Source of the DNA: Thiotrichales bacterium
GTDB taxonomy: Bacteria; Pseudomonadota; Gammaproteobacteria; HK1
DNA: 64,000 nt
Assembly: GCA_026709935.1 (NCBI GenBank)
Contig: JAPOSC010000040.1
Span: forward strand, 1-64,000
Direction: 5' to 3'
A program made the position numbers and the translations under genes. A model generated the notes under the pieces. That model saw only the letters and a list, made by a program, of their open reading frames with translations. It made no database searches and was not told the origin of the DNA. Positions 1 to 64,000 of this stretch are shown here, piece by piece (positions within the stretch are counted from its first letter, which is position 1; every line of letters starts with the position of its first letter).

Positions 1-1194
1 CTCGCGACCGCAGCACCACAGGGCCTGCACCTCCATGCCGTCCTTGCGCGCCGTGAGCCGGAAGTGGCCGAGTTCCTCCTGCCGGCTGAACCGCTCGATG
101 CGCGCGCCATTGAATAACCGACACAGCGTCGCGAAGCCGTGGAAGGCGAGGCGTTTTCGCACCGCGCCGCCCCGATTGTCGATCAGCCCGTAGCCGGGCG
201 CGACCAGTTGATGCCAGTAGCAAGCGCTCACCGACCCGGTCGCCAGCGCGAGCAGGTAGTACCGCACAAGATAGTGGAGCTGCTCGCGCTCGCCGACCTG
301 GCAGTGATCCAGGGCCGGCGCGTAGCGCCCGGTGTCCTCAAGCGGCCAGTTGACCTCCGTAATCCACAACCCCGCATCGGCCTCGTCCACCTTGTTGCTA
401 CTCTGCACGAGCCGGCGCAGCACGTTGATCTTGCCCTCCAGGTCGAACCCCATCTGCCGGTTCTCGGGAGCGCCGCGCCGGTCCACATAGAGCAGAGAGG
501 CGTAGCCGTCGTAGGTGAAGGGACAGCCGTTGCGCAGCGAACGGCAATGGTCGAGCAGATCAAAATCGATAATCGCGCCGCCGAGCAGGCGGAGGTGCGG
601 AAACTTCCGGTTGCGAAGATCCCAGGCCACCTTGAAGAATCCGAGCCACTCGTCGACGGACACGAACCCCCACTTGAGCCGGTTGACGGCGTTGCCGATC
701 TGGTAACAGTCCACGATGCCGGAGAGGGCGGCGAAGATCCTCTCCAGGGACGACTCCAGCTTCGCGGGATCTTCAATGGTGGCCCGGTCCTGCAGAATGA
801 CCCCCAGGATCCGGTACCCCGGAAACTGGCGGATGAAGTCCACATGGTCCTGCAGGTTATCGATGTCGGACAGCGGAATCCGCACCGCGATGCGGCGCAA
901 GTTCAGGGTCCCGACGATCTCGGCGAGCTCTGCGCCGGAGAGGATCTTCTTGTCCTCGAACGGACGTTCCAGATTGACGCAGAGCCCGATGGCGTCGTCG
1001 TTCGCATGGGGGCGAGGAGGCTCGCGCCGAACCATGGTGCCGAGAACCGGGCGCGGAAGGAGGAACGCCGACGAGAGACCCCTGACCACGCTGCCGATAT
1101 CACGCCCGCGCAACCGCCGCTTGGCTCGACGATCGAGCGTGGCCGGCTGGTCGGAGTAGCCATCCCATCTGAAGATCGACTTGTCGATAATCAT
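1..1194 (-). CDS. Glycoside-hydrolase-like TIM-barrel protein, 3' end outside window
   Basis: The frame is open from ATG 1194 to the first base of the window (398 codons, no stop), so the C-terminus is missing. An in-frame stop at 1243-1245 and no other start between make ATG 1194 the start. The middle reads like a clan-A type glycosidase barrel: strand-like segments, a YQIGNAVNRLKWG motif near residue 160 and a WITEVNW motif near residue 280, where retaining glycosidases carry acid/base and nucleophile glutamates. The first motif has Ala where Glu would be expected, so catalysis is doubtful. It is last in an LPS-core type operon (acyltransferase, sugar kinase, GT25), which suggests an envelope polysaccharide role. 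The family assignment is by motif only. Confidence 0.6.
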   Translation of the reverse strand, partial: MIIDKSIFRWDGYSDQPATLDRRAKRRLRGRDIGSVVRGLSSAFLLPRPVLGTMVRREPPRPHANDDAIGLCVNLERPFEDKKILSGAELAEIVGTLNLRRIAVRIPLSDIDNLQDHVDFIRQFPGYRILGVILQDRATIEDPAKLESSLERIFAALSGIVDCYQIGNAVNRLKWGFVSVDEWLGFFKVAWDLRNRKFPHLRLLGGAIIDFDLLDHCRSLRNGCPFTYDGYASLLYVDRRGAPENRQMGFDLEGKINVLRRLVQSSNKVDEADAGLWITEVNWPLEDTGRYAPALDHCQVGEREQLHYLVRYYLLALATGSVSACYWHQLVAPGYGLIDNRGGAVRKRLAFHGFATLCRLFNGARIERFSRQEELGHFRLTARKDGMEVQALWCCGRE

Positions 1195-1288
1195 TGCGGT
1201 GGGGGCGCTCGGGCGTCTCGATGCGGGCGGAAGGCTGCGGCCTCATGTTCCTTGCGCGACAGCGCGAGATCCACTGACCGGCAGCTCC

Positions 1289-2062
1289 TCACATCTCCGA
1301 GAGACAGCCGTTCTTCGCGTAACAGCGCAGCATTCGGTGCCAGGAACGCCGCCGGACGATCTTCTTGTGGATCTGGTGCCGCTTGCGCCTCAGCCATTGC
1401 ACGGGACGAAACGAAACCTTCCGGGACAGAGGGCGCGCTCCGATCGAGGAGCGGCCTCCGTCGTCGTGGAGGACCACGGGAGGATCGATGGAGCACACGA
1501 CCAGCCCATGGGTCCAGTGCTCGTAGAGCGCGTGGTCCCCACGCTGGACCATCCGCGGAATGGCGGCGATGAGACGAGCCGCAGCCTCCCGGGTGATGAC
1601 ATAGGCCTGCAGCCCGGAGTCGGTAGGCCGCACAAAGCCTAACGAGCCATCGCCAAAGCTGCGCACCGGAACAAATTTCCGGTGCATCTTGAAGCGATGC
1701 AAGCGGATCACGTCGAACCGCCCTGCGGCACCATGCTCGATCTGATCGAGAATATCCGGCAAGTTGTCGCCGATGGCGATATCGTCTTCAAGGATCAGAG
1801 CCATCGGCTCAGCACCTTCCGCCACCATCCGATGCGCTTGGCGATGGCTGAGCCAGCAGCCGATCATGCCAGGGGAAAACTCCAGGCCGCGTGCTACGTG
1901 GGTGGCGCGGTCGATCAGGCTTTCGTGATGGGGTTCGAGGCGGCGACCATCGACGGCGGGAAGCCGTTCCCAGGGCAGACCCAGCTCCGCCAGCCGTCTC
2001 TCGATACGCGCGCGGCGGCCGGTGTCCCAGTCGAGGTTGATGACGATGATGCGCACGGTCAT
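1289..2062 (-). CDS. Glycosyltransferase family 25 protein (LPS biosynthesis)
   Basis: This 257-residue protein opens with MTVRIIVINLDWDTGRR, the usual GT25 start (a short strand, then an NLD segment and an arginine-rich helix). A PGMIGCWLSHRQAH segment and an ALILEDDIAI acidic motif near residue 90 follow; the EDD is the expected metal/nucleotide-sugar site. GT25 enzymes commonly add galactose or a similar sugar to lipooligosaccharide core on the cytoplasmic side of the inner membrane. ATG 2062 is the natural start. It lies 75 bases after the Kdo-kinase-like gene on the same strand and is probably co-transcribed with it. The sugar donor cannot be told from sequence. Confidence 0.85.
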   Translation of the reverse strand: MTVRIIVINLDWDTGRRARIERRLAELGLPWERLPAVDGRRLEPHHESLIDRATHVARGLEFSPGMIGCWLSHRQAHRMVAEGAEPMALILEDDIAIGDNLPDILDQIEHGAAGRFDVIRLHRFKMHRKFVPVRSFGDGSLGFVRPTDSGLQAYVITREAAARLIAAIPRMVQRGDHALYEHWTHGLVVCSIDPPVVLHDDGGRSSIGARPLSRKVSFRPVQWLRRKRHQIHKKIVRRRSWHRMLRCYAKNGCLSEM

Positions 2063-2137
2063 TCTCTTCTCAGTCGTCGCGAATCGGGCTCCAGACGGCG
2101 GGCATCGGGCCGACCGACGAGGAACGATGCGGCACGG

Positions 2138-2914
2138 TCACCGGCGCAACCAGGCGAGCGCTTTCTTCATTCGGCGTCTTCGCGCCGCGAATCGGCGCTG
2201 CGCCGCCTCGAAGCGCGCGCAGAATCTCTCCGGATCGGCATCGCACAGCCCCGCGTACCGTCGGCCAATGATTCTCAGGCAGTCGTTCTGCGTGGTCAGG
2301 GGCGCCAGTCCGCGGGCGCGGTCGCCGATATCAAGATGCCGAAAGCGCAGGCGATTGAGGTCGACGAGCGCGAACTCGAAGCCGTCACCCTCCGATCGGA
2401 CCAGAATGTTCCCGGGATTGTAGTCGAGGTGCAGCACCCCGCGGTCATGTTGCGCCACCGTGAACTGCGCCAGCGCCTCCAGCAGTGCCGGAGCATCGGC
2501 GCCGGGGGGAACGCCGTGGTACAGCAACGCAGTCAGATCGCGATCGTTCGGCCAGTACCGGCAGACGTAGTAACTCCTGCGCAGGCACCGGTAGCTCTCG
2601 TGCTCGATGCAGGCCACCGGCTCCGGGGTGCCGATACCCAGTTCCATCAGCCTCCGGGCGTTGATCATGCAGCGCCGGGCCTTCGAGCGACGCAGGTTCT
2701 CGTAGACGAAGCCTCGTACCCTCGCAGGAACGGCGAACGCCTTGACGACGACCTCGATCGGTTCGCCGTCGGGGCCGGCGAGTCCGAGCCGCTTGATGAG
2801 GTTGCGCCCCGAATGCAGCGTGACGCCTTCACGCTCAAGGCGTTCGGGCAGCTCCTCGATCTGTGCGCGACAGTCACGGTACGGCTCGGCGACGCACACC
2901 CGAACCGACGTCAC
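2138..2914 (-). CDS. Lipopolysaccharide core / Kdo kinase-like protein (InaA/WaaP family)
   Basis: The product is a small protein-kinase-fold enzyme of the lipopolysaccharide kinase group. Visible are an IEVVVKAF segment carrying the ATP-binding lysine and the catalytic loop HLDYNPGNILV (HxDxxxxN) about two thirds along, followed by ALVDLNR as the metal-binding position. Such enzymes phosphorylate Kdo or heptose in the lipid A inner core. The frame opens upstream at a TTG (2980), but that part is arginine-rich and unlike the family; GTG 2914, just before the VRVCVAEPY segment, is preferred, giving about 258 residues. This start is inferred. It is flanked by the lauroyl transferase gene and GT25, which fits a core-assembly role. 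Confidence 0.8.
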   Translation of the reverse strand: MTSVRVCVAEPYRDCRAQIEELPERLEREGVTLHSGRNLIKRLGLAGPDGEPIEVVVKAFAVPARVRGFVYENLRRSKARRCMINARRLMELGIGTPEPVACIEHESYRCLRRSYYVCRYWPNDRDLTALLYHGVPPGADAPALLEALAQFTVAQHDRGVLHLDYNPGNILVRSEGDGFEFALVDLNRLRFRHLDIGDRARGLAPLTTQNDCLRIIGRRYAGLCDADPERFCARFEAAQRRFAARRRRMKKALAWLRR

Positions 2915-3065
2915 GGGCACCACCGGGCGCCGGTGGCGCAGTTGGTGGCCGCGGGCTCGGCGGCGGGATTCCAGGCGCAATCAAGCACTCCGCCCCCTCA
3001 CGCCGGTGGCCGTTCCTGTCCAGGCGACGCTTCCCAAGCTCTCCGGAGGAACGGAACCCACGCGA

Positions 3066-3989
3066 TCAGCCTCGGGTGGTGCGGTGCCGCAGCAGCTCCG
3101 CGCCATACGCCGGCGGTGCATCGGGGGGCCGCGTCTTGAAGCGCCGGTGCACCCACAGGTACTGCTCGGGGCTGCGCTCGATCTGCCTCTCCAGCACTGC
3201 GTTCAGCCGTGTCGCATCCGCCACGTCATCGCCGCTCGGAAAGTCTTGGAGCGCAGGACCAATCACCACTTCCCAGCCTGATTCGTCCGCCAGCCGGTAC
3301 GATGCGAACGGAACCACCCGGGCGCCGCTCGTGCGGGCGAGCCATGCGGTGGCGGTCGTGGCCACCGAGCGCTCGGCGAAGAACGGCACGAACACGTTGC
3401 GGCGACCGCGCCGGCTCGAGAAGTCCTGATCCGGCGCGTACCACAGGATGCGGTTTGCGGCCAGGTGCCGGATCATGGCCCTCGCGTCCTTGTGCGGCAC
3501 CAGCGCCGCGAGATGGCGCCCGCGGCCGGCACGCAGGAGCGCATCCCACCCCGGGTCGTTGTGTGGCCGGTACGTCGCGCCGCACTCGAATCGCGAGGCG
3601 AGAATCCGACCGCTCAACTCGAAGGTCGTGAAATGGCCACCGAGGAGAATCACGCCCCGTCCGCAAGCCAGCGCCGCCTCCAGATGCTCGGCGCCCACGA
3701 TGCGCGAGCGCGCCATGATTCGCGGCTCGCTGCCCCACCAGGCAAGCGCCGTCTCGACGATCCCGAGGCCCAGAGCGTGGAAGTGGCGACGTACAAGGCG
3801 GGCGCGCGCCGCATCGCCAAGGTGGGGAAAGCAGAGCGCGAGATTCGTCTCCGCGATGCGGCGCCGGCGCCGCATCAGGCAGTGCATCAGACCGCCGGCC
3901 GTACCGCCGATCCTGCGCTGGATGCCCCACGGCATCCGTGCGACGCCGCGCATGGCGGAGAGGAAGCATGCCGAAAGGACGCGGCCCAT
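3066..3989 (-). CDS. lpxL: Lipid A biosynthesis lauroyl acyltransferase (LpxL/HtrB family)
   Basis: A 307-residue LpxL/LpxM-type acyltransferase that adds a secondary acyl chain to Kdo2-lipid IVA at the inner membrane. The catalytic HX4E motif is present in GGHFTTFEL near residue 120, and the downstream YRPHNDP and APDQDFS segments match the family. The N-terminus (LSACFLSAMRGVARMPW) is weakly hydrophobic, as expected for the single membrane anchor. ATG 3989 gives the normal family length. It is the first gene of the minus-strand envelope operon; the 217 bases between it and mnmE presumably hold its promoter. LpxL and LpxM cannot be firmly separated by sequence alone. Confidence 0.85.
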   Translation of the reverse strand: MGRVLSACFLSAMRGVARMPWGIQRRIGGTAGGLMHCLMRRRRRIAETNLALCFPHLGDAARARLVRRHFHALGLGIVETALAWWGSEPRIMARSRIVGAEHLEAALACGRGVILLGGHFTTFELSGRILASRFECGATYRPHNDPGWDALLRAGRGRHLAALVPHKDARAMIRHLAANRILWYAPDQDFSSRRGRRNVFVPFFAERSVATTATAWLARTSGARVVPFASYRLADESGWEVVIGPALQDFPSGDDVADATRLNAVLERQIERSPEQYLWVHRRFKTRPPDAPPAYGAELLRHRTTRG

Positions 3990-4206
3990 GGCCGAGCCTA
4001 ACCGGTGCGACTTGCGGGCATGGCGTGCTTCGCCGGGCCGCGGGTGCCGATGAGCAAGGAGACGACCATCCGCTTCATTGTGGAGAGCCTACACTGAAGC
4101 GGTCGGTACTGCGTGATGGTTCGCCGCAATCCTCCCGGACCCGGTCGCCGATCTCGGTCATGTCCTCCGGTCGGGGTCCGGCAACACCGCGGCCGACGCT
4201 GGACCT

Positions 4207-5562
4207 TCACTTCCCGATGCAGAAGCTCGAGAAGATCTGCGCGAGGAGATCTTCGGTCGCGAACTCGCCGGTGATCGCGCCGAGCGCGACCTGCGCGTCG
4301 TGCAGTTCCTCGGCAACAAGCTCCCCGGCCTTGTCCTCGCTCAATCGGTTCTGTGCCCGTTCGAGGGCGGCCAACGCGCGTTCCAGCCCGTCGAGGTGGC
4401 GCCGGCGCGCCATGAACGCGTCTTCGCAGGCTCCGGCGCCCCGCATCACGCGGGCGACGATCGCCTCCTCGAGCGCAGTGAGTCCACTCCCATCGAGAGC
4501 GGACACGCACACCGTCGATATCCCCTCCGCGTCGGTGCCGACACCGGGGGCCGCCCCGCTCAGGTCGATCTTGTTCCGCACCAGGATACGCCCGTGAGCG
4601 ACGGCGCTCGGATGCGGCAGCGGACCGTGAACCGCGTCGCGGTCGTCGACGACCACGAGTATCAGATCCGCATCGTCGATGGCGTCGGTCGCCCGTTCCA
4701 CCCCGATGCGTTCCACCGGATCCGATGTCTCGCGAAGCCCCGCGGTATCATGCACATCGAACGGAATCCCTGCGATGACGACCCGCTCGCGTACCACGTC
4801 CCGAGTGGTGCCCGGAACATCGGTGACGATGGCCGAGTCGGTGCGGGCCAGGCGATTGAGCAAGCTCGACTTTCCGACGTTGGGGGCGCCCGCGATCACC
4901 AGCTTCACCCCGCTGCGCAGAACCGCACCGCGATGCGACTCCGCGAGCGTCCGCGCGACGGCGGTGTGCAACGCCTCCAGCCGGGCTGCCGTCTCCGGGG
5001 TGCCGAGGAGATCGAGCTCTTCGTCCGGAAAGTCGATGGCGGCTTCGATGAATGCCCGCAGCTCGACGAGCGTGTCGCAATGGCTCTCGACGGTCCTCGA
5101 GAACTCCCCCGACAGTGACCTCTGGGCGCACCGCACCGCCGCGGTGGACGCGCCGTCGATGAGATCGGCGATCGCCTCGGACTGCGCGAGATCGATGCGA
5201 TCGTTGAGGAATGCGCGCAGCGTGAACTCACCGGGTCCGGCCGGACGCGCCCCGAGCTCACACACCCGCTCCAGCACCATGCGGGCGACGACGACCCCGC
5301 CGTGACCCTGGAGCTCCAGAACGTCTTCCCCGGTGAACGAGTTCGGGGCCTCGAAACGCAGCGCGAGACCATCGTCGATCCCCGTCCCGGCGCGGTCGGT
5401 GAACCGGGCGCGGATCGCCCTGCGTGGGGACGGGATCCGACCGAGCAGCCGGTGCGCGATATCGGTCGTCGCCGGCCCGGAAACGCGCACCACCGCGATG
5501 CCACCCCGGCCGGGCGGAGTGGCAATCGCCGCGATGGTGTCGCCGGGTGCGGGGAGGTTCAT
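4207..5562 (-). CDS. mnmE: tRNA modification GTPase MnmE
   Basis: MnmE works with MnmG to install the 5-carboxymethylaminomethyl group on wobble uridine 34 of certain tRNAs. The folate-binding N-terminal domain begins with DTIAAIATPPGRGGIAVVRVSG; the inserted G domain near residues 220-370 shows the P-loop GAPNVGKSSLLN, G3 DTAGLRE and G4 NKID; the protein ends in FCIGK, the conserved C-terminal motif with the catalytic cysteine. In-frame ATGs exist at 5598, 5574 and 5562. The last gives about 451 residues, the usual length, and is chosen by comparison with the family. It lies just downstream of yidC, the normal gammaproteobacterial order. Confidence 0.95.
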   Translation of the reverse strand: MNLPAPGDTIAAIATPPGRGGIAVVRVSGPATTDIAHRLLGRIPSPRRAIRARFTDRAGTGIDDGLALRFEAPNSFTGEDVLELQGHGGVVVARMVLERVCELGARPAGPGEFTLRAFLNDRIDLAQSEAIADLIDGASTAAVRCAQRSLSGEFSRTVESHCDTLVELRAFIEAAIDFPDEELDLLGTPETAARLEALHTAVARTLAESHRGAVLRSGVKLVIAGAPNVGKSSLLNRLARTDSAIVTDVPGTTRDVVRERVVIAGIPFDVHDTAGLRETSDPVERIGVERATDAIDDADLILVVVDDRDAVHGPLPHPSAVAHGRILVRNKIDLSGAAPGVGTDAEGISTVCVSALDGSGLTALEEAIVARVMRGAGACEDAFMARRRHLDGLERALAALERAQNRLSEDKAGELVAEELHDAQVALGAITGEFATEDLLAQIFSSFCIGK

Positions 5563-5608
5563 GGGGAACTTCATGGGCCGGGCGGGCCCGTCGGGCATGG
5601 CGGACGGC

Positions 5609-7288
5609 TCAGGTGTCGCCCACGATCTTCTTCGTGATCACCCATTGCTGCAGGATCGACAGCACGTTGTTGACGAACCAGTAGAGCACGAGTCCCGACG
5701 GGAAGAACAGGAAGAAGAACGTGAACACGAAGGGCAGGGCCATCATGATCCTGGCCTGCATCGGGTCGGGAGGGGTCGGGTTCAGCTTCTGCTGGATCAG
5801 CATGGTGAGGCCCATGGCGATCGGCAACACGAAGTACGGATCGTGGACACTGAGATCGTCGAGCCAGCCGATGAACGAGGCCTGGCGCAGCTCCACGCTC
5901 TCCAGCAGCACCCAGTACAGAGCGATGAACACCGGTATCTGGACCAGGATCGGCAGGCATCCGCCGAGGGGGTTGATCTTCTCCTCTCGGTAGAGCTCCA
6001 TCATCGCCTGATTCATGCGCTGCTTGTCGGCGGTGTAGCGCTCGCGCAACGCGACGATGCGCGGCTGAAGCTTGCGCATCCGCGCCATGGACTTGTAGCT
6101 CGTGGCCGAGAGCTGGAAGAACGCCAGCTTGATCAGCATCGTCAGGATGATGATCGCCCAGCCCCAGTTGCCGACGAACCCGTGGATCCAGCTCAGCAGC
6201 CAGAACAGAGGCTCTGCGATCAGCCAAAGCCATCCGTAGTCGACGGTGCGCTCGAGGTGCGGAGCGACATCCTGCATGCGCTCCTGAATCTTCGGACCGA
6301 CATACAGGGAGAGGGTGAATTCCTCGGCCCCCCCGGGCGGAACGTTGGCGACCGGGCCCACGACTCCGATGGCGAAGCGATCGTAGGGGAGACTCTTCGA
6401 GTAGTAGTGGTTGGTGTCTTCGGATCCGGGGATCCAGGCCGCAGCGAAGTAGTGCTGGATCATCGCCACCCAGCCGCCGACGACATCGCGGTCGACGTCC
6501 TGGCTTGCCATGTCGGAGAAATCGACCTTCTCGTAGGGCTTCTCGGGCCCCGACAGGATGCCGCCGGTATAGGTGTAGGTGCGGAAGATTCCGCCCTCGC
6601 TCTCCGGCTCGCCGCGCTGGAGCTGCGCGTACTGGGCGACGCGCCAGGCCTCCTCGCTCCCGTTCACAACACCGGTGCGTACGTCGATGAGATAGTCGTC
6701 ACGCTTGAAGCGGTACGTGCGCACGACCTCGACACCGTCATCGGAGCGCCACCGCAGGGGGACATCGACGAAATCGGCACCATCGGCGAGCTCGTAGGTG
6801 TCCGAGATGGATTCGAAGCGGGTGTGATGGTTCGGCGCGAACGGGGTACCGGTCAGTCCGGACTGCGCGATGAAGTAGCTCTGCGGGTTGGTATCGTCGA
6901 GCAGGCGGAAGGGCTCGTCGGGTTTGTCGTTGGACACCGGGTAGGATCGAAGATCGGCGCTGGCGATCGTCCCGCCCACGGTATCGATGTCCACGGCCAG
7001 CACATCCGTGATGACCCGGATCTTCCGGTCGGGAACGGCGGTGCCGTCTCCCGCGCCCACGGATGGGGCGGCGGTTCTTTCGGTGGTAGGCGCCTCGGGA
7101 GCCCGGGGCACATCGACCCCCGGCGATGCCGGGCTACCCGATGCAGCATCGGGAACCGTCTGCCCGGCGCCCGTCGGCGGGGGGGGAGGTTTGGGTCCGT
7201 AGTCGCGCTGCCACGCGTCCCACAGAAGAAACGACACCACGCAGAGCGCAACGATCAGGATCAGACGAATCTGTTCGGTTGCCATCAT
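5609..7288 (-). CDS. yidC: Membrane protein insertase YidC
   Basis: YidC inserts and folds inner-membrane proteins, alone or with SecYEG. The 559-residue product has an N-terminal membrane anchor (RLILIVALCVVSFLLWDAW), a large periplasmic beta domain (about residues 60-330), and the conserved C-terminal five-helix core with ETPPF-like WLWLIAEPLFWLLSWIH and GWAIIILTMLIKLAFF segments, then KINPLGGCLPILVQIPVFIALYWVL. It lacks a long basic tail. Its ATG overlaps the rnpA stop (ATGA at 7285-7288); an adjacent second ATG at 7285 is also possible. The yidD gene that often sits between rnpA and yidC is absent here. Confidence 0.95.
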   Translation of the reverse strand: MMATEQIRLILIVALCVVSFLLWDAWQRDYGPKPPPPPTGAGQTVPDAASGSPASPGVDVPRAPEAPTTERTAAPSVGAGDGTAVPDRKIRVITDVLAVDIDTVGGTIASADLRSYPVSNDKPDEPFRLLDDTNPQSYFIAQSGLTGTPFAPNHHTRFESISDTYELADGADFVDVPLRWRSDDGVEVVRTYRFKRDDYLIDVRTGVVNGSEEAWRVAQYAQLQRGEPESEGGIFRTYTYTGGILSGPEKPYEKVDFSDMASQDVDRDVVGGWVAMIQHYFAAAWIPGSEDTNHYYSKSLPYDRFAIGVVGPVANVPPGGAEEFTLSLYVGPKIQERMQDVAPHLERTVDYGWLWLIAEPLFWLLSWIHGFVGNWGWAIIILTMLIKLAFFQLSATSYKSMARMRKLQPRIVALRERYTADKQRMNQAMMELYREEKINPLGGCLPILVQIPVFIALYWVLLESVELRQASFIGWLDDLSVHDPYFVLPIAMGLTMLIQQKLNPTPPDPMQARIMMALPFVFTFFFLFFPSGLVLYWFVNNVLSILQQWVITKKIVGDT

Positions 7289-7695
7289 GCGCCCGCTCCC
7301 CGGCGGCGCGCGGTGGCGCTTGCGCGTACCCACGCACTCGCCAGCAGGGCCCGGAAGCGTTTCGAGTCCATCTTCCCCGCCCCCGCTCTGGCGATCACCA
7401 CGATGTCGAGCCCGGCCAGATGTTCGGTGTGGTGACGGAAGCTTTCGCGTATTCGTCGCTTCAGCCGATGGCGCGCGACCGCTCTTCGCACTGCCCGACG
7501 GGGCACTGCCAGCCCAAGCCTTGGATGGTGCGTCCCGTTGGAACGCAAGACGAAGGTCATGACCTGCGCGTTCAACCGGGTGCCACCGGACAGGACCCTT
7601 TTGAATTCCTTCCGCTGCCGCAGCCGGAATTCCGGCCTGAACCGCCGATCGGAGAACTCGCCCTCAGGCAGAGAGTCTGTGTCGTCCCTTCGCAC
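7285..7695 (-). CDS. rnpA: Ribonuclease P protein component
   Basis: RnpA is the protein subunit that helps the RNase P RNA bind pre-tRNA and cleave its 5' leader. The RNR-like basic signature is seen in [16 protein letters not shown] near residues 73-88, preceded by the [11 protein letters not shown] strand. At 136 residues it is near normal length with a slightly long charged N-terminus. If ATG 7695 is right, it overlaps the end of rpmH by 32 bases; a later start is possible but none is better supported. It is translationally coupled to yidC through an ATGA overlap. Confidence 0.93.
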
Positions 7696-7798
7696 GTCGC
7701 GCGCTGAGAACCCGCCGACCCGCCTTGGTCGCCATGCGGGCCCGGAAACCGTGGCGTCGCTTGCGCTTCAGATTGCTCGGCTGAAATGTGCGTTTCAT
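7664..7798 (-). CDS. rpmH: 50S ribosomal protein L34
   Basis: The 44-residue product [20 protein letters not shown]... is an unmistakable bL34, matching the full family length, and ends in [11 protein letters not shown]. It is the first gene of the minus-strand rpmH-rnpA-yidC-mnmE operon and is divergent from dnaA, the classical origin-proximal arrangement. An upstream in-frame extension to 7882 is open but unlike the family, so ATG 7798 is chosen. Its 3' end overlaps the proposed rnpA start by 32 bases. Confidence 0.97.
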
Positions 7799-7912
7799 CG
7801 TACCGCTTCCACCCGGGTGAGAATCCGCCGGAGACGGCGGTCCGCGCTCAGCGCGAGGGGGGCGGAATCTACAGGCCCACACGGGCGAGTGTCAATTTCC
7901 GCTCCGCTTCGT

Positions 7913-7941
7913 TTGGCCGTCTCGATCAACCGAGTTACACT
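7913..7941 (+). promoter_or_regulatory. Possible sigma70-type promoter of dnaA
   Basis: Between rpmH and dnaA, TTGGCC (7913-7918) and TACACT (7936-7941) are separated by 17 bases, each matching four of six consensus positions. It would place transcription start about 45-50 bases before the dnaA GTG. This is by eye only. Confidence 0.35.
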
Positions 7942-7995
7942 CCCGAGCCTTCCGCTTCCGGATTGTCGTCGCCGTCATCATCGAAGGTCGGAGCC

Positions 7996-9336
7996 GTGTC
8001 AGCTACCTGGGAACGCTGTCTCGATCATCTGGAAGTCGATCTGACACCGGAACAGTTCAACACATGGATACGCCCCCTCCACGCAGTCGAGGACGGATCC
8101 ATCCTGCGGCTGCTCGCACCCAACCACTTCGTCAGCGACTCGGTCAACCGACACTTCCTGGATCTCATCAAGAAGATCGTCGGTCGATGTGAATCCGACG
8201 CGACGAGCGTCACCGTTCAGGTCGGGAGTCGGGAATCATCATCCCCCGGTGACGGCACACCGGGCCTGACGGCGGGAACCGCCACAGCCCGTACCCACCA
8301 ACGAGAACGCTCGGCCACTGGATTGCGGACGGAGTTCCGGTTCGAGAACTTCGTCGAAGGGAAGTCGAACCAGATGGCCCGTGCCGCCTCGATGCAGGTG
8401 GCGACGAACCCGCGCGACACGGACAACAACCCCCTGTTCATCTACGGCGGCGTGGGACTCGGCAAGACCCACCTGATGCACGCGATTGGCAACAGGATGC
8501 TCGAAGACAACCCACGCGCCATCGTCATCTACCTGCACTCGGAGCAGTTCGTGGCGGAGATGGTGACTTCGCTGCAGCACAACAGAATCAACGATTTCAA
8601 GCGTCTGTACCGTTCGGTGGATGCGCTCCTCATCGACGATATCCAGTTCTTTGCTGGAAAGGAACGCTCGCAGGAAGAATTTTTCCATACATTCAACAGG
8701 TTGCTGGAGAGAGAGCGACTCGTCGTACTGACCAGCGACCGGTACCCGAAGGAAATCCACGGACTCGAAAGTCGACTGAAGACGCGATTTGGCGGTGGAC
8801 TGCCGATCGCGATCGAACCACCGGAGCTGGAGACCCGGGCGGCCATTCTGATGAACAAGGCAGCGGCGGTCGATATCGAATTTCCCGACGACGTGGCGTA
8901 CTTCATTGCGCGACGGATGCAATCGAACGTGCGTGAGCTCGAAGGGGCGCTGCGCCGGGTGATCGCGAACGCGATGTTCACCGGGCGCGCCGTGACGGTG
9001 GAGCTCGCCAGGGAGGCGCTGCGCGACCTCCTGGCATTGCAGGAGAGGCTCGTCACAATCGAGAACATCCAGCGCACCGTTGCCCAGTATTTCAAGATCC
9101 GGGTCATCGACCTCACCTCCAAGAAGCGCAGCCGATCCATTGCACGACCGCGGCACATCGCGATGGCGCTGTCGAAAGACTTGACGAACCACAGCTTGCC
9201 GGAGATCGGGGATGCCTTCGGTGGGCGGGATCACACCACGGTGCTGTACGCATGCCGAAAAATCGCCAAGTTACGCAACCACGACGTGACCACCCACGAT
9301 GACTACACCACACTGGTCCGATTCCTGACTGCGTAG
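7996..9336 (+). CDS. dnaA: Chromosomal replication initiator protein DnaA
   Basis: DnaA binds 9-mer boxes at oriC, forms an ATP filament and melts the origin. The 446-residue product has domain I ([24 protein letters not shown]), a variable linker, the AAA+ core with Walker [11 protein letters not shown] and Walker [10 protein letters not shown], and the C-terminal box-binding helix-turn-helix with [13 protein letters not shown] and [12 protein letters not shown]. The start is GTG 7996, preceded by GAAGG at 7983-7987 with 8-base spacing; the open frame continues upstream to 7786, but that part has no family similarity. It is followed by the putative origin and dnaN. Confidence 0.97.
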
Positions 9337-9549
9337 GTAGTGAGAAAGATCTGTACAACCCTGTGGACAAATGTGTATTCACGCAAACGCGCGAATGAAA
9401 TCACAGATAATCCACAACCGTTCCACCGTGAAGGCCAATGCTTCACATATGATTTTTATCTCACGTAAATCACTGAAAATAAATGATAATAAGCAATAAC
9501 CCACACCCACCGCATGGACTAGAAGTTATAGATCTAAAAGGTTTGATCC
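9337..9549. other. Putative chromosomal origin (oriC) in dnaA-dnaN gap
   Basis: This 213-base gap is far more AT-rich than its surroundings, especially 9446-9500, which could serve as the unwinding element. DnaA-box-like 9-mers with one mismatch to TTATCCACA are TGTGGACAA at 9362-9370 (reverse orientation) and TAATCCACA at 9408-9416; a poorer one with two mismatches is at 9497-9505. Position beside dnaA and a divergent rpmH block is typical of origins. A GC-skew switch here was not computed. Confidence 0.6.
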
Positions 9550-10665
9550 ATGAAATTCACTATTGATAGAGAGACACTGCTTGCGCCGCTGCTCACGGTT
9601 CGCGGGGTCATCGAGCAACGGCACCCCCTTCCGATCCTCTCGAACATACTTGTCACCGCGCGCGATGGTGCGCTGACGTTCACCGCGACGGATTCGGAGG
9701 TGGAGCTGCAAGCGCGGGTGTTGGTCAGTGATTCGGTCGATGGCGAAGTTACGATTCCGGCCCGAAAAACTATCGATATCTGTCAGGCGCTCCCGGCCCA
9801 GGCGCGGGTCGATTTCGAGGTTGATGACGCCACCAAGGCCCATATTCGTTCGGGGCGGAGCCGATTCACCCTGGCTACCTTGCCGGCGAGCGATTATCCG
9901 AGCACGGAGGAGATTGCGGATGAATCGGTGATCACCATCGCGCAGAGCGAGCTGAAGCGTTTGATCGATCTCACTCAGTTCGCGATGGCGCGTCAGGATG
10001 TTCGCTACTACCTCAACGGGTTGCTGCTGGAAATCGCCCCTCGGGGTCTGAGGGCGGTGGCTACGGATGGTCACCGGCTCGCGGTGGCCCACCTCGAGTC
10101 CGAAACAGGGGTGGAGGAAGAGGCGTCGAAAGCGATCATCGTTCCGCGGAAGGGGGTGCTGGAGCTCGTACGCCTGCTGACATCCGAAGACGCCGAGCTA
10201 AATATCCGCGCCGGAAGCAATGCGTTGCAGTTGACAGTCGGCAACGTCCGGTTCACCAGCAAGTTGATTGACGGCAAGTTTCCGGACTACACGCGCGTGA
10301 TTCCGGATGGGGATGCATGTGACAAGCGGCTGGCCATCGAGCGGGAATCGCTTCGTCAGTGTCTGATTCGCGCATCCGTGTTGTCGAGCGACAAGCATCG
10401 CACGGTTCGATTGACACTGAATGCCGGGACATTGACCGTCGCTGCAAACAATCCCGAGCAGGAGACGGCGGTGGACGAGATCGAGATCGATTACGGAGGA
10501 GGCAACCTCGAGATCGGTTTCAACGTGTCATACCTGATCGATGCACTGGGGATACTGCCGTCCGAGACTGCTGACATCTTTCTGACCGACTCGTCCAGCA
10601 GTTGCCTGATCCAGCCCCATGACCAATCGACCTGTCAGTTCGTAGTGATGCCCATGCGGCTCTAG
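9550..10665 (+). CDS. dnaN: DNA polymerase III beta sliding clamp
   Basis: DnaN dimerises into a ring that tethers DNA polymerases to DNA. The 371-residue protein starts MKFTIDRETLLAPLLTVRGVIEQRHPLPILSN, the standard clamp N-terminus, and ends with the conserved QFVVMPMRL. Three clamp domains of about 120 residues fit the length. ATG 9550 has AAAGG about 9 bases upstream. It lies downstream of the putative origin and 60 bases before recF, a conserved dnaA-dnaN-recF-gyrB order. Confidence 0.97.
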   Translation: MKFTIDRETLLAPLLTVRGVIEQRHPLPILSNILVTARDGALTFTATDSEVELQARVLVSDSVDGEVTIPARKTIDICQALPAQARVDFEVDDATKAHIRSGRSRFTLATLPASDYPSTEEIADESVITIAQSELKRLIDLTQFAMARQDVRYYLNGLLLEIAPRGLRAVATDGHRLAVAHLESETGVEEEASKAIIVPRKGVLELVRLLTSEDAELNIRAGSNALQLTVGNVRFTSKLIDGKFPDYTRVIPDGDACDKRLAIERESLRQCLIRASVLSSDKHRTVRLTLNAGTLTVAANNPEQETAVDEIEIDYGGGNLEIGFNVSYLIDALGILPSETADIFLTDSSSSCLIQPHDQSTCQFVVMPMRL

Positions 10666-10725
10666 TCCGCAACGGGTCGTGACGCGAGGGTGCGGATCGG
10701 GTATCGGCCGACGGAATGCTCGGTC

Positions 10726-14272
<3,547 letters not shown>

Positions 14273-14286
14273 GGTCCTGATGCCGC

Positions 14287-14301
14287 TCCGCCGTCGGCGG
14301 A
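14287..14301. terminator. Short hairpin between convergent gyrB and comF
   Basis: TCCGCC (14287-14292) and GGCGGA (14296-14301) form a perfect 6-bp stem with a 3-base loop in the 68-base gap between the convergent gyrB and comF stops. There is no T-run, so intrinsic termination is uncertain. Confidence 0.3.
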
Positions 14302-14340
14302 ACATCTGCGCACGATCGTGCCCATTCGGGTCAGTGCGTC

Positions 14341-15006
14341 TCAGGGAGTCCGCGCCACCGCCCAGACCTCGACCTCGCTGGCGCCAGCGCGCTTCAGACA
14401 TCGGGTGAGTGCGTTCACCGTCGACGCGGTGGTGACCACGTCGTCGATGATTGCGACACGACCAGAGACGCGGGTGTGTGCCTGGAAGGCGTTGGCAACA
14501 TTCACGCGCCGCGCCGCGGTGTCGGGCAGCGACGATTGGGGCGTATCGGCGCCCCGCCGCCGATGGACCACACGCGTGATTCCGATACCGGTACCCCTCC
14601 CCACTACCCGCGCGAGTTCGAGCGCCTGGTTGAATCCGCGCTGACGCAGACGTGAAGCGGTGATCGGTACCGGGGCGAGCCAATCGACTCCGGCACCGGG
14701 GGCGACGCGGCGGAGGAGCAATCCGGCGAGTGTAGGTACGACTCGCAAGTCGCTGTGAAACTTCATTCGTCCGACGAGATAGTCGACCGGCGAGCTGTAT
14801 GCCAGCGCACAGATTGTGCGATCGACCGGTGGCCGCCGTGTCGTGCAGACAGGGCAAAGTCCGGTGCCCGGCACGGCGATCGCTGCGCAGAGCCGGCAGG
14901 GGTCGGGCGGTGTCGGCAGTTCGCGCGCACAGGCGTCGCAGAGATTCACGATGGTTCCGCCCGGCGCGTCGCAGAGAAGACAGATGTCGCTGCGTGTGAG
15001 TTGCAC
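14341..15006 (-). CDS. comF: ComF family phosphoribosyltransferase-like protein
   Basis: ComF proteins are linked to DNA uptake and use of external DNA and combine an N-terminal cysteine-rich zinc-binding part with a PRTase fold. Here cysteine pairs CLLC, CDAC, CRLC and CPVC lie within the first 55 residues, the RQRGFNQALELAR motif is near residue 120, and the PRPP-binding loop VAIIDDVVTTASTVNAL is near residue 185. The start is a GTG (15006). It is convergent with gyrB and divergent from bioC, an arrangement also common in related genomes. The exact reaction of ComF is not established. Confidence 0.88.
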   Translation of the reverse strand: MQLTRSDICLLCDAPGGTIVNLCDACARELPTPPDPCRLCAAIAVPGTGLCPVCTTRRPPVDRTICALAYSSPVDYLVGRMKFHSDLRVVPTLAGLLLRRVAPGAGVDWLAPVPITASRLRQRGFNQALELARVVGRGTGIGITRVVHRRRGADTPQSSLPDTAARRVNVANAFQAHTRVSGRVAIIDDVVTTASTVNALTRCLKRAGASEVEVWAVARTP

Positions 15007-15248
15007 CGGGCACCGCCTGTGCGAGTGGATCGGGTGCCCATGATAAGGTCGGCACCGGCAGTGCGTGGTTCACATTCGTCTCGACACGCGTCAGCATTCG
15101 TCTCGCGCCGCATTGGACCTGCGTCTCCATACTCGTACATCTGTGCAGTGGTTTTCGGCCGATCGAGATGGCGTCGGCGAGGTCGTGATGGAGCGCAAAT
15201 GGCTGATTTTCAATCGGTCATTTCCTGTGTACAGAGGTATTAGCCGCC

Positions 15249-16184
15249 ATGGCAGAGCGCCAATCCGTGCGGCGTCCGATACCGCCGACGTTCGACCGGG
15301 TTGCGGTGCGTCGTCTGTTCGCGCGTGCCGGCGACGGTGACCCCGCAATCGAGAGCGTCATGCGGGACGCACATGATTCGCTACTGGACCGCCTCGAAGG
15401 CATTCGTCTCGCGCCTCGACGCATTCTCGATCTCGGGGCTGGCACCGGCGCGTTGGCCCGGCGCGTCGCGCGTCGTTTTCGCGACGCCGAGGTGCTGTCC
15501 GTCGATTCCGTCCCCGTCCTGCTCCACCGTGCCAGAACGCGCGCTCCCCGCTGGTTCTCGAGACATCGCCATGTCGTCGGCGATGCCGAGCGGCTGCCGC
15601 TCGCGCCGCACAGCATGGACCTCATCGTGTCAAGCATGGCGATGCCCTGGTTCGACCCTGTTGATGATGCGCTGGCCGAATGCCTGCGTACCTTGCGTCC
15701 AGGTGGGCTGCTGCTTCTGAGCACGCTCGGTTCGGGCACCCTGAAGGAGCTGGCCGAAGCGTGGTCGAGTGGCGATGGACCACCTCGCATGCACCCCTTC
15801 GCCGACATGCACGTCCTGGGAGACGCTCTGGTGCACGCCGGGTTCGCCGATGTCGTGATGGACATGCAGCGCATCCGTCTCAAGGTGTCCGGTTTCTGGC
15901 CTCTGTGTCGAATCCTGAGCCGGAGCGGAGGCTCCGGGGCCCTGAGGGCGCGTCGCCGCGGGTTGACAGCGGTCGAGACCTTCCGGGCGGCGGAGGTGCG
16001 ATACCGCACACGGCGGAGCGCCGACGGCGCGCTGCCCGTAAGCGTGGAATTCGTGTTCGGTCATGCATGGGCGCCCGAGCGGGATCGGCCGGGCGTATCC
16101 GCCGTACTTCCTCGAATGGACTGGTCCGTCGAATCGGTGTCGGGCGTGCGATCGGCGAAGCCGAAATCGACTCCGAATCAGTGA
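15249..16184 (+). CDS. bioC: Malonyl-ACP O-methyltransferase BioC-like protein
   Basis: This class I SAM-dependent methyltransferase shows motif I as ILDLGAGTGALARRVARRF near residue 60, and the BioC-type motifs LRTLRPGGLLLLSTLGSGTLKEL and HPFADMHVLGDALVHAGFADVVMDM. BioC methylates malonyl-ACP to start pimelate synthesis for biotin. At 311 residues it is slightly long, with a basic C-terminal extension. ATG 15249 is the start. It is divergent from comF, with 242 bases between them holding both promoters. No other bio genes are in the window, so a general methyltransferase role cannot be excluded. Confidence 0.75.
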   Translation: MAERQSVRRPIPPTFDRVAVRRLFARAGDGDPAIESVMRDAHDSLLDRLEGIRLAPRRILDLGAGTGALARRVARRFRDAEVLSVDSVPVLLHRARTRAPRWFSRHRHVVGDAERLPLAPHSMDLIVSSMAMPWFDPVDDALAECLRTLRPGGLLLLSTLGSGTLKELAEAWSSGDGPPRMHPFADMHVLGDALVHAGFADVVMDMQRIRLKVSGFWPLCRILSRSGGSGALRARRRGLTAVETFRAAEVRYRTRRSADGALPVSVEFVFGHAWAPERDRPGVSAVLPRMDWSVESVSGVRSAKPKSTPNQ

Positions 16185-16267
16185 GTTCGTCAGCTTATTG
16201 CGGGGGCGAAGGGGCCTGCTGTAGCATTGCCGCCCGCTCTTTGGAGGGCGGTGGTGACCCGGGACGC

Positions 16268-16801
16268 ATGCTTGCCACCAGGATCGAAGACGGCTCCACA
16301 CGGCGCATCATCATTCGACCGAACCGGTCGATGACGTGGGAGCAGACGAAAATCGTCTATCTCTGTATCGCGTCCTGCAGTCTGGCGATAGCCGGAGCGT
16401 TCGCGGTCATGGGATTCTGGCCCGTGCTGCCGTTCGCCGGGGCGGAAATCGTGCTTCTGGGAATCGCGTTCTACGCCAATGCGCTGGCCGGAACATCGGT
16501 GCAGGTGGTGACGGTGGGTGAAGACATCGTCACCGTCGAGAAAGAGCGGCCAGGGCCCCGGTGCGAGTGGAGATTTCACCGGGCGTGGGCCCGGGTCGAC
16601 ATCGCTTGGTCCTCCGGTGCTCGTGCGAGTCGTCTGGCGGTCCGATCACACGGGAACGAGGTGGTTCTCGGCGAGTTTCTGACCGAAGCCGAGCGTGCGT
16701 CGCTGGCCGCTACCCTAGTCGATGTGCTGCGGTGCGGAAACCCGAGCGGCGCCGTGGATGTATCCAGGCGTGTCGATCTTCACAACGGCATGAAATCGTG
16801 A
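16268..16801 (+). CDS. DUF2244 domain membrane protein
   Basis: The 177-residue product has two adjacent membrane helices (VYLCIASCSLAIAGAFAVMGFW and LPFAGAEIVLLGIAFYANAL, residues about 30-75) followed by a soluble beta-rich domain with the pattern VEKERPGPRCEWRFHRAW and VVLGEFLTEAER, which matches DUF2244. The function is unknown; such genes are often next to cytochrome oxidase genes, and here it precedes coxB by 166 bases. ATG 16268 is chosen because the much longer upstream open frame only shadows bioC. Confidence 0.8.
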   Translation: MLATRIEDGSTRRIIIRPNRSMTWEQTKIVYLCIASCSLAIAGAFAVMGFWPVLPFAGAEIVLLGIAFYANALAGTSVQVVTVGEDIVTVEKERPGPRCEWRFHRAWARVDIAWSSGARASRLAVRSHGNEVVLGEFLTEAERASLAATLVDVLRCGNPSGAVDVSRRVDLHNGMKS

Positions 16802-16967
16802 GGCGATTTCAGTGGTTGAGCCGGGCTGGGACAGAGGTTTACCAGAGGTTCGAGGTTGCGCCCGATGCGGGGCGCGTAGGTTTCGGGAAGCTACCTATGC
16901 ACACCACATGCCTCGTCGGTCCGATGATGGCCTCGCTCAGGAATTCGTGAAGCGGAGAGACGGGAAG

Positions 16968-18122
16968 ATGCACAGAAGAACACCGGGCCAAGCGATGAGT
17001 TCGGGAATCGCGGCCCTGACGGCGCTTGTGCTGGCAAGCCCGAGCGCGTTCGCAGCATGGGATCTGAACCTGCCGGTCGGGGTGACGCCGATCAGCCGGA
17101 TCGTGTACGACCTGCACATGCTGATTCTTTGGATCTGCGTCGCGATCGGCATTGTGGTCTTCGGCGTCATGTTCATCTCGATCATGCGTCACCGCAAGGC
17201 GGTGGGAGCGCAGGCGGCGCGTTTCCACCACAGCACGTTTGCGGAGATCGCATGGACGGTGATTCCGATCGTCATCCTCGTGACCATGGCAGTCCCCGCG
17301 ACGACGACCCTGATCAAAATGGAGGACACCACCGACGCCGATCTCACCGTCAAGGTCACCGCCTACCAGTGGATGTGGAAGTACGAGTACATCGAAGACG
17401 GCGTCACGGTCTACAGCACGCTCGCCCCATCGAGCCGTCAGGCCATCTACGAGGATCCGACCAAGGTCGAGAACTATCTCCTCGAAGTCGACAATCCCAT
17501 CGTGTTCCCCGTCGACCGGAAGGTGCGTCTGCTGCTGACGGCCGACGATGTCATCCACGCATGGTGGGTCCCGGAGCTTGGGCAGAAGAAGGACGCGATC
17601 CCCGGCTTCATCAACGAAATGTGGACCCTGATCAAGGAGCCGGGGGTTTATCGCGGCCAGTGTGCCGAGCTCTGCGGCAAGGACCACGGATTCATGCCCA
17701 TCGTGGTCCGCGCGGCCTCCGAGGACGAGTACCGGGCCTGGGTCGCCGAGCGGAAGATGGCGCAGGCCGAGCAGGCGGCGCTCGCGATGCACTCCTGGGA
17801 GAAGACGGAGCTGATGGCGCTGGGAGAGAAGGTTTACGTCACCGCGTGCGCGACGTGTCATCAGCTCGACGGTGACGGAATCGCGGGCGCCTTTCCCTCC
17901 ATACGTGGAAGCGAGGTGGCGACCGGCGGCCTTCAGGATCACCTGAAGCTCGTGATGGACGGACGCGCGGGGACGGCGATGAGGGCCTTCGGCGCGCAAT
18001 TGAGCGATGTGGAGCTCGCTGCCGTCGTGACGTACCAACGCAATGCGTTCGGAAACGCCACCGGTGACGTGGTTCAGCCGGCGGTGATCTCGGCTGCGCG
18101 CAACTTGAACACGGGAGGTTGA
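16968..18122 (+). CDS. coxB: Cytochrome c oxidase subunit II with fused cytochrome c domain
   Basis: This subunit takes electrons through its CuA centre to subunit I. The order is a signal peptide (ALTALVLASPSAFA), two membrane helices (residues about 40-115), a CuA domain with HAWWVPELG and CAELCGKDHGFM (both Cys and the Met ligand), and a C-terminal class I cytochrome c domain with CATCH and a distal Met region. The fused cytochrome c makes the enzyme caa3-like. ATG 16968 follows a GGAGAG ribosome site; the frame also opens at 16812, but that part is not family-like. It is the first core gene of the oxidase operon. Confidence 0.95.
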   Translation: MHRRTPGQAMSSGIAALTALVLASPSAFAAWDLNLPVGVTPISRIVYDLHMLILWICVAIGIVVFGVMFISIMRHRKAVGAQAARFHHSTFAEIAWTVIPIVILVTMAVPATTTLIKMEDTTDADLTVKVTAYQWMWKYEYIEDGVTVYSTLAPSSRQAIYEDPTKVENYLLEVDNPIVFPVDRKVRLLLTADDVIHAWWVPELGQKKDAIPGFINEMWTLIKEPGVYRGQCAELCGKDHGFMPIVVRAASEDEYRAWVAERKMAQAEQAALAMHSWEKTELMALGEKVYVTACATCHQLDGDGIAGAFPSIRGSEVATGGLQDHLKLVMDGRAGTAMRAFGAQLSDVELAAVVTYQRNAFGNATGDVVQPAVISAARNLNTGG

Positions 18123-18127
18123 GGGTC

Positions 18128-19723
18128 ATGAGCACCTCGTATGGAGCCCACGCTGACGATCATCACGGGCCGGAACCCGGTCTGCTGCGTTGGCTGTTCA
18201 CCACCAACCACAAGGACATCGGGACGCTGTACCTGTGGTTCGCGCTGATCATGTTTTTCGTCGGCGGATTCCTGGCCATGGGGATCCGGGCCGAGCTGTT
18301 CATGCCCGGCCTGCAGGTAATGGATCCACACCTGTTCAACCAGTTCACGACCATGCACGCGCTGATCATGATCTTCGGTGCGGTCATGCCCGCGTTCGTC
18401 GGCTTCGCGAACTGGCTGGTCCCGATGATGGTGGGGGCACCCGACATGGCGCTGCCCCGTCTGAACAACTGGAGCTTCTGGATACTCCCGTTTGCGTTCA
18501 CCCTCCTCATCGGCACCTTCTTCCTGCCGGGCGGGGCGCCGGCGGCGGGTTGGACGATCTATCCCCCGCTGGTGCTTCAGGGCGGGGCGAACGTCGCGTT
18601 CATGGTCTTCGCGATTCACATGATGGGGATCTCCTCCATCATGGGCGCAATCAACATCATCGTCACCATTCTCAACATGCGTGCCCCGGAGATGACGCTG
18701 TTGCGCATGCCGTTGTTCGTGTGGACTTGGCTCATCACCGCGTTTCTGCTCATCGCCGCGATGCCGGTGTTGGCCGGTGCGGTGACAATGTTGTTGACCG
18801 ACAAGTTCTTCGGCACCTCGTTCTTCAACGCGGCCGGCGGTGGCGACCCCGTCATGTTCCAGCATGTGTTCTGGTTCTTCGGACATCCCGAGGTCTACAT
18901 CCTCATCCTCCCCGCGTTCGGCATCGTCTCGCAGATCATTCCCACTTTTGCCCGCAAGCCCCTGTTCGGCTACGAGTCGATGGTGTACGCCACGGCCTCG
19001 ATCGCGTTCATCTCGTTCATCGTGTGGGCGCACCATATGTTCACGGTAGGCATGCCGCTCTCGGGCGAGCTGTTCTTCATGTACACCACGATGCTGATCG
19101 CGGTGCCGACCGGAGTGAAGGTCTTCAACTGGATCGCGACCATGTGGCGAGGCGCCATGACGTTCGAGACCCCGATGCTGTGGGCGATCGCATTCGTGGT
19201 GCTGTTCACCATCGGGGGGTTCTCCGGCCTCATGCTTGCGATTACGCCGGTCGACTTCCAGTACCACGACACCTATTTCGTCGTCGCCCACTTCCACTAC
19301 GTGCTGGTCACGGGCGCGATCTTCGCCATCATCGCCGGGGTGTACTACTGGTTGCCGAAGTGGACCGGCCACATGTACAACGAGCGTCTCGGCAAGTGGC
19401 ACTTCTGGCTCTCGACAGTCTCCGTCAACGTGTTGTTCTTCCCCCAGCACTTCCTGGGCTTGGCGGGCATGCCGAGACGGATCCCGGACTACGCGGTGCA
19501 GTTCACCGATTGGAATATGGTGTCGAGCATCGGCGGGTTCGCGTTCGGGCTCTCACAGCTCCTGTTCGTCTACATCCTGGTGCAGACCATTCGCGGCGGC
19601 GAGAGAGCCGCGGATCGGGTATGGGAGGGCGCGCATGGACTCGAATGGACGGTGGCGTCGCCGCCTCCGTACCACACGTTCGAGAAGCCGCCGCGTGTCA
19701 CCGAGGCGGAAGCTCACGGCTGA
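18128..19723 (+). CDS. coxA: Cytochrome c oxidase subunit I
   Basis: Subunit I holds heme a and the heme a3-CuB site of the proton-pumping oxidase in the inner membrane. Twelve membrane helices fit the 531-residue length. Conserved segments seen include the FTTNHKDIGTLYL start, FTTMHALIMIF with a heme histidine, WFFGHPEVYILILPAFG with CuB and crosslink His-Tyr residues, WAHHMFTVGM and DTYFVVAHFHYVL. ATG 18128 is preceded by GGAGG at good spacing, only 5 bases after coxB. A-family features are suggested by the YILILPAFG helix. Confidence 0.97.
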   Translation: MSTSYGAHADDHHGPEPGLLRWLFTTNHKDIGTLYLWFALIMFFVGGFLAMGIRAELFMPGLQVMDPHLFNQFTTMHALIMIFGAVMPAFVGFANWLVPMMVGAPDMALPRLNNWSFWILPFAFTLLIGTFFLPGGAPAAGWTIYPPLVLQGGANVAFMVFAIHMMGISSIMGAINIIVTILNMRAPEMTLLRMPLFVWTWLITAFLLIAAMPVLAGAVTMLLTDKFFGTSFFNAAGGGDPVMFQHVFWFFGHPEVYILILPAFGIVSQIIPTFARKPLFGYESMVYATASIAFISFIVWAHHMFTVGMPLSGELFFMYTTMLIAVPTGVKVFNWIATMWRGAMTFETPMLWAIAFVVLFTIGGFSGLMLAITPVDFQYHDTYFVVAHFHYVLVTGAIFAIIAGVYYWLPKWTGHMYNERLGKWHFWLSTVSVNVLFFPQHFLGLAGMPRRIPDYAVQFTDWNMVSSIGGFAFGLSQLLFVYILVQTIRGGERAADRVWEGAHGLEWTVASPPPYHTFEKPPRVTEAEAHG

Positions 19724-19727
19724 GATC

Positions 19728-19859
19728 ATGCACGGACCCATGGTCGTGACCGTCGAAGGGGACCGGGGCGGGCGCAGGCAGAATGTTCGGCTCGCCGTCA
19801 TGCTTGCCATGGTGGCGGTCGCGTTCTACGTCGGCATTTTCCTGTTGCAACACTCATGA
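19728..19859 (+). CDS. Cytochrome oxidase small assembly protein, 43 residues
   Basis: A short protein (MHGPMVVTVEGDRGGRRQN...) with one membrane helix, RLAVMLAMVAVAFYVGIFLL, and few residues after it. Small proteins of this form are found between coxA and ctaG in many proteobacteria. It starts 4 bases after coxA and its stop overlaps the ctaG start (ATGA, 19856-19859), so translational coupling is likely. It is too short to be found by most gene-length cutoffs. The role is inferred from position only. Confidence 0.8.
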   Translation: MHGPMVVTVEGDRGGRRQNVRLAVMLAMVAVAFYVGIFLLQHS

Positions 19860-20392
19860 TTGTCGATCGGATGCGGACGAACAGGAGGACGGCGCAGCGT
19901 CTGGCGATCGTCGTGGTCCTGATGTTCGGTTTCGGTTACGCGCTGGTCCCTCTCTACGATGTGCTGTGCGAGATCACCGGCCTCGGCGGGCGCACCGGAG
20001 TGGTAGCCGCCGGATCCCTTGATGGCGCCGTCGACACGAGCCGCACCGTCAAGGTCCAGTTCCTCGGCACGGTGAACAGCCGGCTGCCGTGGGAGTTCCG
20101 TCCCAGCGTCGGCTCGATGGAAGTGCATCCGGGACAGGTCTACGAGACGATGTACTTCGCGAGGAATCTGTCGGAGACCGTCACCGTCGGTCAGGCGCGT
20201 CCGTCGGTGGCACCGAGCGTTGCGTCGCTGCACTTCAACAAGACGGAGTGCTTCTGCTTCCTTCTGCAGGAACTCTCGCCGGGGGAAGCGCGAGACATGC
20301 CGGTGCGTTTCGTGTTGAGCCGGGATCTTCCGGCGGAGATCGCGACGGTGACACTGTCATACACGTTCTTCAATTCCGGGCAGACGGGATGA
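19856..20392 (+). CDS. ctaG: Cytochrome c oxidase assembly protein CtaG/Cox11
   Basis: CtaG/Cox11 delivers copper to the CuB site of subunit I. The 178-residue product has one N-terminal membrane anchor ([28 protein letters not shown]) and a periplasmic immunoglobulin-like domain with the copper-binding NKTECFCF motif near residue 130 and the family ending [11 protein letters not shown] 19856 overlaps the stop of the small upstream gene by 4 bases. It lies in the oxidase operon as expected. Confidence 0.95.
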
Positions 20393-20462
20393 TGCGCCTG
20401 CCGGGATCGGTCATGCCGCCGGACCGGGCGGTTTGAATTCAGCGAACGGGATAATCACGGAA

Positions 20463-21332
20463 ATGGCTGCGGCAAACGGCGGGTACTACGTTCCACACGG
20501 CACCAAGTGGCCGATCATGGGCTCCATCGGCATGTTCACGCTGCTCGGCGGGTTTGCGATGCTGCTCAACGGCAATTCGTCGGCAAACTGGATCATGGTC
20601 GCCGGCACCGTGATTATCGTCGTGATGATCATCGGCTGGTTCGGCACGGTCATCGGGGAGAGTGAGTCGGGAGCCTACAACGCGCAGGTGGACATCTCCT
20701 TCCGGCAGGGGATGCTCTGGTTCATCCTGTCCGAAGTGCTGTTCTTCGCGGCGTTCTTCGGGGCTCTGTTCTACGCGCGCATTTATTCGGTGCCGTGGCT
20801 TGCCGGTGAAGGCGCCGGCGGGATGATGACCGGACCTCTGCTCTGGCCCGGCTTCGAGGGGACGTGGCCGACGAACGGCCCCGGTGACATCGGCGGCACG
20901 TTCGGGACGATCCCCGCGTTCGGAATCCCCTTCATCAATACTGTCATCCTGATCTCCAGCGGGGGGACCGTCACCCTCGCGCACTGGGCGCTGAAGAACA
21001 ACGATCGGGGGAAACTGTGCTGGTGGCTCTTCGTGACGGTCGCGCTCGGACTGTTGTTCCTCGCTCTGCAAGCGTACGAGTTCGCGTACGCGTACGGTGA
21101 CCTCAATCTGACCCTGGGTTCCGGAGTGTACGGGTCGACCTTCTTCATGCTGACCGGGTTCCACGGTCTGCACGTCACGATCGGTGTGATCATGCTACTG
21201 GTCATGCTGATCCGGTCGATGCGAGGCCACTTCACTCCGCAAAACCACTTCGCGTTCGAGGCTGCCGCCTGGTATTGGCACTTTGTCGATGTGGTATGGA
21301 TCGGGCTGTTCATCTTCGTGTATTGGTTCTGA
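20463..21332 (+). CDS. coxC: Cytochrome c oxidase subunit III
   Basis: Subunit III stabilises the oxidase core. The 289-residue product has seven membrane helices and family segments such as [59 protein letters not shown] and [24 protein letters not shown] at the C-terminus. ATG 20463 is preferred over an upstream in-frame TTG (20433). It is the last structural oxidase gene in this operon and is followed by a stable hairpin. Confidence 0.96.
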
Positions 21333-21365
21333 TCGGGTATCGGCCGTCTGGCCGTATCCCCGATC
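21331..21365. terminator. Hairpin at end of coxC
   Basis: An inverted repeat overlaps the coxC stop: GATCGGG at the 5' end pairs with CCCGATC at 21359-21365, with an inner GGCC/GGCC stem and a GTCT loop. It sits between the convergent coxC and DUF2909 genes. There is no T-run, so it may be a rho-assisted or bidirectional stop. Confidence 0.45.
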
Positions 21366-21459
21366 GGCGGCTTGCGCCTCCGGCCAAGCCGACCAGTAGA
21401 GCGGCTGATCCGACCGACCGAAGGTGCCGGGCCAGGGCAGCGGGGATGGTTCAGGGGGT

Positions 21460-21669
21460 TTAGGGGCGTATGCCGTGCGGCTCGATGAGGCCGAGTGCCC
21501 ACAGCAGCATGAGCAGGCAGAGAAGCCCGATCGAGATACCGACGCGCATCGTCAGTGCCTTCACGATGCGATCCGACTGGCTCCCGTCCTTGACGAGATA
21601 GAGCAGTGCCGAGGCAAGGCTCGCCAGGATGCCGACAAATACTGCCGCTACAAGAAGTTTCGCCAGCAC
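21460..21669 (-). CDS. DUF2909 twin-transmembrane protein
   Basis: The 69-residue protein MLAKLLVAAVFVGILASLAS... has two membrane helices with a short charged loop (VKDGSQSDRIVKALTMR) between them and ends EPHGIRP. This matches the DUF2909 family, which is regularly found between coxC and surf1 in oxidase clusters. The function is unknown, presumably oxidase assembly. It is on the minus strand, opposite to the rest of the cluster, a common orientation for this gene. Confidence 0.85.
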   Translation of the reverse strand: MLAKLLVAAVFVGILASLASALLYLVKDGSQSDRIVKALTMRVGISIGLLCLLMLLWALGLIEPHGIRP

Positions 21670-21897
21670 CGGGAGTCGACTCGAAAGGAGATCTTGTTGT
21701 TGTCCATCGACGAGATTCCCGCCTTATTCGATGAAGAGCGAACGCGCGACGGGCGTAATCATCGCAACCGGAGATAGGCTACGGCAACATCCGCGGCCAC
21801 GTCGCACGGAGTAAACCACAATCGTTCGTGACTTCGCATCGCGCTATCGTACCTTGGCCCCTGACGTGGAATCGTGTCGGGGATCCGGGCGAGCCAC

Positions 21898-22641
21898 ATG
21901 CTGATGACTCCTGCAGGCATGCGCCAATACGTCCCGGCCACGGCAGCGATTGTAGCCGTCGCGGCACTTTCCTGGCTTGGCCTGTGGCAGCTCGAGCGCG
22001 CCGACGAGAAGGAGCGTCGCGAGAGAATGTTCGCCGAGCGTACCGGCGATGCACCCATTCTTCTCAACGAGCGTCTCTCACCCATGCCTTCCAGGCTCGA
22101 CCCTGACTGGTGGCGGTACCGGCGTGTCGAGATCGCGGGGGAGATGTTGGCCGCTCGCCAGTACCTGCTGGACAATCGCACTCGCAATGGTGTCGCCGGC
22201 TATCAGGTCCATGCACCGATGCGGGTGACGGGGCTCGATCGCTTCGTGCTCGTCAACCGCGGCTGGGTGGAGGCCGGCCTGCGTCGTGAGCAGCGTCCGG
22301 ACGTGTCGCTGACCTCTTCGGAAACCGTGATCTCGGGCGTTGTGGAGCATCCGCGGCAGACCCCCCTCCTCGGTGACGACGGCTACTCCGGGTCCACCTG
22401 GCCGAAGGTTGTGCAGCGGATCGATCTGGAGAAGACGGCTCAGGATCTCGATCACCAGGTTCTCCCGTTCGTGGTACTGATGGACGCGGCTCTTCCGCAT
22501 GGCTTCGTACGCGAATGGACTCCGCATCTCGGCATCGGTCCCGAGCGGCATCGGGGCTACGCCCTTCAATGGTTTTCGCTGGCGGCCGCGGTGGCCGTAT
22601 TGTGGATTGTTCTCAAGGTCCGTGGTGCACGGCGACACTGA
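21898..22641 (+). CDS. SURF1 family cytochrome oxidase assembly protein
   Basis: SURF1 helps insert heme a into subunit I. The 247-residue product has an N-terminal and a C-terminal membrane helix, with SWLGLWQLERADEK after the first, RTRNGVAGYQVHAPM and LVNRGWVEAG in the periplasmic domain, and RHRGYALQWFSLAAAVAVLWI near the end. All are SURF1 signatures. ATG 21898 has a GGGCGAG upstream; a GTG at 21874 would add 8 residues. It overlaps the next gene by 20 bases. Confidence 0.9.
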   Translation: MLMTPAGMRQYVPATAAIVAVAALSWLGLWQLERADEKERRERMFAERTGDAPILLNERLSPMPSRLDPDWWRYRRVEIAGEMLAARQYLLDNRTRNGVAGYQVHAPMRVTGLDRFVLVNRGWVEAGLRREQRPDVSLTSSETVISGVVEHPRQTPLLGDDGYSGSTWPKVVQRIDLEKTAQDLDHQVLPFVVLMDAALPHGFVREWTPHLGIGPERHRGYALQWFSLAAAVAVLWIVLKVRGARRH

Positions 22642-23188
22642 ATCGCCCCGTCGGGCGCGACGGGGGAACCGGCTGGCCCTGGCAGGGCTGTTCGCAGTGT
22701 TCGTGGTTCCGATCCTGACCGCGTACGCGCTCAACGTGTGGTGGCCGTACTGGAGCCCGTTCGGCCGGATGAACCACGGTGAACTCGTCAAGCCCGCTCG
22801 GGAGATTGAACTCGACGGGATCGCCGAGCCTGCGACCGGGCGCTGGATCCTGCTGCACCCCGTTGAAGCGTCGTGTGACGATGCGTGCGAGGCGCGACTC
22901 GGTCTCGTGAAGCGCGTGCACCTCTCCCTAGGCAAGGATTATGACCGCGTGGTACGGGTATTCGTACATCGCGCCGGCGTGTCGGGTGAGCGGGTGCGAT
23001 TCGGGGACGCAGGGTTGATATCGCTGCCGGCGCCCGATGCGTGGTTCGACCGATTCGGGGATGACGTGCCGGCGCTCCTGATCGTCGATCCACAGCGTCG
23101 GGCAGTGCTGCGCTATGGTTCGGAGATTGAGCCGAAGGGACTTGCGCGCGACCTCGCCAGGATGCTGAAAATCTCGAAGATCGGCTGA
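22622..23188 (+). CDS. Membrane-anchored oxidase-cluster protein, thioredoxin-fold-like
   Basis: The 188-residue product has one N-terminal membrane helix (RLALAGLFAVFVVPILTAYAL) and a periplasmic domain containing WILLHPVEASCDDACEARL and ALLIVDPQRRAVLRYG, resembling SCO-type thioredoxin folds; the cysteines are spaced CDDAC (CX3C), the SCO spacing. Hypothetical proteins of this form occur between surf1 and ctaA/ctaB in related clusters. The start is GTG 22622 or 22625, overlapping the surf1 stop, so coupled translation is likely. It could take part in copper delivery; no SCO gene is otherwise present here. Confidence 0.7.
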   Translation: MVHGDTESPRRARRGNRLALAGLFAVFVVPILTAYALNVWWPYWSPFGRMNHGELVKPAREIELDGIAEPATGRWILLHPVEASCDDACEARLGLVKRVHLSLGKDYDRVVRVFVHRAGVSGERVRFGDAGLISLPAPDAWFDRFGDDVPALLIVDPQRRAVLRYGSEIEPKGLARDLARMLKISKIG

Positions 23189-23271
23189 CCGGGCGCACGA
23201 ACCGACCGGTGCGGCGCCCTGACTTGGTATCATGCACCGCCTTCCCGTCCTCCGACCAGCGAAGCCGCACC

Positions 23272-24171
23272 GTGCCTTCATCGACTGTTCTGGCCTCGGG
23301 AGTGAACCGCACGTGGCGTGACTATATCGCGCTCTGCAAGCCGAAGGTCGTCGCGCTGATCGTGTTCACCGCGATCATCGGCATGTTGCTTGCGACACCC
23401 GGGATGGTGCCGCTGGATGTTCTGGTGCTCGGGTCGCTTGGGATCGGGGGCGCGTCGGCCGCGGGAGCTGCGATCAATCATCTCGCCGATCGGCGCATCG
23501 ACGCGCTGATGGCCCGTACGAGCCACCGCCCGCTTCCGAGCGGAAAGGTGGACACGGTCTCCGCGGCGATCTTCGCCACGGTGCTGTGCATCGTCTCGGT
23601 GGCGATCCTGGCATGGGGTGTCAACCGACTGACGGCAGGGCTGACATTCGCCTCGATGGTCGGATACGCGGTGATCTACAGCCTGTTCCTCAAGCGTGCG
23701 ACACCCCAGAACATCGTCATCGGCGGTGCGGCGGGAGCGATGCCGCCGGTGCTCGGGTGGTCGGCGGTGACCGGCGAGGTCGATCCCCATGCGCTGCTGC
23801 TGTTTCTGATCATCTTCGCGTGGACACCTCCCCACTTTTGGGCGCTGGCGATCCATCGCCATCGCGAGTACGCGGACGCGGATATCCCCATGCTACCGGT
23901 GACGCACGGCGTCGATTTCACGCGGCTGCATGTGCTGCTCTACACGGTGATTCTGTTCGTGGTGAGCCTGCTGCCGTTCGCGACGAGAATGAGTGGGGTG
24001 ATCTATCTCATCGGCGCGACAGTGCTCGGCGCGGGCTTTCTCGCCTACGCCCTGGCCTTGTACCGGCGGCGCGACAAACGCCTGCCCATGCGCACCTTCG
24101 GCTATTCAATCCACTATCTGCTCGGGATCTTCGGCGCGTTGCTCCTCGACCACTACGCACGCCTCTGGTAG
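23272..24171 (+). CDS. ctaB: Protoheme IX farnesyltransferase (heme O synthase)
   Basis: This UbiA-family prenyltransferase converts heme B to heme O at the inner membrane. The two Asp-rich regions are NHLADRRIDALMARTSHRPL near residues 70-90 and a later HREYADADIPMLP, with eight to nine helices over about 299 residues. The start is GTG 23272; the frame continues upstream to 23209 but is unlike the family there. It ends the oxidase cluster. Heme A synthase (ctaA), usually just before it, is missing. Confidence 0.95.
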   Translation: MPSSTVLASGVNRTWRDYIALCKPKVVALIVFTAIIGMLLATPGMVPLDVLVLGSLGIGGASAAGAAINHLADRRIDALMARTSHRPLPSGKVDTVSAAIFATVLCIVSVAILAWGVNRLTAGLTFASMVGYAVIYSLFLKRATPQNIVIGGAAGAMPPVLGWSAVTGEVDPHALLLFLIIFAWTPPHFWALAIHRHREYADADIPMLPVTHGVDFTRLHVLLYTVILFVVSLLPFATRMSGVIYLIGATVLGAGFLAYALALYRRRDKRLPMRTFGYSIHYLLGIFGALLLDHYARLW

Positions 24172-24245
24172 CCGCGCGCACGCGAAAAGGTAGGTGGGAA
24201 CCGGGCCGACCACGGCCCTATCGCCAGTTTCGAGCACTGGCTTGA

Positions 24246-25109
24246 TCAGATGTCGATGAGTTTGCGGAGCTTCTTCAGCGCGTTCTTCTCGATCTGACGG
24301 ATCCGTTCGGCGGAAACGCCGTACTCGTCGGCCAGCTCTTGCAGGGTCGTCTTCCGCTCCACCAGCCAGCGGCGCGTGACGATCGAGCGGCTGCGCTCAT
24401 CAAGGACCGCCAGGGCATCGGCGAGCATCGACGCGCTGTGCGCCTCCCAGTCGTCGTGTTCGGCCCGTGTCGCCGGCTCGAACCGCAGATCCTGCAAATA
24501 ACCGGCTGGCGCCGGCCGGTCGTACTCCGAATCGTGTTCGACGAGAGGATCGTACGATGCGTCATGTGCGCTCAGTCGCTGCTCCATCTCGACGACGACC
24601 CGCGGTGCCACTCCGAGGTCAGCGGCAATGTCTTCGACCTCCGCCCGCGACATCCAGCCGAGGCGCTTCCTCAAGCTTCGCAGATTGAAGAAAAGTTTGC
24701 GCTGCGCCTTGGTGGTGGCGACTTTGACGATTCGCCAGTTGCGCAGGATGAACTCGTGAATTTCGGCCTTGATCCAGTGGACCGCGAAGGAGACGAGCCG
24801 CACGCCAACGGTCGGGTCGAAGCGCTTGACTGCCTTCATCAATCCGATGTTGCCCTCCTGGATCAGGTCGGCCTGCGGGAGGCCGTATCCGTCGTAGCCC
24901 TGCGCAATACGGACGACGAAACGCAAGTGAGCGGCCACCAACTCCCATGCAGCCCCCAGATCCTGCTCGTCTCGGTACCTCTCGGCCAACTCCCGCTCCT
25001 TCTCCGCGCTGAGCATGGGGAGCGAGAAGACCGACTGACGGTACGCCGCCAGATTCCCGACCGTGAGCGTGGTGGCGGTCAATTGCAATGCTGTGCTCAT
25101 TTCACTCAT
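24246..25109 (-). CDS. rpoH: RNA polymerase sigma factor RpoH (sigma-32)
   Basis: RpoH directs transcription of heat-shock genes. The 287-residue product shows region 2 ([19 protein letters not shown]), the RpoH box QRKLFFNLR near residue 135 and a region 4 helix-turn-helix [24 protein letters not shown] 25109 is the start. It follows ftsX on the same strand with a 69-base gap that probably holds its own promoter. The ftsY-ftsE-ftsX-rpoH order is conserved in gammaproteobacteria. Its end converges on ctaB. Confidence 0.96.
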
Positions 25110-25178
25110 CGTAGGACATTGATCTCCCGCAATGCTAGCACTCGATGGTTTCGGGTGCCAGACAGGTCCTCGACTTCT

Positions 25179-26168
25179 CTACTGTGGTGTGGATTCCTGG
25201 GCGAGTACTCGGGTCACCGCGATCCATGCGCCCGCCAGGCCCAGAATCCCACCGGCGGCCACCGCCAGCGCGGCCGACCACGGTTGCAACCCGATGAGCT
25301 CGAAGTCGCTCGCATAGAGCGCCACCAGACGTTCCACCGGCCCGGCCACGAGCCGGGTTGCGCCGGCGACGAGTGCGCAGGCCACTGCGCCCGCGCTCAA
25401 CCCGTGCCACAGTCCGGAGTACAGAAAGGGGCGGCGGATGAATGCATCCGTCGCCCCGAACAATCGGACGATCCCGATCTCTTCGCGTCGACTCTCGATG
25501 TTCAGTCGAATGGTGTTCCCCACGATGAGCAGTATCCCGAGCGCGAGCATTGCGAACAGCACTTCGACGATGCGGCTCAACGTCTCCAGGATGGCGGCGA
25601 GTTTGTCGACCCACGCAAGGTCGAGCTCCACCGCGTCCACCTCGGCGCGAGCCGAAATCCGGTTGCGCAGCGCGACCAGATCGGCGCGGTTCGAGTGATC
25701 GTCACGTGCGGTGACGACAATCAGATCGGGAAGCGGATTCTGCCCCTCGAAGATGTTCCGGACATCGTCGAATCCGGTCATCTGCTGGTATTCCGAGAGC
25801 GCCTCGGCCCGTGTGACGACACGTACGTGCCTCACCGCATCCCAATCGCGTATGGCCGACGCGATCGCCCTCGTCTGAGTCTCGCCGAGATCGGGCCGGA
25901 GAAACGCGGTGAGCTGCGCGCTGCGATCGAGCCCACCCACTGCCTGCTGCGCATTGTTCAGGATGACGTAGAGAGCAAACGGCAACGAGAGTGCGACCGC
26001 GATCGCGAGCACGGTCACTACTGTCGCCACCGGCCGGCGGATCAGGCGCCCGAACGAGGAAACCGCCGACTGAGCGTGTCCCGACAACCATGCCGTGGGG
26101 TTGAAACCCGTCCCGTGGGACAGGACGAATTCCCCCTTTCGTTGATGTGAGCGCTTACTCGCTTTCAT
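25179..26168 (-). CDS. ftsX: Cell division protein FtsX
   Basis: FtsX is the membrane part of the FtsEX complex that activates septal murein hydrolases. The 329-residue product has a cytoplasmic N-terminal stretch, a first helix (VATVVTVLAIAVALSLPFALYVIL), a periplasmic domain of about 110 residues, then three more helices including VLFAMLALGILLIVGNTIRLN and ALAVAAGGILGLAGAWIAV, the usual four-helix layout. ATG 26168 lies 18 bases after the ftsE stop. It is in an operon with ftsY and ftsE. Confidence 0.95.
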   Translation of the reverse strand: MKASKRSHQRKGEFVLSHGTGFNPTAWLSGHAQSAVSSFGRLIRRPVATVVTVLAIAVALSLPFALYVILNNAQQAVGGLDRSAQLTAFLRPDLGETQTRAIASAIRDWDAVRHVRVVTRAEALSEYQQMTGFDDVRNIFEGQNPLPDLIVVTARDDHSNRADLVALRNRISARAEVDAVELDLAWVDKLAAILETLSRIVEVLFAMLALGILLIVGNTIRLNIESRREEIGIVRLFGATDAFIRRPFLYSGLWHGLSAGAVACALVAGATRLVAGPVERLVALYASDFELIGLQPWSAALAVAAGGILGLAGAWIAVTRVLAQESTPQ

Positions 26169-26186
26169 GCTGTGCCACGACCGAGA

Positions 26187-26903
26187 TCATCGCCGCTCGC
26201 GTGAGCTCGTCCGTACCCCGGTTTCCCGGTGTCGCCGCCGATCTCCCGTGTCGTCGACGATGGCGCCTTCACGCAGGGTGACAATCCGGTGCGACATTGA
26301 CCGGGCAAGATCCAGATCGTGAGTCGCGATGACCACCCCCCCCCCGATCTGATTGAACCGTTCGAACAGCGCCATGATGTAGCGGCTAAGCCTGGGGTCC
26401 AGATTCCCGGTCGGTTCGTCTGCCAGCAACAGCGACGGCCGGTGAACCACCGCCCGCGCGATGCCGACGCGCTGCTGCTCGCCGCTCGACAGCACCCTCG
26501 GTTGCTGGCGCTCTTTGTCGAGCAGACCAACGAGATCGAGAGCGGCCCGCACCCGTCTGCGCACCTCGCCGTGACGGTATCCGGCCGCAACCAGCGGCAG
26601 GGCCACGTTGTCGAACACGGTCCGCTGCGCGAGCAGCCTGTGGTCCTGGAACACGACGCCGAGGTGCCGTCGATACAGCGCGATGTGTCGTGCGCGCATG
26701 CGCGAGAGATTGTGGCCACCGACCACCACCCGCCCGTGAGTGCATCGCTCGATCAGCGTGATCAGCCGCAGCATCGTGCTCTTGCCGGCCCCCGAATGGC
26801 CAGTGATGAACATCATCTGCCCGGGCGGCACGCGCAGGTTGACCGAGCGGAGCGCCTCCTGGCCGGCGGGGTAACGCATCGTCACGTTATGGAACCGAAT
26901 CAC
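26187..26903 (-). CDS. ftsE: Cell division ATP-binding protein FtsE
   Basis: FtsE is the ABC ATPase of FtsEX. It has Walker A TGHSGAGKSTMLRL, a Q-loop in VVFQDHRLL, an ABC signature LSSGEQQRVGIARAVV (the usual LSGGEQ with Gly to Ser at the third position) and Walker B LLLADEPTGNLDP, then an H-loop ATHDLDL. Length is 238 residues with a GTG start (26903). The tail after residue 215 is arginine-rich and longer than the E. coli protein. It sits between ftsY and ftsX. Confidence 0.95.
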   Translation of the reverse strand: MIRFHNVTMRYPAGQEALRSVNLRVPPGQMMFITGHSGAGKSTMLRLITLIERCTHGRVVVGGHNLSRMRARHIALYRRHLGVVFQDHRLLAQRTVFDNVALPLVAAGYRHGEVRRRVRAALDLVGLLDKERQQPRVLSSGEQQRVGIARAVVHRPSLLLADEPTGNLDPRLSRYIMALFERFNQIGGGVVIATHDLDLARSMSHRIVTLREGAIVDDTGDRRRHRETGVRTSSRERR

Positions 26904-26973
26904 GAGCGGCTATCCGCAATCGGACCGGGGGTGCGTGTCCCGGTGCCCCGCCGATGTGGCGCGGCCGACGCGT

Positions 26974-27939
26974 TCAACGCCTGACAATCGCCGCGACGAA
27001 CGTCTTCGCGTCGAAGTCGCGGAGATCGTCCACTCCCTCACCGACGCCAATCAACCGGATCGGGAGCTTCAATCGTTCCGCGATCGCGAAGATGATCCCA
27101 CCTCTGGCTGTACCATCCAGTTTGGTGAGGGCGATTCCCGTCACCCCTACTGCATCGTGGAACCGGATTGCCTGAGTCAGTGCGTTCTGCCCGGTTCCTG
27201 CGTCCAGCACGAGCAGCACCTCGTGGGGCGCGGACGGGTCGAGCTTCCCGATGACCCTTCGTACCTTGCGAAGCTCGTCCATCAGTCCGACTCGGGTGTG
27301 CAGTCTTCCGGCGGTGTCGGCGATGAGGACGTCGATGTTGCGCGCGCGCGCCGACTCGAATGCGTCGTAGATGACGGACGCGGAGTCGGCGCCCGGCTGT
27401 TGCGCGACCACCGGCACGCCCGCGCGACGCCCCCACTCCTGAAGCTGCTCGATGGCGGCCGCCCGGAAGGTATCGCCCGCCGCGATCATTACCGTGCGGC
27501 CCTCGGCCCCGAGGCGTGCCGCAAGCTTCCCGATGGTGGTGGTCTTGCCCGCGCCGTTGACCCCGACGACCAGGATGACGTACGGCCGGCCGAGATCGGG
27601 AATGGCAAGCGGCGCCTCCACCGGCTCCAGCATCGCCAGCATGTCCTGCTCGAGCGATGCGAGAAGCGCGCTCGCGTCGCTGACCTCGCTGCGCTTCACT
27701 CGCGCCTCGAGACCGCGGATGATGCGCTGCGTGGCTTCAATGCCCACATCGGTGGCCAGGAGGATCGTCTCGATCTCTTCGAGAAGGTCGTCGTCGATGC
27801 GTGCGCGCGCACCTACGAGACGGACAATTCCGTCGGCGATGGCGTTTCGAGTCTTGCCGAGCGCCGCGCCGAGACGCCCCAGCAACCCCGGTCGAGCGGG
27901 TGCTTCCCGGTTCGAATCCTTCCGGAGAAAATGGATCAA
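26974..27939 (-). CDS. ftsY: Signal recognition particle receptor FtsY
   Basis: FtsY is the SRP receptor GTPase for co-translational membrane targeting. The NG domain is complete, with VVGVNGAGKTTTIGKLA, DTFRAAAIEQLQEW, DTAGRLHTRVGLMDEL and TKLDGTARGG. The acidic A domain seen in E. coli is almost absent: only a short basic start (MIHFLRKDSNREAPARPG). The start codon is TTG 27939, with GAGGG about 10 bases upstream; no ATG or GTG lies between it and the preceding in-frame sequence. It heads the ftsYEX-rpoH block and is divergent from rsmD. Confidence 0.95.
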   Translation of the reverse strand: MIHFLRKDSNREAPARPGLLGRLGAALGKTRNAIADGIVRLVGARARIDDDLLEEIETILLATDVGIEATQRIIRGLEARVKRSEVSDASALLASLEQDMLAMLEPVEAPLAIPDLGRPYVILVVGVNGAGKTTTIGKLAARLGAEGRTVMIAAGDTFRAAAIEQLQEWGRRAGVPVVAQQPGADSASVIYDAFESARARNIDVLIADTAGRLHTRVGLMDELRKVRRVIGKLDPSAPHEVLLVLDAGTGQNALTQAIRFHDAVGVTGIALTKLDGTARGGIIFAIAERLKLPIRLIGVGEGVDDLRDFDAKTFVAAIVRR

Positions 27940-28067
27940 TGGTCCGACACCCTCGGTAGCACCATCCGGCCAAGGCTCGCCCGGGCGGACCGCTCGTTGA
28001 CTGAACGATCAGGGGAGCGTGACGATCCTAGCCCGAAAAATTCACCAATTCACGACCGCGGGGGTGA

Positions 28068-29557
<1,490 letters not shown>

Positions 29558-29573
29558 CGCCGAGCCGCTTCGT

Positions 29574-30389
29574 TCAACGCTGACACCTCCGGCAGTACCA
29601 GGTGGATCGCTGACCGAGGTTGGTCCGCGCGAGCGGCACCGCGCACCGCGGGCACGGCTCGCCTTCCCGCCCGTACACGTTCAGTCGGCTGGAGAATTCC
29701 CCGCTCGCCCCGTCGGCGCGCGCGTAGTCGCGAAGTGTCGTGCCGCCGGCTTCGACCGCCACCCTCAGCACGTCCTGCAACGCGTCCACCAGCCGATCGA
29801 TGCGTCTCCGCCCGATCCGTCCGGCCGCCCGGCGAGGGTCGATACCCGCGATGAACAAGGCCTCGTTCGCATAGATGTTTCCGACCCCGGCGACGATTCT
29901 GGAGTCCATCAGCATGTTCTTGATCGGTGCGGTCCGTCCGCGAAGCCGCCGGTGGAGCCCGGCGCCATCGAAATCCACCCCGAGCGGCTCGGGCCCCAGG
30001 TGGACGAGGAGCGGGTGGCGCGTCGGATCGGATTCGGTCCACAGCCAGCAGCCGAACCGGCGCGGGTCGCGATAACGTACGAACCGGCCGTCGTCGAGGA
30101 CGAGGTCGATGTGGTCATGAGGCCCCGGCATGGTGGGCACGCGGTGCAGGCGCAGGCTTCCCGACATCCCGAGGTGGACGAGTACGGTCCCGTTTTCGGC
30201 TCCGATCAGCAGGTATTTCGCACGGCGCCGGATATCGGTGATCGTCCTTCCCGCGAGCTTGCGTCCAAGCGCTGCGGGCACCGGCCAGCGCAGGCGCCGG
30301 TCGCGGACCACGACCGCGGCGACAGACCGCCCGATGACGTCGCGCTCGAGGTCCCGGCGCGTGGATTCGACCTCCGGCAGCTCCGGCAC
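29574..30389 (-). CDS. mutM: Formamidopyrimidine-DNA glycosylase
   Basis: MutM removes 8-oxoguanine and formamidopyrimidines. The start is GTG 30389, giving M-PELPEVE, so the catalytic Pro2 and Glu3 are in place; the frame extends upstream to 30434 but that would bury the proline. A zinc finger of CxxC type at the C-terminus is seen as CPRCAVPL...WYCRRCQR, and the helix-two-turn-helix region includes GVGNIYANEALF. Length is 271 residues. It converges on the ferredoxin gene. Confidence 0.96.
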   Translation of the reverse strand: MPELPEVESTRRDLERDVIGRSVAAVVVRDRRLRWPVPAALGRKLAGRTITDIRRRAKYLLIGAENGTVLVHLGMSGSLRLHRVPTMPGPHDHIDLVLDDGRFVRYRDPRRFGCWLWTESDPTRHPLLVHLGPEPLGVDFDGAGLHRRLRGRTAPIKNMLMDSRIVAGVGNIYANEALFIAGIDPRRAAGRIGRRRIDRLVDALQDVLRVAVEAGGTTLRDYARADGASGEFSSRLNVYGREGEPCPRCAVPLARTNLGQRSTWYCRRCQR

Positions 30390-30399
30390 GGCGATGACG

Positions 30400-31413
30400 T
30401 CAGGTCCGCGGCGGCCCGCCGCGCCGCCGGGCAAGGTTCTGGATGACGATGACCAGCGCGATGCCGATCGCCATCAACGCGAATGCGCCGAGCGTGGCGC
30501 CGTCGGTGGTGTCCGGCCAGACCGGATCGCTCGACACCAGGCGGCGTTCGTCGTGCACGACCTCGAAGCGGCGCGCCTGGAATGGCCAGATCACCCACAG
30601 CGATCCGATCAGCAGGCCGCAGATCGCAAGCCGCGTGATGCGGTAGCACTCGCGCAGCAGCCAGGTGAGCAAGCGGCTGAATGCGATCAGTCCAACCACC
30701 ACGCCGACTCCGAACGGAACGAGGACGCCGGGGTCGAGGCGGCCGATGCCGTCGAGGACGTATGCGTACTTGCCCAGGATCAGGAGGATGAATGCGCCGG
30801 AGAGGCCCGGCAGGAGCATGGCGGAGATCGCCAGCGCACCGCTCAGAGCGACGAACCACCAGGCGTCCGGGGTCGAGACCGGAACGAGGTTCACGATTCC
30901 GAATCCGACGGTGGTGCCGACAAACACTGCGATCCACTCCATCGCGCGCACACCACCGAGCGATCGGAACAGGACGACCACCGAGGCGACGATCAGCCCG
31001 AAGAACAGTCCGTAGACGAGCTCCGGATGCGATGCGATCAGCCGCGGGAGCGGCACGACACGGGCGAAGAACATGAGCGCGGCGAAAATGCCGAGGCCGA
31101 GCGGGACGATGAACGCAAGGTCCGCGTGAGCGCCCGCGGGCCGGAACCGGCCTGCGAGCAGAAGGCGCACCAGAGCGGTGTCGAATGCGCGGATCGCCTC
31201 GATGAACCGGCGGTAGATCCCGAGGATGAACGCCATGGTTCCGCCACTCACCCCGGGAACGACGTCCGCGGCCCCCATACAGAACCCCCGGGCGAATCCG
31301 AGCGCTGCGTCTTTCAGTGCGAATTCCGGAACTGGTCGGCCGAAATGCGCTCCCGCCTTCGCCGCCGCCGCGTTCCCGCCAACGCGGTGGTCCGTCGACC
31401 GATGGTCAGGCAT
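30400..31413 (-). CDS. DUF368 membrane protein (PopT-type polyprenyl-phosphate transporter)
   Basis: The 337-residue product is a polytopic membrane protein with the DUF368 start GFARGFCMGAADVVPGVSGGTMAFILGIY and a repeated SAMLLPGLSGAFILLILGKY element, the two inverted halves of the fold. Members of DUF368 have been shown to recycle undecaprenyl phosphate across the membrane. About eight to ten helices can be counted. ATG 31413 is the start; the frame runs upstream through hemE in another reading, which is not real. It lies between mutM and hemE on the minus strand. Confidence 0.85.
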   Translation of the reverse strand: MPDHRSTDHRVGGNAAAAKAGAHFGRPVPEFALKDAALGFARGFCMGAADVVPGVSGGTMAFILGIYRRFIEAIRAFDTALVRLLLAGRFRPAGAHADLAFIVPLGLGIFAALMFFARVVPLPRLIASHPELVYGLFFGLIVASVVVLFRSLGGVRAMEWIAVFVGTTVGFGIVNLVPVSTPDAWWFVALSGALAISAMLLPGLSGAFILLILGKYAYVLDGIGRLDPGVLVPFGVGVVVGLIAFSRLLTWLLRECYRITRLAICGLLIGSLWVIWPFQARRFEVVHDERRLVSSDPVWPDTTDGATLGAFALMAIGIALVIVIQNLARRRGGPPRT

Positions 31414-31442
31414 TGCGAATCTCGACGCCCGGACCCCGGACC

Positions 31443-32501
31443 TCAGGAGGTGCGGTGGTACGTGGCACTGAGTTCGTGCACGGCGTCGACGCAGGCGCCG
31501 ACATGATCGGGGTCGATGCCCGGCGTCACTCCGTGCCCAAGATTGAAGACATGGCCGGGGCCCGTGCCGTACTCGGCGAGCACCCGGCCGACCTCGTCGC
31601 GAATGCGACCCGGCGAGGCGAGCAGGGTGACTGGATCGAGGTTGCCCTGAAGCGCGACCCGCGCTCCGACCCGCGCGCGCGCATCGCCCAGATCGACCCT
31701 CCAGTCGAGCCCGATCGCATCGCAGCCACTCGCCGCAATCGACTCCATCCAGCCGCCCCCACCCTTGGTGAACAGCACCACCGGAATCGGCACGGACCCG
31801 TGCTCGCGGGGAATGTGCTCGACGATGCGGCGCATGTACGCAAGAGAGAACGCGTGGTACGCGGGAGTGTTGAGGATGCCGCCCCAAGTGTCGAAGATCA
31901 TCAATGCTTGAGCGCCTGCATGCACCTGCGCGGTGAGGTAGCCGATGGTCGCGTCCGCAAGCAGCGACAGCAGGCGGTGAAGCTCGCGCGGGTGGTCGAT
32001 CAGCATGGTCTTGGCGCGCGCGAAGTCCCGCGAGCTTCCACCTTCGATCACGTATGTCGCCAGCGTCCAGGGGCTTCCCGCGAATCCGATGAGTGGCACG
32101 CGGCCTTCGAGTTCGCGCCGGATGACCCTGATCGCATCCATCACGAACCGGAGATCCTCTTCCGGGTCCGGAATGCCCAGCCGATCGATGTCGGCCGGGG
32201 TGCGCACCGGCGAGCGGAACCGGGGTCCCTCCCCTTCCACGAATTCGAGTCCCAGCCCCATCGCCCAGGGGATGGTCAGGATGTCGGAGAAGAGGATGGC
32301 GGCGTCGAGCGCGAACCGGCGCAGCGGCTGCAGGGTGACCTCGCAGGCGAGTTCCGGGGTGCTGCACAGAGCAAGGAAGCTGCCCGCGCGCGCGCGCGTC
32401 GCCCGATACTCGGGAAGATAGCGCCCGGCCTGGCGCATGAGCCACACGGGCGTGCGGTCGACGGGTTCTCTCGCGAGCGCCCGCAGCAGACGGTTATTCA
32501 C
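31443..32501 (-). CDS. hemE: Uroporphyrinogen decarboxylase
   Basis: HemE removes four carboxyl groups from uroporphyrinogen III in heme synthesis. The start [31 protein letters not shown] is the family signature 1, the catalytic Asp is in [14 protein letters not shown], and [18 protein letters not shown] is signature 2. Length is 352 residues with a GTG start (32501). It is divergent from gltB across a 492-base gap. Confidence 0.96.
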
Positions 32502-32993
32502 CGAATCGTGTCTCCCAGGTCCAAGCCTTGGGCCCGGGCCGGATCGAGACAGGTCCGGGCGGAATGCTCCCGGCCATTCGTCTCGGATTCGCCCCGGGGG
32601 GTCACGGGTAGTCTATCCCGCGGATCGGGTGGCGACACGCCCCGCTCCCGCGCGCATTGTTCCACCGGCGCGGAGCGCTTCCCGCCGGCGCTCCGAGAGG
32701 CACGCCGGAGGTACGATTCCGGTGGCATTTCGGCCTTCGGTGCTTCGGGTCGGGGTCATTTCGATCGTGGGCCTTGGCCTGGCGGGAACTTCCGGTGGAT
32801 GCTGCCGGCACTTGACGCATCCACCGCTCACCGTTCACAGTCGGGCGTCCGTCCTATCGCTGGCGGATGGAAGCGGCACTTCTTCGCTGATCCTGTCTCG
32901 CGGTACCTGGAGCGCCCGGCCGTCCGGCGGCGGCAGGGTGCAGGGTCCCTGTCCGCTCGGGATTCGGCGAGGCGACAGGTCAAGCAGAGCACG
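32502..32993. other. 492-base divergent hemE-gltB intergenic region
   Basis: No convincing gene was found here. It should hold the promoters of hemE and gltB. A possible -35 element TTGACG lies in the second half (about 32812), but its -10 partner is poor. The only clear structure is the hairpin at 32671-32695, listed separately. Open frames in this stretch have no recognisable protein features. Confidence 0.6.
32671..32695. repeat. 8-bp stem hairpin in hemE-gltB gap
   Basis: CGGAGCGC (32671-32678) and GCGCTCCG (32688-32695) are perfectly complementary around a 9-base loop. It might be a leader structure of hemE or a protein-binding inverted repeat. Confidence 0.35.
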
Positions 32994-37619
<4,626 letters not shown>

Positions 37620-37646
37620 GCGCCTCGTCGACTTCTGCGGGGTACG

Positions 37647-37663
37647 CGGGGCGCTTCGCCCCG
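37647..37663. repeat. Hairpin between gltB and gltD
   Basis: CGGGGCG and CGCCCCG flank a CTT loop, a perfect 7-bp stem just after gltB. It overlaps the first unit of the adjacent 13-base tandem repeat. It might act as an attenuator or RNA stabiliser. Confidence 0.35.
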
Positions 37664-37700
37664 ATCACGAGGTCCGATCACGGGGCCCGATCATGAGGAT
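37662..37700. repeat. 13-base tandem repeat, three units, before gltD
   Basis: The units are CGATCACGAGGTC, CGATCACGGGGCC and CGATCATGAGGAT. They fill most of the space between the gltB hairpin and the gltD start. The same unit length is seen after dctP, although the sequences differ. Confidence 0.6.
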
Positions 37701-37742
37701 TTCGAAGGGCGTTCCGAGCCGCGGCCGCCCGATCGCAGACAC

Positions 37743-39194
37743 ATGGGCAAGATCACCGGATTCAAGGAGTTCGCGCGCGCCGCAGCGCCCTATCGGGACG
37801 CCGTGGCGCGTTTGCGCGACTTCGACGAGATCTACACGCCGCACGACGAGGCGCGCCTCGCCACCCAGGGCGCCCGCTGCATGGACTGCGGCGTCCCCTT
37901 CTGCCAGGCCGACAACGGTTGCCCCATCGACAACCTGATTCCGGAGTGGAACGACCTCGTCTACCGGGGGCGCTGGCGCGAAGCGCTCGACCGGCTGCAC
38001 AAGACCAACAATTTCCCCGAGTTCACCGGGCGCGTCTGCCCGGCGCCCTGCGAAGGCGCCTGCGTGCTCGGCATCACCGATCCGCCGGTGACCATCAAGA
38101 ACATCGAGATGGCCATCATCGACCACGGCTTCGCCGAAGGCTGGGTGGTGGCGGCCCCGCCCGCGACTCGAACCGGGAGGCGCGTCGCCGTGGTGGGGTC
38201 GGGACCGGCGGGCCTGGCTGCGGCCGCACAGCTCAACTCGGTGGGCCATCGGGTCACCGTCTACGAGCGCGAGGATCGAATCGGCGGGCTGCTGATGTAC
38301 GGGATCCCCAACATGAAGCTCGACAAGCGCACCGTCGAGCGGCGTGTGGACCTGATGTGCGAGGAGGGTGTCGAGTTCGTGACCAGCGCCGCGGTCGCCG
38401 ACGGCGGTGGCGGTTCGGTGGACGTCAGAAAGCTCGGGGAAGAGAGCGACGCGCTGCTTCTGGCCACCGGCGCGACCGCACCGCGGGATCTCCCCATCGA
38501 GGGCCGTGACCTTCCCGGGGTGCACTTCGCCATGGAGTACCTCACCGAGAGCACCAGGGCGCTGCTCGACGGAACCGCGCCCGCACTCTCCGCCGAGGGC
38601 AGGAACGTCATCGTGATCGGCGGCGGTGACACCGGCACGGACTGCATCGGCACGTCCCTTCGCCAGTCGTGCCGCAGCCTGACCAACTTCGAGTTGTTCC
38701 CCACCCCGCCCCTGGAGCGCGCGTCGGACAACCCCTGGCCCACATGGCCGCGCATCTTCCGTGTCGACTACGGACACGAGGAAAGCGCCGCGATGTTCGG
38801 CCCCGACCCGCGCATCTACTCGATCTCGTCGAAGTCGTTCGTCGCCGGCGACGACGGGGCGCTTGCCGGAATCCGCACGGTGGAGGTCGCGCTCAGGGAC
38901 GGGCATTTCGAGGAGGTCACCGGCACCGAGCGCGAGTGGAAGGCGGATCTGGTGCTGCTGTCGATGGGATTCCTCGGCCCGGAGCACGAGGTCTCCGATC
39001 CCCTCGCTATCGAGTACGACCCGCGTTCCAACTACGCGGCTGAGTACGGCCGGTACATGACCAGCGAGGAAGGGGTGTTCGCGGCCGGCGACTGCCGCCG
39101 CGGCCAGTCTCTGGTGGTGTGGGCCATCAATGAGGGCCGCGAGGCGGCCCGCGAGATCGACCGCTACCTGATGGGGTCGACGCGGCTGCCGTAA
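37743..39194 (+). CDS. gltD: Glutamate synthase small subunit
   Basis: GltD passes electrons from NADPH to GltB. The N-terminal part holds two 4Fe-4S cysteine clusters ([16 protein letters not shown] and [10 protein letters not shown]), followed by an FAD site ([17 protein letters not shown]) and an NADPH site ([13 protein letters not shown]), and a C-terminal FAD motif [19 protein letters not shown]. Length is 483 residues. ATG 37743 is the start. It converges on dgt. Confidence 0.97.
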
Positions 39195-39204
39195 CGGGTT
39201 CCCG

Positions 39205-40350
39205 TCACGTCAGCTCTCCGACCGTGAACAGCCGTCGGTGCTCAGCGATGGCGAACCGATCCGTCATGCCGGCGATGTAGTCGGCGACGAGGCGGGCGCG
39301 TTCCGGCTCGCCCCCGCCCCGTTCCTCGATACGCCGCTGGACATCGTGCGGCAGGCTGCGGGGGGTCTCGAAGAAGACGCCGAAGAGATCCCCGACGATC
39401 CGCTGCGCCTTCATCGACATCCGGAAGACGCGATAGTGGCGGTAGAGGTTGCGCAGCAGAAGCCGCTTGAGCGCCCGGTGCTGTTCCAGCATTTCGGTGC
39501 TGAAGCCGATCAACGAGGTGCAGTGACTTCGCACGTCGTCGACGCTTCCCGGGCCGGCGGCGTCGATGGCGGCGCGGCTTGCATCCAGCAGGTCCGTCGC
39601 CTGACGGTTGATCATCGCCCGAATCGTCTCGTGGATGACACGCCGTCCCGAGAGATCGGCCCAACGTTCGCGCACGGATTCGTACTGCTCGCGGAAGAAG
39701 GCGGTCGAGGTCAGCGTTTCGATGTCGAGGAGTCCGGCCCGCAGCCCGTCGTCGACGTCATGGTTGTTGTACGCAATCTCGTCGGCGAGGTTCGCGACCT
39801 GCGCCTCGAGCGACGGCTGGCCACCGTTCAGAAACCGCTCCCCCAGCGCGCCGAGCGCCCGCGCGTTCTTCCGTGAGCAGTGCTTGAGGATGCCTTCGCG
39901 GGTTTCGTAGGTGAGGTTCAGGCCCGGGAAGCTCGCGTAGCGCTCCTCCAGCATGTCGACGACCCGCAGTGATTGCAGGTTGTGCTCGAAGCCGCCGCAG
40001 TCGCGCATGCAGGCGTTGAGGGCGTCCTGCCCGGCGTGGCCGAACGGGGTGTGTCCAAGGTCATGGGCCAGCGCGATGGCCTCGACCAGATCCTCGTTCA
40101 GCCCGAGCGCCCGGGCGATGGTGCGCGAGATCTGCGCGACCTCGATGGAATGCGTGAGGCGGGTGCGGAACATGTCCCCTTCATGGTTGACGAAGACCTG
40201 GGTCTTGTATTCGAGCCGGCGGAACGCGGCACTGTGAATGATGCGGTCGCGGTCGCGCTGGAACGCGCCCCGGTACGCGGGCGCGTCCTCGTGGTGCGCC
40301 CGCCCGCGCGACGTCGCCTCCCGGACCGCATAGGGCGCAAGCGTGGTCAT
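39205..40350 (-). CDS. dgt: Deoxyguanosinetriphosphate triphosphohydrolase-like protein
   Basis: This HD-domain enzyme hydrolyses dNTPs to deoxynucleosides and triphosphate. The metal-binding residues are in [12 protein letters not shown] and [17 protein letters not shown], with a later Asp in [16 protein letters not shown]. At 381 residues it matches the Dgt-like group rather than the longer E. coli enzyme. ATG 40350 overlaps the aroB stop (ATGA), so dgt is coupled to aroB. The frame is open upstream to 40773 but those residues only shadow aroB. Confidence 0.93.
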
Positions 40351-41441
40351 GCCGCTTCGCGCCCTGTCTCCAGCGTTTCGCGCAGCACCTGCGGGTCGAA
40401 CTCGCTCGTCAGCACCGCTTCGCCGATCCGTCGCAGCAGGATGAGTCGCAGCCGGCCGCGCCGGACCTTCTTGTCCACCGACATCAGCTCCAGCATGCGC
40501 TCGGGCGACAGCGCTGCCGGTGCCCGGACCCGAAGCCCGGCCCGAGAGAACAGGCGCTCGATCCGCCCGCAATCCTGCCCGGCGAGCCACCCCATGCGAT
40601 GCGACATGCGGGCGGCGAGCACGATCCCCGCGGCGACCGCCTCGCCGTGCAGCCAGGCGCCGTAGCCGGTGCCGGTTTCGATGGCGTGGGCGAACGTGTG
40701 CCCGAGGTTGAGCAGCGCCCTCACTCCGGATTCGCGTTCGTCGGCCACCACCAGCGCTGCCTTGCGTTCGCACGCCTTCACCACCGCAGTGGCCAGCGCA
40801 TCGTCGTCGAGTTCGAGCAGGGCGGTTGCGTTGGCTTCGAGCCAGTCGAAGAAGTCAGGGTCGTCGATGAGTCCGTACTTCACGATCTCGGCAAAACCCG
40901 CCCGCACCTCGCGGGGATCGAGGGTGACGAGCGTCGCGGTATCGCTGACCACGCACCGGGGCTGGTGGAAGGCGCCGACGAGGTTCTTGCCGCCGGGCAG
41001 GTTGACCCCGGTCTTGCCCCCGACCGAGGAGTCCACCTGGGCGAGCAGGGTGGTCGGCACCTGCACGAAGTCGACCCCGCGCTGGTAGCAGGCGGCCGCG
41101 AACCCGGCGAGGTCGCCGACGACTCCCCCACCGAGCGCGATGACGACGCCGTCGCGCGCAACACGATGTGCGACCAGAGCGTTCTGAATGGCGGCGAAGG
41201 TATCGAGTGTCTTGTGTCGCTCGCCGTCCGCGATGACGTGGGTGCTCACTTCGACTGCGTCCGCCAGGGCCGGCCGGAGCCGGTCGAGGTAAAGCGGCGC
41301 CACCGTCTCGTTGGTAACCACGAACGCATGGCGGCCGTCGACGTGCGGGGCGAAGAGCCCACGTTCGCCGATGACCCCGGCGCCGACGTGGATCGGGTAG
41401 CGCCGCTCCTCTCCCAGGTCGATCTCGATGGTCCGGCTCAC
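40347..41441 (-). CDS. aroB: 3-dehydroquinate synthase
   Basis: AroB is the second shikimate-pathway enzyme and makes 3-dehydroquinate from DAHP, using NAD and a metal. The NAD site is [46 protein letters not shown]; metal ligands appear in [14 protein letters not shown] and LHGEAVAAG. Length is 364 residues. The start is GTG 41441, which overlaps the aroK stop. The product feeds aromatic amino acid synthesis. Confidence 0.97.
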
Positions 41442-41974
41442 AGTGCCTCGATGCGCTGAAGGATCTCTCTGACCACGTAGCGGCTCGATCGGTGCGTCGA
41501 TCTTACGATGAGGTCGGCGCTTCCACGGTAGAGCGGATCGCGCGCCCGCATGAGCTCGCGCATGGTCGCCTCGGGGTCATCGGTCTGGATCAGCGGACGC
41601 TTGCGGTCGCGTGCGACCCGCGCTACCAGCAGCTCGATCGGTGCGTCCAGGTAGATGACGAACCCGCGCTCGGCGAGCCGCGCCCGGTTCTTGGCCGCGA
41701 GCACCACACCCCCTCCGGTGGCAAGCACGATGCCCTCGCGCTGAACGAGCCTTGCGAGCATTTCGCTCTCGCGCTTGCGGAATCCGGCTTCGCCTTCGAG
41801 CTCGAAGATGAGCGGGATGTCGGCCCCGGTGCGTTTCTCCAGCGCCTGATCGGCGTCCACGAACGCCTTGTCGAGCGCCGCCGCCAGCCGCCGTCCGATG
41901 GTGCTCTTGCCCGCACCCATGGGGCCGATCAGGAAGATGTTGGAAGGAGAGTTCATCGCCGGGACCGAAACCAT
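41438..41974 (-). CDS. aroK: Shikimate kinase
   Basis: AroK phosphorylates shikimate. It has the P-loop GPMGAGKSTIGRRLA, a shikimate-binding DADQALEKRTG region, FRKRESEML and the GGGVVL motif. Length is 178 residues from ATG 41974; ATG 41956 (MNSPSNIFLIG) is an equally possible start. Overlapping stops and starts couple aroK-aroB-dgt. The pilMNOPQ genes commonly found before aroK are replaced here by an AT-richer island. Confidence 0.95.
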   Translation of the reverse strand: MVSVPAMNSPSNIFLIGPMGAGKSTIGRRLAAALDKAFVDADQALEKRTGADIPLIFELEGEAGFRKRESEMLARLVQREGIVLATGGGVVLAAKNRARLAERGFVIYLDAPIELLVARVARDRKRPLIQTDDPEATMRELMRARDPLYRGSADLIVRSTHRSSRYVVREILQRIEAL

Positions 41975-42093
41975 TCATACCTGCCCATGCATGGTGTCAT
42001 GAAAATCACTGGATATCACATGACCTTCTCTGAATGACCAAGTTCAGCCTCTTATAAACCCATAGCGGACTGACTGTCGGCTGGAGCGTTGGA

Positions 42094-42381
42094 TTAGGCG
42101 ATGTAGCCCCATTTGCGGAAGGTGATTTGGAGTTCCGGATCACCTCGGAAAGCCTGATAGTAGATATATTCCGGTGCCAAATCTGCTCCATTGGGCCATA
42201 CGATCGTCTGAAGTTCTTCGTCGACCAGAAATTTCCTGAACACTGCCGGGTCTTTGAGCGATCCGAACATTGGTCCATCGAGTGCTTCTGCCAAATCCGC
42301 GATACCATCGCGTCCATCATCGAACCACACCTTCACCCGGTAACCATCGAGTGGCTTTGCATTTGTCACGTGAAGAAACAT
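42094..42381 (-). CDS. DUF2442 domain protein
   Basis: The 95-residue product MFLHVTNAKPLDGYRVKVWFDDGR... contains the DUF2442 pattern: a first strand pair, a DLAEALDGPMFGSLKDP helix, then LQTIVWPNGADLAPEYIY. Genes of this family often sit beside DUF4160 genes as putative toxin-antitoxin pairs; no DUF4160 gene is seen here. The base composition is clearly more AT-rich than flanking genes, suggesting recent transfer. It lies 63 bases after the nuclease-like gene. Confidence 0.8.
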   Translation of the reverse strand: MFLHVTNAKPLDGYRVKVWFDDGRDGIADLAEALDGPMFGSLKDPAVFRKFLVDEELQTIVWPNGADLAPEYIYYQAFRGDPELQITFRKWGYIA

Positions 42382-42444
42382 CGGTTTATTCCAACGGATC
42401 GATGAGATTCGGAGACTCTTTCCTACGGCACCTTTCCCAGTTGT

Positions 42445-43008
42445 CTAAGAGTTCATCCTTTGCAAGATCGTGTAGTGCTCTCGGTCGCGCTGACGACTCT
42501 CATATATGATTTTCTCCAATTTACGAGAAGTATCTATTTCGGCACGTATGATCCGCCCGAATGCATCTATCTCTGTTTTACTTGGTCGGTCCCCTACGAA
42601 GGAAATCATGAAATCAAAATGGGATCCATGCCGGTAGAGTCTCCCTGGTAGTGGATAATGTTTTCTATCTCCAAGCATGATTCCATAACGAAGATAAGGG
42701 TGTACGGTTTTATGAGACAGAGCTTTCTGAGAATAAGTGATCGCATCATGAGTTGTTACGCTGCTCTTTTTTGCTTCAACGATGACACGAGGCTTCCAGG
42801 ATTGTTCGTCTTCATAATCGATAACTACGAGATCTGTTTCGTACTGATTAACATTCGGCTTCGGAGCATCCACATCATCATACGATCGAGCTTCTAACCC
42901 ATAAGGGATTTTCCTCCCGGTTTCTACTGAGCACGCTCGATATGGAATCTCGCTCAACTTATCCCGAAGAAAGTGAGCAATGCTTTCCGTCCATTCTTTT
43001 TCTGTCAT
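42445..43008 (-). CDS. Stand-alone PD-(D/E)XK nuclease-like protein (HsdR-N type)
   Basis: The 187-residue protein has an ETDLVVIDYED strand followed by RVIVEAKKSS and YSQKAL, which fits the D...ExK...Q core of PD-(D/E)XK nucleases, particularly the N-terminal domain of type I restriction HsdR subunits. No helicase part or methylase is nearby. ATG 43008 starts it; a TTG 18 bases upstream would extend it. Codon use is AT-rich compared with both neighbours. It may be a remnant or an independent defence enzyme; function not established. Confidence 0.6.
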   Translation of the reverse strand: MTEKEWTESIAHFLRDKLSEIPYRACSVETGRKIPYGLEARSYDDVDAPKPNVNQYETDLVVIDYEDEQSWKPRVIVEAKKSSVTTHDAITYSQKALSHKTVHPYLRYGIMLGDRKHYPLPGRLYRHGSHFDFMISFVGDRPSKTEIDAFGRIIRAEIDTSRKLEKIIYESRQRDREHYTILQRMNS

Positions 43009-43076
43009 GTGTATTGGTCTATCCAAACAGGGCGCCCCGGGCGGCGCGCCCTGCCTGGATCGGCGGAATCGGCGTG

Positions 43077-44285
43077 CTACATCGTTGTCCAGGTGCCGTC
43101 GTCGCCGACGCCGTTGAGGGAGTAGGTGCCGGCCACGTCGCCGTTCTTATCGAACTCGATGGCGCCCGATGCGCCCTCGTAGTTGATATCTTCGCCCGCG
43201 GCGATCGCCGCCCTGGCCTTTTCCCACTCGCCGGGGCGAATCACCGTGCCCGGCGCGTTGGCGACTTTGCGCAGCGCGGCCGGGATCATGCTCCGATCCG
43301 CGGCCCCCGCCTTCTCGATCGCCAGCGCCATCAGGAACGAGACGTCATAGCTGTGGGCCACGAACGGTGAGGTCGCATTGTGGCCGGCCGCTTCGAAGGC
43401 GCTGGCGAACGCCTGGTAGGAAACATCTTCGGTATCAGAAGCAGGCTGCGAAAGCATGATGTTGCCGCGCAGGGTGTCGGCGCCGATCTGCTCGATGACG
43501 GAGTTGTCCATCATGCCGTCCGCGCCCAGGAATTTCCCGAACAGGCCGTTCTCCAGGCTGTTGCGCAGGATGGTGATGCCGCTCGAACCGTAGTAGGCGA
43601 ACAGTGCGAGCCCCTCGCCGCCGGCCCCGGCGAGCGTGGAGAGTTCGGAGCGGTACGATGCCTTGTCCGGCTCGTGTACCTGACTCGCGGTGATGGTGCC
43701 GCCAAGCTCGGCGAACGCGGCCTCGAACACCCCGGCGAGGCCCGCGTTGTAGTCGTCGTTCGCGTAGGTGACGGCGAGCGCGCGGTAGCCGTTGGCCCAG
43801 GCGAGTTCGGCGAGCGAGCGACCCTGGTAGGCATCCGATGCCGCTACCCGGAACACGAGATCGTTGTCATCGAGCTCCGAGATGGAAGGCGCGGTCGCGC
43901 TGTCGGACAGCATCACCACGCCGGCGGGAATGGTCACCGATTGCGCCATGCCGTTCGTCGCGCCGGAGCAGTTCGCCCCGAGGACCGCCACCACCTGCTC
44001 GACATTGACGAGCTTCGCGCCCGCATCGACCGCGGCCTTCGGGTCGCACTGCGAGTCGCTGGCCACGAGTTGATAGGTACCGCCGCCGAGCAGCCCGCCC
44101 TGCTCGTTCACATGGGTCGCGGCAAGGTTGCGGGCCGCCATGATCGGTACCACCAGCTCGGCGATCGGTCCGGTAATGCCTCCCGCGGAGCCGACCTTCA
44201 CGTCGGCGGCCATGGCACCGGCGCCGCCCAGGCACATAGTGAGGGGCATGGTGGCGGTCACTGCGGCAGTCAGGATTCTCTTCAT
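43077..44285 (-). CDS. livK: Branched-chain amino acid-type ABC transporter substrate-binding protein
   Basis: A 402-residue periplasmic binding protein of the LivJ/LivK (type I fold) family. It starts with a signal peptide (MKRILTAAVTATMPLTM... ending GAMAADVKVG), then GGITGPIAELVVPIMAARNLAATHVNEQGGLLGG and a typical LAVTYANDDYNAGLAGVFEAAF segment. The ligand may be an amino acid, amide or aromatic acid; it cannot be fixed. ATG 44285 overlaps the livM stop (ATGA). It is last in the livGFHMK operon, where the binding protein is usually first. Confidence 0.9.
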   Translation of the reverse strand: MKRILTAAVTATMPLTMCLGGAGAMAADVKVGSAGGITGPIAELVVPIMAARNLAATHVNEQGGLLGGGTYQLVASDSQCDPKAAVDAGAKLVNVEQVVAVLGANCSGATNGMAQSVTIPAGVVMLSDSATAPSISELDDNDLVFRVAASDAYQGRSLAELAWANGYRALAVTYANDDYNAGLAGVFEAAFAELGGTITASQVHEPDKASYRSELSTLAGAGGEGLALFAYYGSSGITILRNSLENGLFGKFLGADGMMDNSVIEQIGADTLRGNIMLSQPASDTEDVSYQAFASAFEAAGHNATSPFVAHSYDVSFLMALAIEKAGAADRSMIPAALRKVANAPGTVIRPGEWEKARAAIAAGEDINYEGASGAIEFDKNGDVAGTYSLNGVGDDGTWTTM

Positions 44286-45265
44286 GATGTGTTCTCCCGG
44301 TTGAACGGCGGTGGATGGACGGACGCCGCGGAGGTCTGAAAGCGGCGTTCGCGAAAGATGCCCTCCGGAAACTTCTGCAGGATGATCTGGAGCGCGAGGC
44401 CGACGAGAAAGATGCGCAGGTAGGCGGCCTTGGTTGCCCACTCCGAAGGCAGTCGAGTGGTGAGGATCTCGGTCGCGGACCATATCGTCCACACGAGAAT
44501 CGCGCCGAAGATCGCGCCCCGGTTGTTCCCGCTGCCTCCGATGACGAGCATAACCCAGACTAGGAATGTCGCGGAGACGGGTTCCGCCACGTTGGGCTCG
44601 ATGAACTTGATGTGGTGGGCCATCAACGCCCCTCCGAGACCCATGAGGGCGCCGCCCAGAATGAACGCTTCGATCCGCAGGCGCTCCACGTCCTTGCCGG
44701 CGGCACGGGCGGCGTCCTCGTTCTCGCGGATGGCGGCCATCACCCGCCCCCAGGGGGAACGACGCGCCCGCTCGAGCAGGACGTAGAGCACGAGCACGAT
44801 TGCGAATACCAACAGCAGCATCCCGACCTGGTTCCACGGTTCCGCGACGTGCTCGAACGGCTTCGGGATCCGGGAGATCCCCCGCGCCCCGTTGGTGGCC
44901 CAGATCTCGTTCTTCAGCACGAGACGGAGGATTTCCGCGATTCCGAGTGTCGCGATGGCGAGATAATCGCTGCGCAGCCGGATGCAGATCCGCCCGATCC
45001 CCCACGCCACGAGGGCGCTCGCGATCATCGCGGCGCAGATGCCGGCGGGGACGGGAAGGTCGTACCCGCCGAGATGGCGGGCCGAGGCGGCGGAGGTGAG
45101 GATGGCGCTGACGTAGGCGCCGATCGCGAAGAATCCGCCCACCCCGGCGTTGAACAAGCCCGTGAAACCCCACTGGATGTTGAGGCCCAGGGCGAGCACC
45201 GCGTAGATCCCGCCCATCGTGAGCAGGAAAACCGCGTAGAGGAAAATGCCGTAGAGCTGATCCAT
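44282..45265 (-). CDS. livM: Branched-chain amino acid ABC transporter permease LivM
   Basis: The 327-residue polytopic membrane protein has LivM features: LGLNIQWGFTGLFNAGVGGFFAIGAY near the start and the cytoplasmic coupling segment SPWGRVMAAIRENEDAARAAGKDVERLRIEAFILGG. It pairs with LivH to form the membrane channel. Its start follows the livH stop by 1 base and its stop overlaps the livK start, so translation is coupled. Confidence 0.93.
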   Translation of the reverse strand: MDQLYGIFLYAVFLLTMGGIYAVLALGLNIQWGFTGLFNAGVGGFFAIGAYVSAILTSAASARHLGGYDLPVPAGICAAMIASALVAWGIGRICIRLRSDYLAIATLGIAEILRLVLKNEIWATNGARGISRIPKPFEHVAEPWNQVGMLLLVFAIVLVLYVLLERARRSPWGRVMAAIRENEDAARAAGKDVERLRIEAFILGGALMGLGGALMAHHIKFIEPNVAEPVSATFLVWVMLVIGGSGNNRGAIFGAILVWTIWSATEILTTRLPSEWATKAAYLRIFLVGLALQIILQKFPEGIFRERRFQTSAASVHPPPFNRENTS

Positions 45266-45266
45266 G

Positions 45267-46157
45267 TCAGAACACCCGGCCGCGGAACAGTCCGCTCGGC
45301 CGCCAGATGAGGATGGCGACCATGATGGCGAACGCGACCCCCGCCTTGTAGCCCGGCGGGACCAGCGGCTCGGTGCCGATCCATGGATAGGTGGAGAGCT
45401 CCTCGGCCATGCCGATCACCAGCCCTCCCGCCATCGCGCCGTAGGGCCGGCCGATGCCCCCGAGCAGGGCGGCGGCGAAGATCGGCAGCAGCACCCGGAA
45501 TCCCATGTTCGTGTGCAGGTGGGTGTCATAGGCGAGCAGTGCCCCCGCCGCGGCCGCAAGCCCCGCGCCGACGATCCAGGTGGTGCGGATGACGCGCTCG
45601 GTGTCGATGCCGGTCAGGCGGGCAAGATCGGGCGAATCCGCCATCGCCCGCATCGCCTTGCCGGCCCGGGTGCGACTGAGCAGCAGGTGCACCGCCGCCA
45701 TCAGACCGAGCGCGGCGCCGATGATGACCACGTGCTTGGGAAAGATGCGCAGCGTGTCGAGCAGCACCCACGGAAGATCGATGCCCTTGCTGAAGGTCTG
45801 GAGCTTCGCGCCCCAGACGATCTGCACCAGGGAGCGCACCATGAGCATCAGCCCGAACGAGGCGATGACGAGGATGATCGTCGGGCCGTGCCGGAGCGGG
45901 CGGAAGAACAGCCGGTCCATCCCCAGCACGGCAAGCGCGGTAAGCGCCATCGCGACCGGGACGAGGAGGAGCGGGTGCAGGCCGGTCAGCGCGATCAGGG
46001 CGAGGGTGAAGTACGCGCCGAGCGTCATCGTCTCCCCGTGCGCGAAGTTCGCGAAGCGCAGGATCCCGAACGTGAGCGTCACCCCGATCGCGCCCAGCGC
46101 GTAGATGCTTCCGAGCACCAGGCCGGGAACGAGGTGGAAATTGACGAACTCGATCAT
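45267..46157 (-). CDS. livH: Branched-chain amino acid ABC transporter permease LivH
   Basis: The 296-residue permease begins FHLVPGLVLGSIYALGAIGVTLTFGILRFANFAHGETMTLGAY, the conserved LivH N-terminus, and has about eight helices, with the coupling loop SRTRAGKAMRAMADSPDLARLTGIDTERV. It follows a 225-base gap after livF which contains a 122-bp repeat element. Confidence 0.93.
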   Translation of the reverse strand: MIEFVNFHLVPGLVLGSIYALGAIGVTLTFGILRFANFAHGETMTLGAYFTLALIALTGLHPLLLVPVAMALTALAVLGMDRLFFRPLRHGPTIILVIASFGLMLMVRSLVQIVWGAKLQTFSKGIDLPWVLLDTLRIFPKHVVIIGAALGLMAAVHLLLSRTRAGKAMRAMADSPDLARLTGIDTERVIRTTWIVGAGLAAAAGALLAYDTHLHTNMGFRVLLPIFAAALLGGIGRPYGAMAGGLVIGMAEELSTYPWIGTEPLVPPGYKAGVAFAIMVAILIWRPSGLFRGRVF

Positions 46158-46247
46158 GGCCGATCCGCGGTCCGGAGCCGCCCCGACGCTCCTGCGTTCG
46201 ATACCATGCCCGCCGCCCCCCGGGGTCCGGCGCCATGTCTCCGGAGC

Positions 46248-46369
46248 CAGCCATTCCCGCCGGGCGGGAACATGCCCTCGAACCCCCCCCGATTGGGCGC
46301 CATGAGGGTCGAGATCGCGCGAAAATTGCCCTGAGATACCATCTCTGCCGATGCGGGTGGGAATGGCTG
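46248..46369. repeat. 122-bp intergenic repeat with terminal inverted repeats, copy A
   Basis: This element lies in the livF-livH gap. Its left end CAGCCATTCCCGCC and right end GGGTGGGAATGGCTG are near-perfect inverted repeats, and the left end holds an inner palindrome TTCCCGCCGGGCGGGAA. A second copy of exactly the same length lies at 47178-47299 and aligns without gaps. No protein is encoded; it resembles a MITE-like or REP-type element. Confidence 0.8.
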
Positions 46370-46382
46370 TCCCAGAGCCATT

Positions 46383-47153
46383 TCAGCCGCGCGTATCGTC
46401 GCCATGATCGGACGCCTCCGCCCGCGACTCGCCGCCGCCCCCACCGAGAAACATCGCGCCTACGTCCGGGTCGGCAAGCAGTCCGGCGCCGGTGCCCTCC
46501 AGCCGATTCCGGCCGTCGACCAGCACGTAGCCCCGGTCCGCGATGCCGAGCGCCTGCCGCGCGTTCTGTTCCACCATCAGAATCGGCGTGCCGTGCGTAT
46601 TGATCTCGCGCACCACCCGGAAGATGTCGCCGCGCACGCGGGGCGAGAGGCCCGCCGTCGGCTCGTCGAGCAACAAGACGACGGGCTCGACCATGAGCGC
46701 CTTGGCGATGGCGACCATCTGGCGCTGGCCGCCGGACAGGGTGCCGGCGGGCGCACGCCGTTTCTCCGCCAGCGGCGGGAAGAGCGCGTACATCTCCTCG
46801 ATCCGGGGACGAAAGTCGTCGGAGCGGATGTACGCCCCCATTTCCAGGTTCTCGTTGACGGTCAGGTTCGGAAACACGTTTCCGGTCTGAGGCACGAAGC
46901 TCACGCCCTGACGCACGATCTGCTCGGGCGGCACGCCGGTCATGTCGCGCCCCGTCAGCCGGACGTGGCCCCCGTCGACCCGGAGCCGCCCCAGCACCGC
47001 GTTCATCACGCTCGATTTGCCCGCCCCGTTGGGTCCGATGAGCACCACAATCTCGGCCGGATCAACTCGCACCGACACCTCGTGGATGACCTCGGCCCCG
47101 CCGTAGCCGCCGGTCACGGAGTCGAGCTCCAGAACTGACGGCTCAGGCGCCAT
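46383..47153 (-). CDS. livF: Branched-chain amino acid ABC transporter ATP-binding protein LivF
   Basis: One of two ABC ATPases of the transporter. It has Walker A LIGPNGAGKSSVMNAVLG, a Q-loop in VSFVPQTGNVFPNLTVNENL, the signature LSGGQRQMVAIAKALM, Walker B LLLDEPTAGLSP and the H-switch region as MVEQNARQAL, characteristic of LivF. The 256-residue protein has a Gly/acidic tail. ATG 47153 is the start. It is separated from livG by another repeat copy. Confidence 0.93.
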   Translation of the reverse strand: MAPEPSVLELDSVTGGYGGAEVIHEVSVRVDPAEIVVLIGPNGAGKSSVMNAVLGRLRVDGGHVRLTGRDMTGVPPEQIVRQGVSFVPQTGNVFPNLTVNENLEMGAYIRSDDFRPRIEEMYALFPPLAEKRRAPAGTLSGGQRQMVAIAKALMVEPVVLLLDEPTAGLSPRVRGDIFRVVREINTHGTPILMVEQNARQALGIADRGYVLVDGRNRLEGTGAGLLADPDVGAMFLGGGGGESRAEASDHGDDTRG

Positions 47154-47177
47154 GCGTCAACCCGGCTTCCGGTCCGG

Positions 47178-47299
47178 CAGCGATTCCCGCCGGGCTGGAA
47201 CATGCGCTCGAAATCTCCCGGATTGAGCGCTCTGGTGGTCAAAGTTTCGCCAAAACCGCACTGCGGGATGGCCTCTCGGGGCATTGGTGGGAATGGCTG
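47178..47299. repeat. 122-bp intergenic repeat with terminal inverted repeats, copy B
   Basis: In the livG-livF gap; begins CAGCGATTCCCGCC and ends GGTGGGAATGGCTG, in the same orientation and with the same length as copy A. The ends are strongly conserved and the middle has diverged (roughly 70 percent identical overall by eye). It fills most of the 149-base gap. Confidence 0.8.
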
Positions 47300-47302
47300 T
47301 GC

Positions 47303-48139
47303 TCATGTGCTCCTCCCCACCGATGCCGGGAACGGCTCGACCGCCTCTTCCTCGCCCCCGCCGAGGTAGGCGTCGATCACGCGGGCATCGCGGCGCACGG
47401 TGGTCATGGTGCCCTCGGTCAGCACCGCGCCCTCGGCCAGCACGATGATGCGCTCGCACAGCGACGCGATGAAGTCCATGTCGTGCTCGATGATGACGAT
47501 GGTGTAACCGCGTTCGCGATTGAGCCGCCGGATCATGTCCCCCAGCTTGACGAGCAGGGTCGGGTTGACCCCCGCCCCCGGCTCGTCGAGCAGCACGAGC
47601 CGGGGCTCCGCCATCATCGCCCGGCCGAGCTCCAGCAGCTTCTTCTGACCTCCGGAGAGGTTCATCGCGAGCGCGTCGCGCAGTTCCCACAGCGTAAGAA
47701 ACTCCAGGGTCTCCTCCGCCCGTTCCCGCACCTCCCGCTCGCGCCGCGCCACCGCCCCCGGCGCGAGCCACACCGGCCACAAGCGCTCCCCCGGCTGAGC
47801 GGCGGGAACCGTCATCAGGTTCTCCAGCACCGTGAGGCGGCCGAATTCGTGCGGAATCTGGAAAGTGCGGACGATCCCCCGGTGAAACAGAACGTGGGCC
47901 GGGAAGCCGGTGACGTCCTCACCCTCGAAAAGGATCCTTCCGCCGGTGGGCGGCAGGGCCCCGGCGACGATGTTGAAGATGGTGCTCTTGCCCGCCCCGT
48001 TCGGCCCGATGATGCCGGTGATGCGGCCGGCGTCGATGTGGAACGAGCACCGATCCACTGCGGTCAGACCGCCGAAGCGGCGGGTGAGCCCGTCCACCTG
48101 CAGGACGGGGGGGTTCCGTGACCCCGACTGTTGCGCCAT
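47303..48139 (-). CDS. livG: Branched-chain amino acid ABC transporter ATP-binding protein LivG
   Basis: The second ABC ATPase. It begins LQVDGLTRRFGGLTAVDRCSF, has Walker A IIGPNGAGKSTIFN, the LivG-type RTFQIPHEFGRLTVLENL, signature LSGGQKKLLELGRAMM, Walker B LLDEPGAGVNP and EHDMDFI. Start ATG 48139 is preferred over GTG 48148, giving 278 residues. It is the first gene of the operon; a promoter should lie in 48140-48369, shared with the divergent cupin gene. Confidence 0.93.
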   Translation of the reverse strand: MAQQSGSRNPPVLQVDGLTRRFGGLTAVDRCSFHIDAGRITGIIGPNGAGKSTIFNIVAGALPPTGGRILFEGEDVTGFPAHVLFHRGIVRTFQIPHEFGRLTVLENLMTVPAAQPGERLWPVWLAPGAVARREREVRERAEETLEFLTLWELRDALAMNLSGGQKKLLELGRAMMAEPRLVLLDEPGAGVNPTLLVKLGDMIRRLNRERGYTIVIIEHDMDFIASLCERIIVLAEGAVLTEGTMTTVRRDARVIDAYLGGGEEEAVEPFPASVGRST

Positions 48140-48369
48140 GGTCGTCACGGCACCGATTCTAGCCGGGAATCGGCGCCATCGACGCCGAGCCGAGTAGAAT
48201 GCTCGCCGGTCGTGGGTCAGCCCGACGGCGGCAACTCGGCCATGACTCGCTGATTTTCCGTCGGCCGAGCGCGGCCGGCATCACAACCTGCTCCGGATCT
48301 TCAGGTCGATGAATCGCGGGATTTCGGTCGGCCCCCGCAATCCGACGAGTCGAGGGAGGACGTGACTGC

Positions 48370-49515
48370 ATGAATCGGGAAGCTGCAGCCGCTCTCGAGC
48401 GCGCCGGCGCGATGCAGGCCGAGGTGCGGCTGCCGAGCCGCGACCTGCACGCGGATCTTGCCTTCTACGGCGACAGGCTCGGCTTTCGTCTGGAGTCGAT
48501 CTTTCCCGCCGATGACCCCGCGGTGGCGGTGATGGTCGGCCACGGCCTGCGTATCCGGCTCGATCGTGGCGCGGAGGAGGCGCCCGGCGCCATCCGTCTG
48601 CTCTGTGAGCGCCCGGAGGCGCTCGCCGCAGATGTCGACGCGCTGGTGGCTCCCAACGGCACCCGCATCGAGATCCGGGCCCGCGAGCCGGTGTTCGCCC
48701 CGCCGCCGGCCCGGCATGCTCTGGTCGTGCAGCGGATGGACGAAGGGAAGCCGTGGGTCGTCGGTCGCGCCGGCATGCAGTATCGGGACCTGATCCCCGG
48801 GCGCCTCGGCGGCGCCGTGATCGCCTCGCACATCCGCATCCCGAAGGGCGGACCGGTGCCGGACATGGTGCACTTCCACGCTGTCACCTTTCAGCTCATC
48901 TACTGCCGCCGGGGCTGGTTCGACCTGGTCTACGAAGACCAGGGACCGCCGTTCCGCCTGGAGGCGGGGGACTGCGTCATCCAGCCCCCGCAGATCCGGC
49001 ACCGGGTGCTGGAATCGTCGGACAACGGCGAGGTGATCGAGCTGGGGGTGCCCGCCGAGCACCTCACCACCATCGACCACAAGCTCGCCCTGCCCACCGC
49101 CACCCTCGATCCGCAACGCGATTTCGGCGGCCAGCGTTTCTGTCGCCACCGGCGGCGGGATGCGGCTTGGGGGCCATGGCGCATACCAGGCTTCGAGGCG
49201 CGCCGCACCGGCATCGACGACGCCACCCGCGGGGTCGCGAACGTCGAGGTGGCCCGGATTCCGAGCGGTGCTGCAAACGGAGTTGCGGACGGCGCCACGA
49301 GCCACGACGCGGATATCCTCTTCACCTTCGTCCTGCAGGGAGCGATGCGGCTTCGAGCTTCCGGACTGGAAGTGCAGGATCTGTGCGCCGGCGACGCCTT
49401 CACGGTGCCCCCGCGAACCCGCACCGCCTACGAACAATGCAGCGCGGATCTGGAACTGCTGGAGGTGTCGCTGCCGGGACGGTTCGAGACCAGGACGCAC
49501 GACGATGGGATATAG
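48370..49515 (+). CDS. Glyoxalase-like domain fused to bicupin
   Basis: The 381-residue product has an N-terminal vicinal-oxygen-chelate-like part (residues about 15-80, EVRLPSRDLHADLAFYGDRLGFRLE) and two cupin barrels. The first has DMVHFHAVTFQ and GDCVIQPPQIRHRV, giving three histidines with Gln where cupins usually have Glu; the second has ILFTFVLQGAMRL and AGDAFTVPPRTRTAYEQ and lacks clear metal histidines. It may be a dioxygenase or isomerase. ATG 48370 has GGAGG at good spacing. It precedes kynureninase by about 150 bases and is probably co-transcribed with it. Confidence 0.65.
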   Translation: MNREAAAALERAGAMQAEVRLPSRDLHADLAFYGDRLGFRLESIFPADDPAVAVMVGHGLRIRLDRGAEEAPGAIRLLCERPEALAADVDALVAPNGTRIEIRAREPVFAPPPARHALVVQRMDEGKPWVVGRAGMQYRDLIPGRLGGAVIASHIRIPKGGPVPDMVHFHAVTFQLIYCRRGWFDLVYEDQGPPFRLEAGDCVIQPPQIRHRVLESSDNGEVIELGVPAEHLTTIDHKLALPTATLDPQRDFGGQRFCRHRRRDAAWGPWRIPGFEARRTGIDDATRGVANVEVARIPSGAANGVADGATSHDADILFTFVLQGAMRLRASGLEVQDLCAGDAFTVPPRTRTAYEQCSADLELLEVSLPGRFETRTHDDGI

Positions 49516-49667
49516 CGAGAGACTGAAGGCGGAAGTGTGCGCCCGCAGGTCCGAACGGCCCGAGGCCGAACGACGGAGTCCGGCCGGAACGCGAATGCCC
49601 ATCCGGCTCGACCCGTTCCCGGCCCGGACGGTACATGACCCCGGATCGGAAAGATAACGACCAGCCG

Positions 49668-50861
49668 ATGACCGACTTCAACCGAACCAGATCCCTCTTT
49701 CATCTGCCCGAGGGCGTCATCTACCTCGACGGCAATTCGCTCGGCCCCCTGCCGCTTGTCGCCCGCGAACGCGTGGCCCGCCTGCTCTGCGAAGAATGGG
49801 GCGAGATGCTGATCCGTGGCTGGAACGACGCGGGCTGGATGACGCAGCCGGCCCGGATCGGCGATCGCATCGGACGACTGATCGGCGCGGCTCCCGGCAC
49901 CGTGGTGATGGGCGACACGCTCTCCATCAAGGTGTACCAGGCGGTGGCCGCCGCCCTGGAGATGCGGCCGGAGCGCCGCGTCATCCTCTCCGACTATGGC
50001 AACTTCCCCTCCGACCTCTACATGGCCGACGGGCTGATTCGCTCGCTCGGGCGCGGGCACGAGATCCGGACCGTGGCCCCGGAGGCCGTCGGCGGGGCGC
50101 TCGACGAGAGCGTCGCGGTGCTGCTGCTGACCGAAGTCGACTACCGCACCGGTCGCCGGCACGACATGGCGCGCCTGACGCGAGCGGCGCACGCGGCCGG
50201 CGCATTGACGGTCTGGGATCTGGCCCACTCGGCGGGAGCGCTGCCCATCGACCTTGCCGGCGCCGGCGCCGACTTCGCCGTCGGCTGCACCTACAAGTTC
50301 CTGAACGGGGGCCCGGGCGCACCGGCATTCATCTACGTCTCACCCGAACACATCGGCCGGGTGCGCCCCGCCCTCTCGGGCTGGCTGGGCCATGAGGCCC
50401 CGTTCGCGTTCGATCTCGACTATCGGTCAGGTCCGGGCATCGAACGGATGCGGGTGGGCACGCCGCCGATCATCGCGTTCGCCGCCCTGGATGCGGCGCT
50501 GGATGTATGGGACGAAGCGTCGATCCACGACGTTCGCGCCCGCTCGATGGCACTTGGCGACCGGTTCATCACGGAGGTGGAGCAGCGCTGTCCGGGGCTC
50601 GAACTTGTCAGCCCCCGATCGGCCGAAGATCGCGGTTCCCAGGTATCGTTCCGATTCGAGCACGCCTATCCGGCCATGCAGGCGCTCATCGACCGGGGGG
50701 TCATCGGCGACTTCCGCGCCCCGGACATCATGCGGTTCGGGATCGCGCCGCTCTATCTTGACGCCGACGACATGGTGCGGGCGGCGGAAACCCTCGGCGA
50801 CATCGTGGCCCACGGGCGATGGGACGGGCCCCGATATCGGGAGCAGCGGGCGGTGACGTAA
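49668..50861 (+). CDS. kynU: Kynureninase
   Basis: A PLP enzyme that cleaves kynurenine to anthranilate (or 3-hydroxykynurenine to 3-hydroxyanthranilate) and alanine. Typical are FHLPEGVIYLDGNSLGPLP at the start, DLAHSAGALPIDLAG with a PLP Asp and AVGCTYKFLNGGPGAPAFIYV with the Schiff-base Lys. Start ATG 49668 gives 397 residues; ATG 49635 would add 11. Tryptophan dioxygenase and formamidase genes are not in the window, so its in vivo substrate may be exogenous kynurenine or an analogue. Confidence 0.93.
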   Translation: MTDFNRTRSLFHLPEGVIYLDGNSLGPLPLVARERVARLLCEEWGEMLIRGWNDAGWMTQPARIGDRIGRLIGAAPGTVVMGDTLSIKVYQAVAAALEMRPERRVILSDYGNFPSDLYMADGLIRSLGRGHEIRTVAPEAVGGALDESVAVLLLTEVDYRTGRRHDMARLTRAAHAAGALTVWDLAHSAGALPIDLAGAGADFAVGCTYKFLNGGPGAPAFIYVSPEHIGRVRPALSGWLGHEAPFAFDLDYRSGPGIERMRVGTPPIIAFAALDAALDVWDEASIHDVRARSMALGDRFITEVEQRCPGLELVSPRSAEDRGSQVSFRFEHAYPAMQALIDRGVIGDFRAPDIMRFGIAPLYLDADDMVRAAETLGDIVAHGRWDGPRYREQRAVT

Positions 50862-51075
50862 GTCCGTTCGGTTGCCGGCCGATGGGCCTGAAATGTTGGG
50901 GCTGGCGCAACGTTCGAACACCGGCGTGGGGGAATCTCGGACGCCTTTGCGGTCCGGCCCCGAAGCCGAAGTCCGCGCCATCGCCCATGACGCGGTCGAA
51001 GCCGCCCGCGAGCGCCGCGCGGGGCCATGAAGGTCGTTATCCGACCGGTGCCTCCCGCCGGCCAGGCGCCCCGGC

Positions 51076-52035
51076 TCAGGACCGACCCCTCGGAACGACC
51101 TCATGGCCCGGTTCCTCCGGCTCGTCGTCGACCATCTGCGCCGGAAATCCCGGCGCGAGAATCGACAGACCCGTCGTGCCCTCGAGGCGGCGGATGATGT
51201 TCGGGGACCATTCGCGCGCGCCGTAGCGCGCCTCCCCGTCCCTGAAGATCTGCACCAGGACCGGGTTGAGCTCGACCGGGACGCCGCACCGATCGGCGAT
51301 CGCCTGGAACAGGCCGATGTCCTTGCGCACCAGATCCATCGTGAACGAGATGTCGCGCGAGCCGTTCAGGATCACCTGGCTTTCGGTCTCGTGCACGAAC
51401 GAGTTGCCCGACGAGATCCGAATCGCCTCCCAGGCGGTGTCGAGATCCATCCCCGCCGCCTTCGCGGTCACCAGCGCCTCGCAGCAGGACACCAGGTTGG
51501 CGGTGGCGAGGTAGTTGGTGATCACCTTGAGGATCGAGGCTGATCCGAGCGGGCCGGTGTGCAGGATGCGCCGACCCATGGCGGTGAGCAGCGGCAGGAT
51601 GCGTTCGAAGGTCGGGCGTTCGCAGCCCGCGAAGATGGAGATGTTGCCGGTGTCGGCGCGATGGCAGCCGCCGGAGACCGGGCAGTCGACCGGCTCGCCC
51701 CCGAGCGCGCTCACCTTCGCTCCGAGCCGGCGGACCTCGGCCTCGTCGGTCGTTGACATCTCCATCCAGACCTTGCCCGTGGTCATCGCCGAGAGCAGGC
51801 CGTCATCGGCTTCCAGCACCGCGGCGGACGCGGCGGGAGTGGGAAGACAGGTGATGACGGCGTCGCAGGATTCCATCATCCGTGCGGGGGTCTCGCCCCA
51901 CTGCGCGCCCGCGTCCAGAAATCGTCGGGCGGCGTCGCGGTCCAGGTCGCGCACCGTCAGCTCGAATCCGTTGCGCAGGAGGGAGCCGGCGAGCTTGCCG
52001 CCGACGTTGCCGAGTCCGATGAAGCCGATGTTCAT
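51076..52035 (-). CDS. NAD(P)-dependent oxidoreductase, 3-hydroxyisobutyrate dehydrogenase family
   Basis: A 319-residue beta-hydroxyacid dehydrogenase. The Rossmann motif is IGFIGLGNVGGKLAGSLL, the substrate-binding signature is DCPVSGGCHRADTGN, and the catalytic Lys is in SASILKVITNYLATANL. Members oxidise 3-hydroxyisobutyrate, tartronate semialdehyde and similar. ATG 52035 is chosen; the upstream open frame to 52149 lacks similarity. It is convergent with kynU and divergent from dctP, so may belong to the TRAP-linked pathway. Confidence 0.87.
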   Translation of the reverse strand: MNIGFIGLGNVGGKLAGSLLRNGFELTVRDLDRDAARRFLDAGAQWGETPARMMESCDAVITCLPTPAASAAVLEADDGLLSAMTTGKVWMEMSTTDEAEVRRLGAKVSALGGEPVDCPVSGGCHRADTGNISIFAGCERPTFERILPLLTAMGRRILHTGPLGSASILKVITNYLATANLVSCCEALVTAKAAGMDLDTAWEAIRISSGNSFVHETESQVILNGSRDISFTMDLVRKDIGLFQAIADRCGVPVELNPVLVQIFRDGEARYGAREWSPNIIRRLEGTTGLSILAPGFPAQMVDDEPEEPGHEVVPRGRS

Positions 52036-52269
52036 GTAAATGTCCGGTGTTTCACGGCGGTGGTCCAGCGAGTACAGTACACCCCAAGGCTGCGGAGGGT
52101 TCCCCACCCGTGGAAGGGTTGTGCATTCGCGGCCTTCCGGGGGGAGCATGAGGCCCTTTCGGGAACGGTGTTTTCACGCATCGGCTTCGATTCCGGGGAG
52201 TCTCATATCAGATCTGCGCTTCAGGCACTCTCCGGGCTTGACTCATTCAACAGAGGGAGAAACACGATC

Positions 52270-53376
52270 ATGTTCAAGCCAACCCGGTGGTCGGCAGGGC
52301 TTGCGGGCCTTGCCGCCACGGCAATGATTGCCTCCTCGGCGGCCCTCGCCGAGACGAAGATTCGCGTTCAGTCGGTCATTCCGTCCAAGGCCGACGAAGT
52401 ACACATGCTCAACGAATTCGCCAAGGATGTGCACGATCTGACCAATGGTGAAGTCGTCATCGAAGTGCTGCCCGCTGGTGCGGTGGTCGGGGTCAAGGAG
52501 ACCCTGGATGCGGTCGACGCCGGGCTCGTCGAAGGCGGTTTCGCCTGGACCCACTACTGGTCCGGCAAGCATCCGGCGGCGATGCTGTTCGGCTCGCCGG
52601 TCGCCGGCGCCGGGGTCGGCATCGACAACATCGCCTTCATGTCGTGGTTCCTGTACGGCGGCGGCAAGGAGCTCTACGACCGGCTCTGGGACGAGATGGG
52701 CGTCAACGTCAAGGGCTTCATGCTGCAGCCGGTGGGGCCGGAGGCGCTCGGCTGGTTCAAGGAGCCGATCAACTCCATGGACGACTTCCGCGAGTACCGC
52801 TTTCGCGCCCCGCCCGGCATTCCCGGCCAGACCTACAACGACATCGGGGTGGCCGCGGTGGCCATGGGTGGCGGCGACATCCTGCCGGCGCTCGAGAAGG
52901 GCACCATCGATGCGGCCGAGTGGTGCTGCCCGAAGCCCGACAGCGTGTTCGGCTTCCAGAAGGTGCTGAAGCATTACTACCTCCAGGGCCTGCATCAAGT
53001 GGTCGTCAACGCGGACATCTACATCAACGGCGATGTCTACAACGCGCTCACCGATCATCAGAAGAAGGCGCTCGAAGTGGCGGCGAACGCATCGCTCACG
53101 AAGGCCCTGGCCTACCGCATCTACGAGAACGGCAAGGCGCTGAAGGATCTGACCGAGAACCACGGGGTGCAGCTCCACGACACGCCCTCCGACTACTTCA
53201 GCGAGTACATGAACGCGGCCCGGGCGTCGTTGGAGAAGAACGCGGCGGAGAATGCATTCTTCAAGGAAGTGTGGGATTCGCAGCGGGCCTTCGCCGAGAT
53301 CGCGGTGCCGTTCTGGGCCGGCGCGCAGACCTCGAACGCCAGTCTGGGTCAGGCGTTCGCCAAGTCGTTGCAGTAA
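52270..53376 (+). CDS. dctP: TRAP transporter substrate-binding protein DctP
   Basis: The 368-residue periplasmic protein has a signal peptide (WSAGLAGLAATAMIASSAALAE) and the DctP fold, with YRFRAPPGIPGQTYNDIG carrying the carboxylate-binding Arg and DAAEWCCPKPDSVFGFQKVLKHYY, a pattern seen in the TakP-like (2-oxoacid) group. Ligands are usually carboxylates. ATG 52270 is preceded by GAGGGAGA. The last codons form the first unit of a 13-base tandem array. Confidence 0.93.
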   Translation: MFKPTRWSAGLAGLAATAMIASSAALAETKIRVQSVIPSKADEVHMLNEFAKDVHDLTNGEVVIEVLPAGAVVGVKETLDAVDAGLVEGGFAWTHYWSGKHPAAMLFGSPVAGAGVGIDNIAFMSWFLYGGGKELYDRLWDEMGVNVKGFMLQPVGPEALGWFKEPINSMDDFREYRFRAPPGIPGQTYNDIGVAAVAMGGGDILPALEKGTIDAAEWCCPKPDSVFGFQKVLKHYYLQGLHQVVVNADIYINGDVYNALTDHQKKALEVAANASLTKALAYRIYENGKALKDLTENHGVQLHDTPSDYFSEYMNAARASLEKNAAENAFFKEVWDSQRAFAEIAVPFWAGAQTSNASLGQAFAKSLQ

Positions 53377-53452
53377 GCCGGGGCATCAAGCCGGGGCATC
53401 AAGTCGTTGTACCAAGCCGGTGCACCAAGCCGCGACGGCAAGTCGCACGCCG
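53362..53452. repeat. 13-base tandem array, seven units, across dctP stop
   Basis: Seven consecutive 13-base units start at 53362 with AAGTCGTTGCAGT (the final dctP codons), followed by two identical AAGCCGGGGCATC and then AAGTCGTTGTACC, AAGCCGGTGCACC and two more diverged ones. The stop codon TAA spans the first junction. The origin looks like slippage of the gene end. Confidence 0.8.
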
Positions 53453-53473
53453 CCGCGGCGTGTAGTGCACGAA

Positions 53474-53507
53474 GTCACATGGCGGGGCGCCGTCTCCGCC
53501 ATGTGAC
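53474..53507. promoter_or_regulatory. Perfect 12-bp stem-loop between dctP and dctQ
   Basis: GTCACATGGCGG (53474-53485) pairs perfectly with CCGCCATGTGAC (53496-53507) around a 10-base loop. In binding-protein operons such stems often protect the binding-protein mRNA or attenuate transcription into the permease genes; that role here is inferred. Confidence 0.65.
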
Positions 53508-53635
53508 GATGACCGGCCCGATTCCGCGTCCGATGCAGACTCCGGCCGGTGGTCCGACGAACGGGATGTTCGTGCCGTCGGTCGGGCCTCGCCGCCGCGG
53601 GCCTTTCCCGCCCGGCTACCGAGGGTAACGAAGCG

Positions 53636-54241
53636 ATGTCCGAACCACTCGAAGAGTTGGACATCACCGACGAGCTGATCGCCGAACGGCGGGGCGGCGA
53701 GCCGGGCGACCTGCCGGACGACATGACAGGCTGGATGCGCTCGACCATCACCTGGATCGACACCCTCAGCCTGTGGTGCGGACGCATCTTCTGCTGGCTT
53801 CTGGTCCCGCTGATGGTGGCGATGGTGTGGGAAGTGGTGGCCCGCAAGCTCTTCGTCGCCCCCACCTTGTGGGCCTACGACGTGAGCCGGATGCTGAGCG
53901 GCGGGCTGTTCATGGCCGGCGCCGGCTACGCCCTGATGCGCGGCGTCCACATCCGCGCCGATTTCATCTACCGGAACTGGGCGCCGCGCCGGCAGGCGCT
54001 CATCGACGCCATCCTGTACCTGTCCCTGTTCTTTCCCGCGATGATCTTCTTCTTTCTGATCTCCTTCGGCTACGCGGAGAAGGCATGGGTGCGCTGGGAG
54101 CTCAGCATGGACACCGCGTTCATGGCACCGGTCGCGCCGGTGCGTACGGCCATGCCGCTCGGCGCCGCCCTGCTGATCATCCAGGGGGTATCGGAGTTCC
54201 TGAAGTGCGTCTACGCGATGCAGAAGAACCGGTGGCCCTGA
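53636..54241 (+). CDS. dctQ: TRAP transporter small permease DctQ
   Basis: The 201-residue product has an acidic cytoplasmic start and four membrane helices: WCGRIFCWLLVPLMVAMVWEVVARKLF, MLSGGLFMAGAGYALMRGVHIRADF, LYLSLFFPAMIFFFLISFGY and PLGAALLIIQGVSEFL. The VHIRADF motif is typical of DctQ. ATG 53636 is chosen. It lies 1 base before dctM. Confidence 0.92.
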   Translation: MSEPLEELDITDELIAERRGGEPGDLPDDMTGWMRSTITWIDTLSLWCGRIFCWLLVPLMVAMVWEVVARKLFVAPTLWAYDVSRMLSGGLFMAGAGYALMRGVHIRADFIYRNWAPRRQALIDAILYLSLFFPAMIFFFLISFGYAEKAWVRWELSMDTAFMAPVAPVRTAMPLGAALLIIQGVSEFLKCVYAMQKNRWP

Positions 54242-54242
54242 C

Positions 54243-55790
54243 ATGAGCCCCGAAGCCATCGGCTTCATCATGATCGCGGTGATGCTGTTCGCGATCTTCG
54301 TCGGTTTCCCGATCTCCTTCACCCTCATCTTCCTGGGGCTCGTGTTCGGGGCCTGGGGATTCGGGCCGAAGCTCGTCGTCTACCTCATGACGCTGCAGTT
54401 CAACAACGTCATGCTGGAGCAGACGCTGGCGGCGGTGCCGCTGTTCATCTTCATGGGCATCCTCATGGAGCAGGCGGGGTTGATGGAACGGCTGTTCCGC
54501 TCCGTCCAGCTCATGCTTGCCCGCACCCGCGGCGCGCTCTATATCGCGGTGCTCTTCGTCTCCACCATCTTCGCGGCTGCCACCGGCATCGTCGGCGCCT
54601 CGGTGACGATCCTCGGCATCATGGCGGCCAAGACCATGAACCGCTCCGGCTACGACGTGAAGCTCGCGGCCGGCACCATCACCGCCGGCGGGACGCTGGG
54701 GATCCTGATCCCTCCGTCGATCATGCTGGTGGTCATGGGGCCGGTGCTGGAGGTGCCGGTCACCGATCTGTTCGCCGCCGCCATCGTGCCCGGCATCATG
54801 CTCGCCTGCCTCTATACCGCCTACGCGTTGATTCGCTGCGGGCTGAACCCTTCGCTCGGGCCGCCGCTACCGGAGGACGAGCGCCCGGAGACCTCCGGCA
54901 GCATGTGGCTGGAGTTCGTCGCGGCCATCGTGGTGCCGGTCGCACTCTTCGTCGCCGCGACTTTCGTCGTCCAACAGTTCGCGGCGGCATTGCTCGGGCA
55001 GGGGCTGCTTCACCGGCTGCTGGCCCTCGGGCTCTACCTCCTGGCGTACGCGGCCATCTTCCTTGCCCTGAGGCAGGCGCACCGCTGGCTCGAGACCCAC
55101 CGGCCGCTCGGGTTCTACGTGAGCGAGGTGTGGACCGAGTTCTACCTGGGCCTCGTGCCCCCGGCCCTGCTCGTCGGTTTCGCACTCGGCTCGATCCTGC
55201 TCGGTTGGGCGACCCCCACCGAGGGTGCGGCCTGCGGCGCGTTCGGCGCGCTGCTGCTGACCCTCGCGTACCGGAAGATGACCCCCTCGAAATTCCAGGA
55301 AGCGCTGATCAAGACCCTGGAAATCTCGGTGTTGATCCTGTTCCTGGTCGCCGCGTCCAACTTCTTCGGCGCGGTGTTCTCGCGACTCGGCACGCCGACG
55401 ATGCTGACCAACGCCCTGCTGTCGTTCGAGCTGTCCCAGATCGAAGTGCTGATCATCGTCATGGTGCTGATCTTCCTTCTGGGCTGGCCGCTGGAGTGGG
55501 TCCCCATCGTCCTCATCATCGTCCCCATCCTGATCCCGCTGCTGGACAAGATGGAGATCAACCTGACCTGGTTCGGCATCCTGGTGGCGGTCAACCTCCA
55601 GACCGCCTGGCTCTCGCCCCCCGTGGCCCTCTCGGCCTACTTCCTCAAGGGCGTGGTGCCGGAATGGGATCTGAAGGACATCTACCTGGGCATGATGCAA
55701 TTCATGGTGATCCAGTTGATTGGTCTGATCCTGATCATGTTGTTCCCGCAGATCGTCCTCTGGTTGCCGGGCTACATCTACGGGCCGTAG
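54243..55790 (+). CDS. dctM: TRAP transporter large permease DctM
   Basis: The 515-residue permease carries the ion-coupled transport channel. Family segments include FMGILMEQAGLMERLF, GASVTILGIMAAKTM, GGTLGILIPPSIMLVVMG, ATPTEGAACGAFGALLL and PLEWVPIVLIIVPIL. It is about 80 residues longer than common DctM proteins because of an additional segment at residues about 215-300 with two or three helices, as seen in a subset of large DctM proteins. It precedes the HisA-like fusion gene by 16 bases. Confidence 0.92.
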   Translation: MSPEAIGFIMIAVMLFAIFVGFPISFTLIFLGLVFGAWGFGPKLVVYLMTLQFNNVMLEQTLAAVPLFIFMGILMEQAGLMERLFRSVQLMLARTRGALYIAVLFVSTIFAAATGIVGASVTILGIMAAKTMNRSGYDVKLAAGTITAGGTLGILIPPSIMLVVMGPVLEVPVTDLFAAAIVPGIMLACLYTAYALIRCGLNPSLGPPLPEDERPETSGSMWLEFVAAIVVPVALFVAATFVVQQFAAALLGQGLLHRLLALGLYLLAYAAIFLALRQAHRWLETHRPLGFYVSEVWTEFYLGLVPPALLVGFALGSILLGWATPTEGAACGAFGALLLTLAYRKMTPSKFQEALIKTLEISVLILFLVAASNFFGAVFSRLGTPTMLTNALLSFELSQIEVLIIVMVLIFLLGWPLEWVPIVLIIVPILIPLLDKMEINLTWFGILVAVNLQTAWLSPPVALSAYFLKGVVPEWDLKDIYLGMMQFMVIQLIGLILIMLFPQIVLWLPGYIYGP

Positions 55791-55806
55791 CAACGGAGCT
55801 GACGCA

Positions 55807-57027
55807 ATGCTGGTCTTTCCCGAAATCCAGATTTCCGGCGGCAAGGTGGTCACGCGAATCTCGCCCGCGGCCGAGAACATCGTCCATCCGATCACGCCGG
55901 ACGAGGCCGTCCGCAAATTCGAGGCGCAGGGCGCTGAACGGCTGCATCTCATCGACGTGGACGCCGCGCTTGGCCGGGAAACCACGAACCACGATCTCAT
56001 CGCCGGGCTCATCGCTTCGACGCAAATCCCGGTGCAGATCGCGGGCGGCATGCGCACGCTGCACCACATCGAGTCGTGGTTCGACGCGGGCGCGGCCCAC
56101 GTGGTGCTGGGCACACTTGCCATCACCAACCAGCAGTTGCTGGCCGAAGCCTGCGCCCGGTTTCCGGGCGCGATCCTCGCCAACGTCGCGACCAGAGACG
56201 GCTACGTGATGATCGATGGCTGGCGGACGCAGACCGCGTTCCGGCCGCAGGACATCGTCTACGACCTCCAGATGTCGGGGGTCGCGGGCATCATCCACTT
56301 CGACATTGATCGGTTGGAGGGGGATGCTTCGACCTCGCTCGCGCTGACGATGGAGATGAACCAGGACGTGGTCATCCCCGTGTACTCCAGCGGTACCGTG
56401 CACAGCATCGAGGACATGGCCCGGCTGCGCTACCTGCCGAACATCCACGGCGTCATCATCGGCGAGGCGCTGATCCACGAACGGTTCAGCCTGCAGGAAG
56501 CACTCCAGGTGGCGGCGCAGAGGGAGACCAGCCCTCAGCCGGAGGTAGAGACCGCGGTCGACGTGCGCGGCATCCAGCATCCGCGCAAGGTCTATCTCGC
56601 CTCCTACAGCCTCTCGCCGACGGTGCGATGGTGGAACCAGGATCTGCGCCAGGCCGTCACCGACGACAATCCCTACATCGAGATGGTGATCCCGCAGGAA
56701 GATCTGGATATCGATCCCGCCACGCTCACGCCGCGCGCGCTTCAGGCGGCGTACGAGAAGGTGGTGGACGATGCGGACGCGGTCGTGGTCGTGCTCGACG
56801 GCATCGATTACCAGGCATGGACCGGGTTCGAGTGCGGGTACGCCCGCGCGCGCGGCAAGTACCTGCTGGGCATCGCCACCGACGCCCCGAACGAGGCGCG
56901 CACGCCCTTCGAGGCGATGTGCGACGACGTCATCGTCATCGATCCGCAAGAAGATCGTCAGATCGTCTTCGCGTCGATCGCGAAGCAGATGAACGCGCAC
57001 CTGCTGGTGGACCGCGACGGGAGCTGA
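55807..57027 (+). CDS. HisA-like barrel fused to nucleoside deoxyribosyltransferase-like domain
   Basis: The 406-residue product has two parts. Residues 1-250 follow HisA: GGKVVTR, GAERLHLIDVDAALGR, PVQIAGGMRTLHHIESWFDAGAAHVVLGT, IHFDIDRLEG and GVIIGEALI. The residues that align with the two catalytic Asp of HisA appear to be Gln (FPEIQI) and Val (ILANVAT), so isomerase activity is unlikely. Residues 275-406 resemble nucleoside 2-deoxyribosyltransferases: KVYLASYSLSP, DADAVVVVLDGIDYQ and TGFECGYARARGKYLLGI, with the nucleophile Glu retained. It is within a TRAP operon. The fusion and its role are unknown to me. Confidence 0.75.
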   Translation: MLVFPEIQISGGKVVTRISPAAENIVHPITPDEAVRKFEAQGAERLHLIDVDAALGRETTNHDLIAGLIASTQIPVQIAGGMRTLHHIESWFDAGAAHVVLGTLAITNQQLLAEACARFPGAILANVATRDGYVMIDGWRTQTAFRPQDIVYDLQMSGVAGIIHFDIDRLEGDASTSLALTMEMNQDVVIPVYSSGTVHSIEDMARLRYLPNIHGVIIGEALIHERFSLQEALQVAAQRETSPQPEVETAVDVRGIQHPRKVYLASYSLSPTVRWWNQDLRQAVTDDNPYIEMVIPQEDLDIDPATLTPRALQAAYEKVVDDADAVVVVLDGIDYQAWTGFECGYARARGKYLLGIATDAPNEARTPFEAMCDDVIVIDPQEDRQIVFASIAKQMNAHLLVDRDGS

Positions 57028-57069
57028 GCCCTGGTGGGGCGGGAGCCCCGCCCCCGCCGCGAGACGGTC

Positions 57070-57741
57070 ATGGAACTGAACGAAGTCATGCGGACCACCT
57101 TTGCGGCCCGTCGGTTTACTGGCGAGCCGTTGTCGGATGGGGTGCTCCACGAGATTCTGGAACACGCCCGCTTTGCCCCGAGTGGCGGCAACCGCCAGGG
57201 TAACCGGGTCATCGTGGTCCGGGACCCCGACACTCGCACCGCGCTTGCGAAGCTCGCGCAGCCCGCCGCGAAGCGGTACGCGGCCCAGAAGGCGGCGGGG
57301 GAGAATCCATGGAACTCGATCATGCCGAGCGCGCTGCCCGCCTCGGTGTTCGAGCAGACTCCGCCGCCGCCCCTGCGGACGCACCCGTTCCGGACCGCGG
57401 ACGTGGTGCTGGTATTCGTGGTGGACCTGAAGGTAGTGGCCTCGACCGACCAGTACCTCGATCGGGTCGGGGTCATCAGCGGCGCTTCGATCTACCCGTT
57501 CGTGTGGAACGTCCTGCTCGGCGCCCGTCAGGCCGGATTCGGCGGCACCATCACCACCATCGCGGTGGCCCGGGAGCCGGAGGTGCAGGCCCTGCTCGGC
57601 ATTCCGGAGGAGTATGCAGTGGCGGCCCTCGTGCCCCTCGGTCGGCCGGTGGAGCAGCTCACGAAGCTGCGCCGACGTCGGGTGGAGGAGATCGCGACCC
57701 GCGAGCGCTTCGACGGCGAGCCGTTCGATGTCGAGGACTGA
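57070..57741 (+). CDS. Nitroreductase family FMN protein
   Basis: A 223-residue FMN-dependent reductase. The start MELNEVMRTTFAARRFTGEPL has the phosphate-binding arginine group, FAPSGGNRQGNRVIVVRD is the FMN loop, and the C-terminal half contains GASIYPFVWNVLLGARQAGFGGTITT, the dimer-interface FMN region. Members reduce nitro groups, quinones or iodotyrosine, or dehydrogenate. ATG 57070 is chosen over 57034. It lies 43 bases after the fusion gene and 4 bases before the ThDP gene, so an operon is likely. Confidence 0.87.
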   Translation: MELNEVMRTTFAARRFTGEPLSDGVLHEILEHARFAPSGGNRQGNRVIVVRDPDTRTALAKLAQPAAKRYAAQKAAGENPWNSIMPSALPASVFEQTPPPPLRTHPFRTADVVLVFVVDLKVVASTDQYLDRVGVISGASIYPFVWNVLLGARQAGFGGTITTIAVAREPEVQALLGIPEEYAVAALVPLGRPVEQLTKLRRRRVEEIATRERFDGEPFDVED

Positions 57742-57745
57742 TGCG

Positions 57746-59470
57746 ATGAACGGCGCCGAACTGCTCGTCGATACCCTGGTGCAAGCCGGGGTGCGGCGCA
57801 TCTTCAGTCTGTCCGGCAACCAGATCATGCCGGTCTACGATGCCTGCATCGATGCCCGCATCTCCATCGTGCATGTGCGGCACGAGAGCGCGGCGGTGCA
57901 CATGGCCGACGCCTGGGCGCAGATCACCGGCGAGATCGGCGTCGCGTTGGTGACGGCCGGGCCGGGGTTCGGCAACGCGCTCTCGGCGCTCTTCTCCGCC
58001 CGGCACTCGGAAAGCCCGGTTCTCCTGCTGAGTGGGGATTCCCCGGTGAGCGCCGACGGAAACGGCGCGTTCCAGGAGTTGGCGCAAGTCGATATCGCGC
58101 GCCCCCTCGTCAAGATCTCCCGGCGGCCCGGGCGTGTCGAGCGGCTCGGGCATGACACCGCCGCCACCATCGCCTGCGCGCGCTCGGGACGGCCGGGGCC
58201 CGCGCACGTGGCGTTGCCGTTCGACGTGCTCGGTTCAAAGGCCGACGATGCGTCCCGGATCGGGACGGCGGCCCTCGGTCGTCGCCCGCGGGCGCTCGCG
58301 CCGCCGAGGGCCGAGGCCATCGTTCACCGGGTCATGCGAGCGAAGCGCCCCGTCGTCCTCACCGGCCCGAGCATGAACCGGAGCCGGAACGGTGCTCGGG
58401 TGACGGCGCTCGAAACCGCTCTCGGGGCTCCGGTGGTCCCGATGGAGAGCCCGCGGGGGCTGCGCGATCCGGCGCTCGGCACGTTCTCCGACGCGCTCGC
58501 GGCCGCGGATCTGGTGGTACTGCTCGGCAAGGCGGTCGATTTCACGATGGGGTTCGCGCGGCCGCCGGCCATGAATGCTGGGGCCGAGCTGGTGGTTGTC
58601 GACCCCGATGAGGCCATGATCGATCGCGCCCGGCGACTCGCCGGCGATCGGGTCGCGATATCCGCGTGCGCGGACCCGGATCTGGCGGCGGACGCGATGG
58701 TCGCGGCGGCGTTCGGAGAGACGGCCGGGGCATCGGGAGCATCCAAGGAGGCCGGTGGGGTACTGGGAGCGTCCGCGGTATTGTCCGGGGAGACCGCAGG
58801 AATGCCGGGAGGGTCCGCCGCATCGCACCGTGCCTGGCGCGACGAGGTCGCTGGCGCCATCGGCAACCGCGCGGTGGTTGCCGATGCCGATGTCCGGTTC
58901 CATCCCCGCGCCGTCTGCACCGCGGTGCAGCGCGTTCTGGATGCGGCATCGGACCCCGTCCTCGTCTGCGACGGCGGCGAGTTCGGGCAGTGGTCGCAGG
59001 CGTTGTGCACTGCTCCCGTGCGCATCATCAACGGCCTGTCCGGAGCCATCGGCGGCGGGCTGTGCCATGCGCTTGCCGCGAAACTCGCGCGGCCCGAGGC
59101 GACCGTCGTCGCGATGATGGGAGACGGCACCGCCGGATTCCACTTCACCGAGCTCGACACTGCGGTGCGCGAAGAAGCGGCGTTCGTGACCGTCATCGGC
59201 AACGATTTCCGCTGGAACGCGGAGCATCAGATCCAGCTTCGCGAATACGGTCCCGATCGCCTCATCGGCTGCAATCTCGCGCCGAGCGCCCGCTACGACC
59301 TCGCCGCCGCCGGGTTGGGCGGTCATGGCGAGCACGTCACGGAGCCGGCCGACCTCGATGCGGCACTCGCCCGGGCGCTCGCGAGCGGTCGCCCCGCGTG
59401 CGTGAACGCGGAGATCGACGGTGTCGCAGCGCCCGCGTTCCGGGGGAAGGCCGCCCAGGGCAGTCATTGA
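57746..59470 (+). CDS. Thiamine diphosphate-dependent enzyme, acetolactate synthase-like
   Basis: The 574-residue protein has the three-domain layout of the POX/ALS family: an N-terminal PYR domain with the catalytic Glu in HVRHESAAVHMADAWAQ, a middle DHS-like domain (RPVVLTGPSMNRS onward) and a C-terminal PP domain with the ThDP/Mg motif MMGDGTAGFHFTELDTAVREE...NDF. An Ala/Gly-rich stretch at about residues 321-362 is unlike the family and may be a linker expansion. It could be a decarboxylase, lyase or carboligase. It is the last gene of the TRAP operon. Confidence 0.85.
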   Translation: MNGAELLVDTLVQAGVRRIFSLSGNQIMPVYDACIDARISIVHVRHESAAVHMADAWAQITGEIGVALVTAGPGFGNALSALFSARHSESPVLLLSGDSPVSADGNGAFQELAQVDIARPLVKISRRPGRVERLGHDTAATIACARSGRPGPAHVALPFDVLGSKADDASRIGTAALGRRPRALAPPRAEAIVHRVMRAKRPVVLTGPSMNRSRNGARVTALETALGAPVVPMESPRGLRDPALGTFSDALAAADLVVLLGKAVDFTMGFARPPAMNAGAELVVVDPDEAMIDRARRLAGDRVAISACADPDLAADAMVAAAFGETAGASGASKEAGGVLGASAVLSGETAGMPGGSAASHRAWRDEVAGAIGNRAVVADADVRFHPRAVCTAVQRVLDAASDPVLVCDGGEFGQWSQALCTAPVRIINGLSGAIGGGLCHALAAKLARPEATVVAMMGDGTAGFHFTELDTAVREEAAFVTVIGNDFRWNAEHQIQLREYGPDRLIGCNLAPSARYDLAAAGLGGHGEHVTEPADLDAALARALASGRPACVNAEIDGVAAPAFRGKAAQGSH

Positions 59471-59859
59471 GAACGCGATTCGCTCAGCGAGACACGCGGA
59501 CGCCGGGCAATGCGTGGCGAGTGGAAGGGCGGATGAGATACGGGCTCGCTCAGATTGTCAGGGCGATGCCCCGCCGCCGGCCTTCGTCCCTGACATCCTT
59601 TAAAAGCACGCCGCGCGATGTGCTCCAATCCAGGACGATTTCGGCTCCGCGTGCGGTTGCGGCAACATCCTTCTTCAGATCGCCGTCATGCGCAGACATA
59701 CCTCCCTGATCGACGCCGGATTCCTGAACAGAAAGCGCGGTTTGCGAGAACATCCACTTGCTACCGACGCCGTCGAGGACTGCGTCCAGATCCTCGGCGG
59801 GCATCCGGGATTTCGGCGCTGAAGGTGATCGAATTCGAGGCGACGGCCCGCCCGGGCGC
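59471..59859. other. 389-base region without a convincing gene
   Basis: Between the ThDP gene and the helicase remnant. A minus-strand frame at 59550-59804 could encode 84 residues (MPAEDLDAVLDGVG...), but it has no recognised family and its upstream part is antisense to the helicase remnant. No promoter, tRNA or clear terminator was found. Confidence 0.5.
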
Positions 59860-60058
59860 ATGAGCATACGACTGACGCCGTCAGGACGCCTGCGCTGGGA
59901 ATCCCCCGGGGAAGAAGCCGGGCCGCCAGGATCACCGGCCGAATCACCGGCCGGATCGCCAGCCGCATCGCCTCCCGAGTCACCTTCCCTGCAAGGCGCC
60001 TTCGAGGCCGACTGGCGCGAGGCCCTGTTCACTCTGGCGGTGGCGGCCCCGGCCCCAG
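59860..60058 (+). pseudogene. N-terminal remnant of SNF2 helicase, out of frame
   Basis: From ATG 59860 the frame reads MSIRLTPSGRLRWE, then a Pro/Ser/Ala/Glu-rich stretch, then FEADWREALFTLAVAAP, which resembles the N-terminus of bacterial SNF2-family helicases. It then goes into an unrelated reading, while the helicase continues in the +1 frame from about 60059. Together this suggests a deletion with loss of several hundred residues plus a frameshift. Confidence 0.5.
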
Positions 60059-61942
60059 GTGTCGGTGACCATCGGCGCCCGGGCGCCGTCGAGGCTCGGT
60101 CTCGGCGCGATGCTGGACTTCGACGTGAGCGTCGCTCTGGGCGATGCCCGTCTGTCGCCCGGAGAGATTGAATCGCTGCTCGACGGCGAGGGCGGGCTGG
60201 TGCTGCTCAAGGGCCAGTGGGTCGAAGTCGACCGCGAGAAGCTGCGCCAGGCCATCGAGCACTGGGACGCGCTGCAACGGCAGGCCGAAGACGGCGAGAT
60301 CTCGTTCGTCGAAGGGATGCGTCTGCTCGCCGGCGCATCGGCGGATCTCCGGCACGAGGAACAGGCGGACGACGAACGCCACTGGGTGCACGTGACGCCC
60401 GGTGACGCCATGCGCGAGATCCTCGCCGGCCTGCGCCAGCCGGACGCCCGGGACGCGGTGAAGATCGACGAAGCGCTGAAGGGCGCGCTACGGCCGTATC
60501 AGCACCAGGGACTGAGCTGGCTGCGCTTGCTGACGGGGCTGGGCCTCGGTGCCTGCCTCGCCGACGACATGGGTCTGGGGAAGACCATTCAGGTGCTGGC
60601 GTTGCTGCTGTGCGAGCGGCGCGGCGGCATCCGCCAGCCGGGATCGCCGTCTCTGCTGGTGGTTCCGGCGTCGTTGCTCGGGAACTGGCGCAGCGAAGCG
60701 GCGCGATTCGCACCCTCGCTGAAGCTGCGCTTCCTGCACCCGTCCGAGACCGATCGGCAGAGCCTGGCGGACATTGCGGCCGCGCCCGGGACGGAGCTCG
60801 CCGGCACCGATCTGGTCGTCACCACGTACGCCATGCTGGTGCGGCAGACCTGGCTGGTGGAGATGTCCTGGCGGCTTGTGATCCTGGACGAGGCTCAGGC
60901 CATCAAGAATCCGGCGACGCGGCAGAGTCGGGCGGTCAGAAAGCTCCCGGCCGATGCCCGCATCGCCCTGACCGGCACCCCGGTGGAGAATCGTCTGGCC
61001 GATCTGTGGTCGCTGTTCGACTTCCTCAATCCCGGACTGCTCGGATCGCGCAAAGTGTTCCAGTCCTTCGTCGACAGCCTGGAGGCGCGCGAGGAGAACC
61101 CCTATGCGCCCCTGCGGCGGCTTGTCGGCCCGTACATCCTGCGCCGGCTCAAGACCGACCGTGCGATTATCGACGACCTGCCGGAAAAGATGGAGACGGC
61201 CTGCTACTGCTCCCTGACCCGGGCCCAGGTCAAGCTCTACGGGCAGGTCGTGCGGACCATGCAGCGGGAGCTGGAGTCCGTCGTCGACCTCGCCCGGCGG
61301 GGCGTGGTGCTGCGCTCGCTCCTGCGCTTGAAGCAGGTGTGCAATCATCCCAGCCAGCTTCTCGGCGACGGCGAGTACACCCCCGCCGACAGCGGCAAGT
61401 TCCTTCGTCTCGCGGACATCTGCGAGGAGCTTGCCGAACGCCAGGAGAAGGTGCTGATCTTCACTCAGTTCCGCGAGATCATCGATCCGCTGGCGGAGCA
61501 CCTGACCGCGGTGTTCGGGCGGTCCGGGCTGGTGCTGCACGGTACGACCGGTGTCCGGCAGCGCCGCGTCCTGGTCGATCGATTTCAAAGTGACGACGGA
61601 CCGCCGTTCTTCATCCTGTCGCTGAGGGCGGGCGGCACCGGTCTGAATCTGATCGCCGCATCACATGTCATCCACTTCGACCGCTGGTGGAATCCGGCGG
61701 TCGAGAATCAGGCCACCGACCGCGCCTTTCGCATCGGCCAGCGCCGCAACGTGCTGGTGCACAAGTTCATGACCACGGGCACGGTCGAAGAGCGTATCGC
61801 CGTGATGATCGCCGAGAAACAGAAGCTGGCCGACGATATCCTTGCCGGCGACGGCGAAGTCAATCTCACGGAGCTGTCCGACGAGGCACTGATGGATCTT
61901 GTCCGTCTCGACGTGACCCGTGCGGCGCTGATGAGGACCTGA
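60059..61942 (+). CDS. SNF2 family DNA helicase, N-terminally truncated
   Basis: The 627-residue frame starts with GTG. It has a partial SNF2-associated N-terminal region (LGLGAMLDFDVSVALGD, GLVLLKGQWVEVDREKL), then a complete ATPase core: Walker A DDMGLGKTIQVLALLL, DEAQ box LDEAQAIKN, LTGTPVENRL, and the second RecA lobe with RAGGTGLNLIAASHVIHFDRWWNPAVENQATDRAFRIGQ. Full-length relatives have about 900-1100 residues; upstream sequence carries only a short out-of-frame piece. It is followed within 5 bases by the SWIM gene, the usual partner. Confidence 0.85.
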   Translation: MSVTIGARAPSRLGLGAMLDFDVSVALGDARLSPGEIESLLDGEGGLVLLKGQWVEVDREKLRQAIEHWDALQRQAEDGEISFVEGMRLLAGASADLRHEEQADDERHWVHVTPGDAMREILAGLRQPDARDAVKIDEALKGALRPYQHQGLSWLRLLTGLGLGACLADDMGLGKTIQVLALLLCERRGGIRQPGSPSLLVVPASLLGNWRSEAARFAPSLKLRFLHPSETDRQSLADIAAAPGTELAGTDLVVTTYAMLVRQTWLVEMSWRLVILDEAQAIKNPATRQSRAVRKLPADARIALTGTPVENRLADLWSLFDFLNPGLLGSRKVFQSFVDSLEAREENPYAPLRRLVGPYILRRLKTDRAIIDDLPEKMETACYCSLTRAQVKLYGQVVRTMQRELESVVDLARRGVVLRSLLRLKQVCNHPSQLLGDGEYTPADSGKFLRLADICEELAERQEKVLIFTQFREIIDPLAEHLTAVFGRSGLVLHGTTGVRQRRVLVDRFQSDDGPPFFILSLRAGGTGLNLIAASHVIHFDRWWNPAVENQATDRAFRIGQRRNVLVHKFMTTGTVEERIAVMIAEKQKLADDILAGDGEVNLTELSDEALMDLVRLDVTRAALMRT

Positions 61943-61947
61943 TCACG

Positions 61948-62710
61948 ATGGAGTGGAGGCCGTATGTTCCGGTGGCCGCGCGCCGCGCGAGGGCCCGCCG
62001 GGAGATGAACAGGCTCCGCAAAAAGAGCAAGGACATCCAGCCCATCGAGATCGCGGGGCACGCCATCGCCCGGAGCTTCTGGGGCAAGCGCTGGTGCGAG
62101 CACCTGGAATCGTTCTCCGACTACGCCAACCGGCTGCCGCGCGGCCGCGCCTACGTGCGCAACGGCTCCGTCTGCCACCTCGCAATCCAGCCGGGCCGCA
62201 TCGACGCCATCGTCAGCGGATCGGAGCTCTATGACGTCACCATCCGAATCGACGAGTTGGAGGCGGCGGTCTGGAAATCCATCAGGGCCCGATGCTCCGG
62301 GGAGATCGGTTCGATGCTCGAGTTGCTCCAGGGCAAGCTGTCCCGAGAGGTGATGGCCGTCGTGACCGACCGTACGCGCGGCCTGTTTCCCGGACCGGGC
62401 GAGATCCGGTTCGATTGCACCTGTCCCGACTGGGCGTCGATGTGCAAGCACGTTGCCTCGGTGCTCTACGGCGTGGGCCGCCGGTTCGACGATCGCCCCG
62501 AATCGCTCTTTCTCCTGCGCGGCGTCGATACCGCGGAGCTGATTGCCACCGAAATGGTCCTGCCGGATGACATGGCCGCGGACGATACCCTGGCCGATGA
62601 TGCGCTCGCCGGCATCTTCGGTATCGACCTCGATGTCGATTCAGACCATCAACCCCCCCGAACATCGGCTTTCGTCGTTCCCGGAATACTTCATCGACGG
62701 ACTCGACTGA
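61948..62710 (+). CDS. SWIM zinc-finger protein, probable frameshift near 3' end
   Basis: The product MEWRPYVPVAARRARARREM... has the SWIM zinc-binding motif FDCTCPDWASMCKHV (CxC...CxH) near residue 155, and SFWGKRWCEHLESFSDYANRLPRGRAYVRNG at the start, typical of the helicase-linked SWIM family. As given, the frame runs on to 63705 antisense to hisC. Removing one C from the C7 run at 62653-62659 gives an ending HRLSSFPEYFIDGLD with stop at 62708-62710, just before hisC. So a natural or sequencing frameshift is likely; the coordinates use the corrected end. Confidence 0.75.
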
Positions 62711-62763
62711 CGCGATCGGCCCGGAGCCTCGACGCATCGAGCGCCGCCTCGCGGGCAAGCCGT

Positions 62764-63894
62764 TTAGGAACCGGGGGCGTCCGGAGCCAAAGCGCCGAAG
62801 AGATCGCGCAACGCGCCGATCAGTGCATCGGTATGCTCCGGGCGGCCCACCGAGATGCGGATGCAGCCCTCGAGGCCGGGCTTGTCGTAGTGCCGAACGA
62901 GGATCCCGTTGTGCTCCAGGGCGAGCTTCAGGCCCCGGGCGTCCCGCCCGAGGATTCGGCACAGGATGAAGTTGCCCTGCGAGGCCGGGACCGCTTGGAT
63001 GCCCGGGAGCGCATCGAGCAGTCCGTACAGTCGCGTCCGCTCCGCCTTGATCTTCCGGACCACGGCCTCGATCCGACGGGCGCTGCGCAGGCTCGCGAGC
63101 CCGGCGACGCTGGCCGCGACGTTCACGTTGTAAGGTTGCTTGAACTTGAGCAGCGCCTGCATCAACCACGGCGGGAACACCCCGTACCCCAACCTGAGTC
63201 CCGCGATTCCCGCCGCCTTGCTGAATGTGCGCAGCACCACCAGGTTGTCGTGGTCGAGCACCCGGGCGGCGCGGCTCGGGGGGTCGGCGAACTCGACATA
63301 CGCCTCGTCGAGCACCACCACCGCCGGCAGTGCAAGCACCCGCTCCAGCGCGCGGTCGGTGAGCCAGTGGCCGGAGGGGTTGTTGGGGGAGGTGAGGAAG
63401 ACGAGCTTCGCCCGGTGGGCCTCGACCGCCGCTTCGACCGCCTTGATGTCCACGGAGAAGTCGTCGCGGCGCGGGACATCGACGACCTTCGCGCCCGCGA
63501 GCTTTGCGTCGAAGCTGTACATCCCGAACGTCGGCGGGGTGTTGATCGCCGCATCCCCGGGCGCGAGAAACAGCCGGCAGAGGTAGTCGAGCAGCTCGTC
63601 GGCACCGTGCCCCGCCACGATATGGGAAGCGGGAACGCCGATGAACGCCCCGAGCGCCTCGCACAGCGCGGACTGCCGGGGGTCGGGGTAGATGTGGAAG
63701 TGTGAATACCGCGCGAGCGCCTCGGTCACCGCCGGAAGCGGGCCATAGGGGTTCTCGTTCGCGTCGAGCTTCACGATGCGCTCGGCGGGGATGCCGAGCC
63801 GGGCGCTCAACACCTCGAACGGTTCGATCGGCGCGTACTCCTCCAGCTCCGCGAGGTGCGGGTTGAGCAGCCGGCCAAGGCGTGGCGAATCCAT
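62764..63894 (-). CDS. hisC: Histidinol-phosphate aminotransferase
   Basis: HisC is a PLP enzyme of histidine synthesis. Typical motifs are [15 protein letters not shown] at the start, [33 protein letters not shown] and the PLP-Lys loop [17 protein letters not shown]. Start ATG 63894 ([10 protein letters not shown]) is preferred, giving 376 residues; ATG 63924 would add 10. No other his genes are in the window, other than the HisA-like fusion, which lacks HisA catalytic residues. Confidence 0.94.
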
Positions 63895-63956
63895 CGGCGG
63901 TCGGAAAGTCGGGCATCGGTGCAAGTCTTCACGCCGGACTGTACACGGTCCACGCC

Positions 63957-64000
63957 ACCTCGTTCCCGCCGGAGCGGGAATGTGTTGGAGCGCTGTTCGC
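63957..64000. repeat. Possible third partial copy of the 122-bp repeat end
   Basis: The palindromic segment TTCCCGCCGGAGCGGGAA (63963-63980) and the bases after it resemble the left end of the liv repeats. The window ends before the right end would appear, so this is tentative. Confidence 0.4.

Follow-up and report, generated by a model that had tools for sequence, protein, structure and literature searches.

What becomes of a HisA-type barrel once it is joined to a domain related to the nucleoside deoxyribosyltransferases (NDTs) is the question raised by a gene in a 64 000-nucleotide stretch of DNA from a Thiotrichales bacterium (contig JAPOSC010000040.1; hereafter the window). HisA is a textbook barrel whose chemistry is defined by two Asp residues; the catalytic roles of these residues are established for the family, and accord with the variants D7N, D7N/D176A and D11N named in the titles of PDB entries. 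A first-pass annotation, made by eye from the sequence alone, had reported that both residues were replaced in the fusion protein, and had proposed that the barrel had acquired a new role. The features discussed below are collected in Table 1.

Table 1. Features of the fusion gene and of the genes around it (positions refer to the window)
Feature	Position	Strand	Basis or remark
TRAP solute-binding protein DctP	52060..53376	+	Coordinates of the longest ORF, with the actual start probably further downstream; 2hzk is the nearest match in the PDB
TRAP DctQ	53549..54241	+	Pfam
TRAP DctM	54243..55790	+	Stops 16 bases before the fusion start
Fusion gene, 406 aa	55807..57027	+	ORF and translation, Pfam, 26 further orthologues of the same architecture
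HisA-type (beta-alpha)8 barrel, residues 1-240	55807..56526	+	PF00977, model alignment, residue table
Barrel codons	Glu6 55822, Gln8 55828, Ala128 56188, His164 56296, Thr197 56395	+	
Linker, residues about 241-258	56527..56580	+	pLDDT <50 at 241-257
NDT-type domain, residues 259-406	56581..57024	+	PF05014, hhalign, PDB sequence matches
NDT-domain codons	Tyr263 56593, Tyr316 56752, Glu342 56830	+	
Nitroreductase-family flavoenzyme	57034..57741	+	Pfam
Thiamine-diphosphate enzyme, acetolactate synthase / 2-hydroxyacyl-CoA lyase group	57740..59470	+	Conserved in L004-L006

The gene is a single frame of 406 codons with an ATG start and a GGAG motif shortly 5' of it. Both of the domains recognized by eye in this frame were recovered by profile searches with scores above the curated Pfam cut-offs and far above chance, PF00977 on residues 3-226 (152.3 bits, E 1.9e-44) and the transferase-related PF05014 on residues 262-362 (34.2 bits, E 3e-8, against a cut-off of 28.8). 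An AlphaFold2 model built from 47 sequences has a mean pLDDT of 81, with a disordered linker, an earlier model from six sequences (pLDDT 66) having been too poor. The barrel fold is predicted with confidence: the modelled barrel superposes on PriA/HisA structures (4x9s/3zs4) with Z about 32 and an rmsd of 1.9 over 233 residues, and a fold search with the whole model gave only barrels among the matches listed. There is next to no likelihood that the frame is a sequencing or assembly artefact joining two separate genes. The copies in two metagenome-assembled genomes (MAGs), G688 and G693, do seem to be split by frameshifts, but separate assemblies yielded 26 other sequences with this single-frame architecture and a linker of conserved length, and on the evidence of these orthologues an artefactual fusion was rejected.

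The 26 further fused sequences recovered in our survey of genomes are complete or near-complete, have 43-84% identity, and come from two gammaproteobacterial genera and a third lineage of that class. Three species near the window genome have the same architecture at 82-84% identity; in the second genus the C-terminal domain occurs in 24 of 31 genomes, and identities with the window protein are about 46-53%; and the third lineage is represented by one genome with a fused orthologue at 43% identity. With the window protein these sequences form an alignment of 27, in which one row lacks the first 36 residues. In broad samples the fusion is rare, being present in 2 of the 273 other genomes sampled from the class and in none of 397 other genomes sampled across the phylum. 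The two split MAG copies (L092, 11712-12940; contig C61 of G688, 3413-3861) consist of overlapping frames, the break falling at a different place in the NDT half of each, and these splits are probably sequencing frameshifts. Both halves are under purifying selection, pairwise dN/dS being mostly 0.03-0.3; the closest pair (L004/L006) gives 0.44 in the NDT half, a value that rests on very few changes. In a phylogenetic tree that includes 29 HisA sequences, the fused barrels group as a single clade (100/99) outside them, and their single origin is well supported. The clade sits on a long stem of 2.0 changes per column that carries a long-branch warning, and because of this we are unsure of the exact point within HisA from which it arose. 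Two other PF00977 genes, which adjoin on another contig of the window genome, read as normal HisA and HisF, so the fusion barrel is a third paralogue; a separate normal HisA was present in all three genomes checked, and no other PF05014 match was found in the window genome. We also considered a phage, plasmid or defence gene and rejected it: there was no full-length match in the plasmid search, no phage record matched with the C-terminal half, and neither the viral contigs nor PHROG or PADLOC gave any match to the fusion.

The similarity of the barrel to HisA and PriA extends over the whole (beta-alpha)8 fold, at about 25-35% identity, and includes Trp139, yet the residues that define HisA catalysis have been lost. 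The position of the base Asp8, at the end of strand 1 and Asp in all 16 HisA proteins compared, is Gln8 in the window protein, just as had been read by eye, and among the 26 aligned sequences that cover it (one row does not) it is Gln in 24, Glu in one and His in one. The general-acid Asp of strand 5, also found in 16/16 HisA proteins, is replaced by Ala128 (Ala in 21 of the 27 fused sequences and elsewhere Val, Ser or Thr, with a single Asp). Here the first-pass annotation was right that no Asp remains but wrong about the residue, which it took to be Val127; alignment of GLDARDG with NVATRDG unambiguously places Ala128 opposite the Asp. That the two aligned Asp residues might prove conserved after all is excluded, the first being absent from 26/26 covering sequences and the second from 26/27. 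The window protein keeps, as Asp166, a third carboxylate of HisA (Asp168 in the normal HisA of this genome), where most orthologues carry Gly, Ala or Asn. The first loop, VRLxQG in HisA, has been lost. Judged from its sequence, the barrel is unable to use the HisA catalytic dyad.

The glycine-rich phosphate-binding segments had been described as kept. The segments are real, and the N-terminal site (Gly80, Gly81, Arg83, Gly102 and Thr103, in the motifs AGGMRT and LGTLA) is intact and nearly invariant in the 27 orthologues, but the C-terminal site is altered, SGG having become SGT in 27/27 and GRA having become GEA or SHA. The retained fold and N-terminal phosphate site might be taken to mean that the protein continues to act as a ProFAR isomerase, whether HisA or HisA/TrpF, with its substitutions tolerated; position 79, Gly in HisA and Ala or Ser in the fusion family, also differs in HisA/PriA intermediates (PMC4462073). 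Nevertheless, we regard this as very improbable, given that both catalytic Asp residues and the VRLxQG loop are gone, that the TIGR00007 equivalog score of 154.3 bits lies below the cut-off of 228.95, and that a normal HisA is encoded in the same genome. The fusion protein is almost certainly not HisA, and by the defining features tested that name should not be applied to it.

In place of the HisA residues, a different set has become fixed: Glu6 (25/26), Gln8 (24/26), His164 (27/27) and Thr197 (27/27), together with Thr16, Trp91-Phe92, Gln142-Thr143, Tyr193 and Asn212. Since a decaying domain would not be expected to fix such a set of residues, the barrel looks retooled rather than decayed, with a changed function. 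The new role proposed for it at first sight is likely, because the dyad is unusable while one phosphate site is kept and new polar residues are invariant. One form that this role might take is that of a new enzyme in series with the NDT half, which would pass its released sugar phosphate or base on to Glu6, Gln8 and His164 for a new reaction. The fixation of these residues and of Thr197, all differing from HisA, is in line with such a reading. In HisA the residues equivalent to 8, 128 and 166 point into the barrel; positions 6, 126 and 164, each two residues earlier in the strand concerned, would be expected by strand alternation to face the same way. We consider a catalytic barrel of this kind quite unlikely. 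A broader version, in which new barrel chemistry involving Glu6, Gln8 and His164 acts on a phosphorylated ribosyl compound and is coupled to an altered N-glycosidase, would amount to an undescribed two-step reaction in a lineage-restricted family; this we consider unlikely too, if a shade less so.

The NDT half was compared with members of the NDT family. Alignment by hhalign to five stand-alone gammaproteobacterial NDT-family proteins gave 97% probability, the profile of this half matches the PDB sequences 7o62, 7m5h and 1f8x, and PF05014 was matched in 18/18 orthologues scanned, with E 0.1 or better. With CtNDT and the Lactobacillus leichmannii enzyme (LlNDT; 1f8x) it shares the YLA start, the PQxDL segment, the Glu of GFECGYA and the adjacent Tyr. 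In CtNDT the nucleophile E88 has Y7 beside it; D62 lies close to the anomeric carbon, and D82 is the Asp close to the 5'-OH (PMC10913048). The counterparts of E88 and Y7 are Glu342 and Tyr263, both invariant (27/27), which bears out the earlier statement that the nucleophile is kept. The remaining residues differ. Gap-free alignment to 7o62 and 7m5h, and the spacing of 26 residues before the Glu, put Tyr316 (27/27) at the position of CtNDT D62 and LlNDT D72, whereas 1f8x can alternatively be aligned with a gap of three residues, which points to position 319 (Val in the window protein and Glu in 22 orthologues); neither position is acidic in the window protein. It is most likely that the catalytic Asp has been replaced by Tyr316. 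The position of the Asp contacting the 5'-OH (D82 in CtNDT, otherwise D92) corresponds to residue 336, which is variable, being Gln in the window protein and Glu in 22 of 27. Unlike NDT, the fusion protein also has an invariant Trp338 inside the nucleophile motif, and a barrel attached.

Two other families offer partial parallels. In YtoQ (TIGR03646) the nucleophile is surrounded by a similar W-x-x-x-F-[ED]-x-G-Y-A-x-A-x-G-K-like pattern, but the fusion protein scores 14.3 bits against a cut-off of 155.35, and YtoQ has no barrel. The superfamily chemistry of nucleotide N-glycosidases of the DNPH1/Rcl type, with their Tyr-Asp-Glu triad, provides the model for the mechanism that we propose (PMC10603095); compared by described chemistry, these enzymes differ in that the triad Asp is not seen in the fusion. 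The D62N variant of CtNDT keeps about 50% of its catalytic efficiency (PMC10913048), so that changes of this kind lower but do not remove the likelihood of activity; for DNPH1, by contrast, proton donation is ascribed to the Asp (PMC10603095). Because the active site of the NDT half has itself been altered, its activity is less certain than the first-pass annotation assumed, and this half meets the definition of an NDT in part only. The fusion is a new arrangement of two known domain families with both active sites altered in a conserved way; no paper describing a HisA/NDT fusion was found in the open-licence literature searched.

Our working hypothesis, put forward tentatively as one that may well be wrong, is that the protein is a nucleotide or ribosyl-phosphate N-glycosidase or transferase whose barrel holds the ligand and does not isomerize it. 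The barrel would have descended from the HisA lineage and lost ProFAR isomerization together with both catalytic carboxylates, while gaining a new polar pocket formed by Glu6, Gln8, His164 and Thr197. It would grip a phosphorylated ribosyl group through the N-terminal phosphate site and Trp139, and Glu342, oriented by Tyr263, would attack the anomeric carbon of an N-glycoside, forming a (deoxy)ribosyl-enzyme ester that is then resolved by water or another acceptor. The class of ligand, the cleavage of a glycosidic bond and the cooperation of the two sites are what we infer here. The retained phosphate motifs, the invariance of Glu342 and Tyr263, purifying selection and the separate normal HisA support the hypothesis; the replacement of Asp by Tyr316 (or Val319) and of D82 by Gln336 and the inconsistent gene context count against it. 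The main rival, which we think rather unlikely, is a pseudoenzyme with two non-catalytic sites, in which the barrel senses a nucleotide or phosphoribosyl metabolite and the C-terminal domain regulates. Replacement of the barrel Asp residues, the most likely replacement of the NDT Asp and purifying selection would all suit such a sensor, as would a gene that in one genus stands alone, outside any metabolic operon, but the invariance of Glu342 and Tyr263 would be unexpected were catalysis gone.

The glycosidase or transferase hypothesis receives no consistent guidance from gene neighbourhood. In four species of the window genus (the window and L004-L006) the genes DctP-DctQ-DctM are followed at close spacing by the fusion; the DctP gene is conserved in L004-L006, and 2hzk, the structure most similar to its product, was deposited as SmoM. 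The TRAP genes also occur without the fusion, in the congener G657 and in other genera; two of these genomes have an aminotransferase-like gene after DctM, and one has a gene resembling histidinol dehydrogenase (both named by eye). The fusion of the second genus stands alone, without TRAP genes and downstream of mnmA-hflD-like genes (by eye). We therefore rejected a function drawn from the TRAP operon: the link has no explanatory force because TRAP genes and fusion each occur without the other, and with a context that differs between lineages no pathway is fixed by it. A link to the kynurenine pathway was likewise rejected: the window, L004 and L005 have a kynureninase gene upstream, but none was detected in the L006 stretch examined.

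Several other features of these loci were noted. Several genera of the family have conserved TRAP genes (L134-L137), and it is the gene after DctM that changes, between the fusion, an aminotransferase class III-like gene and a histidinol-dehydrogenase-like gene. Two unrelated flavoenzymes share one operon position, after the fusion and before the thiamine-diphosphate enzyme: the nitroreductase in the window and, in L004 (11397-12341), a luciferase-like flavin monooxygenase (named by eye), to which an ORF of equal size and placement corresponds in L005 and in L006. The thiamine-diphosphate enzyme itself contains a low-complexity Ala/Gly/Ser-rich insert between its middle and C-terminal domains (window 58712-58819), and its counterpart in L004 (12451-14325) has a long Ala/Glu/Thr/Val repeat at the corresponding place. 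At 14 loci of the second genus (L073-L088) a low-molecular-weight phosphatase-like gene (by eye) is divergent from the fusion, starting in most of them roughly 50-100 bases upstream of it. An unrelated SNF2-type helicase gene with an N-terminal DUF3670 lies downstream in the window (60059-61942).

The family is small, and automatic annotation is likely to call its members HisA. What it offers is a natural, selected descendant of HisA that has lost both Asp residues, kept its grip on phosphate and acquired a new conserved polar set; its fusion partner, a domain of glycosidase type, has exchanged a catalytic residue as well. The fusion is a defined and testable case of the re-purposing of a barrel.
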